This document shows, in pieces, positions 1 to 64,000 of a stretch of 64,000 nt of DNA (within the stretch, counting starts at the first letter, position 1; each line of letters begins with the position of its first letter). This DNA is from Pararhodospirillum photometricum DSM 122. GTDB lineage: Bacteria; Pseudomonadota; Alphaproteobacteria; Rhodospirillales; Rhodospirillaceae. The stretch covers positions 789,124 to 853,123 of the forward strand of contig NC_017059.1 of the NCBI RefSeq assembly GCF_000284415.1. Reading direction: 5' to 3'. A program made the translations under genes and the position numbers. The notes under the pieces were generated by a model, which had not been told where the DNA came from, did not search any database, and saw only the letters and a list, made by a program, of their open reading frames with translations.

Positions 1-36
1 AAAAAACTTCTGCCCCCCCTCTCAAGGACCGAGAGA

Positions 37-813
37 TCAGTCGGCGTCCGGGCCGGGAGTGGCGCAGCCGATGGCCCAAAAATCTTCGGCCTTGAGGCTG
101 GCGCCGCCGACCAACGCGCCATCGACATCGGCCAAGCCCAGCAGGGCGCGGGCGTTGTCGGGTTTGACCGACCCCCCATAAAGCACCCGCATCTCGGCCG
201 CCGCCTCGGCCGACAGCACCCGCGCCACCTTGGCCCGGATCGCCCCATGCACCTGGGCCACGTCGTTGAGAGTCGGCGTGCGCCCGGTGCCGATGGCCCA
301 GACGGGCTCATAGGCGATGACCACAGTCTGCGCCGTAGCGCCGGCCGGTAGCGAGCCTTCCAACTGGGTCTCGACCACCCGCAGGGTCTGGCCGGCATCG
401 CGCTGGGCCTCGGTCTCGCCGACACAGATCACGGCGACCAACCCGGCGGCCAGGGCGGCCTCGGCCTTGGCGCGCACCTGGGCATCGCTCTCGCCATGAT
501 CGGCGCGCCGCTCCGAGTGGCCGACAATCACGAACTGACAGCCCTGGTCGGCCAGCATAGCGGCCGAGACGTCGCCGGTATGGGCGCCTGACACCTTGGC
601 ATGGCAGTCCTGCCCCCCGACCGCGATCCCGGTGCCGGCCACCGCCCCCACCACCGTGCCAATCACCGGAAAGGGCGGGCACAACAGCATGTCAAAGCCC
701 ACCGACCCCACGCTGTTGAAGCGCGCCGCCATCGCCTCGGCCAGGGCGCGGGCCTCGGCCTTCAGGCCGTTCATCTTCCAGTTTCCGGCGATCAGCGGGC
801 GACGTGCGATCAT
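37..813 (-). CDS. tpiA: triosephosphate isomerase
   Basis: Interconverts dihydroxyacetone phosphate and glyceraldehyde 3-phosphate in cytosolic glycolysis, gluconeogenesis and the Calvin cycle. The 258-residue protein has the normal family length. GNWKMN at the N-terminus supplies the substrate-binding Asn and Lys. GHSERR (His about 99) carries the electrophilic histidine. [10 protein letters not shown] carries the catalytic Glu (about 169) and the phosphate-gripping loop, and GGSVKP follows near the C-terminus. I chose the ATG at 813, which has AGGAG about 10 bases upstream; a TTG at 819 is in frame but sits very close to that site. The gene stands alone, with a hairpin repeat and a parA-like gene upstream on the same strand. 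Confidence 0.97.
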
Positions 814-892
814 GGACAACGCTCTCCTGTCTTTTTTTGAGGAATATAAAAAATCTTCTTAGCACAAAAGAGGGGCAGGCGGCAAAAAAGGA

Positions 893-926
893 AAGGCTGG
901 GGAGGTGCGGCCTCCCCAGACCCCTC
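893..926 (+). repeat. 33-bp hairpin repeat, copy 1
   Basis: Core inverted repeat CTGGGGAGG / CCTCCCCAG flanked by AAGG and ACCCCTC. The strand given follows the orientation AAGGCTGGGG...ACCCCTC. Read on the minus strand, the hairpin is followed by a T-rich stretch directly after the parA-like gene, which is the shape of an intrinsic terminator for that gene. Confidence 0.85.
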
Positions 927-932
927 GGGGCC

Positions 933-1580
933 TTAGTCGGGGCGGCCCAGACGGTTCAACACCTCGGCGGTGAGGGCTCGGATTTCCTTGGCGGCGGTGC
1001 CCGTTGGCTCGCTTTCGACCACGCCCAAGCCTTCCAGTACGCTGGCGGCAAAGGCGGTGCGGTTGCCAAGCCGCGCGGAGCACAGCGGCAAGGCGTCGGC
1101 CTTCAGGCGCTCCTCGATCACCCCGGGCAGACGGCCGCGCGGCGGAACCCGGTTGAGGACCACCAGCGGTGTCACCTTCTCCTTTTGCGCGAGCGCCACG
1201 GTGGCGGCGCTGGCCCACAGATCCATCGGGCTCGGTTGCAGCGGAATCAGCAGCAGGTGGGCGACGCGCACGGCGGCGCGGGCTTCGGTTTCGGCGTGGG
1301 GCGGGGTGTCGATCACGATCAGGTCGGCGGCGGTCTTGAGCCGGTCCAGTTCGGGGCCCAGGCGCCAGCCGGCGATGTCGGAGAGGCCCAAGCCCCCGGC
1401 CTCCGCCCCTAAGGTGCGGCAGCGCTGGGCATGCCAGGCGCTCAGGCTGCCTTGAGGATCGATGTCGATCAGGGCGACGCGCGGACCGCGTTCCCGCAGG
1501 GCGACGGCGAGATGGATGGCGAGGGTGGTCTTGCCCGCCCCGCCCTTTTGCTGGGCAATGGTGATGATGCGCGCGGTCAT
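933..1580 (-). CDS. ParA/MinD-family ATPase
   Basis: A 215-residue P-loop ATPase of the ParA/MinD class. The N-terminus has the deviant Walker A motif KGGAGKTT (about residues 11-18). DIDPQGS (Walker A') and VIDTPPH (Walker B region) follow. Family members dimerise on ATP and position DNA or protein cargo. No ParB or centromere-like array is seen beside it, so it is unlikely to be the main chromosomal parA; an orphan cargo-positioning role is an inference. The length is typical of short chromosomal ParA-like proteins without an N-terminal HTH domain. The gene is followed by hairpin repeat copy 1. Confidence 0.88.
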
Positions 1581-1678
1581 CGGCCCCTCTCTCGCGGTGT
1601 CCCCGAGGGATGTCGGGGCTTGAGGCTACGCAAGCTTGGAGGAAGACAAAAACGATTATTTGGGGAGAGGAAGAAGAG

Positions 1679-1711
1679 AAGGCTGGGGAGGCGGGCCTCC
1701 CCAGACCCCTC
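1679..1711 (+). repeat. 33-bp hairpin repeat, copy 2 (forward)
   Basis: Full-length copy between the divergent parA-like gene and ettA. It forms an inverted pair with the copy at 1735-1766, so the two could fold into one long cruciform or stem. Confidence 0.85.
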
Positions 1712-1734
1712 GTTCACTTTGGCCCCAGGAACGC

Positions 1735-1766
1735 AGGGGTCTGGGGAGGCCCGCCTCCCCAGCCTT
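1735..1766 (-). repeat. 33-bp hairpin repeat, copy 3 (inverted)
   Basis: Reverse-oriented partner of copy 2, about 23 bases away. It is followed on the plus strand by a pyrimidine-rich tract. It lies upstream of ettA, so it does not fit a simple terminator for a plus-strand gene. Confidence 0.85.
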
Positions 1767-1873
1767 CTTCCTTCTCCCCTCCGTCCCGGGGGGTCCGTTG
1801 CATCGGGTCGGGGGGTGGGCTACAACGGCACCACGCTTTTCATTTTTATCCCGAACACGAGCCGGAGCGGTCC

Positions 1874-3553
<1,680 letters not shown>

Positions 3554-3569
3554 GGACTCCCCCAAAACC

Positions 3570-3603
3570 GAGGGGCCTGGGGAGGCCACGCCTCCCCAGC
3601 CTT
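3570..3603 (-). repeat. 33-bp hairpin repeat, copy 4
   Basis: Starts 17 bases after the ettA stop. The plus-strand hairpin is followed by TTGTTTCTT, consistent with a terminator for ettA. Confidence 0.85.
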
Positions 3604-3651
3604 GTTTCTTATCCCGTGCGATGCTCCCTCCCCCATGAGAAAGTCCCCAGT

Positions 3652-5259
3652 GTGAGTCTGGAGCGTGGTGCGTTTTTTACAAAGCGGGCTGTGGTCGAGT
3701 TCATTCTCGATCTGGTCGGCTACACCACCGACCACGCCCTAGAGCAACGCCACGTGCTGGAGCCGGCGGTCGGCGAGGGCGATTTCATCGTCCCCCTCGT
3801 CGAACGCCTGCTGGCCACGGCGGGCTCACTGTCGGCCGAAGCCCTGGCCCCCCTGATCACCGGCATGGAACTGCACGGCCCAACCGCCGCCCTGGCCCGC
3901 CAGCGCGTCGCCGCTGTTTTGGAAGTCCACGGCCATCCCCCGGGCGTGGCCCGCGACCTCGCCGGCCACTGGATCCGCGAGGGGGATTTCCTGCTGGAGC
4001 CGCTGGCCGGACCGTTCGAGAGTGTGGTGGGCAACCCCCCCTATGTCCGCCAGGAGCGGCTGGACCCCCAGCGCTTGGCCGCCTACCGCGCGCGCTACAA
4101 GACCTTGTACGATCGCGCCGACCTCTACGTGCCTTTTTACGAACGCGCCTTGAGCCTGCTGGCCCCGGGCGGCCATCTGGGCTTCATCTGCGCCGACCGC
4201 TGGATGAAAAACCGCTACGGCGGCCCGCTGCGGGCCCTGGTCAGCCGCGACTACCGGCTGAAGGTGGTGGTGGACATGACCGACACCGATGCCTTTCTGG
4301 CGCCGGTCATCGCCTATCCGGCCGTGACCATTCTCAGCCGCGAGACCCCGGGTCCCACCCGTCTGGCCCATCGCCCGGCCGCCACCCCCGAGGTCCTGCG
4401 GCCTCTAGCCCGCGCCCTGACGGCGCCCACGCCCCGCCCGCCCGTGCAGGAGGTGGAGGAGAGCGGACGCGGCAAGGCGCCGTGGATCCTCGGCCACGCC
4501 GACCAAACGGCTCTGGTCCGCCGCCTGGAAGCCGCGTTTCCCCCGCTGGAAGAGGCCGGGGTCGCCGTCGGCATCGGCGTGGCTACCGGGGCCGATGCGG
4601 TGTTCATCGCGCCCTACGACAGCCTCGACGTCGAGCCCGCCTGCAAGCTGCCCCTGGTGATGACCCGCGATCTGGTGGAAGGGCGGGTGGCGTGGCGCGG
4701 CCTTGGCGTCGTCAATCCCTTTGCCACCGGCGAGACCCTGGTCCCCCTCGCCGCCTATCCCCGGCTGGCCGCCTACCTGGAGCGCCACCGCGCCCGCCTG
4801 AGCGCCCGCCATGTCGCCAAGCGCCAGCCCGCTGCTTGGTATCGCCCCATCGACCGCCTGCACGCGAGCCTCACCACGCGACCCAAGCTCCTGATCCCCG
4901 ACATCAAGGGGTCGGCCCACATCGTCTTGGAGGAAGGGCGGTATTATCCTCATCACAACCTTTATCACCTAACCAGCGACACCTGGGATTTGCGAGCCTT
5001 GCGCACCGTGTTGTCGGCTGGCATCGCCTCCCTGTTCGTCGGCGCCTATTCGCCTCGCCTGCGCGGTGATTTCTTGCGGTTTCAGGCCCAGTATCTTCGG
5101 CGCATCCGCCTGCCGCGTTGGGAAAGCGTGGACGAGGCCCTGCGGCGGCGCTTGACCGAGGGCGACCACGAGGCGGTGGGCGCGGTCTATGAGATGACTC
5201 GAAGCGAGCGGCAGGTGATGGGAAGGCTGGGGAGGCTGGCCTCCCCAGACCCCTCCTGA
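3652..5259 (+). CDS. type II N6-adenine DNA methyltransferase (M.PaeR7I-like)
   Basis: Modification enzyme expected to methylate adenine in the site cut by the next gene, probably CTCGAG. Near the N-terminus is [17 protein letters not shown] (motif I, AdoMet binding) follows, and NPPY (motif IV, target adenine) lies at about residue 128. A target-recognition half follows to the end. With the GTG at 3652 the protein is 535 residues, close to M.PaeR7I as I recall it. An in-frame GTG at 3616 would add 12 residues, but GAGAAAG sits at the right distance for 3652. The final eleven or so residues ([11 protein letters not shown]) are encoded by a hairpin repeat, so the native C-terminus was replaced. 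It overlaps nothing and lies 33 bases before the endonuclease, in the same orientation. Confidence 0.87.
5223..5255 (+). repeat. 33-bp hairpin repeat, copy 5 (inside a CDS)
   Basis: Lies wholly within the 3' end of the methyltransferase gene and encodes its last residues; the stop codon follows four bases later. It is in the forward orientation, unlike most copies after plus-strand genes. Confidence 0.85.
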
Positions 5260-5292
5260 CCTTTTTTGTGCACGGTTTTCAGGGGAGGGAGC

Positions 5293-6015
5293 ATGCTCGA
5301 TCTTGTCGCGTATGAGGGGCGGGCCCGCGCTGCGGTGCGCGCCTTCTGGCAGGCCCGAGGCTACGCCCACGCCCGCCAGCAAGAAGGCGGCAGCCGCGAT
5401 CAGGGTGAGCGGGCCGGTGTCACCGCCGGCAAGAACATGGATGCCTTTGTCGATCTCGTCACCGATTTGGTGCGGGCCAATGGCCTTGGCGATGCCTTGG
5501 TCCACCGCCAACGCGCTTTGCTCACCCTGCCCGGCCACTTCCGCGCCACCAAGCAATGGGATGTGCTGATCTTTCAGGAAAAGCGGTTGATCGCTGCCCT
5601 GGAGTTCAAGAGTCAGGCCGGGCCGTCGTTCAGCAGCAACTTCAACAACCGCTGTGAGGAGGCGATCGGCACGGCCCTGGATCTTTGGACGGCGTGCCGC
5701 GAGGGCGCGTTTGGCCCGGGGGCCCGACCCTTTGTCGGCTGGCTGATGCTGGTGGAGGACGCCCCGGGCTCGCGCGCGCCGGTGCGCGACACCTGCCCCC
5801 ACTTTCCGCTTGATCCCGCCTTCACCGGCGCCTCCTACCTGGAGCGCTATACCGTGCTGTGCCAACGCCTGATGCAAGAGCGGCTTTATACGGCGGCCGG
5901 GGTGATGGCCAGCCCGCGTGACACGGACAGCTACCGCGATCTCAGCCCTGAGACCAGCTTGCGGGCTTTTCTGGCGGCGTTGGCCGGGCACGCGGCGGCG
6001 CAGGCGCTTGGGTAG
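5293..6015 (+). CDS. PaeR7I/XhoI-family restriction endonuclease
   Basis: Type II endonuclease of the PaeR7I/XhoI family, whose characterised members cut CTCGAG. The 240-residue length fits (family about 245). A PD-(D/E)xK-type core is visible: Asp90 in KQWDVLIF, then Glu104 and Lys106 in [22 protein letters not shown] follows, a conserved stretch of the family. The ATG at 5293 is chosen because AGGGGAGGG lies immediately upstream; the GTG at 5266 has no such site. It pairs with the preceding methyltransferase. No controller (C) protein gene is seen, so timing of expression is not explained. Site specificity is inferred from family membership only. Confidence 0.87.
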
Positions 6016-6036
6016 GAAGGGAAGGCCCCAGGCAAT

Positions 6037-6069
6037 GAGGGGTCTGGGGAGGCCAGCCTCCCCAGCCTT
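6037..6069 (-). repeat. 33-bp hairpin repeat, copy 6
   Basis: Lies between the convergent endonuclease and deacylase genes. The plus-strand hairpin is followed by CTTTTTCT, consistent with a terminator after the endonuclease. Confidence 0.85.
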
Positions 6070-6077
6070 CCTTTTTC

Positions 6078-7175
6078 TCACGCCGTCAACAACACCCCCT
6101 GACGATGCGCCAACGGCTCCTCTCCCGCGACCTTGACGATAATGTCCCCAGGACGCACCAGCCGACGAGACAGCCGGGCGAACACCACGCCAGACGCCCG
6201 GGACACCACCGGATGGCGCCGCCCCTCGGCATCAAGCACCTCGGCCACCACCGCCCCCGCCGCCACGCGTTCGCCAAGAGCGGCGCCATAAATCACCAAA
6301 CCAGGGCACGGCGCGGCAATCATGTCCACGCCCTCCAAAGGTCCACTCTGGCCGGCAAACACAGGAACCGGGGAGGCGTCGCGCACGATGCCATAGCGGG
6401 CCAACAAGGCCAGCAAGGCCAAGGCATCGGCCCGTGCCAGGGTATCGTCTACGTCGGTGGCGCCGCGCAGCTCAAGGGTCACCGCCACCGTGCCAAACTC
6501 GCCCGGTGCCAGACGCTCGCGCACCGCACCCCAGGGAGCGGAAAGGGCCTCGTCAAAGGGGCGGTCGCCGGAGGTATCGGCCAGCAGCACCACCGGCGCC
6601 CCAACAAAAGCGGCAATCTCGCGCACCGCCGCCGCTTGGCTGGCCGCGCCGTAGACATGCAAGATGGCCTCGCTATCGCAGTGCAGATCCAAAACCAGAT
6701 CGGCATCGAGGGCCAAGCCAAACAAGAGATGCTTGAGGGCCGCCGACTCTTCCACCGGCTGGGGCCGCGCCGCCCAAGCCTGTCGCAAGGCGCGCCGCCC
6801 CTCGGCCACGGCCAACGGTCCGGTGGACGGCAGCGCGGCCGTAAGGGCGGCCTCAAGATCAAGATGCAGGCGATTGAAGTTCACCCCGGTGTCGAAGTGA
6901 AAGCGCCCAGACAGACCGTCGCGCAGGCGCTGCCCAAGCCCCACGGGGTTGGCGATGGGCACCAAGATCACCCGGCCGCTCAGGCGTCCGTCGCGCTCGG
7001 CGTCGGCCAGCAGGGCCGCCAAATGGTGCAAGACCAAGCGACCGGGGGGCTCGTCGGCGTGCAGACCGGCCTGAAGGTAGGCGGTTGGGCCGGTCTCGCC
7101 CCACTCCTGCACGATGAGAAAGCGATCGGTCCCCGGGTCGGTGGGGGGCAGAGCGATCTTGCGGGTTCTGGCCAT
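6078..7175 (-). CDS. succinylglutamate desuccinylase/aspartoacylase (M14) family protein
   Basis: Zinc-dependent deacylase/carboxypeptidase-like enzyme of 365 residues. The first two zinc ligands are in GLHADEPPG (His and Glu, about residues 38-41). NPVG and FNR follow as substrate-binding elements. DLHCD (about residue 164) supplies the third ligand. The C-terminal part (about 275-365) looks like the beta domain often seen in the family, ending IIVKVAGEEPL. The true substrate cannot be read from sequence; family members remove N-acyl groups from amino acids. It is transcribed towards the restriction gene and lies 47 bases downstream of a DUF3126 gene in the same direction. Confidence 0.85.
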   Translation of the reverse strand: MARTRKIALPPTDPGTDRFLIVQEWGETGPTAYLQAGLHADEPPGRLVLHHLAALLADAERDGRLSGRVILVPIANPVGLGQRLRDGLSGRFHFDTGVNFNRLHLDLEAALTAALPSTGPLAVAEGRRALRQAWAARPQPVEESAALKHLLFGLALDADLVLDLHCDSEAILHVYGAASQAAAVREIAAFVGAPVVLLADTSGDRPFDEALSAPWGAVRERLAPGEFGTVAVTLELRGATDVDDTLARADALALLALLARYGIVRDASPVPVFAGQSGPLEGVDMIAAPCPGLVIYGAALGERVAAGAVVAEVLDAEGRRHPVVSRASGVVFARLSRRLVRPGDIIVKVAGEEPLAHRQGVLLTA

Positions 7176-7221
7176 CTCGTTCCCCTTCTTTCCCCGCCGC
7201 CGCGAGACCGAGGAGAGACTG

Positions 7222-7431
7222 TTAGAGATCCATATCGAGGATCACCATGTTGAAGGCGTAAGAGACTTCCCCCTCGTCCTCGTCGCGATTGATGGTGCCG
7301 ATGAACTCCCCATCAATGGCCACCTCGCACGAGCCCTTGCTCTTGCCAGGGGGCGGCGTCACCGTCAGGCCATCGTGGCCGAAGGTGCGACGCAGATAAG
7401 CCTCAACCTTCCGTACTTCTGCGGGCGTCAT
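7222..7431 (-). CDS. DUF3126 family protein
   Basis: A 69-residue protein found widely in alphaproteobacteria and of unknown function. It is acidic, with no signal peptide or membrane segment. The core SCEVAIDGEFIGTINRDED followed by GEVSYAFNMVILDMDL is the family signature as I recall it. It may be co-transcribed with the deacylase 46 bases downstream. Complete at both ends. Confidence 0.85.
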   Translation of the reverse strand: MTPAEVRKVEAYLRRTFGHDGLTVTPPPGKSKGSCEVAIDGEFIGTINRDEDEGEVSYAFNMVILDMDL

Positions 7432-7526
7432 TAACAGCGTTCCTTCCCTAACGAATCAGGTGCAGAGGGTAGGCGTCGGCGGGGGCGGCGACAATGATTT
7501 TCGGGGCGCCGGTTGGTTTGAAAGGG

Positions 7527-7559
7527 AAGGCTGGGGAGGCGCGGCCTCCCCAGACCCCA
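7527..7559 (+). repeat. 33-bp hairpin repeat, copy 7 (forward)
   Basis: Inverted pair with the copy at 7582-7615 in the gap between cobF and the DUF3126 gene. Read on the minus strand it is followed by TTCCCTTTC, so it could end the cob transcript. Confidence 0.85.
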
Positions 7560-7581
7560 CGCTCGTCAGGCCCCAGGCAAC

Positions 7582-7615
7582 GAGGGGTCTGGGGAGGCCG
7601 CGCCTCCCCAGCCTT
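7582..7615 (-). repeat. 33-bp hairpin repeat, copy 8 (inverted)
   Basis: Partner of copy 7, 12 bases from the cobF stop. The pair would form a stem of two nested hairpins. Confidence 0.85.
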
Positions 7616-7627
7616 GCTTTTCCTGCC

Positions 7628-8386
7628 TTACGGCTTACGCAAAATATACGTATCCATCACCCAACCGTTCTGCGCCCGCACGGCCTCCAACTCACCCTCG
7701 ATGGCATCAGCCACCTCGGCCACCGGCCCAGCAATCAGGCGCTCGTCCGGGCTGCCCAGCAAGGCGCCCCAATAGACCTCGTGGCCGGTCTCGGCGAAGC
7801 GACGAAAAGCCTGACGGGAATCGAGCATCACCACAGCGTTGGTCACATCCGCCGGAGCCACATCCTCCAGCAAGCGACCGGTAGTGATGGTGATGGTCTC
7901 GGCGATCCGGTTGAGCGGGATGCGATGGCGCGCGGTGAGCACCTGCACCGAGGTGATCCCAGGAATCACGGTAAAGTCGAAATCCTGCCGCCCCTGGCGC
8001 TGCAACAACGACAGGGATTCGATCATCCCATCATACAAAGAAGGGTCGCCCCAGACCAGGAAGGCCCCGACCTGACCCTCGGTCAGTTCGTTGGCGATCA
8101 GGTCGCCAATGATCGTCAGCCGCTCGTCGCGCCACTCGATCACCCCTTCGGCATAATTGGGGTTTTCGCGGTTGCGCTGCGGGCTGGCCGCCGTCACCAC
8201 CCGGTAGGGCCGCTCACCGGCATAGCGCTCCAGAATGTCCCGGCGCACCGCCAGCAATGATTCTTTACCGCGCCCGGCTTTCTCCAGCAGAAAGAAGACA
8301 TCCACAGTCTTCATGGTGTTGATAGCCTGCACGGTCACCATCTCCGGGTCCCCGGGACCGATGCCGATCAAATGAACGGTTTTCAT
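7628..8386 (-). CDS. cobF: precorrin-6A synthase (deacetylating)
   Basis: Methylates C1 of precorrin-5 with AdoMet and releases the extruded acetyl group, a step specific to the aerobic cobalamin route. The 252-residue protein is an SUMT-type tetrapyrrole methylase: the N-terminal GIGPGDPEMVTVQA is the glycine-rich cofactor loop, VWGDPSLYDG is the second signature and VIPGITSVQ the third. It is the last gene of a cobL-cobQ-cobF series on the minus strand. Repeat copies lie on both sides, so co-transcription with cobQ is not assured. Confidence 0.95.
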   Translation of the reverse strand: MKTVHLIGIGPGDPEMVTVQAINTMKTVDVFFLLEKAGRGKESLLAVRRDILERYAGERPYRVVTAASPQRNRENPNYAEGVIEWRDERLTIIGDLIANELTEGQVGAFLVWGDPSLYDGMIESLSLLQRQGRQDFDFTVIPGITSVQVLTARHRIPLNRIAETITITTGRLLEDVAPADVTNAVVMLDSRQAFRRFAETGHEVYWGALLGSPDERLIAGPVAEVADAIEGELEAVRAQNGWVMDTYILRKP

Positions 8387-8413
8387 GAATGCTGTTGCCT
8401 TGTCGATGGAAAC

Positions 8414-8446
8414 GAGGGGTCTGGGGAGGCCGCGCCTCCCCAGCCT
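8414..8446 (-). repeat. 33-bp hairpin repeat, copy 9
   Basis: Between cobQ and cobF. Its T-rich side is on the plus strand, so it is not oriented as an intrinsic terminator for the minus-strand cob transcript. Confidence 0.85.
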
Positions 8447-8461
8447 TTCCTTCTTTTGCTC

Positions 8462-10024
8462 TTACCGTGCGAGAGCCAGCAGGGCATCAAGATCGAGACT
8501 GGCCTCGATATGGTCGGCCAGCGCGTCGAGCGCCGCTTCAACCCGGTGTTCATAGTCCAACGCCGACGCCCGCGCTCCCACCAAGCCCAACCAATGAGAG
8601 CGGAAGGCATCGGCACAGAAAACACCATGCACATAGCCCCCCATCACCCGGCCATCGGCCGACACGGCCCCCTCGTCGCGCACCAGACCCTGGCCGTCGT
8701 CAAGCCGCAGCCAAGGCCGGGCCAAGCCGGGACCCTGGGTCCGGCCCATGTGCATTTCGTAGCCGGTGACGCGGCAGCCGCTCAGGGTGTCGGTGACGTC
8801 CATGTCGATCAGGGTCTTTTCCCGGCCGATGGTGGTCTCCAGATCGAGCAGCCCCAGGCCCGGGGTCTCGCCGGCTGGTCCCTCGAGGCCGTCGGGATCG
8901 CGCAGTACCCGGCCCAGCATCTGATACCCCGCACACAAGCCCACCACCCGGCCGCCGCGCCGGACATGGGCCTGGATGTCGATGTCCCAGCCGTTTTCGC
9001 GCAAGTACGCCAGATCGGTACGGGTCGCCTTAGAACCCGGCAGGATCACCACATCGGTATCGGCCAAGATCGGCTGGCCCGGCTGCACCCAGCGCAATTC
9101 CACTCCGGGTTCGGCCGACAGGGGATCCAGGTCATCAAAGTTGGCGGTGCGCAGCAAACGCGGCACCGAGATCACCAGACCGCGCCCGCCGCCATCAACC
9201 GGACGCTCCAAGGCTAGGGAGTCCTCGGCCGGCAGGCGGTCGGCCTCGGGGAACCAGCGCAGCATGCCCAGGCACGGCCAACCGGTATGCTGGGTGATGG
9301 TCGCGCAGGCCGGCTCAAAGATCGACCAGTCGCCGCGAAACTTGTTGATCAGATAGCCCACCACCCGTTCGCGATCGGGGGCACTCAACAGGGCATGACT
9401 GCCGACAATCGCCCCCATGGTACCGCCCCGGTCGATGTCGGACAAAAAGATCACCGGCAGGTCGGCGGACTCGGCCAAACGCATGTTGGTGATGTCGGTG
9501 CTGCGCAAATACACCTCGGCCCCGCTGCCCGCCCCTTCGACCAGCACCAAATCGGCCTCGGTGGTCAGGCGATAGAAGCTGTCGAGAACCGCCGGCATCA
9601 ACGAGCGGCGCATCAGGTGGTATTCGCGGGCCGGGCAGTTGCCCAGCACCCGACCGCGCAGCACCACCTGCGAGCCGATTTCGGTCTGGGGCTTGAGCAG
9701 CACCGGGTTCATGTGGATAGAGGGCACCACGCCGCAGGCTCGGGCCTGCAAGGCCTGGGCCCGGCCGATCTCGCCCTTGACCACGCTGCCATCGGGTCCC
9801 GGAGGGGCGTCGCTGTCCTGGGCGATGGCGGCGTTGTTGCTCATGTTCTGGGCCTTGAACGGCCGCACCGCCAGACCGCGCCGGGTATAGGCCCGGCACA
9901 AGCCAGCGACGAGCATGCTTTTGCCCACGTCGGAACTGGTGCCCTGGATCATCAAGGCGCGAGCCCGCCGGGGCCCCAGGGCGGGCACGGTGGGCAGATC
10001 GGACGGCAACGGCGGTACAGGCAT
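8462..10024 (-). CDS. cobQ: cobyric acid synthase (glutamine-hydrolysing)
   Basis: Amidates side chains b, d, e and g of adenosylcobyrinic acid a,c-diamide using glutamine and ATP. N-terminal dethiobiotin-synthetase-like domain: GTSSDVGKS (P-loop variant) and KAQNMSNNA. C-terminal class I glutaminase-like domain: GLCAGYQMLG with the nucleophilic Cys, plus a late GGYVHGVF. About 520 residues, slightly longer than the usual 480-500. The start is ATG at 10024; a GTG lies one codon earlier. Between cobL and cobF on the same strand. Confidence 0.96.
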   Translation of the reverse strand: MPVPPLPSDLPTVPALGPRRARALMIQGTSSDVGKSMLVAGLCRAYTRRGLAVRPFKAQNMSNNAAIAQDSDAPPGPDGSVVKGEIGRAQALQARACGVVPSIHMNPVLLKPQTEIGSQVVLRGRVLGNCPAREYHLMRRSLMPAVLDSFYRLTTEADLVLVEGAGSGAEVYLRSTDITNMRLAESADLPVIFLSDIDRGGTMGAIVGSHALLSAPDRERVVGYLINKFRGDWSIFEPACATITQHTGWPCLGMLRWFPEADRLPAEDSLALERPVDGGGRGLVISVPRLLRTANFDDLDPLSAEPGVELRWVQPGQPILADTDVVILPGSKATRTDLAYLRENGWDIDIQAHVRRGGRVVGLCAGYQMLGRVLRDPDGLEGPAGETPGLGLLDLETTIGREKTLIDMDVTDTLSGCRVTGYEMHMGRTQGPGLARPWLRLDDGQGLVRDEGAVSADGRVMGGYVHGVFCADAFRSHWLGLVGARASALDYEHRVEAALDALADHIEASLDLDALLALAR

Positions 10025-10079
10025 CACCCAACCCCTTTACACAAGAGAGGCTCAGGGCCTCTTGGGAGTCAAAAAAGGG

Positions 10080-10112
10080 AAGGCTGGGGAGGCTTGCCTC
10101 CCCAGACCCCTC
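10080..10112 (+). repeat. 33-bp hairpin repeat, copy 10
   Basis: Between cobL and cobQ. Read on the minus strand it is followed by CCCTTTTTTGAC, a terminator shape placed inside the apparent cob operon; it may attenuate cobQ expression. Confidence 0.85.
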
Positions 10113-10147
10113 CGTCCTGTTTCTCTCTGATCGGCCGTCGCGCGGCC

Positions 10148-11359
10148 TTAAACTTTGGTAACGGTAAAAATCGTCACTGGCATGGCACAGCGCCAGCCGT
10201 CAAAGCCGCCCAGCGGTCGGGCCTGGGCCACCGCCACCCGGGTGAGTGTCCCGCCCAGGCGATCATGCAGCGCCGCGACCCGCGCCTCGCTTTGCAAGGT
10301 CACCGCATTGGCTACCAAGCGTCCTCCGAGCGGCAAGGCCGCCCAGCAGGCGTCGAACACTCCTTCATCGGTCAGGCCGCCGCCGATAAAGATAGCGTCA
10401 GGAGGCGCCAGCCCGGCCAAGGCTGCTGGCGCGCTGCCGGCTACGATCTGTAACCCAGGGACTCCCAGGCGATCGCGGTTGATCTCGATATGGGTGCGGC
10501 GGTCGGCCCGGTCCTCGATGGCGATAGCCCGGCAGCGGGGATGAGCGCGCATCCACTCAATGCCAATCGACCCGCAGCCGGCCCCCACGTCCCACAACAG
10601 CTCGCCCGGGCGGGGCCCCAGATGGGCCAAGGTCATCGCCCGTACATCGCGCTTGGTAATCTGGCCATCGTGATGGAAGGCCTCCTCGGGCAGGCCGGCC
10701 AGGGTGGACCAGCCGCTGCTTGCCCCGGGATCGGCCACCACCCGCACCCCCACCACATTGAGCGCTGCCCCCTCGGGGTGGGCCCAGGTGGCCGCCGTGC
10801 CGTCAACCCGGCGCTCCAAGGGACCGCCCATGTGCTCCAACACCGTCAGCCCACTCGCGCCAAAGCCCCGTTCCACCAACATCTGGGCCAGTGCTGCTGG
10901 GGTCGCGCCGTTTTCACTCAAGATCAGCAGCCGAGCGCCTTGCACCAGATGGGGCTGGACCAGGGCCAGCGGCCGGCCATGCACGGTCAGGGGCACGCAG
11001 TCTTGCATCGCCCAGCCCAGGCGAGCGGCAGCCAGGGCGAAGGACGACGGCGCCGAGAATACCCGCATCTCCCCCTCGTCGAGCGAGCGGGCCAAAGTGG
11101 CGCCCAGGCCATAGTGCATAGGATCGCCCGAGGCCAGCACGCACACCGGTGAGCCGCGCCGGGCCAGCAGGTTCTCTAAGGCGGTGGTAAAGGGATGGGG
11201 CCACGCGGCGCGCTCCTGCCCGTCCCACGCGGGGATCAGCTTGAGGTGCCGCTCGCCGCCCAAAACCAAGCGAGCCTCGCGCACAGCCCGGCGGGCCGGC
11301 TCGCCCAAGCCCTCCCAGCCGTCCTCGCCCAGCCCGACCAGCGTCAGCCATGCCGTCAT
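10148..11359 (-). CDS. cobL: precorrin-6Y C5,15-methyltransferase (decarboxylating)
   Basis: Bifunctional enzyme that methylates C5 and C15 of precorrin-6Y and decarboxylates the acetate side chain to give precorrin-8. The N-terminal half is CobL/CbiE-like, with GLGEDGW and the SUMT-type signature [13 protein letters not shown]. The C-terminal half is CbiT-like, with the AdoMet motif [16 protein letters not shown] followed by IAIEDR. The 403-residue length is normal for the fused form. First gene of the cob series, with a repeat-containing gap to the divergent coiled-coil gene upstream. I looked for a cobalamin riboswitch there and could not support one. Confidence 0.95.
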
Positions 11360-11438
11360 CGCCGTTTCCTCCCGTTTGCGCCGGGTGGTGATTACGGCAG
11401 AGCGCGGGCCAGGGCAAGCGCGGGCATACAGGGAAGGT

Positions 11439-11469
11439 GGGGTCTGGGGAGGCCGCGCCTCCCCAGCCT
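11439..11469 (-). repeat. 33-bp hairpin repeat, copy 11
   Basis: In the gap between the divergent cobL and coiled-coil genes, where it ends no gene. It lacks the usual first GA. Confidence 0.8.
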
Positions 11470-11583
11470 GTTTCTTTTCGTCTTTGCCCCGCCAGAAGCC
11501 CCAGTCACCCGATTGCCCTGGGGCCGCCGTTGCGTTCCAAGACGGAGCGCCCCATCATAGCGGTGTCAGGGAGGATCCTGCTC

Positions 11584-12114
11584 ATGAACGCCATCGGCCT
11601 CGATACCCACGCTTACGTCAAGCGCATGACCGCCACCGGCATGGCAGAAGCGCAAGCCGAGGTCGTGACGGCCCTCATCCGTGAAGCCCAACAGATCTCG
11701 ACCAGCGACCTCGCCACCAAGGCGGATCTCGCGCAGGCGACCACCGTCCTGCGCACAGAGATCGCTCAGGTCACGACCGAACTGCGCGCCGAGATCGCCC
11801 AGACCACCGCCGACCTGCGCGCCGAAATTGCTCAGAGCACCGTCGATCTCCGTGCCGAGATCGCTCAGGTCTCAACCGACCTGCGTGCCGAGATCACCCA
11901 AACCAGATCAAACTTGCGCGATCAGATTGCCGCCACCAACACCCGGATCACGACGGAGATGGCGGAAACCCGCGCCAGCGTCAAAGTCGAGATTGCCGAA
12001 GCCAAGGCCGACATTTTGAAGTGGATGGTCGGCATGATCTTCGGCGCGGTCTTGATCAACGCCGGCGTTGTCTTGGGCGGCATGCTGGGACTGGCCAAGC
12101 TCCTCCAGCCCTAA
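11584..12114 (+). CDS. coiled-coil protein with 11-residue repeats and a C-terminal membrane anchor
   Basis: A 176-residue protein resembling the bacterial DUF1640/CCDC90-like group. From about residue 55 to 150 it consists of consecutive 11-residue units of the form AQxTxDLRAEI, mirrored by 33-bp DNA repeats that diverge gradually. An 11-residue period favours a nearly straight or right-handed coiled coil. Residues about 152-172 (MIFGAVLINAGVVLGGMLGL) form a hydrophobic tail anchor, so the coil probably projects from a membrane. The ATG at 11584 follows AGGGAGGAT; in-frame sequence upstream is repeat-derived. Function unknown. Divergent from cobL. Confidence 0.8.
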   Translation: MNAIGLDTHAYVKRMTATGMAEAQAEVVTALIREAQQISTSDLATKADLAQATTVLRTEIAQVTTELRAEIAQTTADLRAEIAQSTVDLRAEIAQVSTDLRAEITQTRSNLRDQIAATNTRITTEMAETRASVKVEIAEAKADILKWMVGMIFGAVLINAGVVLGGMLGLAKLLQP

Positions 12115-12123
12115 CTCTGCCGC

Positions 12124-12155
12124 GGGGTCTGGGGAGGCCGCGCCTCCCCAGCCTT
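12124..12155 (-). repeat. 33-bp hairpin repeat, copy 12
   Basis: Starts nine bases after the coiled-coil gene stop and is followed by TTTGCTTTTTG on the plus strand: a likely terminator. It sits between convergent genes. Confidence 0.85.
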
Positions 12156-12165
12156 TTGCTTTTTG

Positions 12166-13401
12166 TTAGTTCAGGAAACGAAAGCGCAAAGTGCCGGGAA
12201 TGGCGGCCAGGGCCTTACGGAACCCCTCGCCCGCCTTCAGGTCCTTCTGCACGTCCACCACCACATAGCCGACCTGGGGATCGGTCATCAGGTACTGGCC
12301 ACTAATATTGATATCGTGACGCGAGAACAGATCGTTGATCTGGCTCATCACGCCCGGGACATTGCGGTGGATGTGCAAGAACCGTGTGACCTTGGCCTGC
12401 TGCGGCAAGGCCACTTCGGGGAAGTTGACCGCGCCCAGGGTCGAGCCATCGTCCGAGTACTTGACCAGCTTTTCCGCGACCTCGCGCCCGATCCCGGCCT
12501 GGGCCTCGACGGTCGAGCCGCCGACATGGGGGGTCAGGAGAACGTTGCGCAGACCGCGCAGCGGGCTTTCAAATATCTCCTTGGCCGACGCCGGCTCCTT
12601 GGGGAACACATCGATGGCAGCGCCGGCCAGCTTTTCGCTCTTCAAGGCGGTGGCGAGCGCGTCGATATCCACTACAAGGCCGCGCGAGGCGTTGATCAAG
12701 TGGGCGCCTTGTTTCATGGCGGCGATCTCGTTGGCCCCGATCAGGCCACGGGTCTCCGGGGTGTCGGGCACATGCAGGCTGACCACGTCGGCCTGTTCCA
12801 ACAAGGCGGTCAGACTGTCGCAGGGCCGGGCATTGCCGATCGCCAGCTTTTCGACGATATCGTAATAGATCACCGACATGCCGAAGGACTCGGCAAGCAC
12901 CGAGACCTGGGAACCGATGTGACCGTAGCCAACCAGCCCCAGGGTCTTGCCGCGCACCTCGTGGCTGCCATCGGCCGACTTGTCCCAGCCGCCTTCGTGA
13001 CAACCCCAATTGCGCTGGGGAATGCCGCGTATCAGCATGATGGCCTCGGCCACCACCAGTTCGGCCACCGAGCGGGTGTTGGAATAAGGGGCGTTAAAGA
13101 CGGGAACGCCCTTTTCCTTGGCGGCGTCGAGATCCACCTGATTGGTGCCGATACAAAAACAGCCCACGGTCAGGAGCTTTTCGGCGCCGTCCAAGACCTC
13201 GCGGGTGAGGTGGGTCCGCGAGCGGATGCCGATCATGTGGGCGTCGCGGATCTTGTCGATCAGGGCGTCCCCATCAAGCGCGCCCTTGAGACGCTCAATG
13301 TTGTGGTAGCCCCGGCTCTGGAGGTACGCAACAGCAGTATCGTGGATGTTCTCCAGAAGGACAATGCGGATCTTGTCCTTGGGCAGCGACAGATTGCTCA
13401 C
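12166..13401 (-). CDS. serA: D-3-phosphoglycerate dehydrogenase
   Basis: First step of serine synthesis: oxidises 3-phosphoglycerate with NAD+. This is the short, enterobacterial-type enzyme (411 residues) with a C-terminal ACT domain, not the long form. RSRTHLT and CFCIGTNQVDLDAA (substrate domain), GYGHIGSQ (NAD fold), INASRG, and LTPHVGGST with the catalytic His are seen. The ACT region at about 335-411 (HIHRNVPGVMSQIN) is the usual site of serine feedback inhibition. The start is GTG at 13401, with AGGAAAAAGGG upstream; the protein then begins VSNLSLPKDKI, matching the family N-terminus. Divergent from ridA. Confidence 0.96.
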   Translation of the reverse strand: MSNLSLPKDKIRIVLLENIHDTAVAYLQSRGYHNIERLKGALDGDALIDKIRDAHMIGIRSRTHLTREVLDGAEKLLTVGCFCIGTNQVDLDAAKEKGVPVFNAPYSNTRSVAELVVAEAIMLIRGIPQRNWGCHEGGWDKSADGSHEVRGKTLGLVGYGHIGSQVSVLAESFGMSVIYYDIVEKLAIGNARPCDSLTALLEQADVVSLHVPDTPETRGLIGANEIAAMKQGAHLINASRGLVVDIDALATALKSEKLAGAAIDVFPKEPASAKEIFESPLRGLRNVLLTPHVGGSTVEAQAGIGREVAEKLVKYSDDGSTLGAVNFPEVALPQQAKVTRFLHIHRNVPGVMSQINDLFSRHDINISGQYLMTDPQVGYVVVDVQKDLKAGEGFRKALAAIPGTLRFRFLN

Positions 13402-13501
13402 GACCGAACCCTTTTTCCTGCAAGCCCGCCGCCCCGATTGCCGGGCGGCGCCGGTCTTGGGTATCATGGATCCCTGGCCCGAGAAACAAGGAGAATCGCC
13501 G

Positions 13502-13963
13502 ATGTCGGTCGAGGCCCGTCTGCAAGCCCTGGGAATCACCTTGCCCACCCCGGCCGCCCCGGTCGCCAACTACGTTCCTTGGCAGGTCCAGGGCGGGTTG
13601 GTTTATGTCTCCGGGCAATTGCCGCTTCTCGACGGCACGCCGCAGAGTGTGGGCGTGGTCGGCGACACGGTGAGCGTTGAGGCGGCGCGCGATGCCGCCC
13701 GCCTGTGCGCCGTCAACCTCTTAGCCCAGGTCCGCGTCGCCTGCGGCGGCAGCTTGGACCGGGTGCGCCAAGTGGTGCGGCTGGCCGGTTTCGTTAACGC
13801 TGTTCCGGGCTTCACCCAGCATCCCCAGATCCTCAACGGCGCCTCCGACCTCATGGTCGAGGTGCTGCGGGAAAAGGGACGCCATGTCCGCGTCGCGGTT
13901 GGTGTCGCCAGCTTGCCCTTGGGTGTGCCCGTCGAGGTCGAGGGCCTGTTCGCGATTGAATGA
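13502..13963 (+). CDS. RidA family (YjgF/UK114) enamine/imine deaminase
   Basis: A 153-residue cytosolic Rid-superfamily protein. Classical RidA hydrolyses reactive 2-aminoacrylate made by PLP enzymes. The C-terminus HVRVAVGVASLPLGVPVEVE carries the Arg and Glu in the positions used by active RidA members. VYVSGQLPLLDG near residue 40 is the other family signature. It is longer than E. coli RidA (128) and belongs to the subfamily with the extended central region. Proximity to divergent serA fits a role in serine-derived enamine clearance, but that is inference. The stop codon TGA uses the first bases of a hairpin repeat. Confidence 0.9.
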   Translation: MSVEARLQALGITLPTPAAPVANYVPWQVQGGLVYVSGQLPLLDGTPQSVGVVGDTVSVEAARDAARLCAVNLLAQVRVACGGSLDRVRQVVRLAGFVNAVPGFTQHPQILNGASDLMVEVLREKGRHVRVAVGVASLPLGVPVEVEGLFAIE

Positions 13964-13995
13964 GGGGTCTGGGGAGGCTGCGCCTCCCCAGCCTT
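13962..13995 (-). repeat. 33-bp hairpin repeat, copy 13 (inverted)
   Basis: Begins within the TGA stop of ridA, so the repeat supplies the stop codon. It is followed by TCTCTTTTTT: a good terminator for ridA. It makes an inverted pair with copy 14. Confidence 0.87.
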
Positions 13996-14004
13996 CTCTT
14001 TTTT

Positions 14005-14038
14005 AAGGCTGGGGAGGCGCAGCCTCCCCAGACCCCTC
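14005..14038 (+). repeat. 33-bp hairpin repeat, copy 14 (forward)
   Basis: Nine bases from copy 13 in opposite orientation; the two could fold into one near-continuous stem of over 30 base pairs. Confidence 0.87.
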
Positions 14039-14064
14039 ATTCCCTTCCCGGACGGGAGAAGTCC

Positions 14065-15234
14065 ATGGCTGCGGGGCGCTTGCGCTTTTGTCCGTCGATC
14101 ACGGAAGTCCCGGCGCCCGCGTGGGATGCCTGTGCCGGGCCGGATAACCCGTTTGTCTCCCATGCCTTTCTCCACGCCCTGGAGGCCTCGGGCTCGGTCG
14201 GCGAAGGTACCGGCTGGGGGCCGCTCCATGCCGTCTTGGAAGATGCCCGCGGCCGGGTCCGGGCCTGTGCCCCGCTCTACGCCAAAAGCCACTCTTACGG
14301 CGAATACGTGTTCGATTGGGAGTGGGCGCGTGCCTATCAGCGGGCGGGAGGGCGCTATTATCCCAAGCTGCAAGGGGCGGTGCCCTTCACCCCGGTGACA
14401 GGCCCGCGCCTGCTGGCCCCGCCCCAAGATCCCGAGCGGCGGGACTGGCAAGCGGCCTTGCTTGAGGGCCTCCTAGATTTCGCCCGGCGCCTCAACGTCT
14501 CGGGCCTGCACCTGACCTTTGTCCCCGACGACGAGACCCCGCTTCTGGCCGACAAGGGCCTGCTGCTGCGCCAGGGCTTCCAATACCATTGGGAGAACCC
14601 AGGCTACCGCGACTTCGACGATTTTCTCGCCAGCCTGACGTCGCGCAAGCGCAAGGCCCTGCGCAAGGAGCGCGAGCGGGCCAACCGTCAGGGCATCCGC
14701 TTCCTGACCTTGCAAGGCGCGGCGATCACCGAACGCCACTGGGACGCCTTCGACCGCTTTTATCGCGATACCGTCGATCGCAAATGGGGCGGCGCCTACC
14801 TGACCCGAGATTTCTTCTTGCGGCTCGGCGCCACGATGGGCGATCGGGTGGTGCTGGTGATGGGCGAGGAAGACCGGCCCAACGGCGCCTTGGTATGCGG
14901 CGCCCTCAATCTGGTGGGCGGAGACACCCTCTATGGCCGGACCTGGGGCGCTGCCGGCGACGCTCGCTTCCTGCACTTCGAGGCCTGCTATTACCGCGCC
15001 CTCGACTACGCCATCGCCCACGGCCTGAACCGGGTCGAAGCCGGGGCCCAAGGCGAGCACAAGATCAGCCGGGGCTACCGCCCCCGTGCCACGTGGTCGG
15101 CCCACTGGCTGGCCGATCCGGCCCTCGGCCGAGCGGTCGCCGAGTTCATCACCCACGAGCGGGCCTTGGTGGCCCAAGCCATGGTGGCGCTGGCCGACGA
15201 CGGCCCGTTTCGCGCCGAGGATCCCTGTTCATGA
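14065..15234 (+). CDS. FemAB/GNAT-like protein of the DUF482 family
   Basis: A 389-residue protein of the DUF482 group (GNAT fold, related to peptidoglycan FemAB aminoacyltransferases). Signatures are NPFVSHAFLHALEASGS near residue 30, RKRKALRKERERA in the middle and EAGAQGEHKISRGY near 330, where family members are most conserved. No signal peptide. Biochemical activity is not established; a tRNA-dependent or acyl-CoA-dependent acyl transfer is inferred from fold. The ATG at 14065 follows GGGAG. It overlaps the next gene by four bases (ATGA), indicating translational coupling. Confidence 0.83.
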   Translation: MAAGRLRFCPSITEVPAPAWDACAGPDNPFVSHAFLHALEASGSVGEGTGWGPLHAVLEDARGRVRACAPLYAKSHSYGEYVFDWEWARAYQRAGGRYYPKLQGAVPFTPVTGPRLLAPPQDPERRDWQAALLEGLLDFARRLNVSGLHLTFVPDDETPLLADKGLLLRQGFQYHWENPGYRDFDDFLASLTSRKRKALRKERERANRQGIRFLTLQGAAITERHWDAFDRFYRDTVDRKWGGAYLTRDFFLRLGATMGDRVVLVMGEEDRPNGALVCGALNLVGGDTLYGRTWGAAGDARFLHFEACYYRALDYAIAHGLNRVEAGAQGEHKISRGYRPRATWSAHWLADPALGRAVAEFITHERALVAQAMVALADDGPFRAEDPCS

Positions 15235-15854
15235 CGGTTGCCCGCGACCTCCTCGACCTTGACCCTGCCCTGCCCCTGAGCGATCGGGTGCGCCGCGTGT
15301 GGTTCGCCCCGGACGGCAGCCCCCGCCCCTGGTGGTTCACCCCGGCCGACACCGTGGACGCGGTGCTCATCGCCCTGTTCAGCAAAGACACCGGCCTCGC
15401 CCTCACCGGCGCCCATGACGCTCTGCGGGCCACTCCCGAAGGCGCCCTAGCCTTGCTCATCTTGCTCGATGCCCTGCCCCGACGCCTGTGGGCCGGCCAC
15501 GACAAGGCCAGCGCCGGCAACGCGGCGGCCCGCGCCTTGGTGATCGACAGCCTCCGCCAGGGCCACGATCGGCATTGGCCCCCGGCCGGACGCCTGCTGG
15601 CCGGCCTGTGCTTCCTGCGCAGCCCCGACCCCATCGACCAGGAACGCGGCTTCGCCCTGGTAGACGCCTTGGGGCGCCCGGATTGGCTCGCTTGGGCGTT
15701 GCAAAAAGGAAAGGCTGGGGAGGCTCGCCTCCCCAGCCTTAACTTTCCGGGCACTCCGCCGGGGAAAGCCCCCCCCCTTTCACCCCTCAGCGCGTCAAAA
15801 TACCCCGCGCCACCACCTGCGCCTGAATCTCCGCCGCGCCCTCGAAAATATTGA
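15231..15854 (+). CDS. DUF924 family protein, C-terminus replaced
   Basis: The first about 158 residues match DUF924 (TPR-like, unknown function): a divergent FW-like start, TPEGALALLILLDALPRRLW and SPDPIDQERGFALVDAL. DUF924 proteins normally finish with a segment containing HRDVIARFGRFPHRN; this is absent. Instead the frame enters hairpin repeat copy 15 and runs through low-complexity proline-rich sequence to 15854, overlapping the 3' end of mcd by 68 bases tail to tail. The gene therefore looks truncated at its 3' end by a rearrangement at the repeat and is probably non-functional. The start overlaps the upstream gene by four bases. Confidence 0.75.
   Translation: MTVARDLLDLDPALPLSDRVRRVWFAPDGSPRPWWFTPADTVDAVLIALFSKDTGLALTGAHDALRATPEGALALLILLDALPRRLWAGHDKASAGNAAARALVIDSLRQGHDRHWPPAGRLLAGLCFLRSPDPIDQERGFALVDALGRPDWLAWALQKGKAGEARLPSLNFPGTPPGKAPPLSPLSASKYPAPPPAPESPPRPRKY
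15711..15740. repeat. 33-bp hairpin repeat, copy 15 (symmetric)
   Basis: Fully symmetric version: AAGGCTGGGGAGG and its exact complement around a short centre, with AAGG and CCTT on both ends. It lies inside the reading frame of the truncated DUF924 gene. Confidence 0.85.
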
Positions 15855-17478
15855 GAATACGTGCGTCGCACAGCAGGCGGCTGATGGTATATTCCTCGGC
15901 GTAGCCGTTGCCGCCGTGGATCTGCAAGGCGTTGTCGGCATTGCTCCAGGCAACGCGAGCCGCCAGCAGCTTGGCCATGCCGGCCTCGATGTCGCAGCGC
16001 AGATCGCTGTCCTTTTCGCGACCGGCGAAGTAGGTCAACTGGCGCGCCACCATGGTTTCCACCACCATCCACGCCAGCTTGCCGTGCACGCGCGGGAAGG
16101 CAAACAGCGCCTTGCCGAACTGCTGGCGCTCCTGGGCATAGCGCAGGCCGGTCTCCAGGGCGCTTTGGGCCACGCCCACCGCCCGGGCCGCCGTTTGGAT
16201 GCGGGCACTCTCGAAGGTGGCCATCAACTGCTTGAAGCCCTGGCCCTCAACGCCGCCCAACAGCGCCGACGCCGGCACCCGGAAGCCATCGAAGCCCAGT
16301 TCGTATTCCTTCATGCCGCGATAGCCCAGCACCTTGATCTCACCGCCGGTCATGCCCTCGGCCGGGAACGGCTCGGCCTCGGTGCCGCGCGGCTTTTCGG
16401 CCAGCAGCATCGACAGGCCCTTGTAGCCCGGCTCGTCCGGGTTGGTGCGCACCAACAGGGTCATCAGGTCGGAGCGCGCGGCGTGGGTGATCCAGGTCTT
16501 GGAGCCCGTGACCACATAGTCCTCGCCGTCGCGCACCGCCCGGGTACGCAGCGAGGCCAGATCGGAGCCGGTGTTGGGCTCGGTGAACACGGCGGTCGGC
16601 AGAATCTGGCCGGTGGCCAGCAGGGGCAGATAGTGCTGCTTTTGCTCCTCGGTGCCGCCGAGACGGATCAGCTCGGCCGCGATTTCCGAGCGGGTGCCCA
16701 GCGAGCCCACGCCGATGTAGCCGCGCGACAACTCCTCGGTCACCACGCACATCGCCATCTTGCCCATGCCTAAGCCGCCGTAGGCCTCGGGCACGGTCAG
16801 GCCGAACACGCCCAGCTCGGCCATCTGCTCGACGACCTCCAGCGGGATCAGCTCGTCGCGCAGGTGCCAGCCGTGGCAATGGGGCATCACCTGCTCTTCG
16901 GCAAAGCGCCGGAACTGGTCGCGCACCAGAACCAAGGTCTCGTCATCAAGGCCGAGATCGCCAAAGTGGCCGTCTTGCGCCAACTCTGCCAGCCGCGCCT
17001 TGACCGCCTCGGTAAAGCCGTGCTCACGCAACAAAGTGGTGTAGGGGCTTTGCAGCAGGTGACGCTCGCGCACCTCAATGCCAAAGTCGGCCAAGCGCAC
17101 GAACTCGCTTTGGCTCATCGGCAGGCCGCCGTAAATCTGGTGCAGGTATTCGGAGTAGGACGCCTGCAAGATCAGGCATTCCAGTTCGCCCAGGCGATCG
17201 GTCGCCTCAAGACGGCGCGCCCACTCCAGCATGCACGACAGCGCGGTCACGTAGGTGGCGAACCAAGCGAGGCCGTGCACCGCATATTGGTGCTGCTCCA
17301 GAGCCTCGGCATCGAGCTTGCCGTTGACGCTGACCATTTTCGTGACGTTCTCGCGGATCACGATCAACGTCTGGTTGGCGGTCTGGTAAGCCCGTTCACA
17401 GGTGTACAACAGATCCTGCAACACCAGCGGGAACACCGGCTGGGAGGAGGAAGCCTTAACCTTGGTCGCTGCGCTCAT
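15787..17478 (-). CDS. mcd: (2S)-methylsuccinyl-CoA dehydrogenase
   Basis: Flavin enzyme of the ethylmalonyl-CoA pathway, oxidising methylsuccinyl-CoA to mesaconyl-CoA and passing electrons to ETF. At 563 residues it is longer than ordinary acyl-CoA dehydrogenases (about 380). The extra N-terminal helical region (about 1-160) is the mark of Mcd. The dehydrogenase core begins about 175, with TVPEAYGGLGMG, FTEPNTGSDLAS, TGSKTWITHA, the ERQQFGKALFAFPRVHGK arginine/flavin region and QIHGGNGYAEEY. The neighbouring ccr gene supports the assignment over a general fatty-acid enzyme. Transcribed after ccr in the same direction, with a hairpin repeat between. Confidence 0.93.
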   Translation of the reverse strand: MSAATKVKASSSQPVFPLVLQDLLYTCERAYQTANQTLIVIRENVTKMVSVNGKLDAEALEQHQYAVHGLAWFATYVTALSCMLEWARRLEATDRLGELECLILQASYSEYLHQIYGGLPMSQSEFVRLADFGIEVRERHLLQSPYTTLLREHGFTEAVKARLAELAQDGHFGDLGLDDETLVLVRDQFRRFAEEQVMPHCHGWHLRDELIPLEVVEQMAELGVFGLTVPEAYGGLGMGKMAMCVVTEELSRGYIGVGSLGTRSEIAAELIRLGGTEEQKQHYLPLLATGQILPTAVFTEPNTGSDLASLRTRAVRDGEDYVVTGSKTWITHAARSDLMTLLVRTNPDEPGYKGLSMLLAEKPRGTEAEPFPAEGMTGGEIKVLGYRGMKEYELGFDGFRVPASALLGGVEGQGFKQLMATFESARIQTAARAVGVAQSALETGLRYAQERQQFGKALFAFPRVHGKLAWMVVETMVARQLTYFAGREKDSDLRCDIEAGMAKLLAARVAWSNADNALQIHGGNGYAEEYTISRLLCDARILNIFEGAAEIQAQVVARGILTR

Positions 17479-17516
17479 GCTGGAAACGTCCCTGAATGAA
17501 GAAGGAGGAGGAAGGG

Positions 17517-17550
17517 AAGGCTGGGGAGGCGGGGCCTCCCCAGACCCCTC
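17517..17550 (+). repeat. 33-bp hairpin repeat, copy 16
   Basis: Between ccr and mcd. On the minus strand it is followed by TTCCCTTCC, weakly terminator-like, so mcd may be partly uncoupled from ccr. Confidence 0.85.
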
Positions 17551-17596
17551 CGTCCCGGGAGTTTGGTTCGGTCTGAAGACCTGAGCGTTTGGGGGG

Positions 17597-18878
17597 TTAG
17601 CCCTCGCGGCAGTCTTCCAGGGTGCGCCGGCCGGGGCGCTTGGCCTGGACAAGCACCGCCATGTTGCCGGGCTTGTGCAGGTTGCGCAGCATCTTCGGTG
17701 TGCGCCTTGGGGATGTCATCCCACGAGAAGACTTCGCTCATGCACGGGTCAATCCGCCGCTCGACCACCAGTTGGTTGGCTTGGCTCGCCTGCAACAGGT
17801 TGGCAAAGTGGCTGCCCTGAATGCGCTTTTGCCGCATCCACACAAAGCGGGCATCAAAGGTCAGGTTAAAGCCCGTGGTGCCGGCGCAGAACACCACCAT
17901 GCCGCCGCGCTTAACCACGTTGCACGACACCGGGAAGGTCTGCTCGCCCGGGTGCTCGAAGACGAAATCGACATCGTTGCCCTTGCCGGTGATGTCCCAG
18001 ATCGCCTTGCCGAACTTGCGCACTTCCTTCATGTAGTCGCCAAAGCCCTCGCCGTTGACCTTGGGCAACTGGCCCCAGCAGTTGAAGTCCTGGCGGTTGA
18101 GAACGCCCTTGGCCCCCAGGCTCATCACGAAGTCGCGCTTGCTCTCGTCGGAAATCACGCCGATCGCATTGGCGCCCGCCGTGGCGCACAACTGCACCGC
18201 CATCGAGCCCAGACCGCCCGAGGCGCCCCACACCAAAACGTTATGGCCGGGCCGCAGAACGTGCGGGCGGTGGCCGAACAGCATGCGGTAGGCCGTCGCC
18301 AACACCAGGACGTAACAGGCGCTCTCCTCCCAGGTCAGGTGACGCGGCCGCGTCATCAACTGGCGCGACTGCACCCGGGTGAACTGGCCAAACGAGCCGT
18401 CCGCGGTCTCGTAGCCCCAAATGCGCTGGCTGGGCGAGAACATCGGATCGCCGCCGTTGCACTCCTCGTCGTCGCCGTCGTCCTGATTGCAGTGGACCAC
18501 CACCTCGTCGCCGACCTTCCAGCGCGTGACCTTGGACCCCACCGCCCACACGATGCCCGCCGCATCCGAGCCCGCGATGTGGTAGGGCGCCTTGTGCACG
18601 TCGAACGGGCTGATCGGCTGGCCCAAGCCGGCCCAGATCCCGTTGTAGTTGACGCCAGCCGCCATCACCATCACGAGAACGTCGTGGCTGTCCAGCACCG
18701 GGGTCTCCACGACCTCAAGCTGGAACGACTTCTCCGGCTCGCCGTGACGTTCGCGCCGGATCACCCAGGCGTACATGGTTTTGGGCACATGGCCGAGCGG
18801 CGGGATCTCCCCCAACTCATAGAGATCCTTGCGCGTTTCGTCGGCGTTCGAAACCAGGGAAAGAGCCTCTGCGGCCAT
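17597..18878 (-). CDS. ccr: crotonyl-CoA carboxylase/reductase, frameshifted near the 3' end
   Basis: Reductive carboxylation of crotonyl-CoA to ethylmalonyl-CoA with NADPH and CO2, the key step of the ethylmalonyl-CoA pathway. Very close to known Ccr: KDLYELGEIPPLGHVPK, NQDDGDDEECNGGDPMFSP, the NADPH fold GASGGLGS, and RRIDPCMSEVF. The expected ending (KMLRNLHKPGNMAVLVQAKR...) is encoded in a second frame. One extra base around 17696 moves the frame at AHT, and the uninterrupted frame instead ends at 17475. Restoring it gives a stop at 17597 and 426 residues, the normal size. This is either a sequencing error or a real late frameshift. The ATG at 18878 has AGGAG nine bases upstream. Confidence 0.93.
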
Positions 18879-19137
18879 GCTCGTCATCTCCTGTTCCATC
18901 TCGGGAGGGGCAGAGGGGCGGCGTCCTGGCGCGTGGGGCCCCATCCCGGTTTGGCTTTCGTTGCACGCCCTCTGGACGTCCTGGAGTCACAGATAGCGAA
19001 TGCGCCCTTTCACTGCAATGCACAAAATGATAGTTTCTTGCGTAGGGATAATAGGTTCGGTAATTTTAATTCAGTAAACCGCCCTCTGGAACCGGATAAC
19101 CCCCGGCCTCGGGGGCGCCCCCACCAAGGAGACGACC
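18879..19137. promoter_or_regulatory. divergent control region between ccr and ecm
   Basis: About 260 bases separate the divergent ccr-mcd and ecm genes. The centre (about 19000-19075) is markedly AT-richer than its surroundings. It contains TGCAATGCA (about 19012), a short palindrome inside CACTGCAATGCACAAA. Promoters for both sides are expected here, but I cannot assign exact -35/-10 boxes or a named regulator. Confidence 0.4.
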
Positions 19138-22100
19138 ATGACCGACAGGCCCGTTGCCCCCGTCCCTGCCGCCCAGACCCGCGACAAACCTTGGCTTTTT
19201 CGGACCTACTCGGGCCATTCGTCGGCCAAGGCGTCCAACGCGCTCTATCGAACGAATCTTGCGCGGGGCCAGACCGGCCTCTCGGTCGCCTTCGACCTGC
19301 CCACCCAAACCGGCTACGACAGCGACCACGTGCTGGCCACCGGCGAGGTCGGCAAGGTCGGGGTGCCCCTGTGTCATTTAGGCGATATGATGACCCTTTT
19401 CGATGGCATCCCCCTCGAAAAGATGAACACCTCGATGACCATCAACGCCCCGGCGCCCTGGCTGCTGGCGCTCTACATCGCCGCCGCCGAACGCCAAGGG
19501 GCGTCGCGCGCCGCCTTGCAAGGCACGGTGCAAAACGACCTCATCAAGGAATACCTCAGTCGCGGCACCTACATCTTCCCGCCGCAACCCAGCGTGCGCC
19601 TGATCAACGACGTCATCGCCTTCACCTACCGCGAGGTTCCCAAGTGGAACCCGACCAACGTGTGCTCCTACCACCTCCAGGAAGCCGGCGCGACCCCGGA
19701 GCAGGAACTCGCCTACGCCCTGGCCACCGCCATCGCCGTGCTGGATGCCGTGCGCGCCGGCGGGCAGGTGCCGCCGGCCGAGTTCCCCCAGGTGGTCGGC
19801 CGCATCAGCTTTTTCGTGAACGCGGGCATTCGCTTCGTCACCGAGTTGTGTAAAATGCGCGCCTTCACCGAGCTGTGGGACGAAATCTGCCGCGAGCGCT
19901 ACGGGGTCGAAGACGAGGCCTACCGTCGCTTCCGCTACGGCGTCCAGGTCAACAGCCTGGGGTTGACCGAGCCCCAGCCGGAAAACAACGTCTACCGCAT
20001 CTTGCTGGAAATGCTCTCGGTCGTGCTCTCCAAAAACGCCCGCGCCCGCGCCGTCCAGCTCCCCGCCTGGAACGAAGCCCTCGGCCTGCCCCGGCCCTGG
20101 GACCAGCAATGGTCCTTGCGCCTGCAACAGATCGTTGCCTACGAAACAGACCTGCTCGAATACGGCGATCTGTTCGACGGCTCCCCCGTTGTCGCCGCCA
20201 AGGTCGAGGCCCTCAAGGACGGCGCCCGCGCCGAACTGGCCCACATTGAGGCCATGGGCGGCGCCATTGCCGCCGTCGAATCGGGCTACATGAAGCGCCG
20301 CCTCGTCGAGTCGAACTCGGCCCGCCTCGCCGCCATCGAAAGCGGCGAGCAGATCGTGGTCGGCGTCAACAAGTTCACCGAAGCCGCCCCCAGCCCCCTC
20401 ACCGCCGGCGACGGCGCCATCATGACCGTCGATCCGGCCGTGGAACGCGACCAGATCGCCTCCCTCGTCGCCTGGCGCCAAAGCCGCGACGCCGCTAAGG
20501 TCGCCGAGACCCTCGCCGCCCTGCGCCGTGCCGCCGCCGACGGCAGCAACATCATGGAACCCACCATCGCCTGCGCCCACGCCGGCGTCACCACCGGCGA
20601 GTGGTCCCAGACTCTGCGCGACGTCTTCGGCGAATTCCGCGCCCCCACCGGCGGCCCGGCCGCGCTCGATCGCCGCTTGGCCCTGATCGGCGTGGTGGCC
20701 GATGCCGACACCGCCCAGGCCTTGCAAGCCTCATTGCAGCCCGGCCAACGGCTGGTCGATCCCGAGGGCGGCCTGTGGCGCTGGGACGGTCTGGTGCGCC
20801 GGCCCGAAGCCCAGGACGGCGCCGCCGCCGCCCGCCTGGAAACCCGGCGCCGGCTGGCCGATCTGGAAGAAGCCATCAACGAGGCCGAGGAGCGTCTGGC
20901 CCTGGCCCGCGCCGAGGCCCAGATCCAGCGGGACCGTCAGGACACCCTGGCCAGCGCGGAACGCGAGGCCCGCGACGCCCTGCGGGCTGCGGATCGGGCG
21001 GCGAGCGAGGCCCGCAGCCGTCTTGCCGCCCTGGAGCGCGACGCCGCCGCGGCGGCCAGCCGTCTGGCCGGGCTCGATGACGCCCTGGCCCAGGCCGACG
21101 CCGACCGCGAAGAAGCCGAGACCCAGGTCCTGGAGAGCGAGGCGGCCCTAGACACCCTGGGCGACGCGCCGCCAACCCAGGCCGAGGCCGAAAGCCTGCG
21201 CACCGACCTCGCCCGGGCCCGCAGCGCCCAGGTGAGCGCCCAGGCGGAGCACGACCGCCTGCGCCGCGAGACTGAGGAGATCCGCCGGCAGCTCGACGCC
21301 CTGCTGCGCGACGAAACCTCCTGGAAAGGCCGTCAGGCCGAGGCCCTGGCCCAAGCCGAGGAATTGGAAGGACGCCAGCAGACGGCCGAGGAGGCCCTGG
21401 AGGATCTGGCCGGCCGGCCCGAGGCCCTGGCCGAGCAGCGCGAGGTTCTGAGCCAAGCCCTGGAAGACGCCGAGATCGAGCGCCGCGCCGCCGCCGACGC
21501 CCTGGTCGAGGGCGAACGCGCCGCCCGCGCCGCCGACAAAGCCCTGCGCGACATCGAACGCGGCGAGGCCCAGGCGCGCGAAGGGCTGGTGCGAGCCGAG
21601 GCCAGCGTGGAGGCGGCGCGGGCCGAGTGCCGCACGGTCGCCACCACCATTGCCGAAAAACGCGACTGCACCCCCGAAGCCCTGGCCGCCGACCTGCCCG
21701 ATGACGCTTCCCTCCCCCCCCTGGCCGAGGCCGAAACGGCGCTGGCCCAGGTGTTGCGCGAACGCGACGCCCTGGGGCCGGTCAACCTGCGCGCCGAGCA
21801 AGAGGCGCGCGAGTTGGAGGAGCAGGTCAGCACCCTGACCTTGGAGCGCGACGATCTGGTGGCGGCCATTGCCCGCTTGCGCCAGGGCATCAACGAACTC
21901 AACAAGGAGGGCCGGGCGCGGCTGCTGGAGTCGTTTCGGCAAGTGGACCAGCACTTCCAGGGCCTGTTCCAGCGCCTGTTTGGCGGCGGGCGGGCCCATT
22001 TGACCCTGGTCGAGGCCGAAGATCCCCTGGAGGCCGGCTTGGAGATCATGGCCAGCCCGCCCGGCAAGCGGCTGCAAAGCCTGTCCTTGCTGTCGGGCGG

Positions 22101-22395
22101 CGAGCAGGCCCTGACGGCCACCGCCTTGTTGTTTGCCGTGTTCTTGACCAACCCGGCGCCGATCTGCGTGCTCGACGAAGTGGACGCCCCCCTTGACGAC
22201 GCTAACGTGGATCGCTTTTGCACCATGCTGCGCGAATTGACCGACACCACCCGGACCCGCTTCCTGGTGGTGACCCATCACCGGATGACCATGGCGCGCA
22301 TGGATCGGCTGTTTGGTGTGACCATGGCCGAGCGCGGGGTGTCATCGCTGGTGTCGGTGGACCTGCGCCGGGCGGCCGATCTGGTGGAAAACTGA
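19138..22395 (+). CDS. chimera: ethylmalonyl-CoA mutase N-terminal part fused in frame to SMC C-terminal half
   Basis: Residues 1 to about 505 are ethylmalonyl-CoA mutase: RTYSGHSSAKASNALY, FDLPTQTGYDSDH, MNTSMTINAPAPWLLALY and ending GVTTGEWSQTLRDVFGEFRAPTG. The following B12-binding domain (DxHxxG) is missing. From about 506 the sequence is chromosome-partition protein SMC: the end of the hinge (RRLALIGVVADADTAQAL), about 350 residues of coiled coil, then the ABC signature LSLLSGGEQAL (about 985) and Walker B CVLDEVDAPLDD. SMC's N-terminal Walker A half and first coil are absent. Neither enzyme can work as drawn. The junction lies near 20650. The start ATG at 19138 is preceded by AAGGAG. 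It is either a real deletion fusing two genes or an assembly join. Divergent from ccr. Confidence 0.9.
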   Translation: MTDRPVAPVPAAQTRDKPWLFRTYSGHSSAKASNALYRTNLARGQTGLSVAFDLPTQTGYDSDHVLATGEVGKVGVPLCHLGDMMTLFDGIPLEKMNTSMTINAPAPWLLALYIAAAERQGASRAALQGTVQNDLIKEYLSRGTYIFPPQPSVRLINDVIAFTYREVPKWNPTNVCSYHLQEAGATPEQELAYALATAIAVLDAVRAGGQVPPAEFPQVVGRISFFVNAGIRFVTELCKMRAFTELWDEICRERYGVEDEAYRRFRYGVQVNSLGLTEPQPENNVYRILLEMLSVVLSKNARARAVQLPAWNEALGLPRPWDQQWSLRLQQIVAYETDLLEYGDLFDGSPVVAAKVEALKDGARAELAHIEAMGGAIAAVESGYMKRRLVESNSARLAAIESGEQIVVGVNKFTEAAPSPLTAGDGAIMTVDPAVERDQIASLVAWRQSRDAAKVAETLAALRRAAADGSNIMEPTIACAHAGVTTGEWSQTLRDVFGEFRAPTGGPAALDRRLALIGVVADADTAQALQASLQPGQRLVDPEGGLWRWDGLVRRPEAQDGAAAARLETRRRLADLEEAINEAEERLALARAEAQIQRDRQDTLASAEREARDALRAADRAASEARSRLAALERDAAAAASRLAGLDDALAQADADREEAETQVLESEAALDTLGDAPPTQAEAESLRTDLARARSAQVSAQAEHDRLRRETEEIRRQLDALLRDETSWKGRQAEALAQAEELEGRQQTAEEALEDLAGRPEALAEQREVLSQALEDAEIERRAAADALVEGERAARAADKALRDIERGEAQAREGLVRAEASVEAARAECRTVATTIAEKRDCTPEALAADLPDDASLPPLAEAETALAQVLRERDALGPVNLRAEQEARELEEQVSTLTLERDDLVAAIARLRQGINELNKEGRARLLESFRQVDQHFQGLFQRLFGGGRAHLTLVEAEDPLEAGLEIMASPPGKRLQSLSLLSGGEQALTATALLFAVFLTNPAPICVLDEVDAPLDDANVDRFCTMLRELTDTTRTRFLVVTHHRMTMARMDRLFGVTMAERGVSSLVSVDLRRAADLVEN

Positions 22396-22407
22396 GGAAA
22401 AGGAAGG

Positions 22408-22441
22408 GAGGGGTCTGGGGAGGCCCCGCCTCCCCGGCCTT
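22408..22441 (-). repeat. 33-bp hairpin repeat, copy 17
   Basis: Starts about 13 bases after the stop of the ecm-smc frame and is followed by TCTCTCTC. One arm has CCCCGG in place of CCCCAG, weakening the stem. Confidence 0.85.
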
Positions 22442-22513
22442 CTCTCTCTGGGACAGAAAACAAATCCACCCTATATTGGAAGCTCCCAGGGATGACCACG
22501 GAAAGGAACCCGG

Positions 22514-23875
22514 ATGACGACCTCTTATGATTACGATCTGATTGTCATTGGGGCCGGGTCCGGCGGTGTGCGCGCGGCACGGGTGGCGGGAAGCTATGGG
22601 GCCCGGGTCGCCCTGATCGAAAGCAGCCGCGTCGGCGGAACCTGCGTCATGCGCGGTTGCGTGCCGAAAAAGCTGCTGGTCTACGGCGCCCACTACGCCC
22701 ACGACCTCGCCGACATGGCCGGCTATGGCTGGTCGGTCAAGGAAGCCGCCTTCGACTGGCCGGCCCTGATCGCCGCCAAGAACCGCGAGTTGGAGCGCCT
22801 GGAAACCGTCTATCGTTCCTTGCTCAAGACCAGCCGGGTCACGTTGATCGAAGGCCACGGTCGCCTTGTTGATCCGTTCACGGTCGATGTGGATGGCAAG
22901 CGGCTGACCGGCGAAAAGATCCTGATCTCGGTGGGCGGCTGGCCGAGCATGCCGGCGATTCCCGGCATCGAGCACGCCATCACCTCCAACGAGGCCCTTG
23001 ACCTGATGATCTTGCCCCGGCGGATTATCATCGTGGGCGGCGGCTATATTGCGGTGGAATTTGCCGGGCTGTTCCGCGCCTTTGGCGCCGAAGTCACCTT
23101 GGTGATTCGCAAGGACAAGATCCTGCGCGGCTTTGACGAGGATGTCCGCGACGCCCTGACCGCCGAGATGACCCGCCAGGGCATCACCATTCTCAGCGAA
23201 ACCCAGATCGCCCGCATCGACAAACTGGCCGATGGCTCCTACCGCGTGCGCCGCACCCCGGGGCCCGACATGGACGCCGATCTGGTCATGTACGCCACCG
23301 GTCGCGCCCCCAACACCTCGGGCCTCGGCCTGGAAGACGTGGGCGTGCGCGTTGATGCCAGCGGCGCCATCCCGGTGGACGAGTGGCACACCACCAATAT
23401 CCCCAGCATCTTCGCCGTGGGCGACGTGACAGGCCGGGTCGAACTGACCCCGGTCGCCCTCAACGAAGGCCTGAACTTCGCCGAGACCCAGTTCAACGAC
23501 AACCCCCGGGTCATGGACTACGACCTGATCCCCTCGGCCGTCTTCAGCCACCCGACCATCGGCACCGTCGGCCTGACCGAGGCCCAGGCCCGGGCACGCG
23601 GCCCCGTGCGCATTTTCCGCTCACGCTTTCGCCCCATGCGCCACACCCTCTCGGGCCGCGAGGAGCAAACGCTGGTCAAACTGGTGGTCGATGCCCGGAC
23701 CGACCGCGTGCTGGGCTGCCACATGGTCGGCGCTGATGCCCCGGAGATTATTCAGGGCCTCGCCGTGGCCTTGCGCTGTGGCGCGACCAAGGCCCAGTTC
23801 GACGCCACCTTGGGGGTCCACCCGACGGCGGCCGAGGAATTTGTCACGATGCGTCAACCTGTTCCCGAGCCCTAA
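22514..23875 (+). CDS. gor: glutathione-disulfide reductase
   Basis: Reduces oxidised glutathione with NADPH; cytosolic flavoprotein, 453 residues. FAD-binding GAGSGG at the N-terminus, redox-active disulfide Cys44/Cys49 in GGTCVMRGCVPKK, NADPH domain GGGYIAVEFAG, and the C-terminal GVHPTAAEEF with the catalytic His-Glu pair. Arg residues after the NADPH-fold strand (TLVIRKDKILRGFD) favour NADPH. RBS AAAGGAAC precedes the ATG. It stands alone, followed by a hairpin repeat. Confidence 0.95.
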   Translation: MTTSYDYDLIVIGAGSGGVRAARVAGSYGARVALIESSRVGGTCVMRGCVPKKLLVYGAHYAHDLADMAGYGWSVKEAAFDWPALIAAKNRELERLETVYRSLLKTSRVTLIEGHGRLVDPFTVDVDGKRLTGEKILISVGGWPSMPAIPGIEHAITSNEALDLMILPRRIIIVGGGYIAVEFAGLFRAFGAEVTLVIRKDKILRGFDEDVRDALTAEMTRQGITILSETQIARIDKLADGSYRVRRTPGPDMDADLVMYATGRAPNTSGLGLEDVGVRVDASGAIPVDEWHTTNIPSIFAVGDVTGRVELTPVALNEGLNFAETQFNDNPRVMDYDLIPSAVFSHPTIGTVGLTEAQARARGPVRIFRSRFRPMRHTLSGREEQTLVKLVVDARTDRVLGCHMVGADAPEIIQGLAVALRCGATKAQFDATLGVHPTAAEEFVTMRQPVPEP

Positions 23876-23899
23876 GCCTTGTGGGGGGGGGAATAAGGA

Positions 23900-23933
23900 C
23901 AGGCTGGGGAGGCGCGGCCTCCCCAGACCCCTC
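23900..23933 (+). repeat. 33-bp hairpin repeat, copy 18
   Basis: Starts 25 bases after gor, in the forward orientation, so its T-rich side points away from gor; it is not an obvious terminator for gor. Confidence 0.85.
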
Positions 23934-23996
23934 GTTTGCGGTGTTCGTTCGCACGAGGCTTCGCCCACGGTGGCAAGAAGGCGCACTGGTCACTGC

Positions 23997-24014
23997 CTGT
24001 ACGGTTGTGTACAG
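23997..24014. promoter_or_regulatory. perfect palindrome, candidate TetR operator
   Basis: CTGTAC, six bases, GTACAG: a perfect 6-bp inverted repeat 84 bases upstream of the tetR start. The size and spacing suit a TetR-family dimer, so autoregulation is possible. No binding data. Confidence 0.45.
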
Positions 24015-24031
24015 TTCGCTTCTTGTCATCG

Positions 24032-24081
24032 CGTCGGGCGAGACGCGTTCTTGATCGCACGTCGGGCAAAACGTGTTCTGG
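24032..24081 (+). repeat. imperfect 22-bp direct repeat upstream of tetR
   Basis: Two copies starting at 24032 and 24060, each beginning CGTCGGGC and ending near GTTCTTG or GTTCTGG, with about 18 of 22 positions identical and a 28-base period. They lie between the palindrome and the ribosome-binding site, and may be regulator sites or a small local duplication. Confidence 0.45.
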
Positions 24082-24097
24082 AGCAGGAGGACCAGCG

Positions 24098-24676
24098 GTG
24101 CAGCAAAAGCCTCGGGAACGCCTCGTTGAGACCGCTCTTCGGCTTTTCTTCCGAGATGGCTTCCACGCCACCGGCGTGGATCGAATCCTGGCCGAGGCCG
24201 GCGTGGCCAAAATGACGCTGTACCGGCACTTTCGCTCCAAGGATGATCTCATCCTCGCGGCAATGGAGCGCTATCGTAACGAAATCGCGGGATGGCTCGA
24301 TTCGATTTTTGATTTGGCAGGCGCCAGTTCCGAAGAGCGGATCTTGGCACTTTTTGACCGCCTCCATGACTGGTACACGGGTCGAGCCCTGCCCGGCCTG
24401 CCCTTTCGCGGCTGCTTGCTGGTCAACGCATCCATCGAGTTCGCCCACCCCAGCCACCCCGTCCACAAGGCCGCCGCCGCGCACGTGGCGTCCCTGGAAG
24501 GGGTGATCGACACGGCGGTGCGCGCCGCCGGCTTGTCCGAGGACCTAACGGAGCGTCTGGGCCTCGTTGTCATCGGCTCTTTGGTGTCGGCCCAGATGTA
24601 CCGCGATCCCCAGGTGTTCGATCGGGGCAAGGACGCGGCCCGACGCATGCTCCACGGGACGTCGGTGCCCGTCTGA
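24098..24676 (+). CDS. TetR family transcriptional regulator
   Basis: DNA-binding repressor of 192 residues. The N-terminal HTH is textbook: ETALRLFFRDGFHATGVDRI followed by AGVAKMTLYRHFRSKDDLI (about 10-55). The C-terminal domain with FRGCLLVNASIEFAHPSHPVH resembles the TetR_C subgroup found near redox or detoxification genes. The start is GTG at 24098 with AGGAGG seven bases upstream; longer readings begin in non-coding sequence. There is no divergent target gene; the nearest neighbour is gor. The palindrome and direct repeat upstream suggest self-control. Ligand unknown. Confidence 0.88.
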   Translation: MQQKPRERLVETALRLFFRDGFHATGVDRILAEAGVAKMTLYRHFRSKDDLILAAMERYRNEIAGWLDSIFDLAGASSEERILALFDRLHDWYTGRALPGLPFRGCLLVNASIEFAHPSHPVHKAAAAHVASLEGVIDTAVRAAGLSEDLTERLGLVVIGSLVSAQMYRDPQVFDRGKDAARRMLHGTSVPV

Positions 24677-24710
24677 ACGATGATGCCTCCAGCCCCCTTT
24701 CGTTGTTGAT

Positions 24711-25136
24711 TTATAAAACAAAAAAGGGGTTTGGGGCATCGCCCCACACGGGCTCGGGCGGCAACCCGACAAAACTAGCGATGGTCCGCGGATTAACCGG
24801 CTTGGCAAAAAACCCCGTGCAGCCCAGGCCTTGACGCTCGGCCTCCACTTCAAGAAAACCAAAGGCACTCAGGGCAACAACCCGAGGATGATAATCCGGG
24901 ATGTCGCGCAGGCCGTGCAAGGCACGCCAGCCGTCAAACCCCGGCAAATCAATATCCACGACAATCACGGGAGGACGGAGCAAGGCCGCCTCCTCCAGGA
25001 TCGCGTCCCCCGTTTCCACGGGAATCACCGTCCAGCCTTCGTGGCGAAGGTAGTGGGAAACGGCCTCGCGATCATAGAGGTTGTCCTCGGCGAACAGCAC
25101 GACAGGGGCCGGAGAGGGAGAGGAGAGGTTTCGCAT
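24711..25136 (-). CDS. single-domain response regulator
   Basis: A stand-alone receiver domain of 141 residues with no output domain. Acidic pocket Glu17/Asp18 (FAEDN), phosphoacceptor Asp61 in VVDIDLPGFDG, Ser90 in ALSAFG and Lys112 in FAKPVNP are all present, so it should be phosphorylatable. No kinase lies beside it. The last residues (about VWGDAPNPFFVL) are encoded by a different short palindrome, TGGGGC-ATC-GCCCCA at 24732-24746, so the native tail may be altered. The start ATG at 25136 is preferred over an upstream GTG. Function probably in a phosphorelay or motility; unknown. Confidence 0.85.
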   Translation of the reverse strand: MRNLSSPSPAPVVLFAEDNLYDREAVSHYLRHEGWTVIPVETGDAILEEAALLRPPVIVVDIDLPGFDGWRALHGLRDIPDYHPRVVALSAFGFLEVEAERQGLGCTGFFAKPVNPRTIASFVGLPPEPVWGDAPNPFFVL

Positions 25137-25270
25137 TTTGCCGCTCTTTCTGACGAGGTCTTGCAGTCTGGGGGACCACAAGGCGGTGTAAAAACCGTTC
25201 TCTCACCATAATGCAGGCGTCATGCCACCAGGGAATGTGCAGGGAAGACGAGGAAGAGCAGAAAAGAAGA

Positions 25271-25303
25271 AAGGCTGGGGAGGCTCGCCTCCCCAGACCC
25301 CTC
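25271..25303 (+). repeat. 33-bp hairpin repeat, copy 19
   Basis: Lies downstream of the TIR-domain remnant on the minus strand, followed on that strand by TTTCTTCTTTTC: a possible terminator. Confidence 0.85.
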
Positions 25304-25386
25304 GTTTCTTGAAAAAGGGGGGCGAAGGAGGGAAGACTCTTGCAGAGCCGTTGAGGGGAAGGGAGAGGGCGGAAAGAACACGCCAT

Positions 25387-25518
25387 TGAGAACCTCGCGG
25401 AAGGTGACCGTCCGCTGCCGGTTTTCCTGCCTCCACTTCCCGCCCCCAAATGCCTCCTGAGAGACAGGCAATCACAGCCGACGCATCTAGCGTCGGCTGC
25501 TCTCCCAACAGGTTCTCA
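25387..25518. mobile_element. possible decayed insertion-sequence or MITE-like fragment
   Basis: 132 bases with perfect 9-bp terminal inverted repeats (TGAGAACCT / AGGTTCTCA) next to the AT-rich island. An internal perfect 10-bp hairpin lies at 25475-25499, and there is a short transposase-like reading on the minus strand. No target-site duplication could be established. Confidence 0.3.
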
Positions 25519-25540
25519 GGCTGATGGATTTTTGTCGATA

Positions 25541-26325
25541 TTACTTATTTTCCCGATTTTTTTTGGCATCCATCTCTAATGAATTACTCAAGTGATAGCA
25601 TATACTCTCTGCCAACTGATCTATTGATGCACTTTTTTCATATTCAGACATTGTTATCGCGAGTTTTCCAGTGAGTTCTGAAGGAAGGTTCGATTGGTTT
25701 AAATCGTCTATTATAGCCGTTATTACCTTCACTGAGTCAGTTTCGATTTCTTCTTTGTATTTTTTCATCCATTCGTTTTTTACCCAACCTGATTTTAGGC
25801 TGTTTTGAGACGCAAACAGAACAACAAGATCCGCTTCATTAACGCCTTTAGAGACTTCCTGGACAATAACGGAACCATGACGAATTTTCCATTTATCCAT
25901 CCAAAAAGTGGACGGCAACTTAATATTGACGCGATCCCTTAGGGTATTTAGTATTTCTTCCACATATTTAAGGTCCTCCGAAGAATATGAAATAAATATA
26001 TTTGGAATTCCATCTTTTCCCCCGATCTTTTGCCAGGGCAAATCTGGTCCTATAACGTTTACCCTGTTAAGGTGTATAAATCTCATCGTACTTATAGCGC
26101 TAGCTAGCCCTGGATGTAATAAAAATACCGAATTTTCTGGGATTATATTTTCAAGAGTCCAGTCAAAATCCTGCGGCTTTCTAAAGTATTGATAGAACCC
26201 CCCTCCAGCAACATCCTGCCTTACGTGCCCAAGAAGTCCAATATTGTAAAGCTCGCAAAATGGATGGGAATCTTCCGGAGGTATATGCGTTTTTTCAGAA
26301 AATAATTTATTTATAGCGTGGAGAG
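25541..26325 (-). pseudogene. TIR-domain protein, 5'-truncated (AT-rich island)
   Basis: The C-terminal about 150 residues form a TIR domain: IFISYSSEDLKYVEEIL, then FWMDKWKIRHGSVIV, ADLVVLFASQNSLKSGW and WVKNEWMKKY, where the Glu is in the position used by NAD-cleaving TIRs. Before it lies LYNIGLLGHV...FYQYFRKPQD...VFLLHPGLASAIS, resembling the end of the P-loop ATPases that accompany TIR or other effectors in bacterial defence. The frame has no start before it meets GC-rich sequence at about 26325, so the 5' end (the ATPase) is gone. An internal ATG at 26086 would give a 181-residue TIR-only protein. Base composition is strikingly AT-rich, showing transfer from another organism. Confidence 0.72.
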
Positions 26326-26425
26326 ACCCGACACAGGGGGGCGACGCCGGCGAGCCCCCGCCGCCCCGTCCACCCCGCCCCCGCCCGCCCCGCCGCTGAC
26401 CCGGCCCGCGCCAGGAGCCTGACCC

Positions 26426-26716
26426 ATGGGATGGTTTTCTTTTTTTGGCAAACGCAAGCCCAAGGCAAAGGGGGGGCCGCGTGATGCCCGCACCCAGGCC
26501 CTGTCCAACCTCAACGAAGTTCGGGAAACCCTCCTGACTCCCGAGCGCGAGGCCTTGTTGCAACAAGCCATGGCGGTGCGCCGGGCCAAAGCCAAAATTC
26601 TTGACTCCCTGACCGATGAGCAACGACAGAAGCTCATGCTCACCGCCATGCGGACCTTGTTGCGCGAGGAAGGGGAGCCGCCTCCCGCACCGGAGCCGAA
26701 GTCCCGATCCCGCTGA
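26426..26716 (+). CDS. small hypothetical protein
   Basis: A 96-residue basic protein beginning MGWFSFFGKRKPKAKGGPRDA, with a predicted helical middle (about 30-80: EVRETLLTPEREALLQQAMAVRRAKAKIL, LTDEQRQKLML) and a Pro-rich tail. The GC pattern is that of a coding gene, and AGGAGCC lies nine bases upstream. No known family recognised. It begins about 100 bases beyond the edge of the AT-rich island. The GC-rich stretch at 26330-26399 in between reads as a Pro/Arg-rich C-terminus on the plus strand, perhaps the stump of a gene cut by the island. Confidence 0.6.
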   Translation: MGWFSFFGKRKPKAKGGPRDARTQALSNLNEVRETLLTPEREALLQQAMAVRRAKAKILDSLTDEQRQKLMLTAMRTLLREEGEPPPAPEPKSRSR

Positions 26717-26744
26717 GGGGCCGTCGCCCCCCCAAAAAAAGGAC

Positions 26745-26778
26745 AAGACTGGGGAGGCGGGGCCTCCCCAGACCCCTC
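26745..26778 (+). repeat. 33-bp hairpin repeat, copy 20
   Basis: After the small hypothetical gene, forward orientation, with AAGACT in place of AAGGCT at the left end. Confidence 0.83.
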
Positions 26779-26977
26779 CTTCCCCGGGAGGCCAACCCGG
26801 GGTTTCATTGACTTCGCCGCTTGTGTTTCGTATTTTGCGCTGCACTCGGCCGTTGGCTGGGACCGGTCAAGGGAGAGATCCGGCCCTGGACCGGAGGTGA
26901 AGGGATCCAAGGGACCACGCCGGGGCGGGATCGCCTCCCGCCACGGTCAACGCCCACACTTGGAAGACAGGAACTCC

Positions 26978-27727
26978 ATGAAAGTACTGGTCGCGGTGAA
27001 GCGGGTCGTTGACTACAACGTCAAGATCCGTGTGAAAGCGGACAACACGGGGGTCGAGTTGGCCAACGTGAAAATGTCCATGAACCCCTTCGACGAGATC
27101 GCCGTCGAGGAGGCCGTCCGCCTCAAGGAAGCCGGCAAGGCAACCGAGGTCGTGGCCGTCTCCCTGGGCGTGGCCCAGTGCCAGGAAACCCTGCGCACCG
27201 CCCTGGCCATGGGCGCCGATCGCGGCATCTTGGTCCAGTCCGAGGCCGACCTTCAGCCGCTGGCCGTCGCCAAGATGCTGCGCGTGCTGGTCGAGCGCGA
27301 GAAGCCCGACCTCGTCCTCCTGGGCAAGCAGGCCATCGACGACGACGCCAACCAGACGGGCCAGATGCTGGCCGGCCTGCTGGGCTGGGCCCAGGGCACC
27401 TTCTTGTCCAAGTTGGACGTGACCGACCAGGGCATCACCGTGACCCGCGAGATCGACGGCGGCCTGGAAACCCTGGCGTTGACCCTGCCCGCCATCGTCA
27501 CCGCCGACCTGCGCCTCAACACCCCGCGCTACGCCAGCCTGCCCAACATCATGAAGGCCAAGAAAAAGCCGATCGACACCGTCTCGCCGGCCGATCTTGG
27601 CGTGGATCCCAGCCCGCGTCTGACGGTCCTCAAGGTCGAGGAACCGGCCACCCGCCAGGCCGGCGTCAAGGTCCCCGACGTCGCCACCCTGATCGAGAAG
27701 CTCCGTACCGAGGCGAAGGTGATCTGA
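26978..27727 (+). CDS. etfB: electron transfer flavoprotein beta subunit
   Basis: Small subunit of ETF, accepting electrons from acyl-CoA dehydrogenases (including Mcd of this window) and passing them to ETF-quinone oxidoreductase. The 249 residues are complete. [56 protein letters not shown] and the ETF-beta signature region up to [29 protein letters not shown] are present. ATG at 26978. Two bases separate its stop from etfA. Confidence 0.97.
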
Positions 27728-27729
27728 CC

Positions 27730-28665
27730 ATGGCTCAACTCGTTCTTGCCGATCACGACAACACCCACCTGCGCCCCGCCACCCTCAACACCATCACCGC
27801 CGCCAGCCGGCTGACCGGCGAGGTCCACGTGCTCGTCGCCGGCTCCGGCTGCCAAGGCGTGGCCCAGGCCGCCGCCGCCGTGCCCGGCGTGACCAAGGTT
27901 CTGGTGGCCGACGACCCCGCCCTGGCTCACCCCCTGGCCGAAACCCTGGCCCCCGTGGTGGTCGCCCTGGCCCCGGCCTATACCCACGTGCTGGCCCCGG
28001 CCACCACCACCGGAAAGAACGTTCTGCCGCGCGTCGCCGCCTTGCTCGATGTGGCCCAGATCTCGGAAGTGACCAACGTGGTCGCCGACGACACCTTCGT
28101 GCGCCCCATCTACGCCGGCAACGCGCTCGCCACCGTCAAAAGCGCCGATGCCCTCAAGGTGTTGACCGTGCGCGCCACCGCTTTTGATGCCGCCCCGGCC
28201 ACCGGCGGCGCTGCCGTCGTCGAGAGCGTGAGCGTCACCGTGGCCCCCGGCGCCTCGACCTACCTGGGCCAGGAGCTTTCCAAGTCCGAGCGGCCCGAGC
28301 TGACCAGCGCCCGGATCATCGTGTCGGGCGGCCGCGGCGTCGGCTCCAAGGAAAACTTCGCCCTCATCGAGGGGCTGGCCGATGGCCTGGGCGCCGCCGT
28401 GGGCGCCTCGCGCGCCGCCGTGGACGCCGGCTTCGTGCCCAACGACTATCAAGTCGGTCAAACCGGCAAGATCGTCGCCCCCGACCTCTATGTCGCCGTA
28501 GGCATCTCCGGCGCCATCCAGCACCTTGCCGGCATGAAAGACAGCAAGGTGATCGTGGCAATTAATAAAGACGAGGAAGCGCCCATCTTCCAGGTGGCCG
28601 ACTACGGGCTGGTGGCGGACCTGTTCCAGGCCGTTCCCGAGCTTTCAGCCGCGCTGAAGGCCTGA
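27730..28665 (+). CDS. etfA: electron transfer flavoprotein alpha subunit
   Basis: Large, FAD-carrying subunit of ETF; 311 residues, normal length. The N-terminal domain has [20 protein letters not shown]. The C-terminal FAD domain carries [39 protein letters not shown] and the family signature [20 protein letters not shown]. Tightly coupled to etfB, with hbd 41 bases downstream, so the three probably form one operon for beta-oxidation or C4 acyl-CoA metabolism. Confidence 0.97.
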
Positions 28666-28706
28666 CCCCGCAGCCGACCTGCCCCCCAACCCCGAAAGGT
28701 CGCAGC

Positions 28707-29579
28707 ATGGTCGAACAGATTGGCGTCATCGGCGCCGGACAAATGGGCAACGGCATCGCGCATGTGTTTGCGCTGGCCGGCTTTCAGGTCAAGTTGATGG
28801 ATGTCAACGAAGCCGCGCTTGATAACGCGCGGACCACCATCGGCAAAAACCTGGCGCGCCAGAGCAGCAAAGGCAAGATCTCGGAGGCCGACGCAACGGC
28901 GGCGCTGGGTCGCATCGATACCGCCACCACCATGAAGGTGTTCGCCGACAGCGACCTTGTGATCGAGGCGGCTTCGGAAAACGAAGGCATCAAGCGGCGC
29001 ATCCTCACCGAGCTGTGCCCCTTGCTCAAGCCTTCGTGCCTCCTGGCCTCCAATACCTCCTCGATTTCCATCACCCGGTTGGGCGCGGCCACCGACCGCC
29101 CGGAAAAGTTCATCGGCATGCACTTCATGAACCCCGTGCCGGTCATGAAGCTGGTGGAATTGATCCGGGGCATCGCCACGGCGGAAGAGACATATTCCGC
29201 CGTGCGCACGCTGACCTTGACGCTCGAAAAAATCCCGGTCTCGGCCGAAGATTTTCCGGCCTTCATCGTCAACCGCATTTTGCTGCCCATGATCAACGAG
29301 GCGGTCTACACCCTCTATGAGGGCGTCGGCTCGGTGGATGCCATCGACACCGCGATGCGGCTCGGCGCCAACCACCCGATGGGGCCGCTCGAACTCGCCG
29401 ACTTCATCGGCCTCGACGTGTGCCTCTCGGTCATGCAGGTCCTGCACGAGGGCTTGGCCGATACCAAGTACCGTCCGTGCCCCTTGCTGGTGAAGTATGT
29501 CGAGGCGGGCTGGCTGGGCCGCAAGACCAACAAGGGCTTCTACGACTACTCCGGCCCCAAGCCGGTGCCCACCCGCTAA
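28707..29579 (+). CDS. hbd: 3-hydroxybutyryl-CoA dehydrogenase
   Basis: NAD(P)-dependent interconversion of acetoacetyl-CoA and 3-hydroxybutyryl-CoA; 290 residues. Rossmann motif GAGQMGNGIAHVFALAGF at residues 8-25. ASNTSSISIT and GMHFMNPVPVMKLVE (catalytic His) follow. The helical C-terminal domain has FIVNRILLPMINEA, the catalytic Glu region and GANHPMGPLELADFIGLD. With etfBA and the ethylmalonyl-CoA genes it fits polyhydroxybutyrate or acetyl-CoA assimilation; direction cannot be told from sequence. Confidence 0.95.
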   Translation: MVEQIGVIGAGQMGNGIAHVFALAGFQVKLMDVNEAALDNARTTIGKNLARQSSKGKISEADATAALGRIDTATTMKVFADSDLVIEAASENEGIKRRILTELCPLLKPSCLLASNTSSISITRLGAATDRPEKFIGMHFMNPVPVMKLVELIRGIATAEETYSAVRTLTLTLEKIPVSAEDFPAFIVNRILLPMINEAVYTLYEGVGSVDAIDTAMRLGANHPMGPLELADFIGLDVCLSVMQVLHEGLADTKYRPCPLLVKYVEAGWLGRKTNKGFYDYSGPKPVPTR

Positions 29580-29599
29580 CATCCCGGCCCTCCCACGCC

Positions 29600-29633
29600 G
29601 AGGGGTCTGGGGAGGCCGTGCCTCCCCAGCCTT
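29600..29633 (-). repeat. 33-bp hairpin repeat, copy 21
   Basis: Twenty bases after hbd. The plus-strand hairpin is followed by CCCTTGTCTTTTTG: a likely operon terminator. Confidence 0.86.
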
Positions 29634-29660
29634 CCCTTGTCTTTTTGCCGGATCCCTCCC

Positions 29661-30275
29661 ATGCCCCAGTCCCTAGCGCCCCGCCGGCTCCTCCTCCCGG
29701 TTCTGGCGTTTTGCTTCCTGTCCATGCTGATCGTGGACCGCCCGCTCGCCCTCTTTTTGAAAGCCCGGGTGGGGGAGGGGGGACTGGCGCTCGGCCATGC
29801 CCTCTCGGTCATCGGCGAAGCCGGCTGGTGGTACCTGCTGGCCGGCGGGCTGATCGCGGTCGGAGCGGTCATCGCGGCCCGCACCCGAGTACTGGCCGGG
29901 CTCGCCCTGGTGCGCAACGGCTTTTATCTGCTGGCCGTGCTCGTGACATCGGGCCTTTTGGTCACCGCCCTAAAGGCGATGGTCGGACGGGCACGCCCGC
30001 GCGTCTTGTTTCATGACGGCGTTTATGGCTTTGACCCGTTCGTCTTTTCCAGCAATTGGAACTCGTTTCCCTCGGGCCATGCCCAAACCATCTGCGCCGC
30101 CATGGGCACTTTGATGGTTCTGTACCCCCGGCTGCGCCTGCCCGCCCTCGCCCTGGCCGTCGCCGTCTCCTTGAGCCGACTTATGGTCACCGCTCACTTC
30201 CTCAGCGACGTGGTGGCCGGCGCCTTCATCGGCTGGACGACGGTGGTCGTCTTGCGACCGTTCTTCAAGGACTGA
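29661..30275 (+). CDS. PAP2-family membrane phosphatase
   Basis: Integral membrane phosphatase of 204 residues with about five or six hydrophobic segments. All three lipid-phosphatase motifs are seen: KAMVGRARPR (about residue 112), PSGH (about 140) and SRLMVTAHFLSDVVAG (about 170-185). Likely substrates are undecaprenyl pyrophosphate or phosphatidic-type lipids; which one is not readable. ATG at 29661 follows GGATCC. The stop codon overlaps the first bases of a hairpin repeat. Confidence 0.9.
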   Translation: MPQSLAPRRLLLPVLAFCFLSMLIVDRPLALFLKARVGEGGLALGHALSVIGEAGWWYLLAGGLIAVGAVIAARTRVLAGLALVRNGFYLLAVLVTSGLLVTALKAMVGRARPRVLFHDGVYGFDPFVFSSNWNSFPSGHAQTICAAMGTLMVLYPRLRLPALALAVAVSLSRLMVTAHFLSDVVAGAFIGWTTVVVLRPFFKD

Positions 30276-30307
30276 GGGGTCTGGGGAGGCCGCGCCTCCC
30301 CAGCCTT
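30274..30307 (-). repeat. 33-bp hairpin repeat, copy 22 (inverted)
   Basis: Begins inside the TGA stop of the PAP2 gene, as copy 13 does for ridA. Inverted pair with copy 23. Confidence 0.87.
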
Positions 30308-30314
30308 GCCTTCC

Positions 30315-33014
30315 TTAAAGAGAAGTCTGGGGAGGCGCGGCCTCCCCAGACCCCTCAATCCTGAGATGACGCGGCCGCAGCAGGGCCTCGAAGGCGACGG
30401 CCGGCACGGGGCGGCTGTACAGGAAGCCCTGGCCCTGGTCACACCCCAAGGTGCGCAGGAACGCCACCTGCTCGTTGGTTTCCACGCCTTCGGCCACCAA
30501 GCGCAGCCGCAAGGCCGAGGCCATGGAGGCGATCGCCCGGGTGATGGCCATGTCGTCGATGTTGTTGGGGAGATCGACAACAAACGACCGGTCGATCTTG
30601 ATGAAATCAATGGGAAAGCGTTTCAAATAGCCAAACGATGAGTAGCCCGTGCCAAAATCATCGATCGACAGGGTGATCCCCAAGGCTTTCAAGCGCCTGA
30701 GCACGGCCACCACCTGATCACCATCCTCAACCAACATGCTCTCGGTCAACTCAAGGTCAAGCATGGAGGGGTCCAGGCCCGTTTCCTCCAAAATGGTGCG
30801 AACCTTGGTCACCAGATCAGGGTCGTTGAACTGGCGGGCCGACAGGTTCACCCCCATACGCACCGGCCCCAGGCCCCGGTCGCGCCACAGGGCCGCTTGC
30901 GTGCAGGCCCGGCGCAACACCCACTCGCCGATCGGCTGGACCAGCCCGGTTTCCTCGGCCACCGGCACAAACTCCATGGGCGAGACCTTGCCCACGTCGC
31001 GACCATCCCAGCGCAACAAGGCCTCGGCGCCCAGAATGTCGCCGTTCATCAAGTCAACCTTGGGCTGGTAGTGCACATCGAACTCGTTGCGCTCCAGGGC
31101 CCGGCGCAGACCGGTTTCGATGTGCAGGCGCCGCACCGCATCCGCCGAGAGCTTGGGCGTGTACAGCACCACGCTGCTGCGCCGCTGGCGCTTGGCATGA
31201 TGCACCGCCGTATCGACATTGCGTAACAGTGTGGCCACGTCGATCCCGTCTTGCGGCGAACAGACCGCGCCGACCGACACGGTGGTAAACACCTCGCGCC
31301 CCGCCACATCATAAGGGCGGATCAGATCGGCCATCAGGGCTTCGGCCCGGGCGCACACAGCCTCGGCATCGTGGACCTGCCCCACGATCACCGTGAACTC
31401 GTCACCGCCCAGATGGGCCACCATGTCGCCCTCATGGGGCTGACAATGACTTTCCAGCCGCTGGGCCATCGCCCGGATCACCTGATCGCCGACCACGTGC
31501 CCCAGGGTATCGTTGATCTTTTTGAAATGGTCGATGTCCACGAACAGCACGGCAAAGGGAACCCCGGTGCCCAAGGCCTGCTCCATGTGCTCGCGCAGCA
31601 GCACCCGGTTGGGCAGGCCGGTCAAGGGGTCGCGGGTGGCCAGGGTCACCAGTTGGGCCTCGTGCTCCTTGCGCTCGGTGATATCGCGCACCACGGCGAC
31701 AAAGCGCCGCCGCCCTTCCTGCTCCACCACCGACAAGGCCAGTTCGATAGGGAACTCTGAGCCGTCCAGCCGCCGCGCCCGCAGTTCGCGCCCCAGGCCG
31801 ATAACCCGCGCGCAGCCGCTTTTCATGAAGGTGCGCAGGTGGCGATCGTGGCCGCGGGCTTCCTGGGCCGGCATCAACAGGTTGATGGATCGCCCGATCA
31901 TGTCCTCGGCCGTCACGCCGAACAGACGCTCGGCCGCCTTGTTGAACCGCTCGATACGTCCGCCCTCGTCGGCGACGATCAGGGCGTCCACCATGGTATC
32001 GGTGACGGCGCGCAAGAAAGCGGCCTGCCGATCGGCCTCGCGGTGGGCCCGAGCCCGATCCGACACGTCACGCGCCAGGAACACCAAGGTCCCCAGAGAC
32101 TTGCGCTCGCGTCCGCCCAACGGCGCCACGCTGACCACCACATCCACTTCGCCGCCGTCGCCTTGCAGCAAAACCGCCGGCACCGGCCGGCGCCCCCCTC
32201 GGGGCCGGTCGAGCACATCGCGCAGACGTCCCAGGGCATCCGGATGGATCAGAACCTCGATCCGCCGCCCGATCAGCGCCGCCGGCGACACCCCAAGCAA
32301 GGCAGCCCCGGCCGGGTTGACATGGCGGATGACGCCCCCTTGCAAGATGCACACAAGGTCGGGCGCCATGTCGATGACCACCCCGCCGCCGCCCAGGGCC
32401 TGGACCAGATCGCCGGCGTGGCGGCGCGAGCGCTCCAGCGCCGACAGGTCGGCCAAGGGCGCTTCCAAGGCGGTGGCCGCCGCGCCGATCCGACTGCCGA
32501 GCCCGCGTCGGGCCTCGGGGTCGGCTTCTTCCATCAGGCGTTCGGTACACGCCACGATGGTGGACAGTGCCGCCCGAACATCACGTCCCAACACCCCAAG
32601 CAAGCGGTGCCCCGCGTCGCCGGTTTCTTGCAAGGTATCGAGCGCGGCGCGCAAAGCGGTTTGGCGGATCGCCCGGTGCAGAGCCTCGCGGGTCAGGGTC
32701 TCCAAAGACAGGCACTCGTAGGCCCCCTGGTCGAGCACCTGCTCCCCCCGGGGATCGCGGTCGGTCTCGGCCAGAGCCATGACGGCCACCCCTTGGGCCA
32801 GGGCCACCGCCATAAGACTGACTCCCTCGGGAGACACCAAGGCGTCCACCCCCGCCACCAGGACAGAGGGGATCTCGCGCGTTAAGAGGGCTGCCGCAGC
32901 GGCGGGCGAGGGGCTTGTGGTGACCGCGAGGCCCCACGTCTCGCCCCCGCTTTGCAAGGCACTCATGACCTCGCGAGACGCGCTTCTGGCCTCGATCAAC
33001 ACTACTTTGAGCAT
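30315..33014 (-). CDS. PAS-GGDEF-EAL cyclic-di-GMP enzyme
   Basis: Cytosolic signalling protein of 899 residues with no clear membrane segment. A degenerate receiver-like region (1-120, no phosphoacceptor set) and a helical stretch to 200 are followed by two PAS domains (about 210-315 and 330-445, the second FixL-like with LFGVTAEDMIGRSINLLMP and RDITERKEHE). The GGDEF domain has an intact LGGDEF (536-540). The EAL domain has EALLRW (664), NLSARQF, ELTES, DDFGTGYSS (785) and KIDRSFV, the metal-binding set of an active phosphodiesterase. The net direction is therefore unclear. The final 14 residues come from hairpin repeat copy 23. The promoter should lie in 33015-33232. Confidence 0.92.
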   Translation of the reverse strand: MLKVVLIEARSASREVMSALQSGGETWGLAVTTSPSPAAAAALLTREIPSVLVAGVDALVSPEGVSLMAVALAQGVAVMALAETDRDPRGEQVLDQGAYECLSLETLTREALHRAIRQTALRAALDTLQETGDAGHRLLGVLGRDVRAALSTIVACTERLMEEADPEARRGLGSRIGAAATALEAPLADLSALERSRRHAGDLVQALGGGGVVIDMAPDLVCILQGGVIRHVNPAGAALLGVSPAALIGRRIEVLIHPDALGRLRDVLDRPRGGRRPVPAVLLQGDGGEVDVVVSVAPLGGRERKSLGTLVFLARDVSDRARAHREADRQAAFLRAVTDTMVDALIVADEGGRIERFNKAAERLFGVTAEDMIGRSINLLMPAQEARGHDRHLRTFMKSGCARVIGLGRELRARRLDGSEFPIELALSVVEQEGRRRFVAVVRDITERKEHEAQLVTLATRDPLTGLPNRVLLREHMEQALGTGVPFAVLFVDIDHFKKINDTLGHVVGDQVIRAMAQRLESHCQPHEGDMVAHLGGDEFTVIVGQVHDAEAVCARAEALMADLIRPYDVAGREVFTTVSVGAVCSPQDGIDVATLLRNVDTAVHHAKRQRRSSVVLYTPKLSADAVRRLHIETGLRRALERNEFDVHYQPKVDLMNGDILGAEALLRWDGRDVGKVSPMEFVPVAEETGLVQPIGEWVLRRACTQAALWRDRGLGPVRMGVNLSARQFNDPDLVTKVRTILEETGLDPSMLDLELTESMLVEDGDQVVAVLRRLKALGITLSIDDFGTGYSSFGYLKRFPIDFIKIDRSFVVDLPNNIDDMAITRAIASMASALRLRLVAEGVETNEQVAFLRTLGCDQGQGFLYSRPVPAVAFEALLRPRHLRIEGSGEAAPPQTSL
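30323..30356 (+). repeat. 33-bp hairpin repeat, copy 23 (inside a CDS)
   Basis: Encodes the last residues of the GGDEF-EAL protein on the minus strand ([13 protein letters not shown]), whose stop is at 30315. Together with copy 22 it fills the convergent gap. Confidence 0.87.
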
Positions 33015-33232
33015 CAGGCCTCCCGTCCGAGCCGTCGCGCGCGCATAACGACTCTCGACTTCCTCTTATTCGTTGTATTGCGCTTGTACCTGTATACGCG
33101 GCTCCGTGTGGCCTGGGTATCGAATTCCGAAGGTCATAGGGGGCCTCTATTCCTCTCCCTATCCTTTTGTCCGGGCGCTGTTCTGGTAAGACGACCTTCC
33201 AGCGAGGGGACTCGCGGCCAAAGAGCCAGGGG

Positions 33233-34642
33233 TCAGGACAGACGACGCCACTGGGTGCCTCCGGGACCATCCTCCAGAACGATCCCCTCGGCAGCCAACG
33301 CATCGCGAATGGCATCGGCCTGGGCGAAATCGCGTGCGGCCCGCGCGGCGCGGCGCGCTGCAATCTGGGCTTCCACCCGCGCCGCCAACTCGGCATCGGC
33401 CGCCCCATCGGCGCCACGCCAGACCACCGGATCCTGGCCCAACAGCCCCAGAAGGGCGCCGGCCGCCAGGATTTGCCCCTTGAGCCGGGCCTGCTCCACC
33501 GGATCCTCGGCCTTGTTCAAGGCGCCGACCAGGGCGTGCAGCTCGGCCAGGGCGCGCGGCGTGTTCAGGTCGTCGCACAGAGCCTCCAGCACGCCGGCGG
33601 GAACTTCCGCCCCGGACTCGACGGGCACGGCGCGCACCCGGTCGAGCGCGGCATAAAAGCGGTCCAGGGTCCGGCGCGCCTGCTCCAGGGCCGCGTCGGT
33701 CCAGTCGAGCGGCTGGCGGTAGTGGCTGGACAGCAGCCCCAGCCGCACCGCCTCGCCCGGCGCCTGGGCCAGCAAATCCTGAACGGTGCGGAAGTTGCCC
33801 AGGGACTTGGACATCTTTTCGCCGTCCACCATCAGGTAGCCGTTGTGCATCCACACCCGAGCGAAGGTGCCGGGCCCGTTGCAGCACACGCTCTGGGCAA
33901 TCTCGTTCTCGTGGTGGGGAAAGACCAGATCCAGGCCGCCGCCGTGAATATCAAAGCTTTCGCCCAGATAGCGCGCGCTCATGGCCGAGCATTCGATATG
34001 CCAGCCCGGCCGCCCCCGGCCCCAGGGACTGTCCCAGCCGGGCAGGGTGGCGTCGGAGGGCTTCCACAGCACAAAGTCGGCGGGATCACGCTTGTAAGGC
34101 GCCACCTCGACTCGCGCCCCGGCGATCATGTCATCGCGCGAACGCTTGGACAGCCGGCCATAGTCGGGCATCGAGGGCACGCTGAACAGCACATGCCCCT
34201 CGGCCTCGTAGGCATGACCGCGCGCGATCAGGCGCGCGATCATCGCCACCATGTCGGCGATATGCCGGGTCGCCCGGGGCTCCTCATCGGGGGGCAGGGC
34301 GCCCAGGGCCGCCATGTCGGTGTGAAAATGCTCGATGGTCCGAGCGGTGATGGTGTCGATCGACACCGCTTCCTCGCGGGCGCGGGCGTTGATCTTGTCG
34401 TCCACGTCGGTGATGTTGCGCACGTAGGTGACGCGCGGATACAGGCGCCGCAACACCCGCGTCAGAACATCGAACACCACCACGGGCCGGGCATTGCCGA
34501 TGTGAGCGCGGTCGTACACCGTGGGGCCACACACATAAAGCCGCACATGAGCGGGATCCAACGGCACAAACGGCGCCTTGAGCCCCGTCAGGGTATTATG
34601 AAGGGTCAGAACGGCGGCGGTCTGGCTCACGAAACTCTCCAT
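33233..34642 (-). CDS. cysS: cysteinyl-tRNA synthetase
   Basis: Charges tRNA-Cys; monomeric class I enzyme, 469 residues. [16 protein letters not shown] contains the zinc Cys and the HIGH-type motif. [10 protein letters not shown] and [18 protein letters not shown] carry further zinc ligands, and [11 protein letters not shown] is the KMSKS motif. The anticodon-binding tail ends GTQWRRL. I chose ATG at 34642; an upstream start at 34690 would overlap gltX by 20 bases. Last gene of nadE-gltX-cysS. Confidence 0.96.
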
Positions 34643-34670
34643 CGTCGGCAGGCGGGGCAGCAGGGGGGCG

Positions 34671-36023
34671 TCACTGGGGCAGGCCGGCAAGCCGCGCCCG
34701 TCCCCGCTCGGAACCGATCAGGGGCAGCAAGGTCGCCATGTCGGGGCCGTGATCCACCCCGGTCAGGGCCAAGCGCAGTGGCTTGAACAAGGCCCGGCCC
34801 GACCGCCCGCTCGTGGTCTTAAGCGCCTTGGTCCAGGTGCTCCAGGTCGTGGCGTCCCAAGGCGCTGGGGGCAGCAGGGCCAACGCCTCGGCCAGGAACC
34901 CCTGATCGGCCTCGTCGATCACCGGGGCGATGGGGCCCTCAATCACCTGACGCCAAAGCCCGACATCGGCCGGGCAGGTCAGGTTGGCCTGAATGGCCTG
35001 CCAAAGCGTGGGATCGCTCACCAACCCCCGGGCCTCGGCCGTGGCGAAGGGCAAAGTGTGCAAAACCCGGGCGCTCAGGCGCTCCAGTTCGGCCGGATCC
35101 AGGCGCGGCGAGGCCCGGCCATAGGCCTCCACCCGGAAATGCTGGGCCAGTGTCGCCAGATCGTGGGTCGGATCCGGGGCCTCGCCGGTGCCCAGGGCAG
35201 CGAGCAGGGCGTTGATGGCCTCGGGCTGGATTCCCTGGGCGCGCAGATCGGCCACCGCCAGGGCGCCATCGCGCTTGGACAACGGCCCGCCCTCAGCGCC
35301 CAGCACCAAGGGAAAATGCCCCCAGGCCGGTGGCGTGCCATCCAGAGCGCGGGCGATCTGGATTTGCACCGCCGTGTTGACCACGTGGTCCTCGCCACGC
35401 AACACGTGAGTCACGCCAAAGTCGAGATCATCAACCACCGAGGGCAGGGTGTAGAGCAGCCCGCCATCCTCGCGCACCACCACCGGATCGGACAGGTGGG
35501 CGCCGTGGTAATGGCAGGGGCCGCGCACCAGATCGGTCCACTGAATGTCCACGTGATCGAGCAAGAAGCGCCAGTGCGGCCGCCGGCCCGCCGCCTCCAA
35601 GGCGGCCCGCTCGTCGGCGCCCAGAGCCAGGGCGGCCCGGTCATAGACCGGTGGCAGGCCGCGCTGACGCTGGCGCCGACGCCGGAATTCCAGTTCCTCG
35701 GGGGTCTCGTAGCAGGGATAAAGCCGCCCCGCCCGGCGCAACTGGTCGAGCGCCTCGGCATGGCGGGCGGCACGGGCCAGTTGGCTTTCCTCGCGGTCCC
35801 AGGTCAGGCCCAGCCACGTCAGGTCCTCGCGGATCCCTTGGGCCAGGGCCGCCGAGCCGCGCGCCGTGTCGGTGTCGTCCATGCGCAAGATCAGGGACCC
35901 GCCCTGGGCCAGCGCGAACAAGGCATTGATCACGGCAACGCGCACGTTACCCAGATGCAAGCGCCCGGTGGGCGAGGGGGCAAAGCGGACGACCACCGCC
36001 CCAGAGGAAGAATCAAGAACCAT
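34671..36023 (-). CDS. gltX: glutamyl-tRNA synthetase (second-type GltX)
   Basis: Class I synthetase of 450 residues that charges tRNA-Glu and, in organisms with GatCAB, often tRNA-Gln. [20 protein letters not shown] contains the HIGH-type motif (HLGN). [10 protein letters not shown] follows, and LSKRDGA is the KMSKS equivalent. Many alphaproteobacteria carry two paralogues; this one sits between nadE and cysS. The ATG at 36023 is 10 bases after the nadE stop; a GTG at 36032 would overlap that stop. Probably co-transcribed with both neighbours. Confidence 0.93.
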
Positions 36024-36032
36024 GACGGGCAC

Positions 36033-37697
36033 TTACCCCGGAAAGGCATTGGTAATGGGATAACGACGGTCGCGACCAAAGGCCAGCCGGGTGATCTTGA
36101 CCCCCGGCGGCGCCTGACGCCGCTTGTATTCGGCCCGGCCCAGCATCGCCCACACCCGCTCCACCAGATCCTGGGGGAGCTTGCTGCGCTGACTGGCCTC
36201 GACCACCCCGGCCTGCCCTTCGATCAACAGTTGGAGCACTTGGTCAAGTTGATCATAGGGCGGCAGGCTGTCTTCGTCCTTTTGGTCGGGCCGCAACTCG
36301 GCGCTGGGTGGCTTGGTGATCACCCGCTCGGGCATCACCGGCCCGGCCGGCCCCAGGCTCCCCTCCGGCCGCTGGGCGTTGCGCCACCGCGACAGAGCAA
36401 ACACCGAGGTCTTGTACACATCCTTCAAAACGGCGAACCCGCCGCACATGTCGCCATACAAGGTCGCGTAGCCCACGCTCATTTCCGACTTGTTGCCGGT
36501 GGACAAAACCATGGGGCCCAGCTTGTTGGACAGCGCCATCAAGGTCAGGCCACGCGCCCGCGACTGGATGTTTTCCTCGGTCAGGTCGGGGGCCCGCCCG
36601 GCGAAGGCCGGGGCTAGCATGGTGGCAAAGGCGGTCATGGCGGGGGTAATGTCGATGGTCTCCAACTCGATCCCCAGCAAGCGGGCGCAGGCGGCGGCAT
36701 CCTCCAGGCTCTCGGCGCTGGTGTAGGGGCTGGGCATCATCACGGCCCGCACCCGCTCCGGCCCCAGGGCATCCACGGCAATGGCCGCCGACAGGGCGCT
36801 GTCTACCCCGCCCGACAAGCCCAAAAGAACGCCGGGAAAGCGGTTCTTTTCCACGTAGTCGCGCAGACCCACGCACAGGGCATGATAAATCTCTTCCCAG
36901 CGTCCCAGGGGGCGGGGCCGGGGTTGGGGAACGCACTGCCAGGACTTGACCGGGCCGGTCGGGGCCCAGTCGGTCACCACCAGCGCCTCGTCCCACTGGG
37001 GCGCCGCCACATCCACGTCGCCATCGGCGCCAATCACAAAAGAGCCGCCGTCAAAGACCAGCTCATCTTGTCCGCCCACCTGATTGACATACATCAAGGA
37101 GAGGGCCGTTTCGCCGGCCCGAGCCCGGGCATGGGTCAGGCGATCGCCCGACTTGCCAAGGTCAAAGGGCGATCCGTTCATCACCACCAGGAAATCGGCA
37201 CCATGATCTTTCAAATGCCGGGCCGGCTCGGGATACCACATGTCCTCGCAGATCATGACGCCCAGGCGCAAGCCGCGAAACAGCACGGGAACGGGCAGGG
37301 GGCCCGGGGTAAACACCCGCATTTCGTCGAAGACACCGTAGTTGGGCAGACGGTGCTTGACCACCACGCCGGAAATCCGGCCCTCTTGCAGCAAAAGCGC
37401 GGCGTTCACCCGCCCCTCGGGCAAGCGCCAAGGCGTGCCCACCAACACCGCCGGCCCGCCATCGGCCGTTTCGCGGGCCAGGGCTTCCAGGGCGTCACGC
37501 GCGGCATCCAGCACCACATCGCGCAGGACGAGGTCTTCCGGCGCATATCCCAGCAGGCCCAGTTCGCTACCGACCAGCAGGTCCACCCCTTGGGCGGCGG
37601 CCATGGTCCGGGCGGCGCGCAGTTTGCGCAGGTTCCCCGCGATATCGCCCACGGTGGGATTGGATTGCCAAAGCGCAAGGCGGATCTTGTCAACCAT
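36033..37697 (-). CDS. nadE: glutamine-dependent NAD+ synthetase
   Basis: Final step of NAD synthesis: amidates deamido-NAD using ammonia from glutamine. The 554-residue protein has an N-terminal nitrilase-type glutaminase domain (Glu in VGSELGLLGY, Lys in VVKHRLPNYGVFDE, Cys in GVMICEDMWYP). A C-terminal synthetase domain follows, with the PP-loop LGLSGGVDSAL (about 288), STGNKSEMSVGYATLYGDM and a final KRRQAPPGVKIT. ATG at 37697 with AGAGGACC upstream. First of the nadE-gltX-cysS series. Confidence 0.96.
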   Translation of the reverse strand: MVDKIRLALWQSNPTVGDIAGNLRKLRAARTMAAAQGVDLLVGSELGLLGYAPEDLVLRDVVLDAARDALEALARETADGGPAVLVGTPWRLPEGRVNAALLLQEGRISGVVVKHRLPNYGVFDEMRVFTPGPLPVPVLFRGLRLGVMICEDMWYPEPARHLKDHGADFLVVMNGSPFDLGKSGDRLTHARARAGETALSLMYVNQVGGQDELVFDGGSFVIGADGDVDVAAPQWDEALVVTDWAPTGPVKSWQCVPQPRPRPLGRWEEIYHALCVGLRDYVEKNRFPGVLLGLSGGVDSALSAAIAVDALGPERVRAVMMPSPYTSAESLEDAAACARLLGIELETIDITPAMTAFATMLAPAFAGRAPDLTEENIQSRARGLTLMALSNKLGPMVLSTGNKSEMSVGYATLYGDMCGGFAVLKDVYKTSVFALSRWRNAQRPEGSLGPAGPVMPERVITKPPSAELRPDQKDEDSLPPYDQLDQVLQLLIEGQAGVVEASQRSKLPQDLVERVWAMLGRAEYKRRQAPPGVKITRLAFGRDRRYPITNAFPG

Positions 37698-37848
37698 GAG
37701 GTCCTCTTGGGGCACGACGGACGGCCCGGCCTCCTGGGAAGGTCGGGGGAATCAGGCTAAGGCCCCAGGCGGCGGGGCGTCAAGCGCAGGGCCGATGTTT
37801 CCCTGGGCAATCGGGGGGAGGCAGGGAAAGTGGACAAGAGAAGAAGGG

Positions 37849-37882
37849 AAGGCCGGGGAGACGGGGCCTCCCCGGACCCCTC
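37849..37882 (+). repeat. 33-bp hairpin repeat, copy 24 (variant)
   Basis: Variant with CCGGGGAG / CTCCCCGG arms, so two positions changed together and the stem is kept. It lies in the gap between divergent nadE and the small membrane protein gene, where it ends no gene. Confidence 0.83.
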
Positions 37883-37981
37883 CGATCCTGGGGCATCCCT
37901 CACCATGAGGGGCTAGCATTCTACTGCGTCTATGGATTATTAGTTATTTTTGGACTTTCTCTGACGCCAAGGGGGCATGCC

Positions 37982-38371
37982 ATGTCCGCTGTTGTGCCAA
38001 GAACTGACCATGAGCCTGGCCGCTGGTGGATTTGCCCGGCTTTCCTGGCTGTTGCGGCCTTTCTTGTGGTGATTCCTCTCACGGTTTTTCCCGACCCCGG
38101 GGCCAAGGCGGTGGCCGTGGTGTATCCGCCCTGGACCTCCGCCACCGAGGCGTTTAGCGCCGCCGCCGCCGCCGGGGCGCGGATTGTCCGGCAAGGCGCC
38201 CTTCCCAGTGTCCTTGTCGTGGTTCCCGAGCGCTCGGATTACGCCCTGCGCGCCCTGGCGTCGGGCGCGTGGGTCCTTCTTGATCCCCGGGTGGTCGGTG
38301 GCTGTGGCGTGCCCACACCCGTTTCCACCGTGGGCTTGTCGTCCTCCTCCGGTGCCGGAGAGCGCTCATGA
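37982..38371 (+). CDS. small single-pass membrane protein preceding an MCP
   Basis: A 129-residue protein with one strong hydrophobic segment (about 17-36: [19 protein letters not shown]). An Ala/Val-rich domain follows (about 40-105: [51 protein letters not shown]) that may sit in the periplasm. No known family recognised. Its stop overlaps the start of the chemotaxis receptor by four bases (ATGA), so the two are translationally coupled and may act together, for example as a sensory accessory. ATG at 37982. Confidence 0.7.
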
Positions 38372-39891
38372 GTGTATCTTCTTCCCCCTCTTCCTTCTCG
38401 CCCCCTTCCGCCGAAGGCGGCATGTCCCCCGACCTCATCGCCATCCGCCGGGTGGCCAGTCGGTTTTTTATCGGGCTGACCTGGGTGTTCGCCGCCGTCC
38501 TCCCCGGCCTTGCGGTTTATCTCGACAAGTCGCTGATCGGGGCGCTGGGGATCGGGGTGGGCTTCGCGATCGTGGCGACCGGGCTCTGGCTCAAGGATGC
38601 GGTGGGCCGACGAACCCGCACCACGATCGCCACCGTTCTCACGGCCCAGTGGATGGTCCTGCTCTACACGCTGGGAGGGACCCCCGACGGGTTCATCCTT
38701 GATGGCCACATGGTCTTTTTTGTCTTGAACGCTCAACTGCTGGCCTATTTTTGCTGGCGGAGCATTCTGATCGTCAATCTCATGGCCACCGTCCACCACG
38801 TTATCCTGTCGCTTGGGTTCCCGCTTTTGGTGTGGCCCAGCGACAGCTTTGTCCTGGGCCACTTTCTCATCCATGCCGCCTATGTCGTCTTGGTGGGCGG
38901 GCCGTTGCTGTGGCTCTCGGTGCGGCTTTACCGTTTGTTCAACGACTCGCACGCCGCCATTCAACACGCCCAGGCCGCCAGCGCCGAGGCTTCCCGCCTC
39001 GCCCGGCTTGACGAAGCCAAAACAGCCGAGGCCGAAGCCCAGCGGATGCGCGACACCCGCACCTTGGCCGATGGGTTCCAGAACAAGGTGGGAAGCGTCA
39101 TCACCACCGTCACCCGCTCGACCCAGGATCTGGGCGGTGCCTCGCAAACCCTCTCGAATGCCGTGGCCGGAGCCCGCGAGCGTGTCACCGTCGTCGCCGC
39201 CGCCTTTGAAGAATTGTCCTCAAGCGTGCGCACCGTCTCCGACACCGTCGAGACCTTGAGCGCGTCGTTGGGCGACATCGACCAACAGGTCAATCGCTCC
39301 TCCGGGATCGCCTCCGAGGCCGTGGCCTCGGTCAAGGAAACCAACGACAAGGTGCGCGGGTTGGCGGAAGCGTCGCAAAAAATCGGCGAGGTCATCGGCC
39401 TGATCAACGATATCGCCTCGCAAACCAACCTCCTGGCCCTCAACGCCACCATTGAGGCGGCCCGGGCCGGCGACGCCGGCAAAGGGTTCGCTGTGGTCGC
39501 CAACGAGGTGAAGTCCCTGGCCACCCAGACCGCGCGGGCCACCGACGAAATCGGCTCTCAGATCCGGGGCGTCCAAAGCGCGACCCAGGAGGCAGTGACC
39601 GCCATCGGCCGGATCGGCGCCACCATTCGCGAAATGGACGGCATTACCGGGCGCGTCGCCACCGCCGTTCAGACCCAAGGTGCCGCAACACGGGAAATTG
39701 CGGGAACGCTGCGCCAAACCGCCGCCGCCGCCCGGGAGGTGTCGGAAAATATGGTGGGGATTGAAACGGCCGTCCAGCAGGCCGCCGCCATGTCGCGTAC
39801 CGTGGCCGACGCCGGCGCGACCTTGGGGATGGAAGCGGGGACGCTTCAAAAACAGGTGGGGGATTTCCTGGAGGAAGTTCGCAAGGGGTAG
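38368..39891 (+). CDS. methyl-accepting chemotaxis protein
   Basis: Receptor of 507 residues. The first about 200 residues contain roughly six hydrophobic segments without a large periplasmic ligand domain, so sensing is probably within the membrane or through the small partner protein just upstream. A helical linker (about 200-240) leads to the signalling domain, with the hairpin tip [43 protein letters not shown] (about 350-395) characteristic of MCPs. No HAMP domain is obvious. No CheA-binding pentapeptide is seen at the C-terminus. Confidence 0.9.
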
Positions 39892-39893
39892 AG

Positions 39894-39926
39894 AAGGCCG
39901 GGGAGGCACACCTCCCCGGACCCCTC
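39894..39926 (+). repeat. 33-bp hairpin repeat, copy 25 (variant)
   Basis: Same arm variant as copy 24 (CCGGGGAGG / CCTCCCCGG). It lies between the convergent MCP and terC genes, oriented as a terminator for terC. Confidence 0.83.
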
Positions 39927-39933
39927 GGTCTTT

Positions 39934-40947
39934 TTAGGCCTGCTCTTCTTGCTCCGGCCAGATGAAGGAGGCAATAACCCCCGCGGCCAGAGTCCCCAAA
40001 ACAATCAACAGGCTGACCATCGGGCTGATGTGCAGGAAGTCCCACCCAAAGGCGTGTTCGCCGGCCTGAAGCGTCAGCTTGAAGGCGATGAAGAACAACA
40101 AGGCGATCACCGCCTTTTCCAGGTGCACCAGATAGCGGGTCAGGGCCGCCAGCACGAAGTAGAGCGAGCGCAGACCAAGAACGGCAAAAATCATCGCCGC
40201 GTAGACCAGGAGGGGTTCCTGGGTCACGGCAATCACCGCCGGCACCGAGTCGAAGGCAAACATGACGTCGGAGGTCTCGATGGCCATCAAGCACAAAAAG
40301 GCCGGGGTGGCATAAAGAGCCGCCTTGGCCGGTAGCTTGATCGCCGGGTTGGCCTGGACCAGGGCCTCGGCCGTCTTGTGCGGCACAAAGAAATGCTCGC
40401 CATTCAGACGGGGAAACACCGGCATGACCTTTTGGGTCAGCCGCACCGACCAATGGTCGGAGTAGTCGTGGACGTCCTCCTCGGCATCCTTGGCGGTCAG
40501 CATCTTCCAGCCGGTCCACGCCACGATGGCGGCAAACACGAAACCCACCCACGGCGCGAGCATGTACAAGCTGGAGCCCACACCGACAAACGCCGCCCGA
40601 AAGACCAAGGCGCCGATGATGCCCCAGTACAAAATGCGGTGCTGCAAGGCGCCCCGGATGCCAAACGAGGCAAAGATCGCCATAAACACCATCAGGTTAT
40701 CGACCGACAGCGCCTTTTCCAGGGCGTAGCCGGCGAGATAGAGGTCAGCCCATTGCTTTTCAAAGCGCAGCCACAGGTAGCCGTAAAAAGTCAGCGCCAA
40801 AGCAACCCAGAACAAGGACCACAGCCCGGCATCGCGCAGGGTGATCTCCTTGGCGTGGCGATGGGCAAAGAGATCCATGAAAACGGAAAACGCGATCGCA
40901 ACGAAGAAGATGATCACGGTTTCCAGAGGAAAACCAAAGTGAGCCAT
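39934..40947 (-). CDS. TerC-family integral membrane protein
   Basis: A 337-residue membrane protein with about nine hydrophobic segments. Characteristic motifs are GYALEKALSVDNLMVFMAIF (about residue 72) with its acidic SVDN, and AIETSDVMFAFDSVPAVIAVT (about 222), the paired metal-binding-like signatures of TerC. Family members are tied to tellurite resistance and metal (manganese) export. It heads the Ter cluster together with terB and the TerD paralogues upstream on the same strand. A gap of about 190 bases with a hairpin repeat separates it from terB, so it may have its own promoter. Confidence 0.92.
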   Translation of the reverse strand: MAHFGFPLETVIIFFVAIAFSVFMDLFAHRHAKEITLRDAGLWSLFWVALALTFYGYLWLRFEKQWADLYLAGYALEKALSVDNLMVFMAIFASFGIRGALQHRILYWGIIGALVFRAAFVGVGSSLYMLAPWVGFVFAAIVAWTGWKMLTAKDAEEDVHDYSDHWSVRLTQKVMPVFPRLNGEHFFVPHKTAEALVQANPAIKLPAKAALYATPAFLCLMAIETSDVMFAFDSVPAVIAVTQEPLLVYAAMIFAVLGLRSLYFVLAALTRYLVHLEKAVIALLFFIAFKLTLQAGEHAFGWDFLHISPMVSLLIVLGTLAAGVIASFIWPEQEEQA

Positions 40948-40988
40948 GGATGTTCCCGGCTAGAGTGAGTTTTTATCCCCCAAGGATC

Positions 40989-41021
40989 GAGGGGTCTGGG
41001 GAGGCTCGCCTCCCCAGCCTT
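40989..41021 (-). repeat. 33-bp hairpin repeat, copy 26
   Basis: Between terB and terC, with its T-rich side on the plus strand, so not a terminator for the minus-strand ter transcript. Confidence 0.85.
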
Positions 41022-41139
41022 TCCTCTTCCTGAGGGACCACCCGTCTCTCAGGTTCCCCTTGAGGAAAAGAGCCTACACCAAAACCCCCGGTCCCAGGCG
41101 GGACCGAGGGCAGCGGAACGCACAAAAACAAACGCGAGT

Positions 41140-41592
41140 TTACAACCCAAAGTCCGACGGTGTCAGGCCCAATTCGGAGCACATCCGCCGTACCACGGCC
41201 TGCTCGGGCGCGCTGAAGTCGCCATCGGCGGCACCAATGGCACAGCACACGCGCACGATCAACTGCGCCTGGGGCTTGCCCTTGAACTTGCCGATGACCT
41301 GCATCACCTCGCCGGTGCCGATCGTGGGATCGAAATCAAACTTTTCGACGTAAGACTGAAACAGCTTGATGATATCGCCCTGCTCGAAGAACTTCAGTTG
41401 GTCTGAAGTCTTCATGTAACCCATCATCTTCTGCTTTTCTTCCGGCGTGATGTTGCCGTCGGCATACGCCACCAGAACACAGCCGGCCACCACCGCCTCA
41501 AGGAAATCCTTGGACTTAAACTTGGTGATCTCGGCATTCATGGTGTCGCGCGCTTCGGTAACGTTGCGCTTCAACCAATCGGTAAACGACAT
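41140..41592 (-). CDS. terB: tellurite resistance protein TerB
   Basis: A 150-residue all-helical cytosolic protein. FLEAVVAGCVLVAYADGNITPEEKQKMMGYM contains the acidic metal-binding helix pair of TerB, repeated as CAIGAADGDFSAPEQAVVRRM near the C-terminus. It is thought to link TerC at the membrane with TerD proteins. ATG at 41592 with AAGGATGAAGAG upstream. It starts 28 bases after the TerA-like gene. Confidence 0.93.
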   Translation of the reverse strand: MSFTDWLKRNVTEARDTMNAEITKFKSKDFLEAVVAGCVLVAYADGNITPEEKQKMMGYMKTSDQLKFFEQGDIIKLFQSYVEKFDFDPTIGTGEVMQVIGKFKGKPQAQLIVRVCCAIGAADGDFSAPEQAVVRRMCSELGLTPSDFGL

Positions 41593-41620
41593 CTCTTCAT
41601 CCTTCTTCTTGCGATCCGGC

Positions 41621-42875
41621 CTATTTCGATCCGGCGACCCAGCGCAGACCCCAGCCATAGGCCATGTCCAGCTCCCGGTGATCGCGGAAGTACCGCTCTT
41701 CCTTGGTCAGCTTGAGCCGCCCGCCGTCGTTTTCCAGCATGGCAATCGCGCACAGGCCCTGGTTCGCCTCGGGACTGTCCAGGCGCACCTCAATATCGGG
41801 ATGCCCGGCCATGCGCACCATGGCCACGCCATCAGCCGCCGCCCAGTTGGGAACTCCCTCGTAAATAAAGGCGTAGATGAGGATACGGCGCAGACGCGGC
41901 AGATGGTCGCCGTTGACGGTCATGTTCTCCCCCTCGGGCCGATCGCCGGTGCGATCGTCGCCCGCATGGCGAACATAGGGCGGCTCGTCATAGGCGCCAA
42001 GGGTGCCGCCCAACGCTTGAACGCACCCCTTGTTTCCGTCGGCAGCCTCCCACAGGCAGCCCAGATCCAGGTCGATGCCACGATTGCCGCCGAACAGACC
42101 GCCCAACAGACCGCCCGAGCGCTTGGCCTCGCCCCGCGACCAGTTGAGATTGATACGGATCTCGCCGAAGCCCCGCTCTTGCTTTTTTTCCAGGGAAATC
42201 GACTGGCCGCGCTTTTCCAAGGTCACCTTGCTCAGGGACACCGGGCGGGCGGGGGGGAGGGGCGGGGGGAGGGGGAGGAGGAGCGGCAGGGGGCGGCGAG
42301 GGAGGCGCCGCGTCCTCGGCCACATCCACGCCATACTGACGCGCCAGCGGCGCCAAACCGCCGACAAAGCCCTGGCCCACGGCGCGGATCTTCCACGCCC
42401 CGGCCCGCCGGTACAGGCGCACCAAGGTAATGGCCGTCTCGGTCATGCCGGCCGCGGGCAGGGCAAAGCGGGCGATCTCGCTGTTGTCGGCGGCATTGAG
42501 CAAGCGCGCCCGCAGCCCCGTCAACTGGCCAAAGGATTGCCGCCGCGCCTGACCTTCGTGGATGGTCAGGCAGATATCAATCGACGCGACCTCCGGCGCC
42601 ACGCTGGCCGGGGTGATGACAAAGGCCTGTCGATCCCCCGCATCCCCGGTGGTCGCCGTGGGAAGAAAGCGCACGGCGCCCCCCGGAGCGGTCTGGGCGC
42701 CGTAGAACACAAAGTGTTCATCCGACGGCACCGTCCCCGCCTCGGTGACCAAAAAGGCCGAGGCATCGATGTCCATGCCGGCCGGGGCCTGCGGCATCCA
42801 GCCCACCGCCAAAATCAGGCCCGGCAGGTCAGGAACCGAAGCGTTGGCTCCGGGGGTCAAGGTTATGACACTCAT
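41621..42875 (-). CDS. TerA-like two-domain TerD-family protein, frameshifted in the linker
   Basis: Two TerD-type domains joined by a proline linker. N-terminal domain: MSVITLTPGANASV...DIDASAFLVTEAGTVPSDEHFVFY...VGQGFVGGLAPLARQYGVDV. The linker is encoded by a C/G-homopolymer tract at about 42242-42300. C-terminal domain in the next frame: VSLSKVTLEKRGQSISLEKK, then IDLDLGCLWEA, GDDRTGDRPEGENM, FAFIYEG-like IYAFIYEGVPNW and ending AYGWGLRWVAGSK. The two halves are out of frame by one base (one extra, or two missing). This is either a homopolymer sequencing error or a real, possibly slippable, frameshift. A GTG at 42241 could start the second half alone. These domains bind calcium in characterised relatives. 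Confidence 0.82.
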
Positions 42876-42903
42876 CCGTGCGCTCTCCTCCCCAATGGCG
42901 CGG

Positions 42904-43488
42904 TTACAGCGCGGCCTGAATGGCCGGCATCATGTCGTGGAAGGTGCGACCCGTGGTCTTTTCCCCGATCGCATGGACCTTCCATTCGCCGTTATGGCGA
43001 TAGAGCTTGGCCATCACCAACCCGGTGTGGGACCCGGCTTCGCTCAGGGTAAAGCGGGCCAGTTCCTGCCCGCTCTGGTCATCGACCACCCGACAGGTCG
43101 CGTTGGCGATCTTGTCGAAGGTCTGCCCCCGGAACGAATTGACGGTGAACACCAGCGCCTTGACCTCTGCGGGCAGGGCGGCCAAGTCCACCTTGATGAC
43201 CTCGTCGTCGCCGTCGCCCTCGCCGGTGCGGTTGTCGCCCGTGTGGACAATGGCGCCGTTTAGGCCCTTGAGCTGGCGAAACCAGATTTGATCCACAAGA
43301 GCGCCCGCGTCGTCGAACACCAGACAGGACGCGTCCAGATCAATCTCCTCGCCGCCGCCCCCAAAGAGGCCGCCCAGGAAACCGCCTTTCTTGGCCACGT
43401 CCCAGCCCAGACCCATGAACAGACGCTGCAAGGCGGCGCCGTCCTTGGACAGGCTGATCTTCTGACCCTTGCTCAGGGACACGCTCAT
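42904..43488 (-). CDS. TerD family protein (TerZ-like)
   Basis: A 194-residue single TerD-domain protein: [64 protein letters not shown] (the acidic calcium-binding stretch), FTVNSFRGQTFDKI and AKLYRHNGEWKVHAIGEKTTGRT. The GGFLGGLFGGGGEE insertion and the C-terminal form set it apart from the next paralogue and resemble TerX/TerZ. It sits between the TerA-like and terD genes with short gaps (12 to 28 bases), so it is operonic. Confidence 0.92.
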   Translation of the reverse strand: MSVSLSKGQKISLSKDGAALQRLFMGLGWDVAKKGGFLGGLFGGGGEEIDLDASCLVFDDAGALVDQIWFRQLKGLNGAIVHTGDNRTGEGDGDDEVIKVDLAALPAEVKALVFTVNSFRGQTFDKIANATCRVVDDQSGQELARFTLSEAGSHTGLVMAKLYRHNGEWKVHAIGEKTTGRTFHDMMPAIQAAL

Positions 43489-43500
43489 GTGGGCTTCTCC

Positions 43501-44079
43501 TTAGCCGAGGTTCACGCCGAAATTCTGCGCCAGGGGGCCGAGACCGCCGGCAAAGCCCTGACCCACCGCCTTGAACTTCCACTCCTCGCCGTGGCGATAG
43601 AGTTCGCCGAAGATCATCGCCGTTTCGGTCGAGGCATCCTCGGAGAGATCGTAGCGGGTGATTTCCGCGCCGTTGGCCTTGTTGAGCACGCGGATATAGG
43701 CGTTGCTCACCTGACCGAAGTTCTGCTTGCGCGCTTCGGCGTCGTGGATGGTGACGCTAAAGGCCACCTTCTGCACATCGGCCGCGACCTTGGCCAGGTC
43801 GATGAACACCACTTCGTCGTCGCCCGCGCCCTCGCCGGTGCGGTTGTCGCCCTTGTGCACCACCGAGCCATCGGCCGTGCTCTTGTTGTTGTAAAAAATG
43901 AAATCCGCGTCGGACCGCACCTTGCCGGCGGCGGACAGCAGGAAGACCGAGGCGTCCAGGTCGAAATCGGTGCCATCGGTGGCGCGCAGATCCCAGCCCA
44001 GACCCACGTCGATCGCGGTCAGACCCGGCGCTTCCTTGCTCAACGAGACGTTCCCGCCCTTGGACAGCGAAACAGCCAT
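43501..44079 (-). CDS. terD: tellurium resistance protein TerD
   Basis: A 192-residue calcium-binding stress protein matching canonical TerD throughout: [83 protein letters not shown] and [21 protein letters not shown]. First gene of the minus-strand ter set. Ter proteins act with TerC at the inner membrane in a poorly defined metal, phage and DNA-damage stress response. Confidence 0.95.
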
Positions 44080-44228
44080 GCGTCACTCCTTCCTTGAAGA
44101 GGCTTCTTGCGGCACAGTGCCGTCAGGAAAGCCATGCTAAAACCACGAGGCAAAAAACTGGTCCGCCCCGATCAACCGGGATGATCAACAGCAAGTATTT
44201 CCCTGTCAACCCCAAATTGATTAATCTC

Positions 44229-44252
44229 TTGTAACAGTGTTTTTTGATACAA
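44229..44252. promoter_or_regulatory. imperfect inverted repeat in the divergent ter control region
   Basis: TTGTAACA, eight bases, TGATACAA: arms match at seven of eight positions. It lies between terD (minus) and the ATP-grasp gene (plus), in an AT-rich stretch where both promoters should be; a shared operator is plausible. Confidence 0.35.
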
Positions 44253-44274
44253 TGCCTATCGATGCTCTTGCCCG

Positions 44275-45297
44275 ATGAAAGATCCGCGCATGAAAGTCTG
44301 GTTCAATAAGGGACTCTCCAATACCTACGATGCCCTGTGTCAGATCCGGGCTCAGGATCGTGAGAGCCGCTTTCGCCTCCGCACCACCGTGCCCTCCCTG
44401 CCCTCGGCCTTGTCCACCATCGCCGACGAAATCGATCTGGAACCCCGCGACCTCCCCGACGACGCCTATGCCGCGTGGTGCTTGGAGCAATGCCGGATCC
44501 ATGACGTGAAGGTCTTTCTGCCCCAACATCGCCGCACGGTCCTCGCAGCCGCCCGCGACCAGTTCGTGGCCCAGGGCGTTGCCTTGTCGGTGATGGGGCC
44601 CCCCGCCCTCATGGCGCTCGCCGAACACAAGGACCGCCTCTACGACGCCCTCGCCGGGAGCGACATTGCCTTGCCTCCCTACCGCCGCTTTTGCACCCTT
44701 GAGGAGTTTGATGCCGCCTGGGAAGCCCTCAGCCCCCAGATCGAACGCCTGTGCGTCAAGCCCTGCGTCGGCGTATACGGCGCGGGGTTTCGTCGGCTGG
44801 AAACGAACGACAAGGAATTCTCCCGACTCGTCTCAGGGGGTACCGACCGTTTGGGCCTGACCGCTTTTCGCCAGGCGCTGGCCGACTCTGCACAAAAACG
44901 ACCCATGCTGCTCATGGCCTATTTGCCCGGTGTTGAACGCAGTGTGGATGTCCTTGCTCATGACGGGGAGATGGTGCGGGCTGTCGCCCGAGTCAAGATG
45001 GGCTCTTACCAAAACCTGGAAGTCGAAGGACCCTCGTTGGTCATGGCGGAAAAACTTTGCCGTCGCTTTGGTCTCAACGGACTGTTCAACATTCAGACCA
45101 AAGAAGGGGAGGGCCTCCCCTTTTTGCTGGAGATCAATAGTCGGATGTCGGGCGGTCTTCTTTATAGCTGTCAGTCCGGGGTCGCTTTTCCTTACTGGGC
45201 GGTCCGTCTTGCGGCTGGGGATGTCGATCCTCAGGAGATCCCGTGGCCGAAGGGGGGGATACGGGTGGCGCCGACGCAAGGGTGTTGTGTGGTTTAA
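44275..45297 (+). CDS. ATP-grasp domain protein of the Ter system
   Basis: A 340-residue protein with an ATP-grasp fold: a preATP-grasp region (1-110), LAEHKDRLYDALAGSDIALPPY, CVKPCVGVYGAGFRR (glycine loop), LLMAYLPGVERSVDVL and the metal-binding FLLEINSRMSGGLLYSC. ATP-grasp ligases are known partners of Ter clusters, where they are thought to make a small amide-type product, but the substrate is unknown. Other biosynthetic members of the larger Ter module are not present here. The start at 44275 is ATG; a second ATG at 44290 (MKVWFNKGLSNTYDA) is a good alternative. Divergent from terD. Confidence 0.82.
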   Translation: MKDPRMKVWFNKGLSNTYDALCQIRAQDRESRFRLRTTVPSLPSALSTIADEIDLEPRDLPDDAYAAWCLEQCRIHDVKVFLPQHRRTVLAAARDQFVAQGVALSVMGPPALMALAEHKDRLYDALAGSDIALPPYRRFCTLEEFDAAWEALSPQIERLCVKPCVGVYGAGFRRLETNDKEFSRLVSGGTDRLGLTAFRQALADSAQKRPMLLMAYLPGVERSVDVLAHDGEMVRAVARVKMGSYQNLEVEGPSLVMAEKLCRRFGLNGLFNIQTKEGEGLPFLLEINSRMSGGLLYSCQSGVAFPYWAVRLAAGDVDPQEIPWPKGGIRVAPTQGCCVV

Positions 45298-45308
45298 AAA
45301 AAAGAAGC

Positions 45309-45341
45309 AAGGCTGGGGAGGCGGGCCTCCCCAGACCCCTC
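45309..45341 (+). repeat. 33-bp hairpin repeat, copy 27
   Basis: In the convergent gap between the ATP-grasp and RND permease genes. On the minus strand it is followed by TTGCTTCTTTTTTT, a strong terminator shape for the RND operon. Confidence 0.87.
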
Positions 45342-48300
45342 ATTTTTGGGCGGCTTCGGCCAGGGCGGCCTCCAGGGCTTCTCCGGCGGCGCCGGCCGAG
45401 CGGGTGAAGCGGGCTAGCCGGTCGTAGAGGACTGGGGTCAGGAACAAGGTCAGCAGGGAGGCGATGCCCAGCCCGCCGATGATCACCACCCCAATGGCCT
45501 CCCGGCTTTCCGCCCCCGCTCCCGACGACACCGCCAGCGGCACCGCACCCAGCACCGTGCACACCACCGTCATCAAAATGGGCCGCAGCCGCAACGCCGC
45601 TCCCTCGAGGATGGCCTCGCGCACCGAGAGGCCTTCGTCACGAAGCTGGTTGGCGAATTCAACGATCAAGATGCCGTTCTTGGCCATCAGACCGATTAAC
45701 AAAATAATGCCGATTTGGCTGTAGACATTCAAGGAGTTGTCCGAGACCCACAGCGAGAACAATGCCCCCGATACCGCGAGCGGCACCGAGAGGAGAATAA
45801 TGAATGGATGAATAAAGCTCTCGAACTGGGCGGCCAACACCAGATAGACGATCAGCAGGGCCATCAGGAAGGTGGTCATCACTCCCCCGGAGGTCTCCAG
45901 GAACTCCTTGGATTGGCCGGCATACGACAAGGTTGCCTCGGGGGGCAAAACCTCCAGAGCCGCCGCCCGAAGGTCGTTGATCGCCGAGCCGATGTCGTAG
46001 CCCGGCACCAGAGCCGCCGACAAGGTGATGGCCGGCATGCGCCCATAGCGGTTGAGTTCGGGCGCGCTGGTCGTCTCGGTCAGGCTCACCAGGGCGTCCA
46101 AGGGTACCAGGGCCTCGCCCCGGCCCACCCGCACAAAGGTATGAGACAGATCGGCCGGCGTGCTGCGATCCTCGGCCCTCGCCTGGACGATTACCTCGTA
46201 TTCCCGGCCCCGATCGACAAAGCGCGTAACCTCGCGGCTGGCCATCATGGTTTGCAGGGTCTGGCCCACCGTCTCGACGCCAATGCCCAGATCATCGGCC
46301 CGGTCGCGGTCGATGCTCACCGAAATCTGCGGTTGGTTGGGCTCGTAGTCCAGTTCGGGATTGATCAGGCGGGGGTTCTCCTGGGCGCGGCGCAGCAGGG
46401 CATCGGCCCAGCACTTGACCTGCTCGAAGTCAGGTCCTCCCACCACCACCTGCAAAGGCGTGCGGCTGCCCCGCAGGCCCAGGCCAGCCGGCAGTTGCGG
46501 CGTCGCCAGGGCCCCGGTCATTTGCCCCAGATCGCGCCTGATCTGCTGGGTCACTGCCATCGCGCTTTGCTCGCGCTCGCTCCAGTCCTTGAGCCGCACC
46601 ACCACGGTGCCCCGGTTGGGCCGGCGCCCGGCCCCGATGATCGCCATCACGCTTTCTGCCACCCCGCTTTCCATCAGGGGGGCCACGGCCGTTTCAATCC
46701 GGGCGACTTGCGCATCGGTGTAGGCGGTGTTGGAGCCCTGCGGCGCCGTCAGCGCGACAAAAAACACCCCGCGATCCTCGGCCGGGGTCAGCTCACGCGG
46801 CAAGGCTTCGTACAGCGCCCACGACGACCCGGCACACAAGGCCCCGACCACCAGCACCACCAGCGGCATGTTAAGGGCCACCGTCAGGGCCCGCCGATAG
46901 CCCGCCGTGAGGCCGCTCAAGACCCGGTTGACGGCGCGCGCCAGCCGGCCCTCGTGGCTAGCGTCGCTCAACACCCCGGCCGCCAGCGGCGGGCAAAACA
47001 CCAGGGCCACCACCATGGACAACGCCACCGAGCACGCCATAACCACCCCGAACTCGGTGAACAGGCGCCCCACCGCCCCCCCACTGAACGACAGCGGCAC
47101 AAACACCGCAATCAGGGTCAAGGTGGTGGCAATCACCGCAAACGTCACCTGCCGGGTGCCCAGAGCCGCCGCCGCCAGCGGGCTTTCGCCGTGTTCAATC
47201 CGCCGCTGGATGTTCTCCAACACCACAATGGCGTCATCGACCACAATGCCAATGGCCAGGATCAGCGCCAGCAAGGTGAGGATGTTGATGGAAAATCCCA
47301 GCAGCCAGATGCCGGCAAAGCTGCCGATCAAGGCCACGGGAATGGTCACGCTGGGGACCAAGGTCGCGCGCACCGAGCCCAAAAAGGCAAAGTTGACCAG
47401 CACCACGATGACCACGGCAATCACCAAGGTCAGCACCACCTCATGGATCGAGCGGTTGATAAAGATCGCCTCATCCGAATTGACCGTCAGGCTCGTCCCC
47501 TCGGGCAAGATCGCGCCGATCCTCTCCACCTCGGCCCGCACCCGCTCGGAGATCGCCACCGTGTTGGCCGTGGACTGGCGCAAAATCCCCAGGCCAATCG
47601 CCGCCTTGCCCGCCGAGCGTACCGCCGTGTCGTCGCTTTCCACCCCCAGCTCCACCTGGGCCACGTCGCGCAGGCGAACCGGATAGCCTTCCACCACCCG
47701 GATGACGATGGCCGCAAACTGCTCGGGCGAGCGCAGCAGGGTTTCGGTGCGCACCGTGAACAGGCGGCTGGCACTCTCCAAATCACCGGCCGGCAGTTCG
47801 ACGTTGTTGCGACGCAAGGCGCTTTCCACGTCCTGCACCGTCAGGGCGCGGGCCGCCAGGGCACGGCGGTCGAGCCAGATCCGCATGGCCTGGCGCCGCT
47901 CGCCATACAAATCCACCTCCGCCACCCCCTCCAGGGTGGACAAGCGATCAACGATGAAGCGATCGGCGATGTCGTTCAACTGCAAGGGCGACAGGGAGGC
48001 GCTGGTCAAACTCAGGCGCATCACCGGGTCGGAATCCGTGTCGCTCTTGGCAATGCGCGGCTCGTCGGCATCTTCCGGCAGGTCGCCGCGCACCCGGGCC
48101 ACCACATCGCGCACGTCGTTGACCGCCGCGTCGATGTCCACCCCGGGCTCGAACTCGATCACCGTGCGGCCCAGACCGCGCCGGCTTTGCGAGGTCAGGG
48201 TGCGCACCCCCGACACCCCGGCCACCGCGCTCTCGACCACCTCGGTGACATCGGTATCGACGATCTCGGGCGCCGCGCCGGTATACTCGGTGGTCACGGT

Positions 48301-48435
48301 CACAATGGCCGCGTCCACATCGGGCAGTTCGCGCAGCGGCAGCCGCCCCATGGCCGCCACCCCCAGCAAGACAATCAACAAACACACCACCGTCGCGAAG
48401 ACGGGGCGCCGGAGAAAAAACGTGCTGAAATCCAT
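45340..48435 (-). CDS. RND-family efflux permease
   Basis: Inner-membrane proton-driven exporter of 1031 residues, close to AcrB/MexF-type length. MDFSTFFLRRPVFATVVCLL opens TM1. The TM4 signature AIGIVVDDAIVVLENIQRRIE carries the paired Asp residues of the proton relay. Two large periplasmic loops follow TM1 and TM7 (LTPAEDRGVFFVALTAPQGSN...), and ANQLRDEGLSVREAILEGAALRLRPILMT lies near the end. It works with the adaptor gene upstream. No outer-membrane channel gene is present here, so a TolC-type partner elsewhere is implied. Substrate unknown. Confidence 0.94.
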   Translation of the reverse strand: MDFSTFFLRRPVFATVVCLLIVLLGVAAMGRLPLRELPDVDAAIVTVTTEYTGAAPEIVDTDVTEVVESAVAGVSGVRTLTSQSRRGLGRTVIEFEPGVDIDAAVNDVRDVVARVRGDLPEDADEPRIAKSDTDSDPVMRLSLTSASLSPLQLNDIADRFIVDRLSTLEGVAEVDLYGERRQAMRIWLDRRALAARALTVQDVESALRRNNVELPAGDLESASRLFTVRTETLLRSPEQFAAIVIRVVEGYPVRLRDVAQVELGVESDDTAVRSAGKAAIGLGILRQSTANTVAISERVRAEVERIGAILPEGTSLTVNSDEAIFINRSIHEVVLTLVIAVVIVVLVNFAFLGSVRATLVPSVTIPVALIGSFAGIWLLGFSINILTLLALILAIGIVVDDAIVVLENIQRRIEHGESPLAAAALGTRQVTFAVIATTLTLIAVFVPLSFSGGAVGRLFTEFGVVMACSVALSMVVALVFCPPLAAGVLSDASHEGRLARAVNRVLSGLTAGYRRALTVALNMPLVVLVVGALCAGSSWALYEALPRELTPAEDRGVFFVALTAPQGSNTAYTDAQVARIETAVAPLMESGVAESVMAIIGAGRRPNRGTVVVRLKDWSEREQSAMAVTQQIRRDLGQMTGALATPQLPAGLGLRGSRTPLQVVVGGPDFEQVKCWADALLRRAQENPRLINPELDYEPNQPQISVSIDRDRADDLGIGVETVGQTLQTMMASREVTRFVDRGREYEVIVQARAEDRSTPADLSHTFVRVGRGEALVPLDALVSLTETTSAPELNRYGRMPAITLSAALVPGYDIGSAINDLRAAALEVLPPEATLSYAGQSKEFLETSGGVMTTFLMALLIVYLVLAAQFESFIHPFIILLSVPLAVSGALFSLWVSDNSLNVYSQIGIILLIGLMAKNGILIVEFANQLRDEGLSVREAILEGAALRLRPILMTVVCTVLGAVPLAVSSGAGAESREAIGVVIIGGLGIASLLTLFLTPVLYDRLARFTRSAGAAGEALEAALAEAAQK

Positions 48436-48461
48436 GGGGTCTCTCCCGGGATGACGGTGAC

Positions 48462-48509
48462 TTGAGGGCTGCCGCCCTCAAACTCCTGCCTGGAGGCGGA
48501 CGCCTCCAG
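48462..48509. repeat. two small perfect hairpins between adaptor and permease
   Basis: TTGAGGGC-TGCC-GCCCTCAA (48462-48481) and CTGGAGGC-GGAC-GCCTCCAG (48490-48509). The second resembles a shortened relative of the 33-bp repeat. They lie within the RND operon and may tune expression of the permease. Confidence 0.6.
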
Positions 48510-48525
48510 ACCTCCCCTTTTTTCA

Positions 48526-49575
48526 TTAGCGCAGGCGCACCGCACTGCCGTCGCGCAGGCGCTGAAGGCCCTGGGCCACCACCGTGTCGCCGGCGCTCAA
48601 GCCCTCGACGATCTCGACCGTCTCGGCGCGGCGCAAGCCTAGGCGCACCGAGCGCCGCCGGACCCGGTCGCCGTCGAGCACATACACCGCGCCGCCACCG
48701 GCCTCGGCGATCACCGCCCCTTCCGGCACCATCAGGGCCTCGCGCGCCGCGACCTCCACCGAGACATTGACCGAAAGCCCAGCCGGCAGCAGCCGCTCGG
48801 GGTTGGGCAGCGAAGCCCGCACGCGAAATGCCCGCGAGGTCTCGCCCACGCGGGTGTCGATGTGCATCACGGTGCCGGCAAAGACCCGGCCGGGAAACGC
48901 CGGGGTGGTGGCCTCCACCCGCTGGTCGACGCGCAGCAGGCCATAGTGCCGCTCGGGCACGGCGAAGGTGATTTCGACCACCGACAGGTCATCCAAGGTG
49001 GTCAGCAGATCCCCGGCCGACACCCGCGCCCCTTCATCCAGTTCGCGAAATCCCACCACCCCGGCAAACGGGGCCCGGATCACCCGCTCGGCCAACGCCT
49101 TGCGGGCCCGTTCCACCCCGGCTTGGGCGGCTTGCGCCCGGGCTTGGGCGTCGTCGAGGGAGACTTGGGCCAGGGCCTGGGTGGCACGCAGTCGCCGCGC
49201 CCGATCCAAGGCCTGGGTGGCCTGGACCACGGTGGCCTCGGCTTCCCGAAGGTCGGCCCGCTCTGTCTCGTCATCAAGCCGGGCCAACACCGCCCCGGCC
49301 GCCACCGCTGCCCCGGGAGAAAAGGCCACCTCGACCAGCCGGCCGCTGCCCAGGGGCCGAATGTCGATGGCCGCCTGGGCCCGCGTTGTCCCCACCGCCT
49401 CGATCAGATCCTGAACCGGCTGGCGGGCGACGCTAACCACTTGAACCAGCGGCGCGCCCGGGGCCTTGGATCCCCCTGGTGGCGCCGCCGGCCCGACCGT
49501 GTTCCACCCCACCATCCCCCCACCCACGGCCGCAACCATCAGCAAGGACAACAGAACCTGACCCATCCGTGTCAT
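48526..49575 (-). CDS. RND efflux membrane-fusion (adaptor) subunit
   Basis: Periplasmic adaptor, 349 residues from the ATG at 49575. N-terminal hydrophobic anchor MGQVLLSLLMVAAVGGGMVGW. Barrel-sandwich/lipoyl halves (VEVAFSPGAAVAAGAVLARL and RAPFAGVVGFRELDEGARVSAG) flank a helical hairpin (about 110-160: ATVVQATQALDRARRL...). The beta-barrel (ISVEITFAVPE-like VVEITFAVPERHYGLL) and membrane-proximal domain follow. It contacts the permease downstream (90-base gap). An in-frame extension to 49641 is possible but less likely. Confidence 0.92.
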   Translation of the reverse strand: MTRMGQVLLSLLMVAAVGGGMVGWNTVGPAAPPGGSKAPGAPLVQVVSVARQPVQDLIEAVGTTRAQAAIDIRPLGSGRLVEVAFSPGAAVAAGAVLARLDDETERADLREAEATVVQATQALDRARRLRATQALAQVSLDDAQARAQAAQAGVERARKALAERVIRAPFAGVVGFRELDEGARVSAGDLLTTLDDLSVVEITFAVPERHYGLLRVDQRVEATTPAFPGRVFAGTVMHIDTRVGETSRAFRVRASLPNPERLLPAGLSVNVSVEVAAREALMVPEGAVIAEAGGGAVYVLDGDRVRRRSVRLGLRRAETVEIVEGLSAGDTVVAQGLQRLRDGSAVRLR

Positions 49576-49673
49576 GAACCGCAGTATCCCTTTTCGGCAA
49601 GAGAGAGCCTTCAGGGTCCCCGTCGCCCGACCAAGGGTCAAGTTACAAGCGGGTTAGCCCCCCCAAAGAGACC

Positions 49674-49707
49674 GAGGGGCCTGGGGAGGCCGCGCCTCCC
49701 CAGCCTT
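49674..49707 (-). repeat. 33-bp hairpin repeat, copy 28
   Basis: Between the acetyltransferase 3' end and the adaptor gene. The right-most good copy in the window; none was found from here to 64 kb apart from a weak remnant near 58685. Confidence 0.86.
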
Positions 49708-49718
49708 ATCCTTTTTTC

Positions 49719-50282
49719 TTACCGAAACGTCGGCGGTCCCGCCGGACACGCCGGACCATCCTCGACCGGCGCCACGCGATCGCCACCCCCCAACGTCTTC
49801 TGATAATGGAAGACATCGAGCCAGCGCCCGAACTTCCAGGCCACCGCGCGCCAGTGCGCGACTTGCTCGAACCCCTGGCGGGCATGAAACGACAGCGAGG
49901 CCCGGTTCTCGGCGTCGGCAATGACCGCGATCATCTGGCGAAACCCCGCCGCCTCGGCCGCCGCGAACAACTCGGCCATCAAGGCCGCGCCGACGCCGCC
50001 GCGCGTCTCTCCCTGGGCCAGATAAATGGTGTTCTCTACCGTGGGCCGATAGGCCGGTCGCTTGTGGGCCGGGCCGGCATAGGCATAGCCGATCACCCGG
50101 CCGTCGCGCTCGGCGGCAAGGACCGGGTAGCCCTGGTCCAGCATCGGCGCCAGACGCCCGCGCATTTCCTCGACCGTGGGCGGCACGTTTTCCAAGGTCG
50201 CCGTGCTCTCCAGCACATACGGGGCATAGATGGCTTGAAACGCGGCCGCATCCGCCAACGAGGCCGCCCGGATTACCGTCAT
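49719..50282 (-). CDS. GNAT acetyltransferase (phosphinothricin/methionine-sulfoximine type)
   Basis: A 187-residue acetyl-CoA-dependent N-acetyltransferase. IRAASLADAAAFQAIYAPYVLESTATLENVPPTVEEM is typical of the PAT/MddA group. RPTVENTIYLAQGETRGGVGAALM holds the CoA-binding loop (QxxRGG variant, here GETRGGVG), and ASLSFHARQGFEQVAHWRAVAWKFGRWLDV follows. Characterised relatives acetylate glutamine-synthetase inhibitors. It overlaps the upstream L,D-transpeptidase by four bases (ATGA), so translation is coupled. Confidence 0.9.
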   Translation of the reverse strand: MTVIRAASLADAAAFQAIYAPYVLESTATLENVPPTVEEMRGRLAPMLDQGYPVLAAERDGRVIGYAYAGPAHKRPAYRPTVENTIYLAQGETRGGVGAALMAELFAAAEAAGFRQMIAVIADAENRASLSFHARQGFEQVAHWRAVAWKFGRWLDVFHYQKTLGGGDRVAPVEDGPACPAGPPTFR

Positions 50283-50839
50283 TCGGGCTCTTTTCCTGTG
50301 ACACAAGAGGGGGGGAGAGGGGTGGAGGAACAAGGCGAGGCCACGACCAGGACCGTTTCAAGGCCACAGCGCGGCAACAACGCCCGCAGGGCCTCGACCG
50401 GCAAAGCCACACAGCCCGCCGTGGGGGTTCCTTCGGGCGCGGCAACGTGCATGAAAATCGCCGAGCCCGCCCCGGGAACCACGGGGTCGTCGTTGTGACC
50501 GATCACCACCACCAAATCGTACAGGCCATCCTCGCGCCACATCGTCTCGGCGCTTGCCGGAAAGGGAAGGCGCACCGGCTGGTTATACGCCGGATGGGCC
50601 GGATCGTCACACCAGCCCAAGCCCGGATCCAGGGCCACCACCGGCAAGGCCGTGGCCGGCGGCGCCTCGCGATCGGGCCGGTAATACACCCGGCGCAGCG
50701 CGTAGCGCCCCACCGGGGTGGCCCCGTCGCCCTCGTGCTTGTCCTCGCGCACGCCCCCACGCCCCAGGCGGCAGGACATCACAACGTCGCCCGCGTGCAG
50801 GGTGCCCGGGGCTTCCACCACAATCTCGTTCAGTTGCAT
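50279..50839 (-). CDS. L,D-transpeptidase catalytic-domain (YkuD) protein
   Basis: A 186-residue protein with the YkuD core: GDGATPVGRYALRRVYYRPD, VVVIGHNDDPVVPGAGSAIFMHVA and the nucleophile motif TAGCVALP, with His and Cys in place. Such enzymes cross-link or modify peptidoglycan in the periplasm, yet no signal peptide is seen, a known trait of the short alphaproteobacterial subgroup. Upstream is a gene remnant joined to the broken 16S locus, so the native promoter may be missing. Confidence 0.87.
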   Translation of the reverse strand: MQLNEIVVEAPGTLHAGDVVMSCRLGRGGVREDKHEGDGATPVGRYALRRVYYRPDREAPPATALPVVALDPGLGWCDDPAHPAYNQPVRLPFPASAETMWREDGLYDLVVVIGHNDDPVVPGAGSAIFMHVAAPEGTPTAGCVALPVEALRALLPRCGLETVLVVASPCSSTPLPPSCVTGKEPE

Positions 50840-50857
50840 CTTTGCGTCCCGGGTTGA

Positions 50858-51095
50858 TCAGGCGTCGGTGGCTGGCTTGGTCCGATCGCTCAAATCGCGG
50901 GCCTTCTGGTACTTTTCCAGATTTTTCATCATCCGCCCCACGTACCAGCCCTGATCCCCCGACGTGGCCAGGGGCTCGTCCTTGCCGGTGGTGGCGGCGG
51001 CGGGCGTGGCACTCGGCATCCCCGTCGCCGCCGGGGTCGAGGTCGGAGCGGGGGCGCTCACCAAAGCCGGGTTGAGCGACGGCGCCGGCACGGAG
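50858..51095 (-). pseudogene. 3' fragment of an unidentified gene, cut by 16S sequence
   Basis: An open minus-strand frame ends at 50858. A Pro/Ala/Thr-rich stretch (about 40 residues) is followed by GDQGWYVGRMMKNLEKYQKARDLSDRTKP. Codon and GC pattern are coding-like. The frame runs back to about 51095, where the sequence changes abruptly to 16S rRNA. A GTG at 51091 is only a nominal start. Most likely the C-terminal end of a larger protein; family not recognised. The L,D-transpeptidase follows 18 bases later. Confidence 0.6.
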
Positions 51096-51331
51096 GTTAC
51101 CCCGCCAACTAGCTAATCGGACGCGGGCCGATCTTGGAGCGAACTTCCTTCCCCGAAGGGCGTATACCGGGTATTAGTCCCTCGTTTCCAAGGGACTTAT
51201 TCCCGTACTCCCAAGGTACGTTCCCACGTGTTACTCACCCGTGCGCCACTCATCCCGAAGGATGCGTTCGACTTGCATGTGTTAGGCCTGCCGCCAGCGT
51301 TCGTCCTGAGCCAGGATCAAACTCTCAAGTT
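51096..51331 (-). rRNA. 16S rRNA gene, 5' fragment only
   Basis: On the minus strand the sequence begins AACTTGAGAGTTTGATCCTG and continues with GGACGAACGCTGGCGGCAGG, CTAACACATGCAAGTCG, GTGGCGCACGGGTGAGTAAC and CGATTAGCTAGTTGGCGGGG, the universal first about 236 nucleotides of bacterial 16S. At 51096, immediately after GGGGTAAC, the match stops, where intact genes continue GGCCTACCAAGGC. The remaining roughly 1.25 kb, and 23S and 5S, are absent. Transcribed from the promoter at 51618-51646. Either a dead rRNA remnant or the edge of a mis-joined contig at a multicopy rRNA operon. Confidence 0.93.
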
Positions 51332-51617
51332 AACCTCGAAAGCCGAGCCTTTTCTCAATCACTTATACTTGGCCATAAGAACTTCAAAGGTATCGAACGA
51401 GTCGATATTCTTTTCGTCTTACTCAAGATGAGCGGTTGAGGAAGATCTCTCTTCCGACAGCCCCGGTTCCCCGAGAGCCGCCCGCCCATCTCTTTCGATC
51501 GCGTTTTCTTTTACAATGTCAAACAGCAGACCGGCGAACCGGCAATATTGACTAACCACTTAGTTTCGACTACCGTCACATCGTCCGATGCTTCGTTCGT
51601 CGTCACCAAGGCGGCGG
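51332..51617 (-). ncRNA. 16S precursor leader
   Basis: About 280 bases between the promoter and the 16S 5' end. It is AT-richer than the genome and includes GCTGTTTGACATTG (near 51515-51530), similar to the boxA/antitermination region normally found before alphaproteobacterial 16S genes. The small frames seen here on the plus strand are not genes. Confidence 0.6.
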
Positions 51618-51646
51618 TTTTTACTAGCACCGCCCCATCGTGTCAA
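51618..51646 (-). promoter_or_regulatory. putative rRNA promoter
   Basis: On the minus strand: TTGACA (-35, complement of 51641-51646), 17 bases, TAAAAA (-10, complement of 51618-51623). It lies about 290 bases upstream of the 16S 5' end. Spacing is ideal and the -35 is perfect; the -10 matches four of six. Confidence 0.6.
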
Positions 51647-51923
51647 CCGCTTTTTTCAGGGCCGCCACACCGGCCAAAACCAGCAAGGCGCCCCGGGCGG
51701 TCAACCCGGAAGGCAAGGAAACTACTCCCCGCCCCGTTCCAGCGTCAAGGCCTTTTTCCCGGATCCGTTTAGCTGTTGTTTCCAAAAGGAAAAAAGCCGC
51801 TACACCACCCGAGGAGCCTGCCCCCGAACCCCCTCGGCGCCGTTGTCGGTGCGTCGAGAGGGCGGGTTATAGAGGTCTCCCCCGGCTACTGCAAGCAAAA
51901 AAAACTGAGGGGGCAGCCTCGCC
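51647..51923. other. upstream region of the broken rRNA locus
   Basis: About 280 bases without a gene. A plus-strand promoter-like arrangement, TTGTCG-17 bases-GTTATA (51843-51871), points into the 3' end of the histidine kinase and has no obvious target. The rest is probably upstream control sequence for the rRNA promoter. Confidence 0.35.
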
Positions 51924-54900
51924 TCAAGACCGCCTCTCCAACTCAACGTCGCTTATCATCTCCTGAAGCTCCTTGAGAAAATGTATCGACGATTCAATAT
52001 CAAGATCAAAAAAACGCTCCCGAAGCCTTTCAACAAAGATAGAAGCTGACGTCTCTGCCAAATCGACCATCAATGAATTAATTATTTCTTCTGCGGCATA
52101 GTCTCCTGCCATGACCAACGGGAAAAGCCTCTCGATTTTATCCCGCACGACAACAGGGTCTGAAAGTTTCTCACCTTTATACAGGAAGAGAACCGGCTCA
52201 CTCCGGTGGAGAATATCAATAACATGCACAAGTTCTCGCGTTACCCCTGCCAGGATCACCCCGACATCGCGTGTATCTTCGGCTTGGGCCGCTTGAGCTA
52301 AAGCCTGAGCTTGGCTGGAGAGAGCTTCGGCGCCAATATAGGCTGCACTGGATGCTAGCCCGTGGGCACAGCGGGCAACTTCGCTAAAGTGGCCCTGGGC
52401 AAAAAACAAAGCGAGCCGATCCGCAATATCATTATTTTGACGGGGAAACTCGTGCATCACCCGCCTTAGGCGATCGACCTGTCCCCCGGTTAATTCCAAA
52501 GCCCGCTCCACGTTCAACCCTGGCACAACAAACGGCACAGAGGCTGGCACGCCCCCAAGAGATCCCACCCCCCCCGTTCCTTCTTTGATGGAAGGAGATA
52601 TCCAACGCCGTATCATCGCCACCAGCGTGTCGGGATCGACCGGTTTACTCAAATGATCATTCATTCCCACGGCGAAGCACCGGTCGCGGTCACTTTGTAA
52701 CGCGTGGGCCGTCATGGCAAAAATCAACAAGTCCCGCGTGAGGGGGGCGACGCGCAGGCGCCTTGTAACCTCCAAACCATCGACATCGGGCATCTGAATA
52801 TCCATAAGGACAACGTCTGGGAGCAGCTCCCTTGCTTTATGCCACCCCATCTCTCCGCCGCTGGCGCCCTCGACATGAGCACCGGCGTCGATCAGAACTT
52901 CTGTTAAAACTTGAAGGTTGAGGGGATTGTCCTCAACAATCAAAATCCTTACCCCTTCCAGGCAGCGACGCAGCGCGACCGGCCGAGTTGAAGAGACGCC
53001 CTCCCCCTCCTCTCCCAATACCAGACGAACCGCATGCGCAAGGCGCGGCGCCGTCACAGGCTTCGTCAGCAGCGCGACCCGGGCCTCGTGGGTGAGGTCG
53101 TGCGGCGCCATCTCGTGCTCCAAGGGGACCAAGAAGATGCACGCCGCTGTACCGGCCTGAGGCACCGCATGCAGGCGCCGCATCATGGAGCCCCCCTGCC
53201 CCGGGTCCGCATCGATCACCATCAGAGCCACGTCCCGTCCTTTTTCGAGGGCGGTAACAGCTTCTGCTTCCGTAGCCACGCCCAGGGGAAAGAAACGCAA
53301 GGCGGCAAGATAGTTTTCGACAGCGCGCCGACGTGTCTCGTTCTTGATAAGAATCAGGACCGCCTGCCCTCTTGCTGGGATCTGATCGTCCTGGAACTCT
53401 GGGGTGTCCACAAGGGAATCAAAAGAGAGCTCGACGGTAAACACGCTGCCGCCCCCGAAAACTGAGTCCACAGAGAGGGTGCCTCCCATGAGGGTGACCA
53501 AGGAGCGGACGATGGCCAAGCCGAGGCCGGTGCCACCGTAGCGGCGGGTAATAGAACTGTCACCTTGATGGAATGGCTTGAAAAGTTTATCGTGCTGGTC
53601 GCTAGTCATGCCGATTCCTGTATCACGTATCGCAAAAGACAGGGTGATCCCTCCCCTTTCTTCTTTGATACCTTTTACAGAGATAGCGACCTCCACTTCT
53701 CCCTGCTGGGTAAATTTAATTCCATTATTTACAAGATTAATTAAAATCTGCCCCAGGCGTAGCGGATCCCCGATCAGGTGACGCGGCACGTCAGCGTCCA
53801 CCGCCACCACCAGATCAAGCCCCTTCTGTTCCGCCGCCAATCCCACCACGGTGACGACCGTATCGACAACGGCATCCAAATCGAACGGGATGGACTCCAC
53901 ACTCATTTGCCGCGCTTCGATCTTTGAAAAATCAAGAATGTCATTTAAAATAATCATAAGAATTTTTGCCGCCCCCAGAGCTTTGTTCAAATAATCACGC
54001 TGGCCATCGGACAGAGAGGTCTTGAGAGTGAGACTGGTCATACCGATAACCGCATTCATGGGAGTCCGAATTTCATGACTCATGTTGGCCAGAAACTCGC
54101 TTTTCGCTAACGTAGCGGCCTCAGCCTCCTCGCGGGCCCAGCGGACTCTCTTTGCGTTTTCGCGGAAAACCTCCAACGCCTTGGCCATATGACCGATCTC
54201 GTCACGATGCCCGAGGGCTGGGATGGGAAAATCCAAAGCCCCCCCCGCCAGGGCTTGCATGGCGTGGGTCATCCGCCGGATCGGGCGGGTCACAGATCCC
54301 CCGATCAACCACGTCAAGCCCACTGCCACGATCAAAGCCAGCACGGCTGCATTGATTGCAAGGCGTTGCAAGGCCGCGATCCGTTCGCCTTGCGCCGTGG
54401 TGGCCTCGTCGCGGGCGCGGGCAAGGGTTTGTTTCACGCCCCGGATCACCGTATCCAGGATATCTGTGGTCTGCCCCAGTTCAGCTTCAGCCCGCTGCTT
54501 CGCCACAAAGGCTTCAAAAACGGCATCCCCAGCCAACCGGTAAGCGGGCGTACTGATCGAGAGTGCTGTTAAAAACCGGTCAACTCTGGGCAAACCCGTA
54601 GGGCGCATGCTTCCGAGGGCCGCCATAAAGCGGTCCATTTCGTCGCGTGCGCTCTCGGCGTCATTGGGCTGGACCGTCATGATGTAGCGAGACAGAGCCG
54701 CCCGGCTGTTTTGAAACAACGCTTCAAGGTGAGCGTAGGACCGCACCATCGACGGATCGCCTTCCCGGAAGCCGGCCTCGGTTAAGGCCCGGGTCAGGGT
54801 TGCCAGCGGCGCCCCTTTGGCCAGAACATCGTCGATGGCCCGACTTTGCCGCTCGGTGGCATATGCGGCTCGTTCCAAGGCGCGGGCATAGCGGGCTAAC

Positions 54901-55265
54901 CCCTCGCGCAAAACCGATGATTGTTCTCCCAACACGGAAACGCCAGCGACTTCAGCGACGGCAGCGTCAAGAGCGCTCCCGGTTTCCAGGGAGGCTTCTC
55001 GCGCTGCTGCCACGTCGGCCATATCACGCGAACGCAAAAAAACCCGCGCCGAGCGGTTCATGCGATCAATCCGTGTGGCAATGCGCCCGGCCACGGCCTC
55101 GGCCGTCGCAGCCTGGGTGACCAGTTGGGTCGTGCGCTCGATCTCGACCAGATGGTGCCAGGACAACACGGACAGACCGGCCATGAAAACCACGAGGACA
55201 AAAAAGCCCCCCAGGGTCCGTGCCGTTATGCCAAAAAAAGAAAAAAGTCGATCAACCGAATCCAC
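51924..55265 (-). CDS. hybrid sensor histidine kinase with two receivers and HPt (TorS-like layout)
   Basis: Inner-membrane kinase, 1113 residues. TM1 (about 17-38); helical periplasmic domain (40-300); TM2 (303-323); HAMP (325-375). The HisKA domain has SHEIRTP (His397). The ATPase domain has N513 (LVNNGIKF), DTGIGM and [10 protein letters not shown]. The first receiver (633-750) is degenerate: it lacks the paired acidic pocket though Asp685 and Lys735 remain. The second receiver (772-890) is canonical, with Asp822 in MDIQMPD. The HPt domain has His968 ([11 protein letters not shown]), followed by an extra helical tail (1020-1113) of unknown role. Two TRAP-type binding proteins lie directly upstream in the same direction, suggesting ligand sensing through them, as TorT does for TorS. 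No separate response regulator is next to it. Confidence 0.93.
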
Positions 55266-55311
55266 GTCCCCTCCTGATTTTCATCATAGGGTTATCCGGG
55301 CCCTTTGATCT

Positions 55312-56328
55312 TCACGGTTCATCCGCCGCTGCACGCAGCCGGCGCAGGAGATCTGCCCCAAATCGGGCCTCCCATTCTGGCTCCAGGGGTGCCAAGGCAA
55401 CCCGAAAGGTATCGTGATCAACGTTTTCTATCAGCTCCATTCCCTCTTGCCGGAAACCTTCCAAAACAGCGGCCTCTCCCTCCTCCAGCCGGGCATCAAT
55501 GCTTCGAGCCGCCGTTCGCGCGGCGGAGGTCAGGGCCTCCTGTTCCTGGGGCGACAACGCCCTGAAAGCCTCTGCGTTCATGACCAGGATCTGGGGGTTT
55601 TGGCTGATGGTTGTCAGCGACAGGTACTTTTGCACACGCGAAAAGTCCTGGCCGGCCAGCGACAGAAGGGGGTTTTCCTGGCCATCGATCCGTCCATCGT
55701 CGAGGGCGCCGTAGACCGCGGGCCAAGCCATGGGCACCACCTGGGCTCCAAGGGCGGCATAGGTCAGGTTGTAAATCGGATTGGGAATAATCCGCACCCG
55801 CAGCCCCCTGACATCTTCGGCGCGACGCACCGGACGGCGGGCATTGGTCAGGCGGTTAAATCCGCGCACGACAAAACTCAGCAGGACCAGCCCCTCCCGC
55901 CCCACGGCCTGCCCGACCCCCTCCCCCAGAGGCCCATGGAAGACCTTGGCCGCATGACGCATGTCCCGAAACAAGAACGGAACCAGGAGCACCCCAAGCT
56001 CTGGGACATGGGAAGAGATGGCTGGCACAGTGACCACCGCCAGATCGATCGCCCCCAGGCTAACGGCGCGCCACAGGTCCAGGTCATCCCCCATGGTCCC
56101 ACCGCCATGCTCTTCGAGGGTGACTTGGCGCGTGGCTGGGTGGCCCTTGAGGGTGTCGCCAAGGACCTGGGTCAAAAGATGCTGCGGACTACGGCTGCCC
56201 CCCATATGCCCAAGAATCAAGGTGCGATCTTGGGGAGGCTGTGCCCGGGCCGGCATGTCCTGTCCCATGAGGGAAAGCGTCACGGACCCCCCCCCAACCA
56301 AAGTCAGAGCCTTCATAAGGCGTCCCAT
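55312..56328 (-). CDS. TRAP-type (DctP family) periplasmic binding protein
   Basis: A 338-residue exported solute-binding protein with a signal-like N-terminus ending near MPARAQ. Family landmarks: LGHMGGSRSPQHLL, DLAVVTVPAISSHVPELGVLLVPFLFRD, VRGLRVRIIPNPIYNLTYAALGAQVVPMAWPAVYGALDDGRIDGQENPLL (the ligand-arginine region) and PQILVMNAEAFRALSPQEQEAL. No DctQ/DctM permease genes occur nearby. It sits between another DctP paralogue (16 bases upstream) and a hybrid kinase (46 bases downstream), so a sensory role is more likely than transport. Confidence 0.9.
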   Translation of the reverse strand: MGRLMKALTLVGGGSVTLSLMGQDMPARAQPPQDRTLILGHMGGSRSPQHLLTQVLGDTLKGHPATRQVTLEEHGGGTMGDDLDLWRAVSLGAIDLAVVTVPAISSHVPELGVLLVPFLFRDMRHAAKVFHGPLGEGVGQAVGREGLVLLSFVVRGFNRLTNARRPVRRAEDVRGLRVRIIPNPIYNLTYAALGAQVVPMAWPAVYGALDDGRIDGQENPLLSLAGQDFSRVQKYLSLTTISQNPQILVMNAEAFRALSPQEQEALTSAARTAARSIDARLEEGEAAVLEGFRQEGMELIENVDHDTFRVALAPLEPEWEARFGADLLRRLRAAADEP

Positions 56329-56344
56329 GGTGTCCTTTCCGTTG

Positions 56345-57325
56345 TCAGGGGGTCTCGCGGATCAGGTGAAGAATGTCGCGACCGAACCGTCGCTCCCATT
56401 CTCCTTCCAGCGGGGCCAGGGCGTGAGCGAAGGCTTGTCGGTCCACCGTCACGACGTCCATCCCGTTCGCTTTGAAGGTTGCGAGGATCGCCGCGTCGCG
56501 CATTTCCTGGTTTTCGCGCGAGTGCTGGCCCGCTGTCCGAGCGGCAGCAAGCAAGGCCGCCCGTTTTGCTCCCGACAAGCCAGAAAACAACTCTGAATTA
56601 ATTAAAATAACCCCTTGAGACCGGACGTGGCCGGTGAGGGACACCACGGACTGGACCTCGTTCAGGTGAAACGCGGAAAGGGTCAGCACGGCATTGTCAT
56701 GCCCCTCCACCCAACCATCCCGTAAGGCGGTATAGAGGCTTCCCCAATTCAGAGTGACCACCTCGGCTCCCAGACTGCGAAACATGGTCTCGAACACGGG
56801 CGTGGGCACAATGCGTAACGTCAGCCCCTTCAGGTCGGACGGCTCGCGCACGGGGCGATGCCGGGTGGTGATATGCCGCAGGCCTTGTTCGAAAAAGCCC
56901 AGCACCACCACCCCTTGGTCGCGCAGTCGGGCCGCCAGAAGTTCGCCCACCGGCCCGTCGAGCACCCGCCCGGCGTGGCCGGCGTCACGAAACAGATAGG
57001 GGATATCCAAGATCCCGAGTTCGGGAACAAACGGGACAAGGCCGGAGGTTGTTTGAACCGCGAGATCCATGGCCCCCAGGCGAACCGCCTGCCAAAGATC
57101 GCCCTCGTTCCCAAGGGCCGTGGTGCAGCGATCCTCCAAGGTCAAGGCGTCCGATAACCGCAAGGCGACATCGGCGATGAAGGAATGAACAACCCGATGC
57201 AAGGCGCTGTCGCCCTGCCCCAGACAGCCGACTCCCAGAGTCTCCAGGCGGCTCTCCTCGCGCGCCAAACCCACGCCTCCTCCAAGAAGCACCACAATGA
57301 CCGCCAAAACGGCACAGTGCTTCAT
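56345..57325 (-). CDS. TRAP-type (DctP family) periplasmic binding protein
   Basis: A 326-residue paralogue of the next gene, with a signal peptide (MKHCAVLAVIVVLLGGGVGLA). Landmarks: DLAVQTTSGLVPFVPELGILDIPYLFRDAGHAGRVL, LKGLTLRIVPTPVFETMFRSLGAEVVTLNWGSLYTALRDGWVEGHDNAVLTL and the helical C-terminus. The arginine of the binding region (LRIVPTP) is kept, so it may bind a carboxylate. It is only distantly alike to the downstream paralogue, which suggests different ligands or a two-step sensor. First gene of the three-gene set ending in the kinase. Confidence 0.9.
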   Translation of the reverse strand: MKHCAVLAVIVVLLGGGVGLAREESRLETLGVGCLGQGDSALHRVVHSFIADVALRLSDALTLEDRCTTALGNEGDLWQAVRLGAMDLAVQTTSGLVPFVPELGILDIPYLFRDAGHAGRVLDGPVGELLAARLRDQGVVVLGFFEQGLRHITTRHRPVREPSDLKGLTLRIVPTPVFETMFRSLGAEVVTLNWGSLYTALRDGWVEGHDNAVLTLSAFHLNEVQSVVSLTGHVRSQGVILINSELFSGLSGAKRAALLAAARTAGQHSRENQEMRDAAILATFKANGMDVVTVDRQAFAHALAPLEGEWERRFGRDILHLIRETP

Positions 57326-57418
57326 GATGGTTGGCCTCCCTGGCTGTGCATGCCCAGGGGAAAGGATACACCCTTTTTTCCAAGCACGCGCTAGCCGCGT
57401 GGGGTCATACCGCGAAAA

Positions 57419-58174
57419 TCACGGCAGACGATTAAACCCCCCCGTCAGATTGCTCCAGTGACGGCGAATGCTGTCTTGAAGTTTGTGAGCCTTCAGCCGT
57501 AGCCGCAGGCGATGGTCCCGATCGGCCCGCCAGGGGTCCACCCGCGGGGCCTGGATGTCCGAGGGCAGGCTGCCTGGTTCGATCAAGGGGGCGGGCGAGA
57601 CCGCGAACAACCGCATCCCGTTCTCCCAGTAGCGATCCAAGGAGATATCGATCTGCATCACCAGAGGCGAGCACGCCGCCAGGGCTTTTTCCATCCCTAC
57701 CCGATCGAGCAAATACCCCTGGGTCCCACAGGTGGCGTGCAGGGGGCGAATCAGGGAATGCGTCGGGGTGAGAGAACACACCACGCGGTGACGGCGGTGG
57801 CGCAGCCCATAAAATTTCACCATATCCACCCCAGGCGGCAGGGCCAGACAGGCTTTGAGAACGTCGGGGAACTCGGGCACCACGGTGACATCGTCTTCCA
57901 GGATGCAGACCTTCTCGAGTCCTGATTTCCAGGCTGCCTCGATACAGCCAAGGTGGCTCAAGGCACAGGCGATCTCATTGGGGGTAAGGTCGTGGCCAAA
58001 GCGCCGACGTCGTTCGTGTTGGTCATACCGGGGAGCGTGAGCCGGATCGAGTGTGGCCCCGTCCACCGCCTCCCAAATCTGGGCCTCCAGGCCAACCTCG
58101 GCCAAAGAGCCCAAGATGCGTTCGCGCCGCTGCGTGGAGCGGGCCAGATTAATGACAAATAGGCCGAAGGTCAT
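57419..58174 (-). CDS. glycosyltransferase family 25 (LPS/lipooligosaccharide) protein
   Basis: A 251-residue GT25 enzyme: LFVINLARSTQRRERILGSL opens the nucleotide-sugar fold. EIACALSHLGCIEAAW and the metal-binding KVCILEDDVTVVPEF follow, then GTQGYLLDRVGMEKAL. GT25 members add galactose or similar sugars to surface polysaccharides. The start is ATG at 58174. No other surface-polysaccharide genes adjoin it. Transcribed in the same direction as the binding-protein genes but about 90 bases before them. Confidence 0.88.
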   Translation of the reverse strand: MTFGLFVINLARSTQRRERILGSLAEVGLEAQIWEAVDGATLDPAHAPRYDQHERRRRFGHDLTPNEIACALSHLGCIEAAWKSGLEKVCILEDDVTVVPEFPDVLKACLALPPGVDMVKFYGLRHRRHRVVCSLTPTHSLIRPLHATCGTQGYLLDRVGMEKALAACSPLVMQIDISLDRYWENGMRLFAVSPAPLIEPGSLPSDIQAPRVDPWRADRDHRLRLRLKAHKLQDSIRRHWSNLTGGFNRLP

Positions 58175-58339
58175 GGTGGACACCCTCTGATGGCTTTCCT
58201 GGCGCGGGGCCATAGCCCGGACCGGGCGGTGGCGTCAATCGGCGGCCCCTGGTCTGACGGCGGTCATCCCCCTTGAACCGGGGCGGGGGGTAGGCGACAG
58301 TGCGGGATCGCCTTCCCCCAGGCCCTGCTGGAGTGCGCC

Positions 58340-58648
58340 ATGGAACCCAAGGACACAACCCTTAACGAGGCTTACAAGGGTTTTACGAATTCAAACTGTC
58401 CTTTTTTGCCATGCCACCAGGGGATCAAGCGCGAGTTCAATTGTTTGTTTTGCTATTGCCCGCTCATCGCCTACGAGTGTCCGGGCCCCTATGAGCTGTA
58501 TACCGATCGTAACGGACTGGTGCGCAAGAATTGTACCGCCTGCACCCTCCCCCACGATGGCTACCATGCCTCCTGGAACTTCATTCAGAAGTGGCTGGCA
58601 AAACCGGTTCCCTGGGCCGGTCACCCCCAAACCCGCCGGCGGCGTTGA
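58340..58648 (+). CDS. cysteine-rich small metal-binding protein
   Basis: A 102-residue protein whose first half is a cysteine-rich zinc-finger-like domain: NCPFLPCHQG, FNCLFCYCPLIAYECPG and KNCTACTLPHDGYHAS, eight cysteines plus His in the layout of the Cys_rich_small (zf-like) family. Relatives are often fused to or beside cobalamin- or metal-related genes; the role is unknown. ATG at 58340. Complete, followed 94 bases later by the hydrolase gene. Confidence 0.8.
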   Translation: MEPKDTTLNEAYKGFTNSNCPFLPCHQGIKREFNCLFCYCPLIAYECPGPYELYTDRNGLVRKNCTACTLPHDGYHASWNFIQKWLAKPVPWAGHPQTRRRR

Positions 58649-58741
58649 CTTGACGCGGCCCGGGGGCAACAACGATATCCCCCTGGGGACGCCTCCCCAG
58701 CTTCACCCGCCCCTTATGGGGCCTACGGATGGGATGACGGA

Positions 58742-60316
58742 ATGACGCCACCCCGCAGGGCCGTTCCGCTGCCCTCTTGGGCACGACGTGCCGTGGTTGC
58801 GGCGATCGGCTTGGTCTTGATCGTTCTTGGGCTGACCCGGCTACTCGCCCCCCTGGCCGATCTGAGCATCGAAAAAACCGTTGTCGATCAGACGCCGGTC
58901 ACCATTTTCCGACCTGCGGCGGGTCCTTCGGGGCCGGCGGTCGTGATCGCTCATGGCTTTGCTGGATCCCAGCAATTGATGGACAGCTTTGCCATTGCCC
59001 TTGCGCGCAACGGCTACGTCGCGGTGACGTTCGATGCCCTGGGTCATGGTCGCGACCCGGAGCCGTTGAGCGGCGACCTCGCCCTCATTGATGGGGCCAC
59101 GGTCTACCTGTTGAATCAATTGCATCAGGTCGCCCAGTATGCCCTCACCTTGGTGCCTGACCAGCCCCGCTTGGCGGTTTTGGGCCACTCCATGGCCTCG
59201 GACATCGTGGTCCGCTACGCCAACGAGGATCCGGCGGTGGCGGCGACCATCGCCGTTTCCATGTTCTCTCCCGCCGTGACCGAAACCTCTCCTGCCAACC
59301 TGCTGGTCCTCGTGGGCGGGCTGGAGTCCGACCTTGTGAAAGGCGAGGCCCTGCGCGCGGTTGCGATGGTCGCGGGTCTCGCCGCCCCCCAGCCGGCGGT
59401 GACCTATGGCAACCGCGATAAAGGGACCGCCCGACGCTACGCCATTGCCCCGGGGGTCGAGCATATTGGGGTGCTGTTCAGCCGGGCCGCGTCGGCCGAA
59501 GCGGTTGCTTGGCTCAACGACGTGTTCCACCGGGGCGAGGCGCGTCCGGCCCCGGCCCGCCTCCCGTGGATTGGGCTCTTGCTGGGCGGCGTTCTCCTGC
59601 TGGCGTGGCCGCTGGCTTCCCTTCTTCCCAAAGTCGCCCCGCCGCCCAGCGGGCCCGCCCTGGCGTGGCGCCATTTTCTCCCGGTAGCGCTGGGACCGGC
59701 GGTCCTCACCCCGCTTATTCTACGCCCTCTGCCGACCGACTTTCTGCCCACTCTGGTCGGCGACTATCTGATTGTTCATTGCGCCGTGTATGGCCTGCTG
59801 ACTGCTGGTGGCCTTTGGTGGCTCCATCACACCCACGGGTGGATCCCGCCCGGCTGGCCGCGTCTTGACCGGGCGGGCTGGATCCGCCTGGGCGTGGGGG
59901 GAAGCCTCGTGTGCGCTTATACCCTGCTGGCCTTCGGGGGACCGGTTGACACGTTTGTCACCGCGGTTGCTCCCAGCGCCTCGCGCCTGCCCCTGATCCC
60001 GATTGCCCTGGTGGGCACCGGGCTTTACTTCCTCGCCGATGAAACCCTGGTCCGCGGCCCCCGGCGCCACACAGGCCGGTCCATCCTCACGCGCGTTTTG
60101 TTCCTGTTCTCGCTGGGACTCGCCATTGCCCTCGATTTCGAGTCTTTGTTCTTTCTGATCATTCTGGTCCCGGCCTTGGCAGTGATGCTGATCGTCTTTG
60201 GCCTGTTCGGACGCTGGACTTGGCAACGCACCGGCCATGTGGCGGGAGGGGCCGGGGCTCTGGCCGTGGCGTTCGCCCTGGCCATCGCCGCGATCTTTCC
60301 TGTGGTGGGGGATTAG
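58742..60316 (+). CDS. membrane-anchored alpha/beta-hydrolase
   Basis: A 524-residue protein in two parts. An N-terminal membrane anchor (about 15-35) is followed by an alpha/beta-hydrolase domain (60-270), with VVIAHGFAGSQQLMD (oxyanion region), FDALGHGRD and the nucleophile elbow LGHSMASD (Ser about 150); GVEHIG near 240 may hold the catalytic His. The C-terminal half (about 280-520) has about eight hydrophobic segments with no family I recognise. The fusion suggests hydrolysis of a lipid or lipid-linked substrate at the membrane, which is inference. Stands alone between a small Cys-rich gene and phoH. Confidence 0.75.
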   Translation: MTPPRRAVPLPSWARRAVVAAIGLVLIVLGLTRLLAPLADLSIEKTVVDQTPVTIFRPAAGPSGPAVVIAHGFAGSQQLMDSFAIALARNGYVAVTFDALGHGRDPEPLSGDLALIDGATVYLLNQLHQVAQYALTLVPDQPRLAVLGHSMASDIVVRYANEDPAVAATIAVSMFSPAVTETSPANLLVLVGGLESDLVKGEALRAVAMVAGLAAPQPAVTYGNRDKGTARRYAIAPGVEHIGVLFSRAASAEAVAWLNDVFHRGEARPAPARLPWIGLLLGGVLLLAWPLASLLPKVAPPPSGPALAWRHFLPVALGPAVLTPLILRPLPTDFLPTLVGDYLIVHCAVYGLLTAGGLWWLHHTHGWIPPGWPRLDRAGWIRLGVGGSLVCAYTLLAFGGPVDTFVTAVAPSASRLPLIPIALVGTGLYFLADETLVRGPRRHTGRSILTRVLFLFSLGLAIALDFESLFFLIILVPALAVMLIVFGLFGRWTWQRTGHVAGGAGALAVAFALAIAAIFPVVGD

Positions 60317-60397
60317 GAGACGCAGGCGGGGCGCTTGTTTCGGGGGACACGGGGCGCGCGGTAGCCCCCCGCGTCCTTCGAACAGACACGCCCTTCC

Positions 60398-61141
60398 CTA
60401 CAACAGCTCCAGCAAGCAGGCCACCAGGGGATGGCGGACTACATCGTGTTGGGTCAACCGCACAACCCCCACCTCGTCCAGGGCCTGCAAGCGCTGGGCG
60501 ACCTCGGCCAGACCGGAAAGGCCGGGCAGGAGATCGGTCTGATCCGGGTCACCGGTGATCACCATGCGCGAATGCCAGCCAAGCCGGGTCAGGACCATCT
60601 TGATTTGGGCATAGGTGCAGTTTTGGGCTTCATCAACGACGATAAAGCTTCGATTGAGGGTACGCCCGCGCATGTAGGCGAGCGGGGCGATTTCCAAGGT
60701 GCCGTCGCCCAGCAAGGTACGCAGTCGCTTGCCGCCCAGGCGATCGGCCAGGGCGTCGTAGAGCGGGCGCAGGTAGGGCAGAAGCTTGTCTTCCAAGGTC
60801 CCGGGCAGGTAGCCCAGGCTTTCGCCGGCCTCGACGGCAGGGCGCGAGAGCACCAACCGATCGACCGAGCCTTCCTCCAGGGCTTCCACCGCCCGAGCAA
60901 TGGCCAAATAGGTTTTGCCCGTCCCGGCCGGTCCCAAGGCCAGGGTCAGGGGAAAGCGCTCCATGGCTTCCAGCAATCGGCGCTGGTTCTCGTTATGGGG
61001 ACGCACCGTGCGGCGAAAACTCTGGTCGCGGCGCTCCTCCTCCCCGCGCAAGGGATCCCACAGGCCGAGGGGATGCACGGGCGCGGTGGCATCGTCGCCG
61101 GAGTCGGGCCGGAAAGGAACGGCGCGGGAGCGTTTGGCCAT
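60398..61141 (-). CDS. PhoH-like ATPase (short form)
   Basis: A 247-residue P-loop protein: RPHNENQRRLLEAM, Walker A GPAGTGKT (about 88), VLSRPAVEAGESLGYLPGTLEDKLLPYLRPLYDAL (PhoH signature), Walker B FIVVDEAQNCT and VITGDPDQTDL. Family members are linked to RNA processing. It lacks the N-terminal domain of full-length PhoH/YbeZ and has no ybeY beside it, so it is the second, shorter paralogue type. ATG at 61141 with GAGGTCG upstream. Divergent from glgX. Confidence 0.9.
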   Translation of the reverse strand: MAKRSRAVPFRPDSGDDATAPVHPLGLWDPLRGEEERRDQSFRRTVRPHNENQRRLLEAMERFPLTLALGPAGTGKTYLAIARAVEALEEGSVDRLVLSRPAVEAGESLGYLPGTLEDKLLPYLRPLYDALADRLGGKRLRTLLGDGTLEIAPLAYMRGRTLNRSFIVVDEAQNCTYAQIKMVLTRLGWHSRMVITGDPDQTDLLPGLSGLAEVAQRLQALDEVGVVRLTQHDVVRHPLVACLLELL

Positions 61142-61453
61142 AACGACCTCTCTGACATTACCGAAAACGAGGCAGGGTATCAGCGAACACGACGCAAGCG
61201 CCCCGGCCAAGCGAGGGACGGCCTCTTGCACGCCCACCCTAGCAGATCTCCGCCCCGTCCCTCGCATGATAATTGTGCGACCGCACCATTGATCATGCTG
61301 CGGTCGCACAATCCGCAAAACCGCAAAGCCCCCCCGCGCACGGCCCCTGGTCACTGTGCGAAAGGCGCTGTACAAAGAACCAAGCGCGGGGTTTCGCCCG
61401 GCTCGTTTTGGTGGCGAAACCGTGATGCCATGATGACAGAGGGAACCTGAGCC
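61142..61453. other. divergent intergenic region between phoH and glgX
   Basis: 312 bases with no gene. The main feature is the perfect 14-bp inverted repeat at 61272-61312. Promoters for both genes are expected here but cannot be fixed by eye. The flank near 61357 repeats GTGCGA once. Confidence 0.5.
61272..61312. promoter_or_regulatory. perfect 14-bp inverted repeat (candidate operator)
   Basis: ATTGTGCGACCGCA, 13 bases, TGCGGTCGCACAAT: the arms are exact complements. It lies 131 bases upstream of phoH and 141 bases upstream of glgX. The arm-centre spacing (about 27 bases) suits a dimeric regulator touching two or three helical turns. It has no following T-run, so it is not a terminator. 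The regulator is unknown. Confidence 0.6.
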
Positions 61454-63625
61454 ATGACTCTGACCCGCCCCCGGGTATGGCCGGGACGCCCCTACCCCCT
61501 CGGGGCCACGTGGGATGGCCGGGGGGTCAATTTCGCCCTGTTTTCGGAAAACGCCGAAAAGGTGGAGCTGTGCCTGTTCGAGGGAGACGGCGGCCGGGAA
61601 ACCGCCCGCGTGGTCTTGCCCGAATACACGCACGAAATCTGGCACGGCTACTTGCCCGATGCCCGACCAGGGCAGCGCTACGGCTACCGGGTCCACGGCC
61701 CCTATGCCCCCGATGCCGGCCACCGGTTTAATGCCAACAAGCTGGTACTCGACCCCTACGCCAAAGCGTGGGGGGGGCGCTTGGAATGGACGGATGCTCA
61801 TTTCGGCTACCGCCTGGGGGCGGCGGCCGAGGATCTGACCTTCGACACCCGGGACAACGCTCCCTACATGCCCAAGTGCGTGGTGGTGGACACGGCTTTT
61901 ACCTGGGGAGAGGATCGCAAGCCCCGGGTGCCCTGGCACGAAACGATTCTCTATGAACTGCACGTCAAGGGCTACACGGTGCGGCACCCAGACGTGCCCC
62001 GCCCGCATCGCGGTACCTTTGCCGGGATGGCGGATCAGGCGATCGTAAGCTACCTCAAGGCCCTGGGGGTGACCTCCATCGAGCTGTTGCCGGTGCAGGC
62101 GTTCATCCATGACCGCCATCTGGTCAAGAAGGGCCTCTCCAACTACTGGGGCTATAATACTCTCGGTTTCTTTGCCCCGCACACAGAATATCTCGCCAGT
62201 GGAAAATTGGGGGAATTTAAGACTTTTGTCCAGGTCATGCACGACGCCGGAATCGAGGTGATCTTGGACGTCGTGTACAACCATACCGCGGAAGGCAACC
62301 ACCTGGGGCCGACCCTTAGCTTCAAAGGCATCGATAACGCGAGCTACTATCGCCTTGTCCCGGGACGCGAACGCTATTATCAGGATAGCACCGGATGCGG
62401 TAACACTCTTAATTTGCGTCACCCTCGAGTTTTACAGCTGGTGATGGATTCGCTGCGCTATTGGGTCGAGGAAATGCGGGTCGATGGCTTCCGCTTTGAC
62501 CTCGCCACGACCTTGGCGCGCGACAAGGGGCCGTTTGATCCCCATGCCGGATTCATCGAGGCCGTGCGCCAGGACCCGGTGCTCTCGACGGTGAAGTTGA
62601 TCGCCGAACCCTGGGACGTGGGGGATGGCGGCTATCGTCTGGGAGGGTTCCCGCCGGGCTTCGCTGAATGGAACGACCGCTACCGCGACACCGTGCGCCG
62701 ATTCTGGAAAGGCGACCGGGGCCAGGTGGCCGAACTGGCCACACGGGTGACCGGGTCGTCGGACCTCTTCGACCGCCGGGGGCGGTGTCCCTGGGCGAGC
62801 ATCAACTACGTGACGGCCCACGACGGGTTCACCCTGGCCGACCTGACAGCTTACAACTACAAGCACAATCAGGCCAACGGCGAGGACGGTCGCGACGGCA
62901 CCGACAACAACCACTCCTGGAACCATGGCGAGGAAGGCCCGTCAAACGACGTCAACATTCAGGAGTTGCGTTTACGGCAGATGCGAAATTTCCTGGCCAC
63001 CTTGCTCCTGTCCCAGGGCGTCCCGATGTTGGTGGCCGGCGACGAATTTGGGCGCTCCCAAAAAGGCAACAACAACCCCTATTGCCAGGACAACGAGATC
63101 TCATGGATCAACTGGGGCGCGATCGGGCCCAAGGGACGGCAGATGATCCGGCTCGTGCGCTGGCTGTTGCGGCTGCGCAAGCGGCACCGGGTGTTCCATC
63201 GCAACCGGTTTTTCCACGGCGTGACCCTGCGCGGAACCGACGTCAAGGATTTGACGTGGCTCGATGCCCAGGGCCGCGAGCGGCTCAAACCCGAGCACTG
63301 GAGCGACCCCGAGGACCGTTTCCTGGCCTTCCTGATCCGGGGCGAGGCGGGCGACTACTTCCTGACCGAGATGGGCCAGCCCGAACCCGACTACAGCTTC
63401 CTTGTGGCGTTCAATGCCCACCCACGCACGGTGGACATGGTGTTGCCGCCTTTGAGCGCAGGCACGGCGTGGTCCTTGCTGCTCGATACGGCCCGCCCCG
63501 GGATGGAACGCATTGCCGCTCCGCTCGACGGACACACCTATGCGGTGGAGTCCCGCTCCTTGACCATCTTCCGCCGGGATCCCGGCCCCCACCACGGCGA
63601 CGACGAATCCAGGCCTTGGGGTTAA
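61454..63625 (+). CDS. glgX: glycogen debranching enzyme (isoamylase type)
   Basis: Hydrolyses alpha-1,6 branches in phosphorylase-limit glycogen; 723 residues, GH13. N-terminal CBM48 domain (GATWDGRGVNFALFSENAEKVELCLF). The catalytic barrel has VVYNHTAEGN, the nucleophile Asp in VDGFRFDLATTL, Glu in LIAEPWDVGDGGYRLGGFPPGFAEWND and the third acid in VTAHDGFTLADL. SQGVPMLVAGDEFGRSQKGNNNPYCQDNE follows, and the C-terminal beta domain ends with HTYAVESRSLTIF. It starts 141 bases after the operator-like repeat and is followed 18 bases later by malQ, a natural glycogen-use operon. Confidence 0.96.
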   Translation: MTLTRPRVWPGRPYPLGATWDGRGVNFALFSENAEKVELCLFEGDGGRETARVVLPEYTHEIWHGYLPDARPGQRYGYRVHGPYAPDAGHRFNANKLVLDPYAKAWGGRLEWTDAHFGYRLGAAAEDLTFDTRDNAPYMPKCVVVDTAFTWGEDRKPRVPWHETILYELHVKGYTVRHPDVPRPHRGTFAGMADQAIVSYLKALGVTSIELLPVQAFIHDRHLVKKGLSNYWGYNTLGFFAPHTEYLASGKLGEFKTFVQVMHDAGIEVILDVVYNHTAEGNHLGPTLSFKGIDNASYYRLVPGRERYYQDSTGCGNTLNLRHPRVLQLVMDSLRYWVEEMRVDGFRFDLATTLARDKGPFDPHAGFIEAVRQDPVLSTVKLIAEPWDVGDGGYRLGGFPPGFAEWNDRYRDTVRRFWKGDRGQVAELATRVTGSSDLFDRRGRCPWASINYVTAHDGFTLADLTAYNYKHNQANGEDGRDGTDNNHSWNHGEEGPSNDVNIQELRLRQMRNFLATLLLSQGVPMLVAGDEFGRSQKGNNNPYCQDNEISWINWGAIGPKGRQMIRLVRWLLRLRKRHRVFHRNRFFHGVTLRGTDVKDLTWLDAQGRERLKPEHWSDPEDRFLAFLIRGEAGDYFLTEMGQPEPDYSFLVAFNAHPRTVDMVLPPLSAGTAWSLLLDTARPGMERIAAPLDGHTYAVESRSLTIFRRDPGPHHGDDESRPWG

Positions 63626-63643
63626 ACCTAAACGAGAAAGACC

Positions 63644-64000
63644 ATGGTGATGTCTGACGACGCCTCGGGCGCCTTGCGCCGTCTGGCCGCGCGGGCCGGA
63701 GTGATCGACACCTATCATGACGCCTTCGGCCAGCACATGGTCACGTCCGACGCGGCGCTGATGGCGGCACTCACCGCGTTGGGCTGGCCCCTGACCGCGG
63801 TGGAGGACGCCCCGCGCGTGCTGCATGACTGGGACCTCGCGCGCCCTGTCCCCTTGTTGCCACCGGTCATCGTCCACCGGGTGGGTCGGGGACCGGTGGT
63901 GGTACCGTTGGGCTGGCCGGAGACGGCGGGTCCCGGGCACTGGAGTATCTTGTGGGAGGCGAGCCTTGCCCTGCCGGCCACGGAGGGGTTCTTCGATCCG
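63644..64000 (+). CDS. malQ: 4-alpha-glucanotransferase, N-terminal part (runs off the window)
   Basis: The first about 119 residues are visible. LRRLAARAGVIDTYHDAFGQHMVTSDAALMAALTALG is the typical opening of MalQ proteins with an extra N-terminal domain. MalQ transfers glucan chains and works with debranching enzyme on malto-oligosaccharides. ATG at 63644, or 63650 with the same frame. It lies 18 bases after glgX, so it is probably co-transcribed. The catalytic region lies outside the window. Confidence 0.82.
   Translation, partial: MVMSDDASGALRRLAARAGVIDTYHDAFGQHMVTSDAALMAALTALGWPLTAVEDAPRVLHDWDLARPVPLLPPVIVHRVGRGPVVVPLGWPETAGPGHWSILWEASLALPATEGFFDP

Follow-up and report, generated by a model that had tools for sequence, protein, structure and literature searches.

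The misjoining of contigs in a draft assembly can create chimeric open reading frames. In such chimeras, split gene halves carry identical overlapping ends and are flanked, as far as the cut, by their ancestral neighbours. In the chain of junctions to which the locus of Pararhodospirillum photometricum DSM 122 described here belongs, the first trait is seen in four of five cut genes and the second in six of ten halves; the locus differs in that one of its junctions is in frame and hence gives it the look of a fusion protein. The two proteins involved are (2R)-ethylmalonyl-CoA mutase (Ecm, MeaA) and the bacterial SMC protein (TIGR02168), for which the closest among the matches listed were those of P. 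oryzae (P0002, 90% identity, and P0122, 67%); no second assembly of the species appeared among the best 120 matches to each part. Residues 1 to about 505 of the chimera are about 90% identical to P0002 and residues 506-1085 are 67% identical to P0122, and the adjoining genes, ccr on the Ecm side and gor on the SMC side, are the same in both species. Unlike Ecm, however, the chimeric frame has no B12 domain, which sits at 166.4 kb of the contig, and unlike SMC it has no Walker A half, which sits at 1101.3-1103.0 kb. A literature search retrieved no paper on misassembly in P. photometricum or on ethylmalonyl-CoA mutase together with SMC, and in the portions of the literature on spurious fusions that surfaced, only yeast and plant mitochondria were treated.

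The window, that is, the whole stretch of 64,000 nucleotides that was analysed (contig NC_017059.1, positions 789,124 to 853,123), contains an open reading frame of 1085 codons at 19138..22395 (+) that starts with ATG and has no internal stop; positions below 64,000 are those of the window, and larger ones, or those in kb, are those of the same contig (G000:C1). A family scan matched Pfam MM_CoA_mutase (PF01642) to residues 13-498, reaching the end of the profile, and the Pfam scan found no B12-binding domain in the frame, in agreement with the first-pass annotation, which had taken residues 1 to about 505 for the mutase domain of Ecm without its B12 domain. This ecm 5' part (19138..20653, +) shows 89% identity to P. 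oryzae Ecm (residues 1-510). Further on, chimera residues 503-1076 correspond to positions 613-1181 of the 1181-position NCBIfam model TIGR02168 (SMC_prok_B), and no match to positions 1-612, the N-terminal Walker A half, was obtained within the frame, so that each partner is indeed without its other half, as had been claimed. The smc 3' part occupies 20651..22395 (+), as indicated by TIGR02168 and by DNA match, and we take signature and Walker B to be the motifs of this C-terminal half. The earlier reading of SMC from the hinge onward, starting near residue 506, stands for the C-terminal half and needs a small correction at the hinge: since the model match starts at 613 and the other half ends at 568-595, the cut lies in the middle of SMC and does not coincide with the beginning of a whole hinge. 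This middle is presumably the hinge region, although the Pfam scan reported no hinge domain in the chimera.

By DNA comparison, the switch from ecm to smc falls at 20651..20653 (+; junction J1), the sequence being exactly that of ecm up to 20653 and exactly that of smc from 20651. Positions 20500-20800 have a GC content of 74%, against 65% window-wide, which bears out the earlier remark that the junction near 20650 is GC-rich, and the 3 bp compatible with both genes are, in our judgement, about what chance would give in such sequence. The frame is therefore confirmed as a real open frame, in which the mutase domain of Ecm runs without a shift of phase into the C-terminal half of SMC.

Both missing halves, for which a search of the rest of the genome had been proposed, were found on this one contig. 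With full-length P. oryzae Ecm as query, Ecm residues 388-673 were located at 166421-167278 (-), and this displaced piece (166.4-167.3 kb) contains the B12-binding domain (PF02310, TIGR00640) in a family scan. The two ecm pieces share a duplicated segment, 20315..20653 (+) being identical over 339 bp to 166921-167259 (-); the exact match stops at 20653 in the window, and at the other place the sequence continues beyond the copy into the B12 domain. A second, diverged copy of ecm was considered and rejected, as the 339 bp are identical in both places and the match has abrupt limits on either side. With full-length P. oryzae SMC as query, residues 1-595 were located at 1101297-1103099 (+), a half that matches positions 2-568 of the SMC model, and its end at 1103023-1103040 is identical over 18 bp to the beginning of the smc piece in the window (20651-20668).

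On the ecm side of the frame, ccr (17475..18944, -), encoding crotonyl-CoA carboxylase/reductase, and an acyl-CoA dehydrogenase gene (15787..17652, -), which by its context we take to be methylsuccinyl-CoA dehydrogenase, stand in the same order as in P. oryzae, and so does the glutathione reductase gene gor (22514..23875, +) on the smc side. The ccr gene carries a frameshift near its 3' end (about 17600-17700, -), its conserved tail (NMAVLVQAKRPG...) lying in a different frame, which may be a sequencing error or real.

When the partners of the displaced halves were traced, one junction led to the next, at least six in all, and five genes proved to be cut (ecm, smc, DUF4175, SPOR and helicase). 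At 167259/167260 the ecm C half meets a DUF4175 gene that lacks its beginning and runs from about residue 216 onward; its N part lies at 1076948-1077625, adjoins secA and overlaps the other part by 31 identical bp (167260-167290 and 1077582-1077612). What this DUF4175 N part meets, from 1077613 onward, is the C-terminal portion of a gene with a SPOR domain. The N part of that gene, at 3288829-3289506 (-), leads on into sequence that precedes an HPr-kinase gene; a comparison with P. oryzae, made partly by eye, suggests that the two SPOR pieces together lack about 18-25 residues (about 55-75 bp). At 1103040 the smc N half gives way to a helicase gene on the opposite strand, of which this place has the N part; the helicase remainder, with a peptide deformylase gene upstream of it, begins at 1601901 and has 87 bp in common with the N part (one N scored as a match). 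Exact overlaps are thus present in four of the five cut genes (ecm 339, smc 18, DUF4175 31 and helicase 87 bp), the SPOR gene showing a gap, and the codon phase of the overlap is identical in both halves of all four. At the three joins that were checkable base by base, the two sides have 3, 1 and 0 bp in common.

Two further features of this record were observed along the chain. A second in-frame chimera, in which the N part of the SPOR gene reads into the HPr-kinase gene, is present in stretch L185 (8163-9527, -). Directly beside junction J4, at about 1601820-1601895 (stretch L141, 9820-9895), lies an inverted repeat with perfect arms of 23 bp and a 2 bp loop, which is longer if a difference of one base within a C/G run is tolerated.

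The genome also harbors a dispersed palindromic element of about 46 bp (core CTGGGGAGGC..GCCTCCCCAG), often next to a T-rich run and terminator-like by eye. It is present in 27 copies in the window (for instance at 897, 1683, 10084, 25275 and 45313) and in 60 copies in 263 kb of stretches examined elsewhere in the genome, compared to two in 569 kb of P. oryzae and none in the 9-14 kb loci of five relatives, which looks like a species-level expansion. Recombination at such repeats is unsupported, given joins that share 3, 1 and 0 bp and a closest copy 0.8-2.9 kb away from each of the six junctions. Another repeat of the window is a 33 bp in-frame tandem repeat (11722-11919, +) within ORF 11437-12111.

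Six of the ten gene halves have the same neighbour as in P. oryzae, namely acyl-CoA dehydrogenase/ccr for ecm-N, gor for smc-C, a DsbA-like gene for smc-N, secA for DUF4175-N, a gene that we take to be pseudouridine synthase-like for SPOR-N, and the following gene for helicase-C. The ecm-C, helicase-N and SPOR-C halves stand outside these matches, the P. oryzae contigs ending close to the cut, and for DUF4175-C a conserved neighbour was not found, the P. oryzae ORFs downstream of DUF4175 matching none of the DSM 122 stretches compared.

Undiverged overlaps of 18-339 bp, joins devoid of homology, cut genes that remain open and, for most halves that could be compared, ancestral neighbours kept as far as the cut are what is expected of misordered draft contigs that end inside genes and overlap by no more than roughly one read length. 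With the missing halves on the same contig, the exact overlaps and the six-junction chain, they point to the fusion being very probably an artefact of an assembly in which draft contigs were falsely joined, one of the two explanations that the first-pass annotation had favoured. Some draft contigs would have had their ends within genes and would, for the most part, have overlapped their true next contig by 18-339 bp; misplaced in order and orientation, they would then have been strung together into a single sequence. The join at 20651-20653 would be one where a contig that ends in ecm was placed against a contig that starts in smc, the frame staying open by chance. The scrambling would lie in the assembly and not in the chromosome, and the cell itself most likely has an intact ecm and, separate from it, an intact smc. 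Against such a misjoin speak the limited spread of cut genes, as seen in the window genes scanned and in the three P. oryzae stretches described below, the gap in the SPOR gene, the DUF4175-C half deprived of a conserved neighbour, and the state of the record, a single contig of 3,876,289 bases (3.88 Mb) with 100% completeness.

In favour of a misjoin, this record has draft-like flaws, namely the ccr frameshift and 26 non-ACGT letters in the 263 kb of genome stretches examined, and the genome of strain DSM 122 was published as a "shotgun genome sequence", according to its title as cited elsewhere (PMC7714858). Among 20 window genes scanned, 14 matched a family over most of the model length, three had partial matches (ccr up to position 377 of 398, gltX up to 320 of 470, and a chemotaxis protein to part of its model), and three had no family match at E 1e-20. 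The match of gltX (34674-36032, -) is limited to positions 2-320 of the 470-position model, which may reflect a divergent C-terminus or another flaw.

The main alternative to contig misjoining is that the chromosome of the sequenced culture really was broken and rejoined at several places very recently, staggered ends having duplicated 18-339 bp at the cuts. The same sequence facts, that is, the presence of all these halves, the identical overlaps and the joins without homology, fit such an event, and the lineage does rearrange, since gene order is much changed relative to P. oryzae between genes as well (three 20 kb stretches); by DNA match, in which only well-conserved genes are visible, no further evident cut genes were seen in these three P. 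oryzae stretches. However, at least five genes including smc and ecm would have to be cut at once with no later divergence, and four exact overlaps of this size would be natural for contig ends but unusual for breaks. We therefore regard a recent rearrangement as very improbable, and likewise the picture that would follow from it, a type-strain culture that lives without an intact smc or ecm after a fresh, homology-free shuffling of its chromosome in which five genes were cut, six or more joins were made and short ends were duplicated.

The second favoured explanation of the first-pass annotation, a deletion in the strain between linked ecm and smc genes, has nothing on its side except the fusion itself. 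It is refuted by the presence of both supposedly lost halves on the same contig, and the genes are unlinked in all 15 relatives in which an Ecm orthologue of at least 70% identity and an SMC match were both readable. The two genes, whose proximity in close relatives had been put forward as a check, are not neighbours there, being on different contigs in 14 of these 15 relatives (with SMC only in fragments in four of the 14, namely G025, G036, G037 and G039) and separated by 442 kb in G040, a genome in one contig. A deletion of this kind is accordingly rejected, its probability being close to nil.

A search of 41 genomes, including that of DSM 122 itself, found no place matching across both parts of the chimera in any of the 40 relatives. 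In the genome collection, the matches in the 80 loci listed, out of 584 confirmed, all end by chimera residue 539. No fusion was seen among the best 120 of 8000 scored homologues of either part, those of the Ecm part being 618-680 residues long and those of the SMC part 749-1216 residues and without a mutase domain. A real, selected bifunctional protein, which had already been ranked last and which could invoke only a frame that stays open through 1085 codons, is thus hardly conceivable, each part being without the half that it needs and the fusion being absent from those relatives and homologues.

At such joins, inferences on gene order or fusion proteins that are drawn from the P. photometricum record are unreliable. 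A chain of identical end overlaps provides a simple check, which could reveal the remaining joins from sequence alone. As for the biology of the organism, smc and ecm should be scored neither as broken nor as fused in P. photometricum DSM 122.
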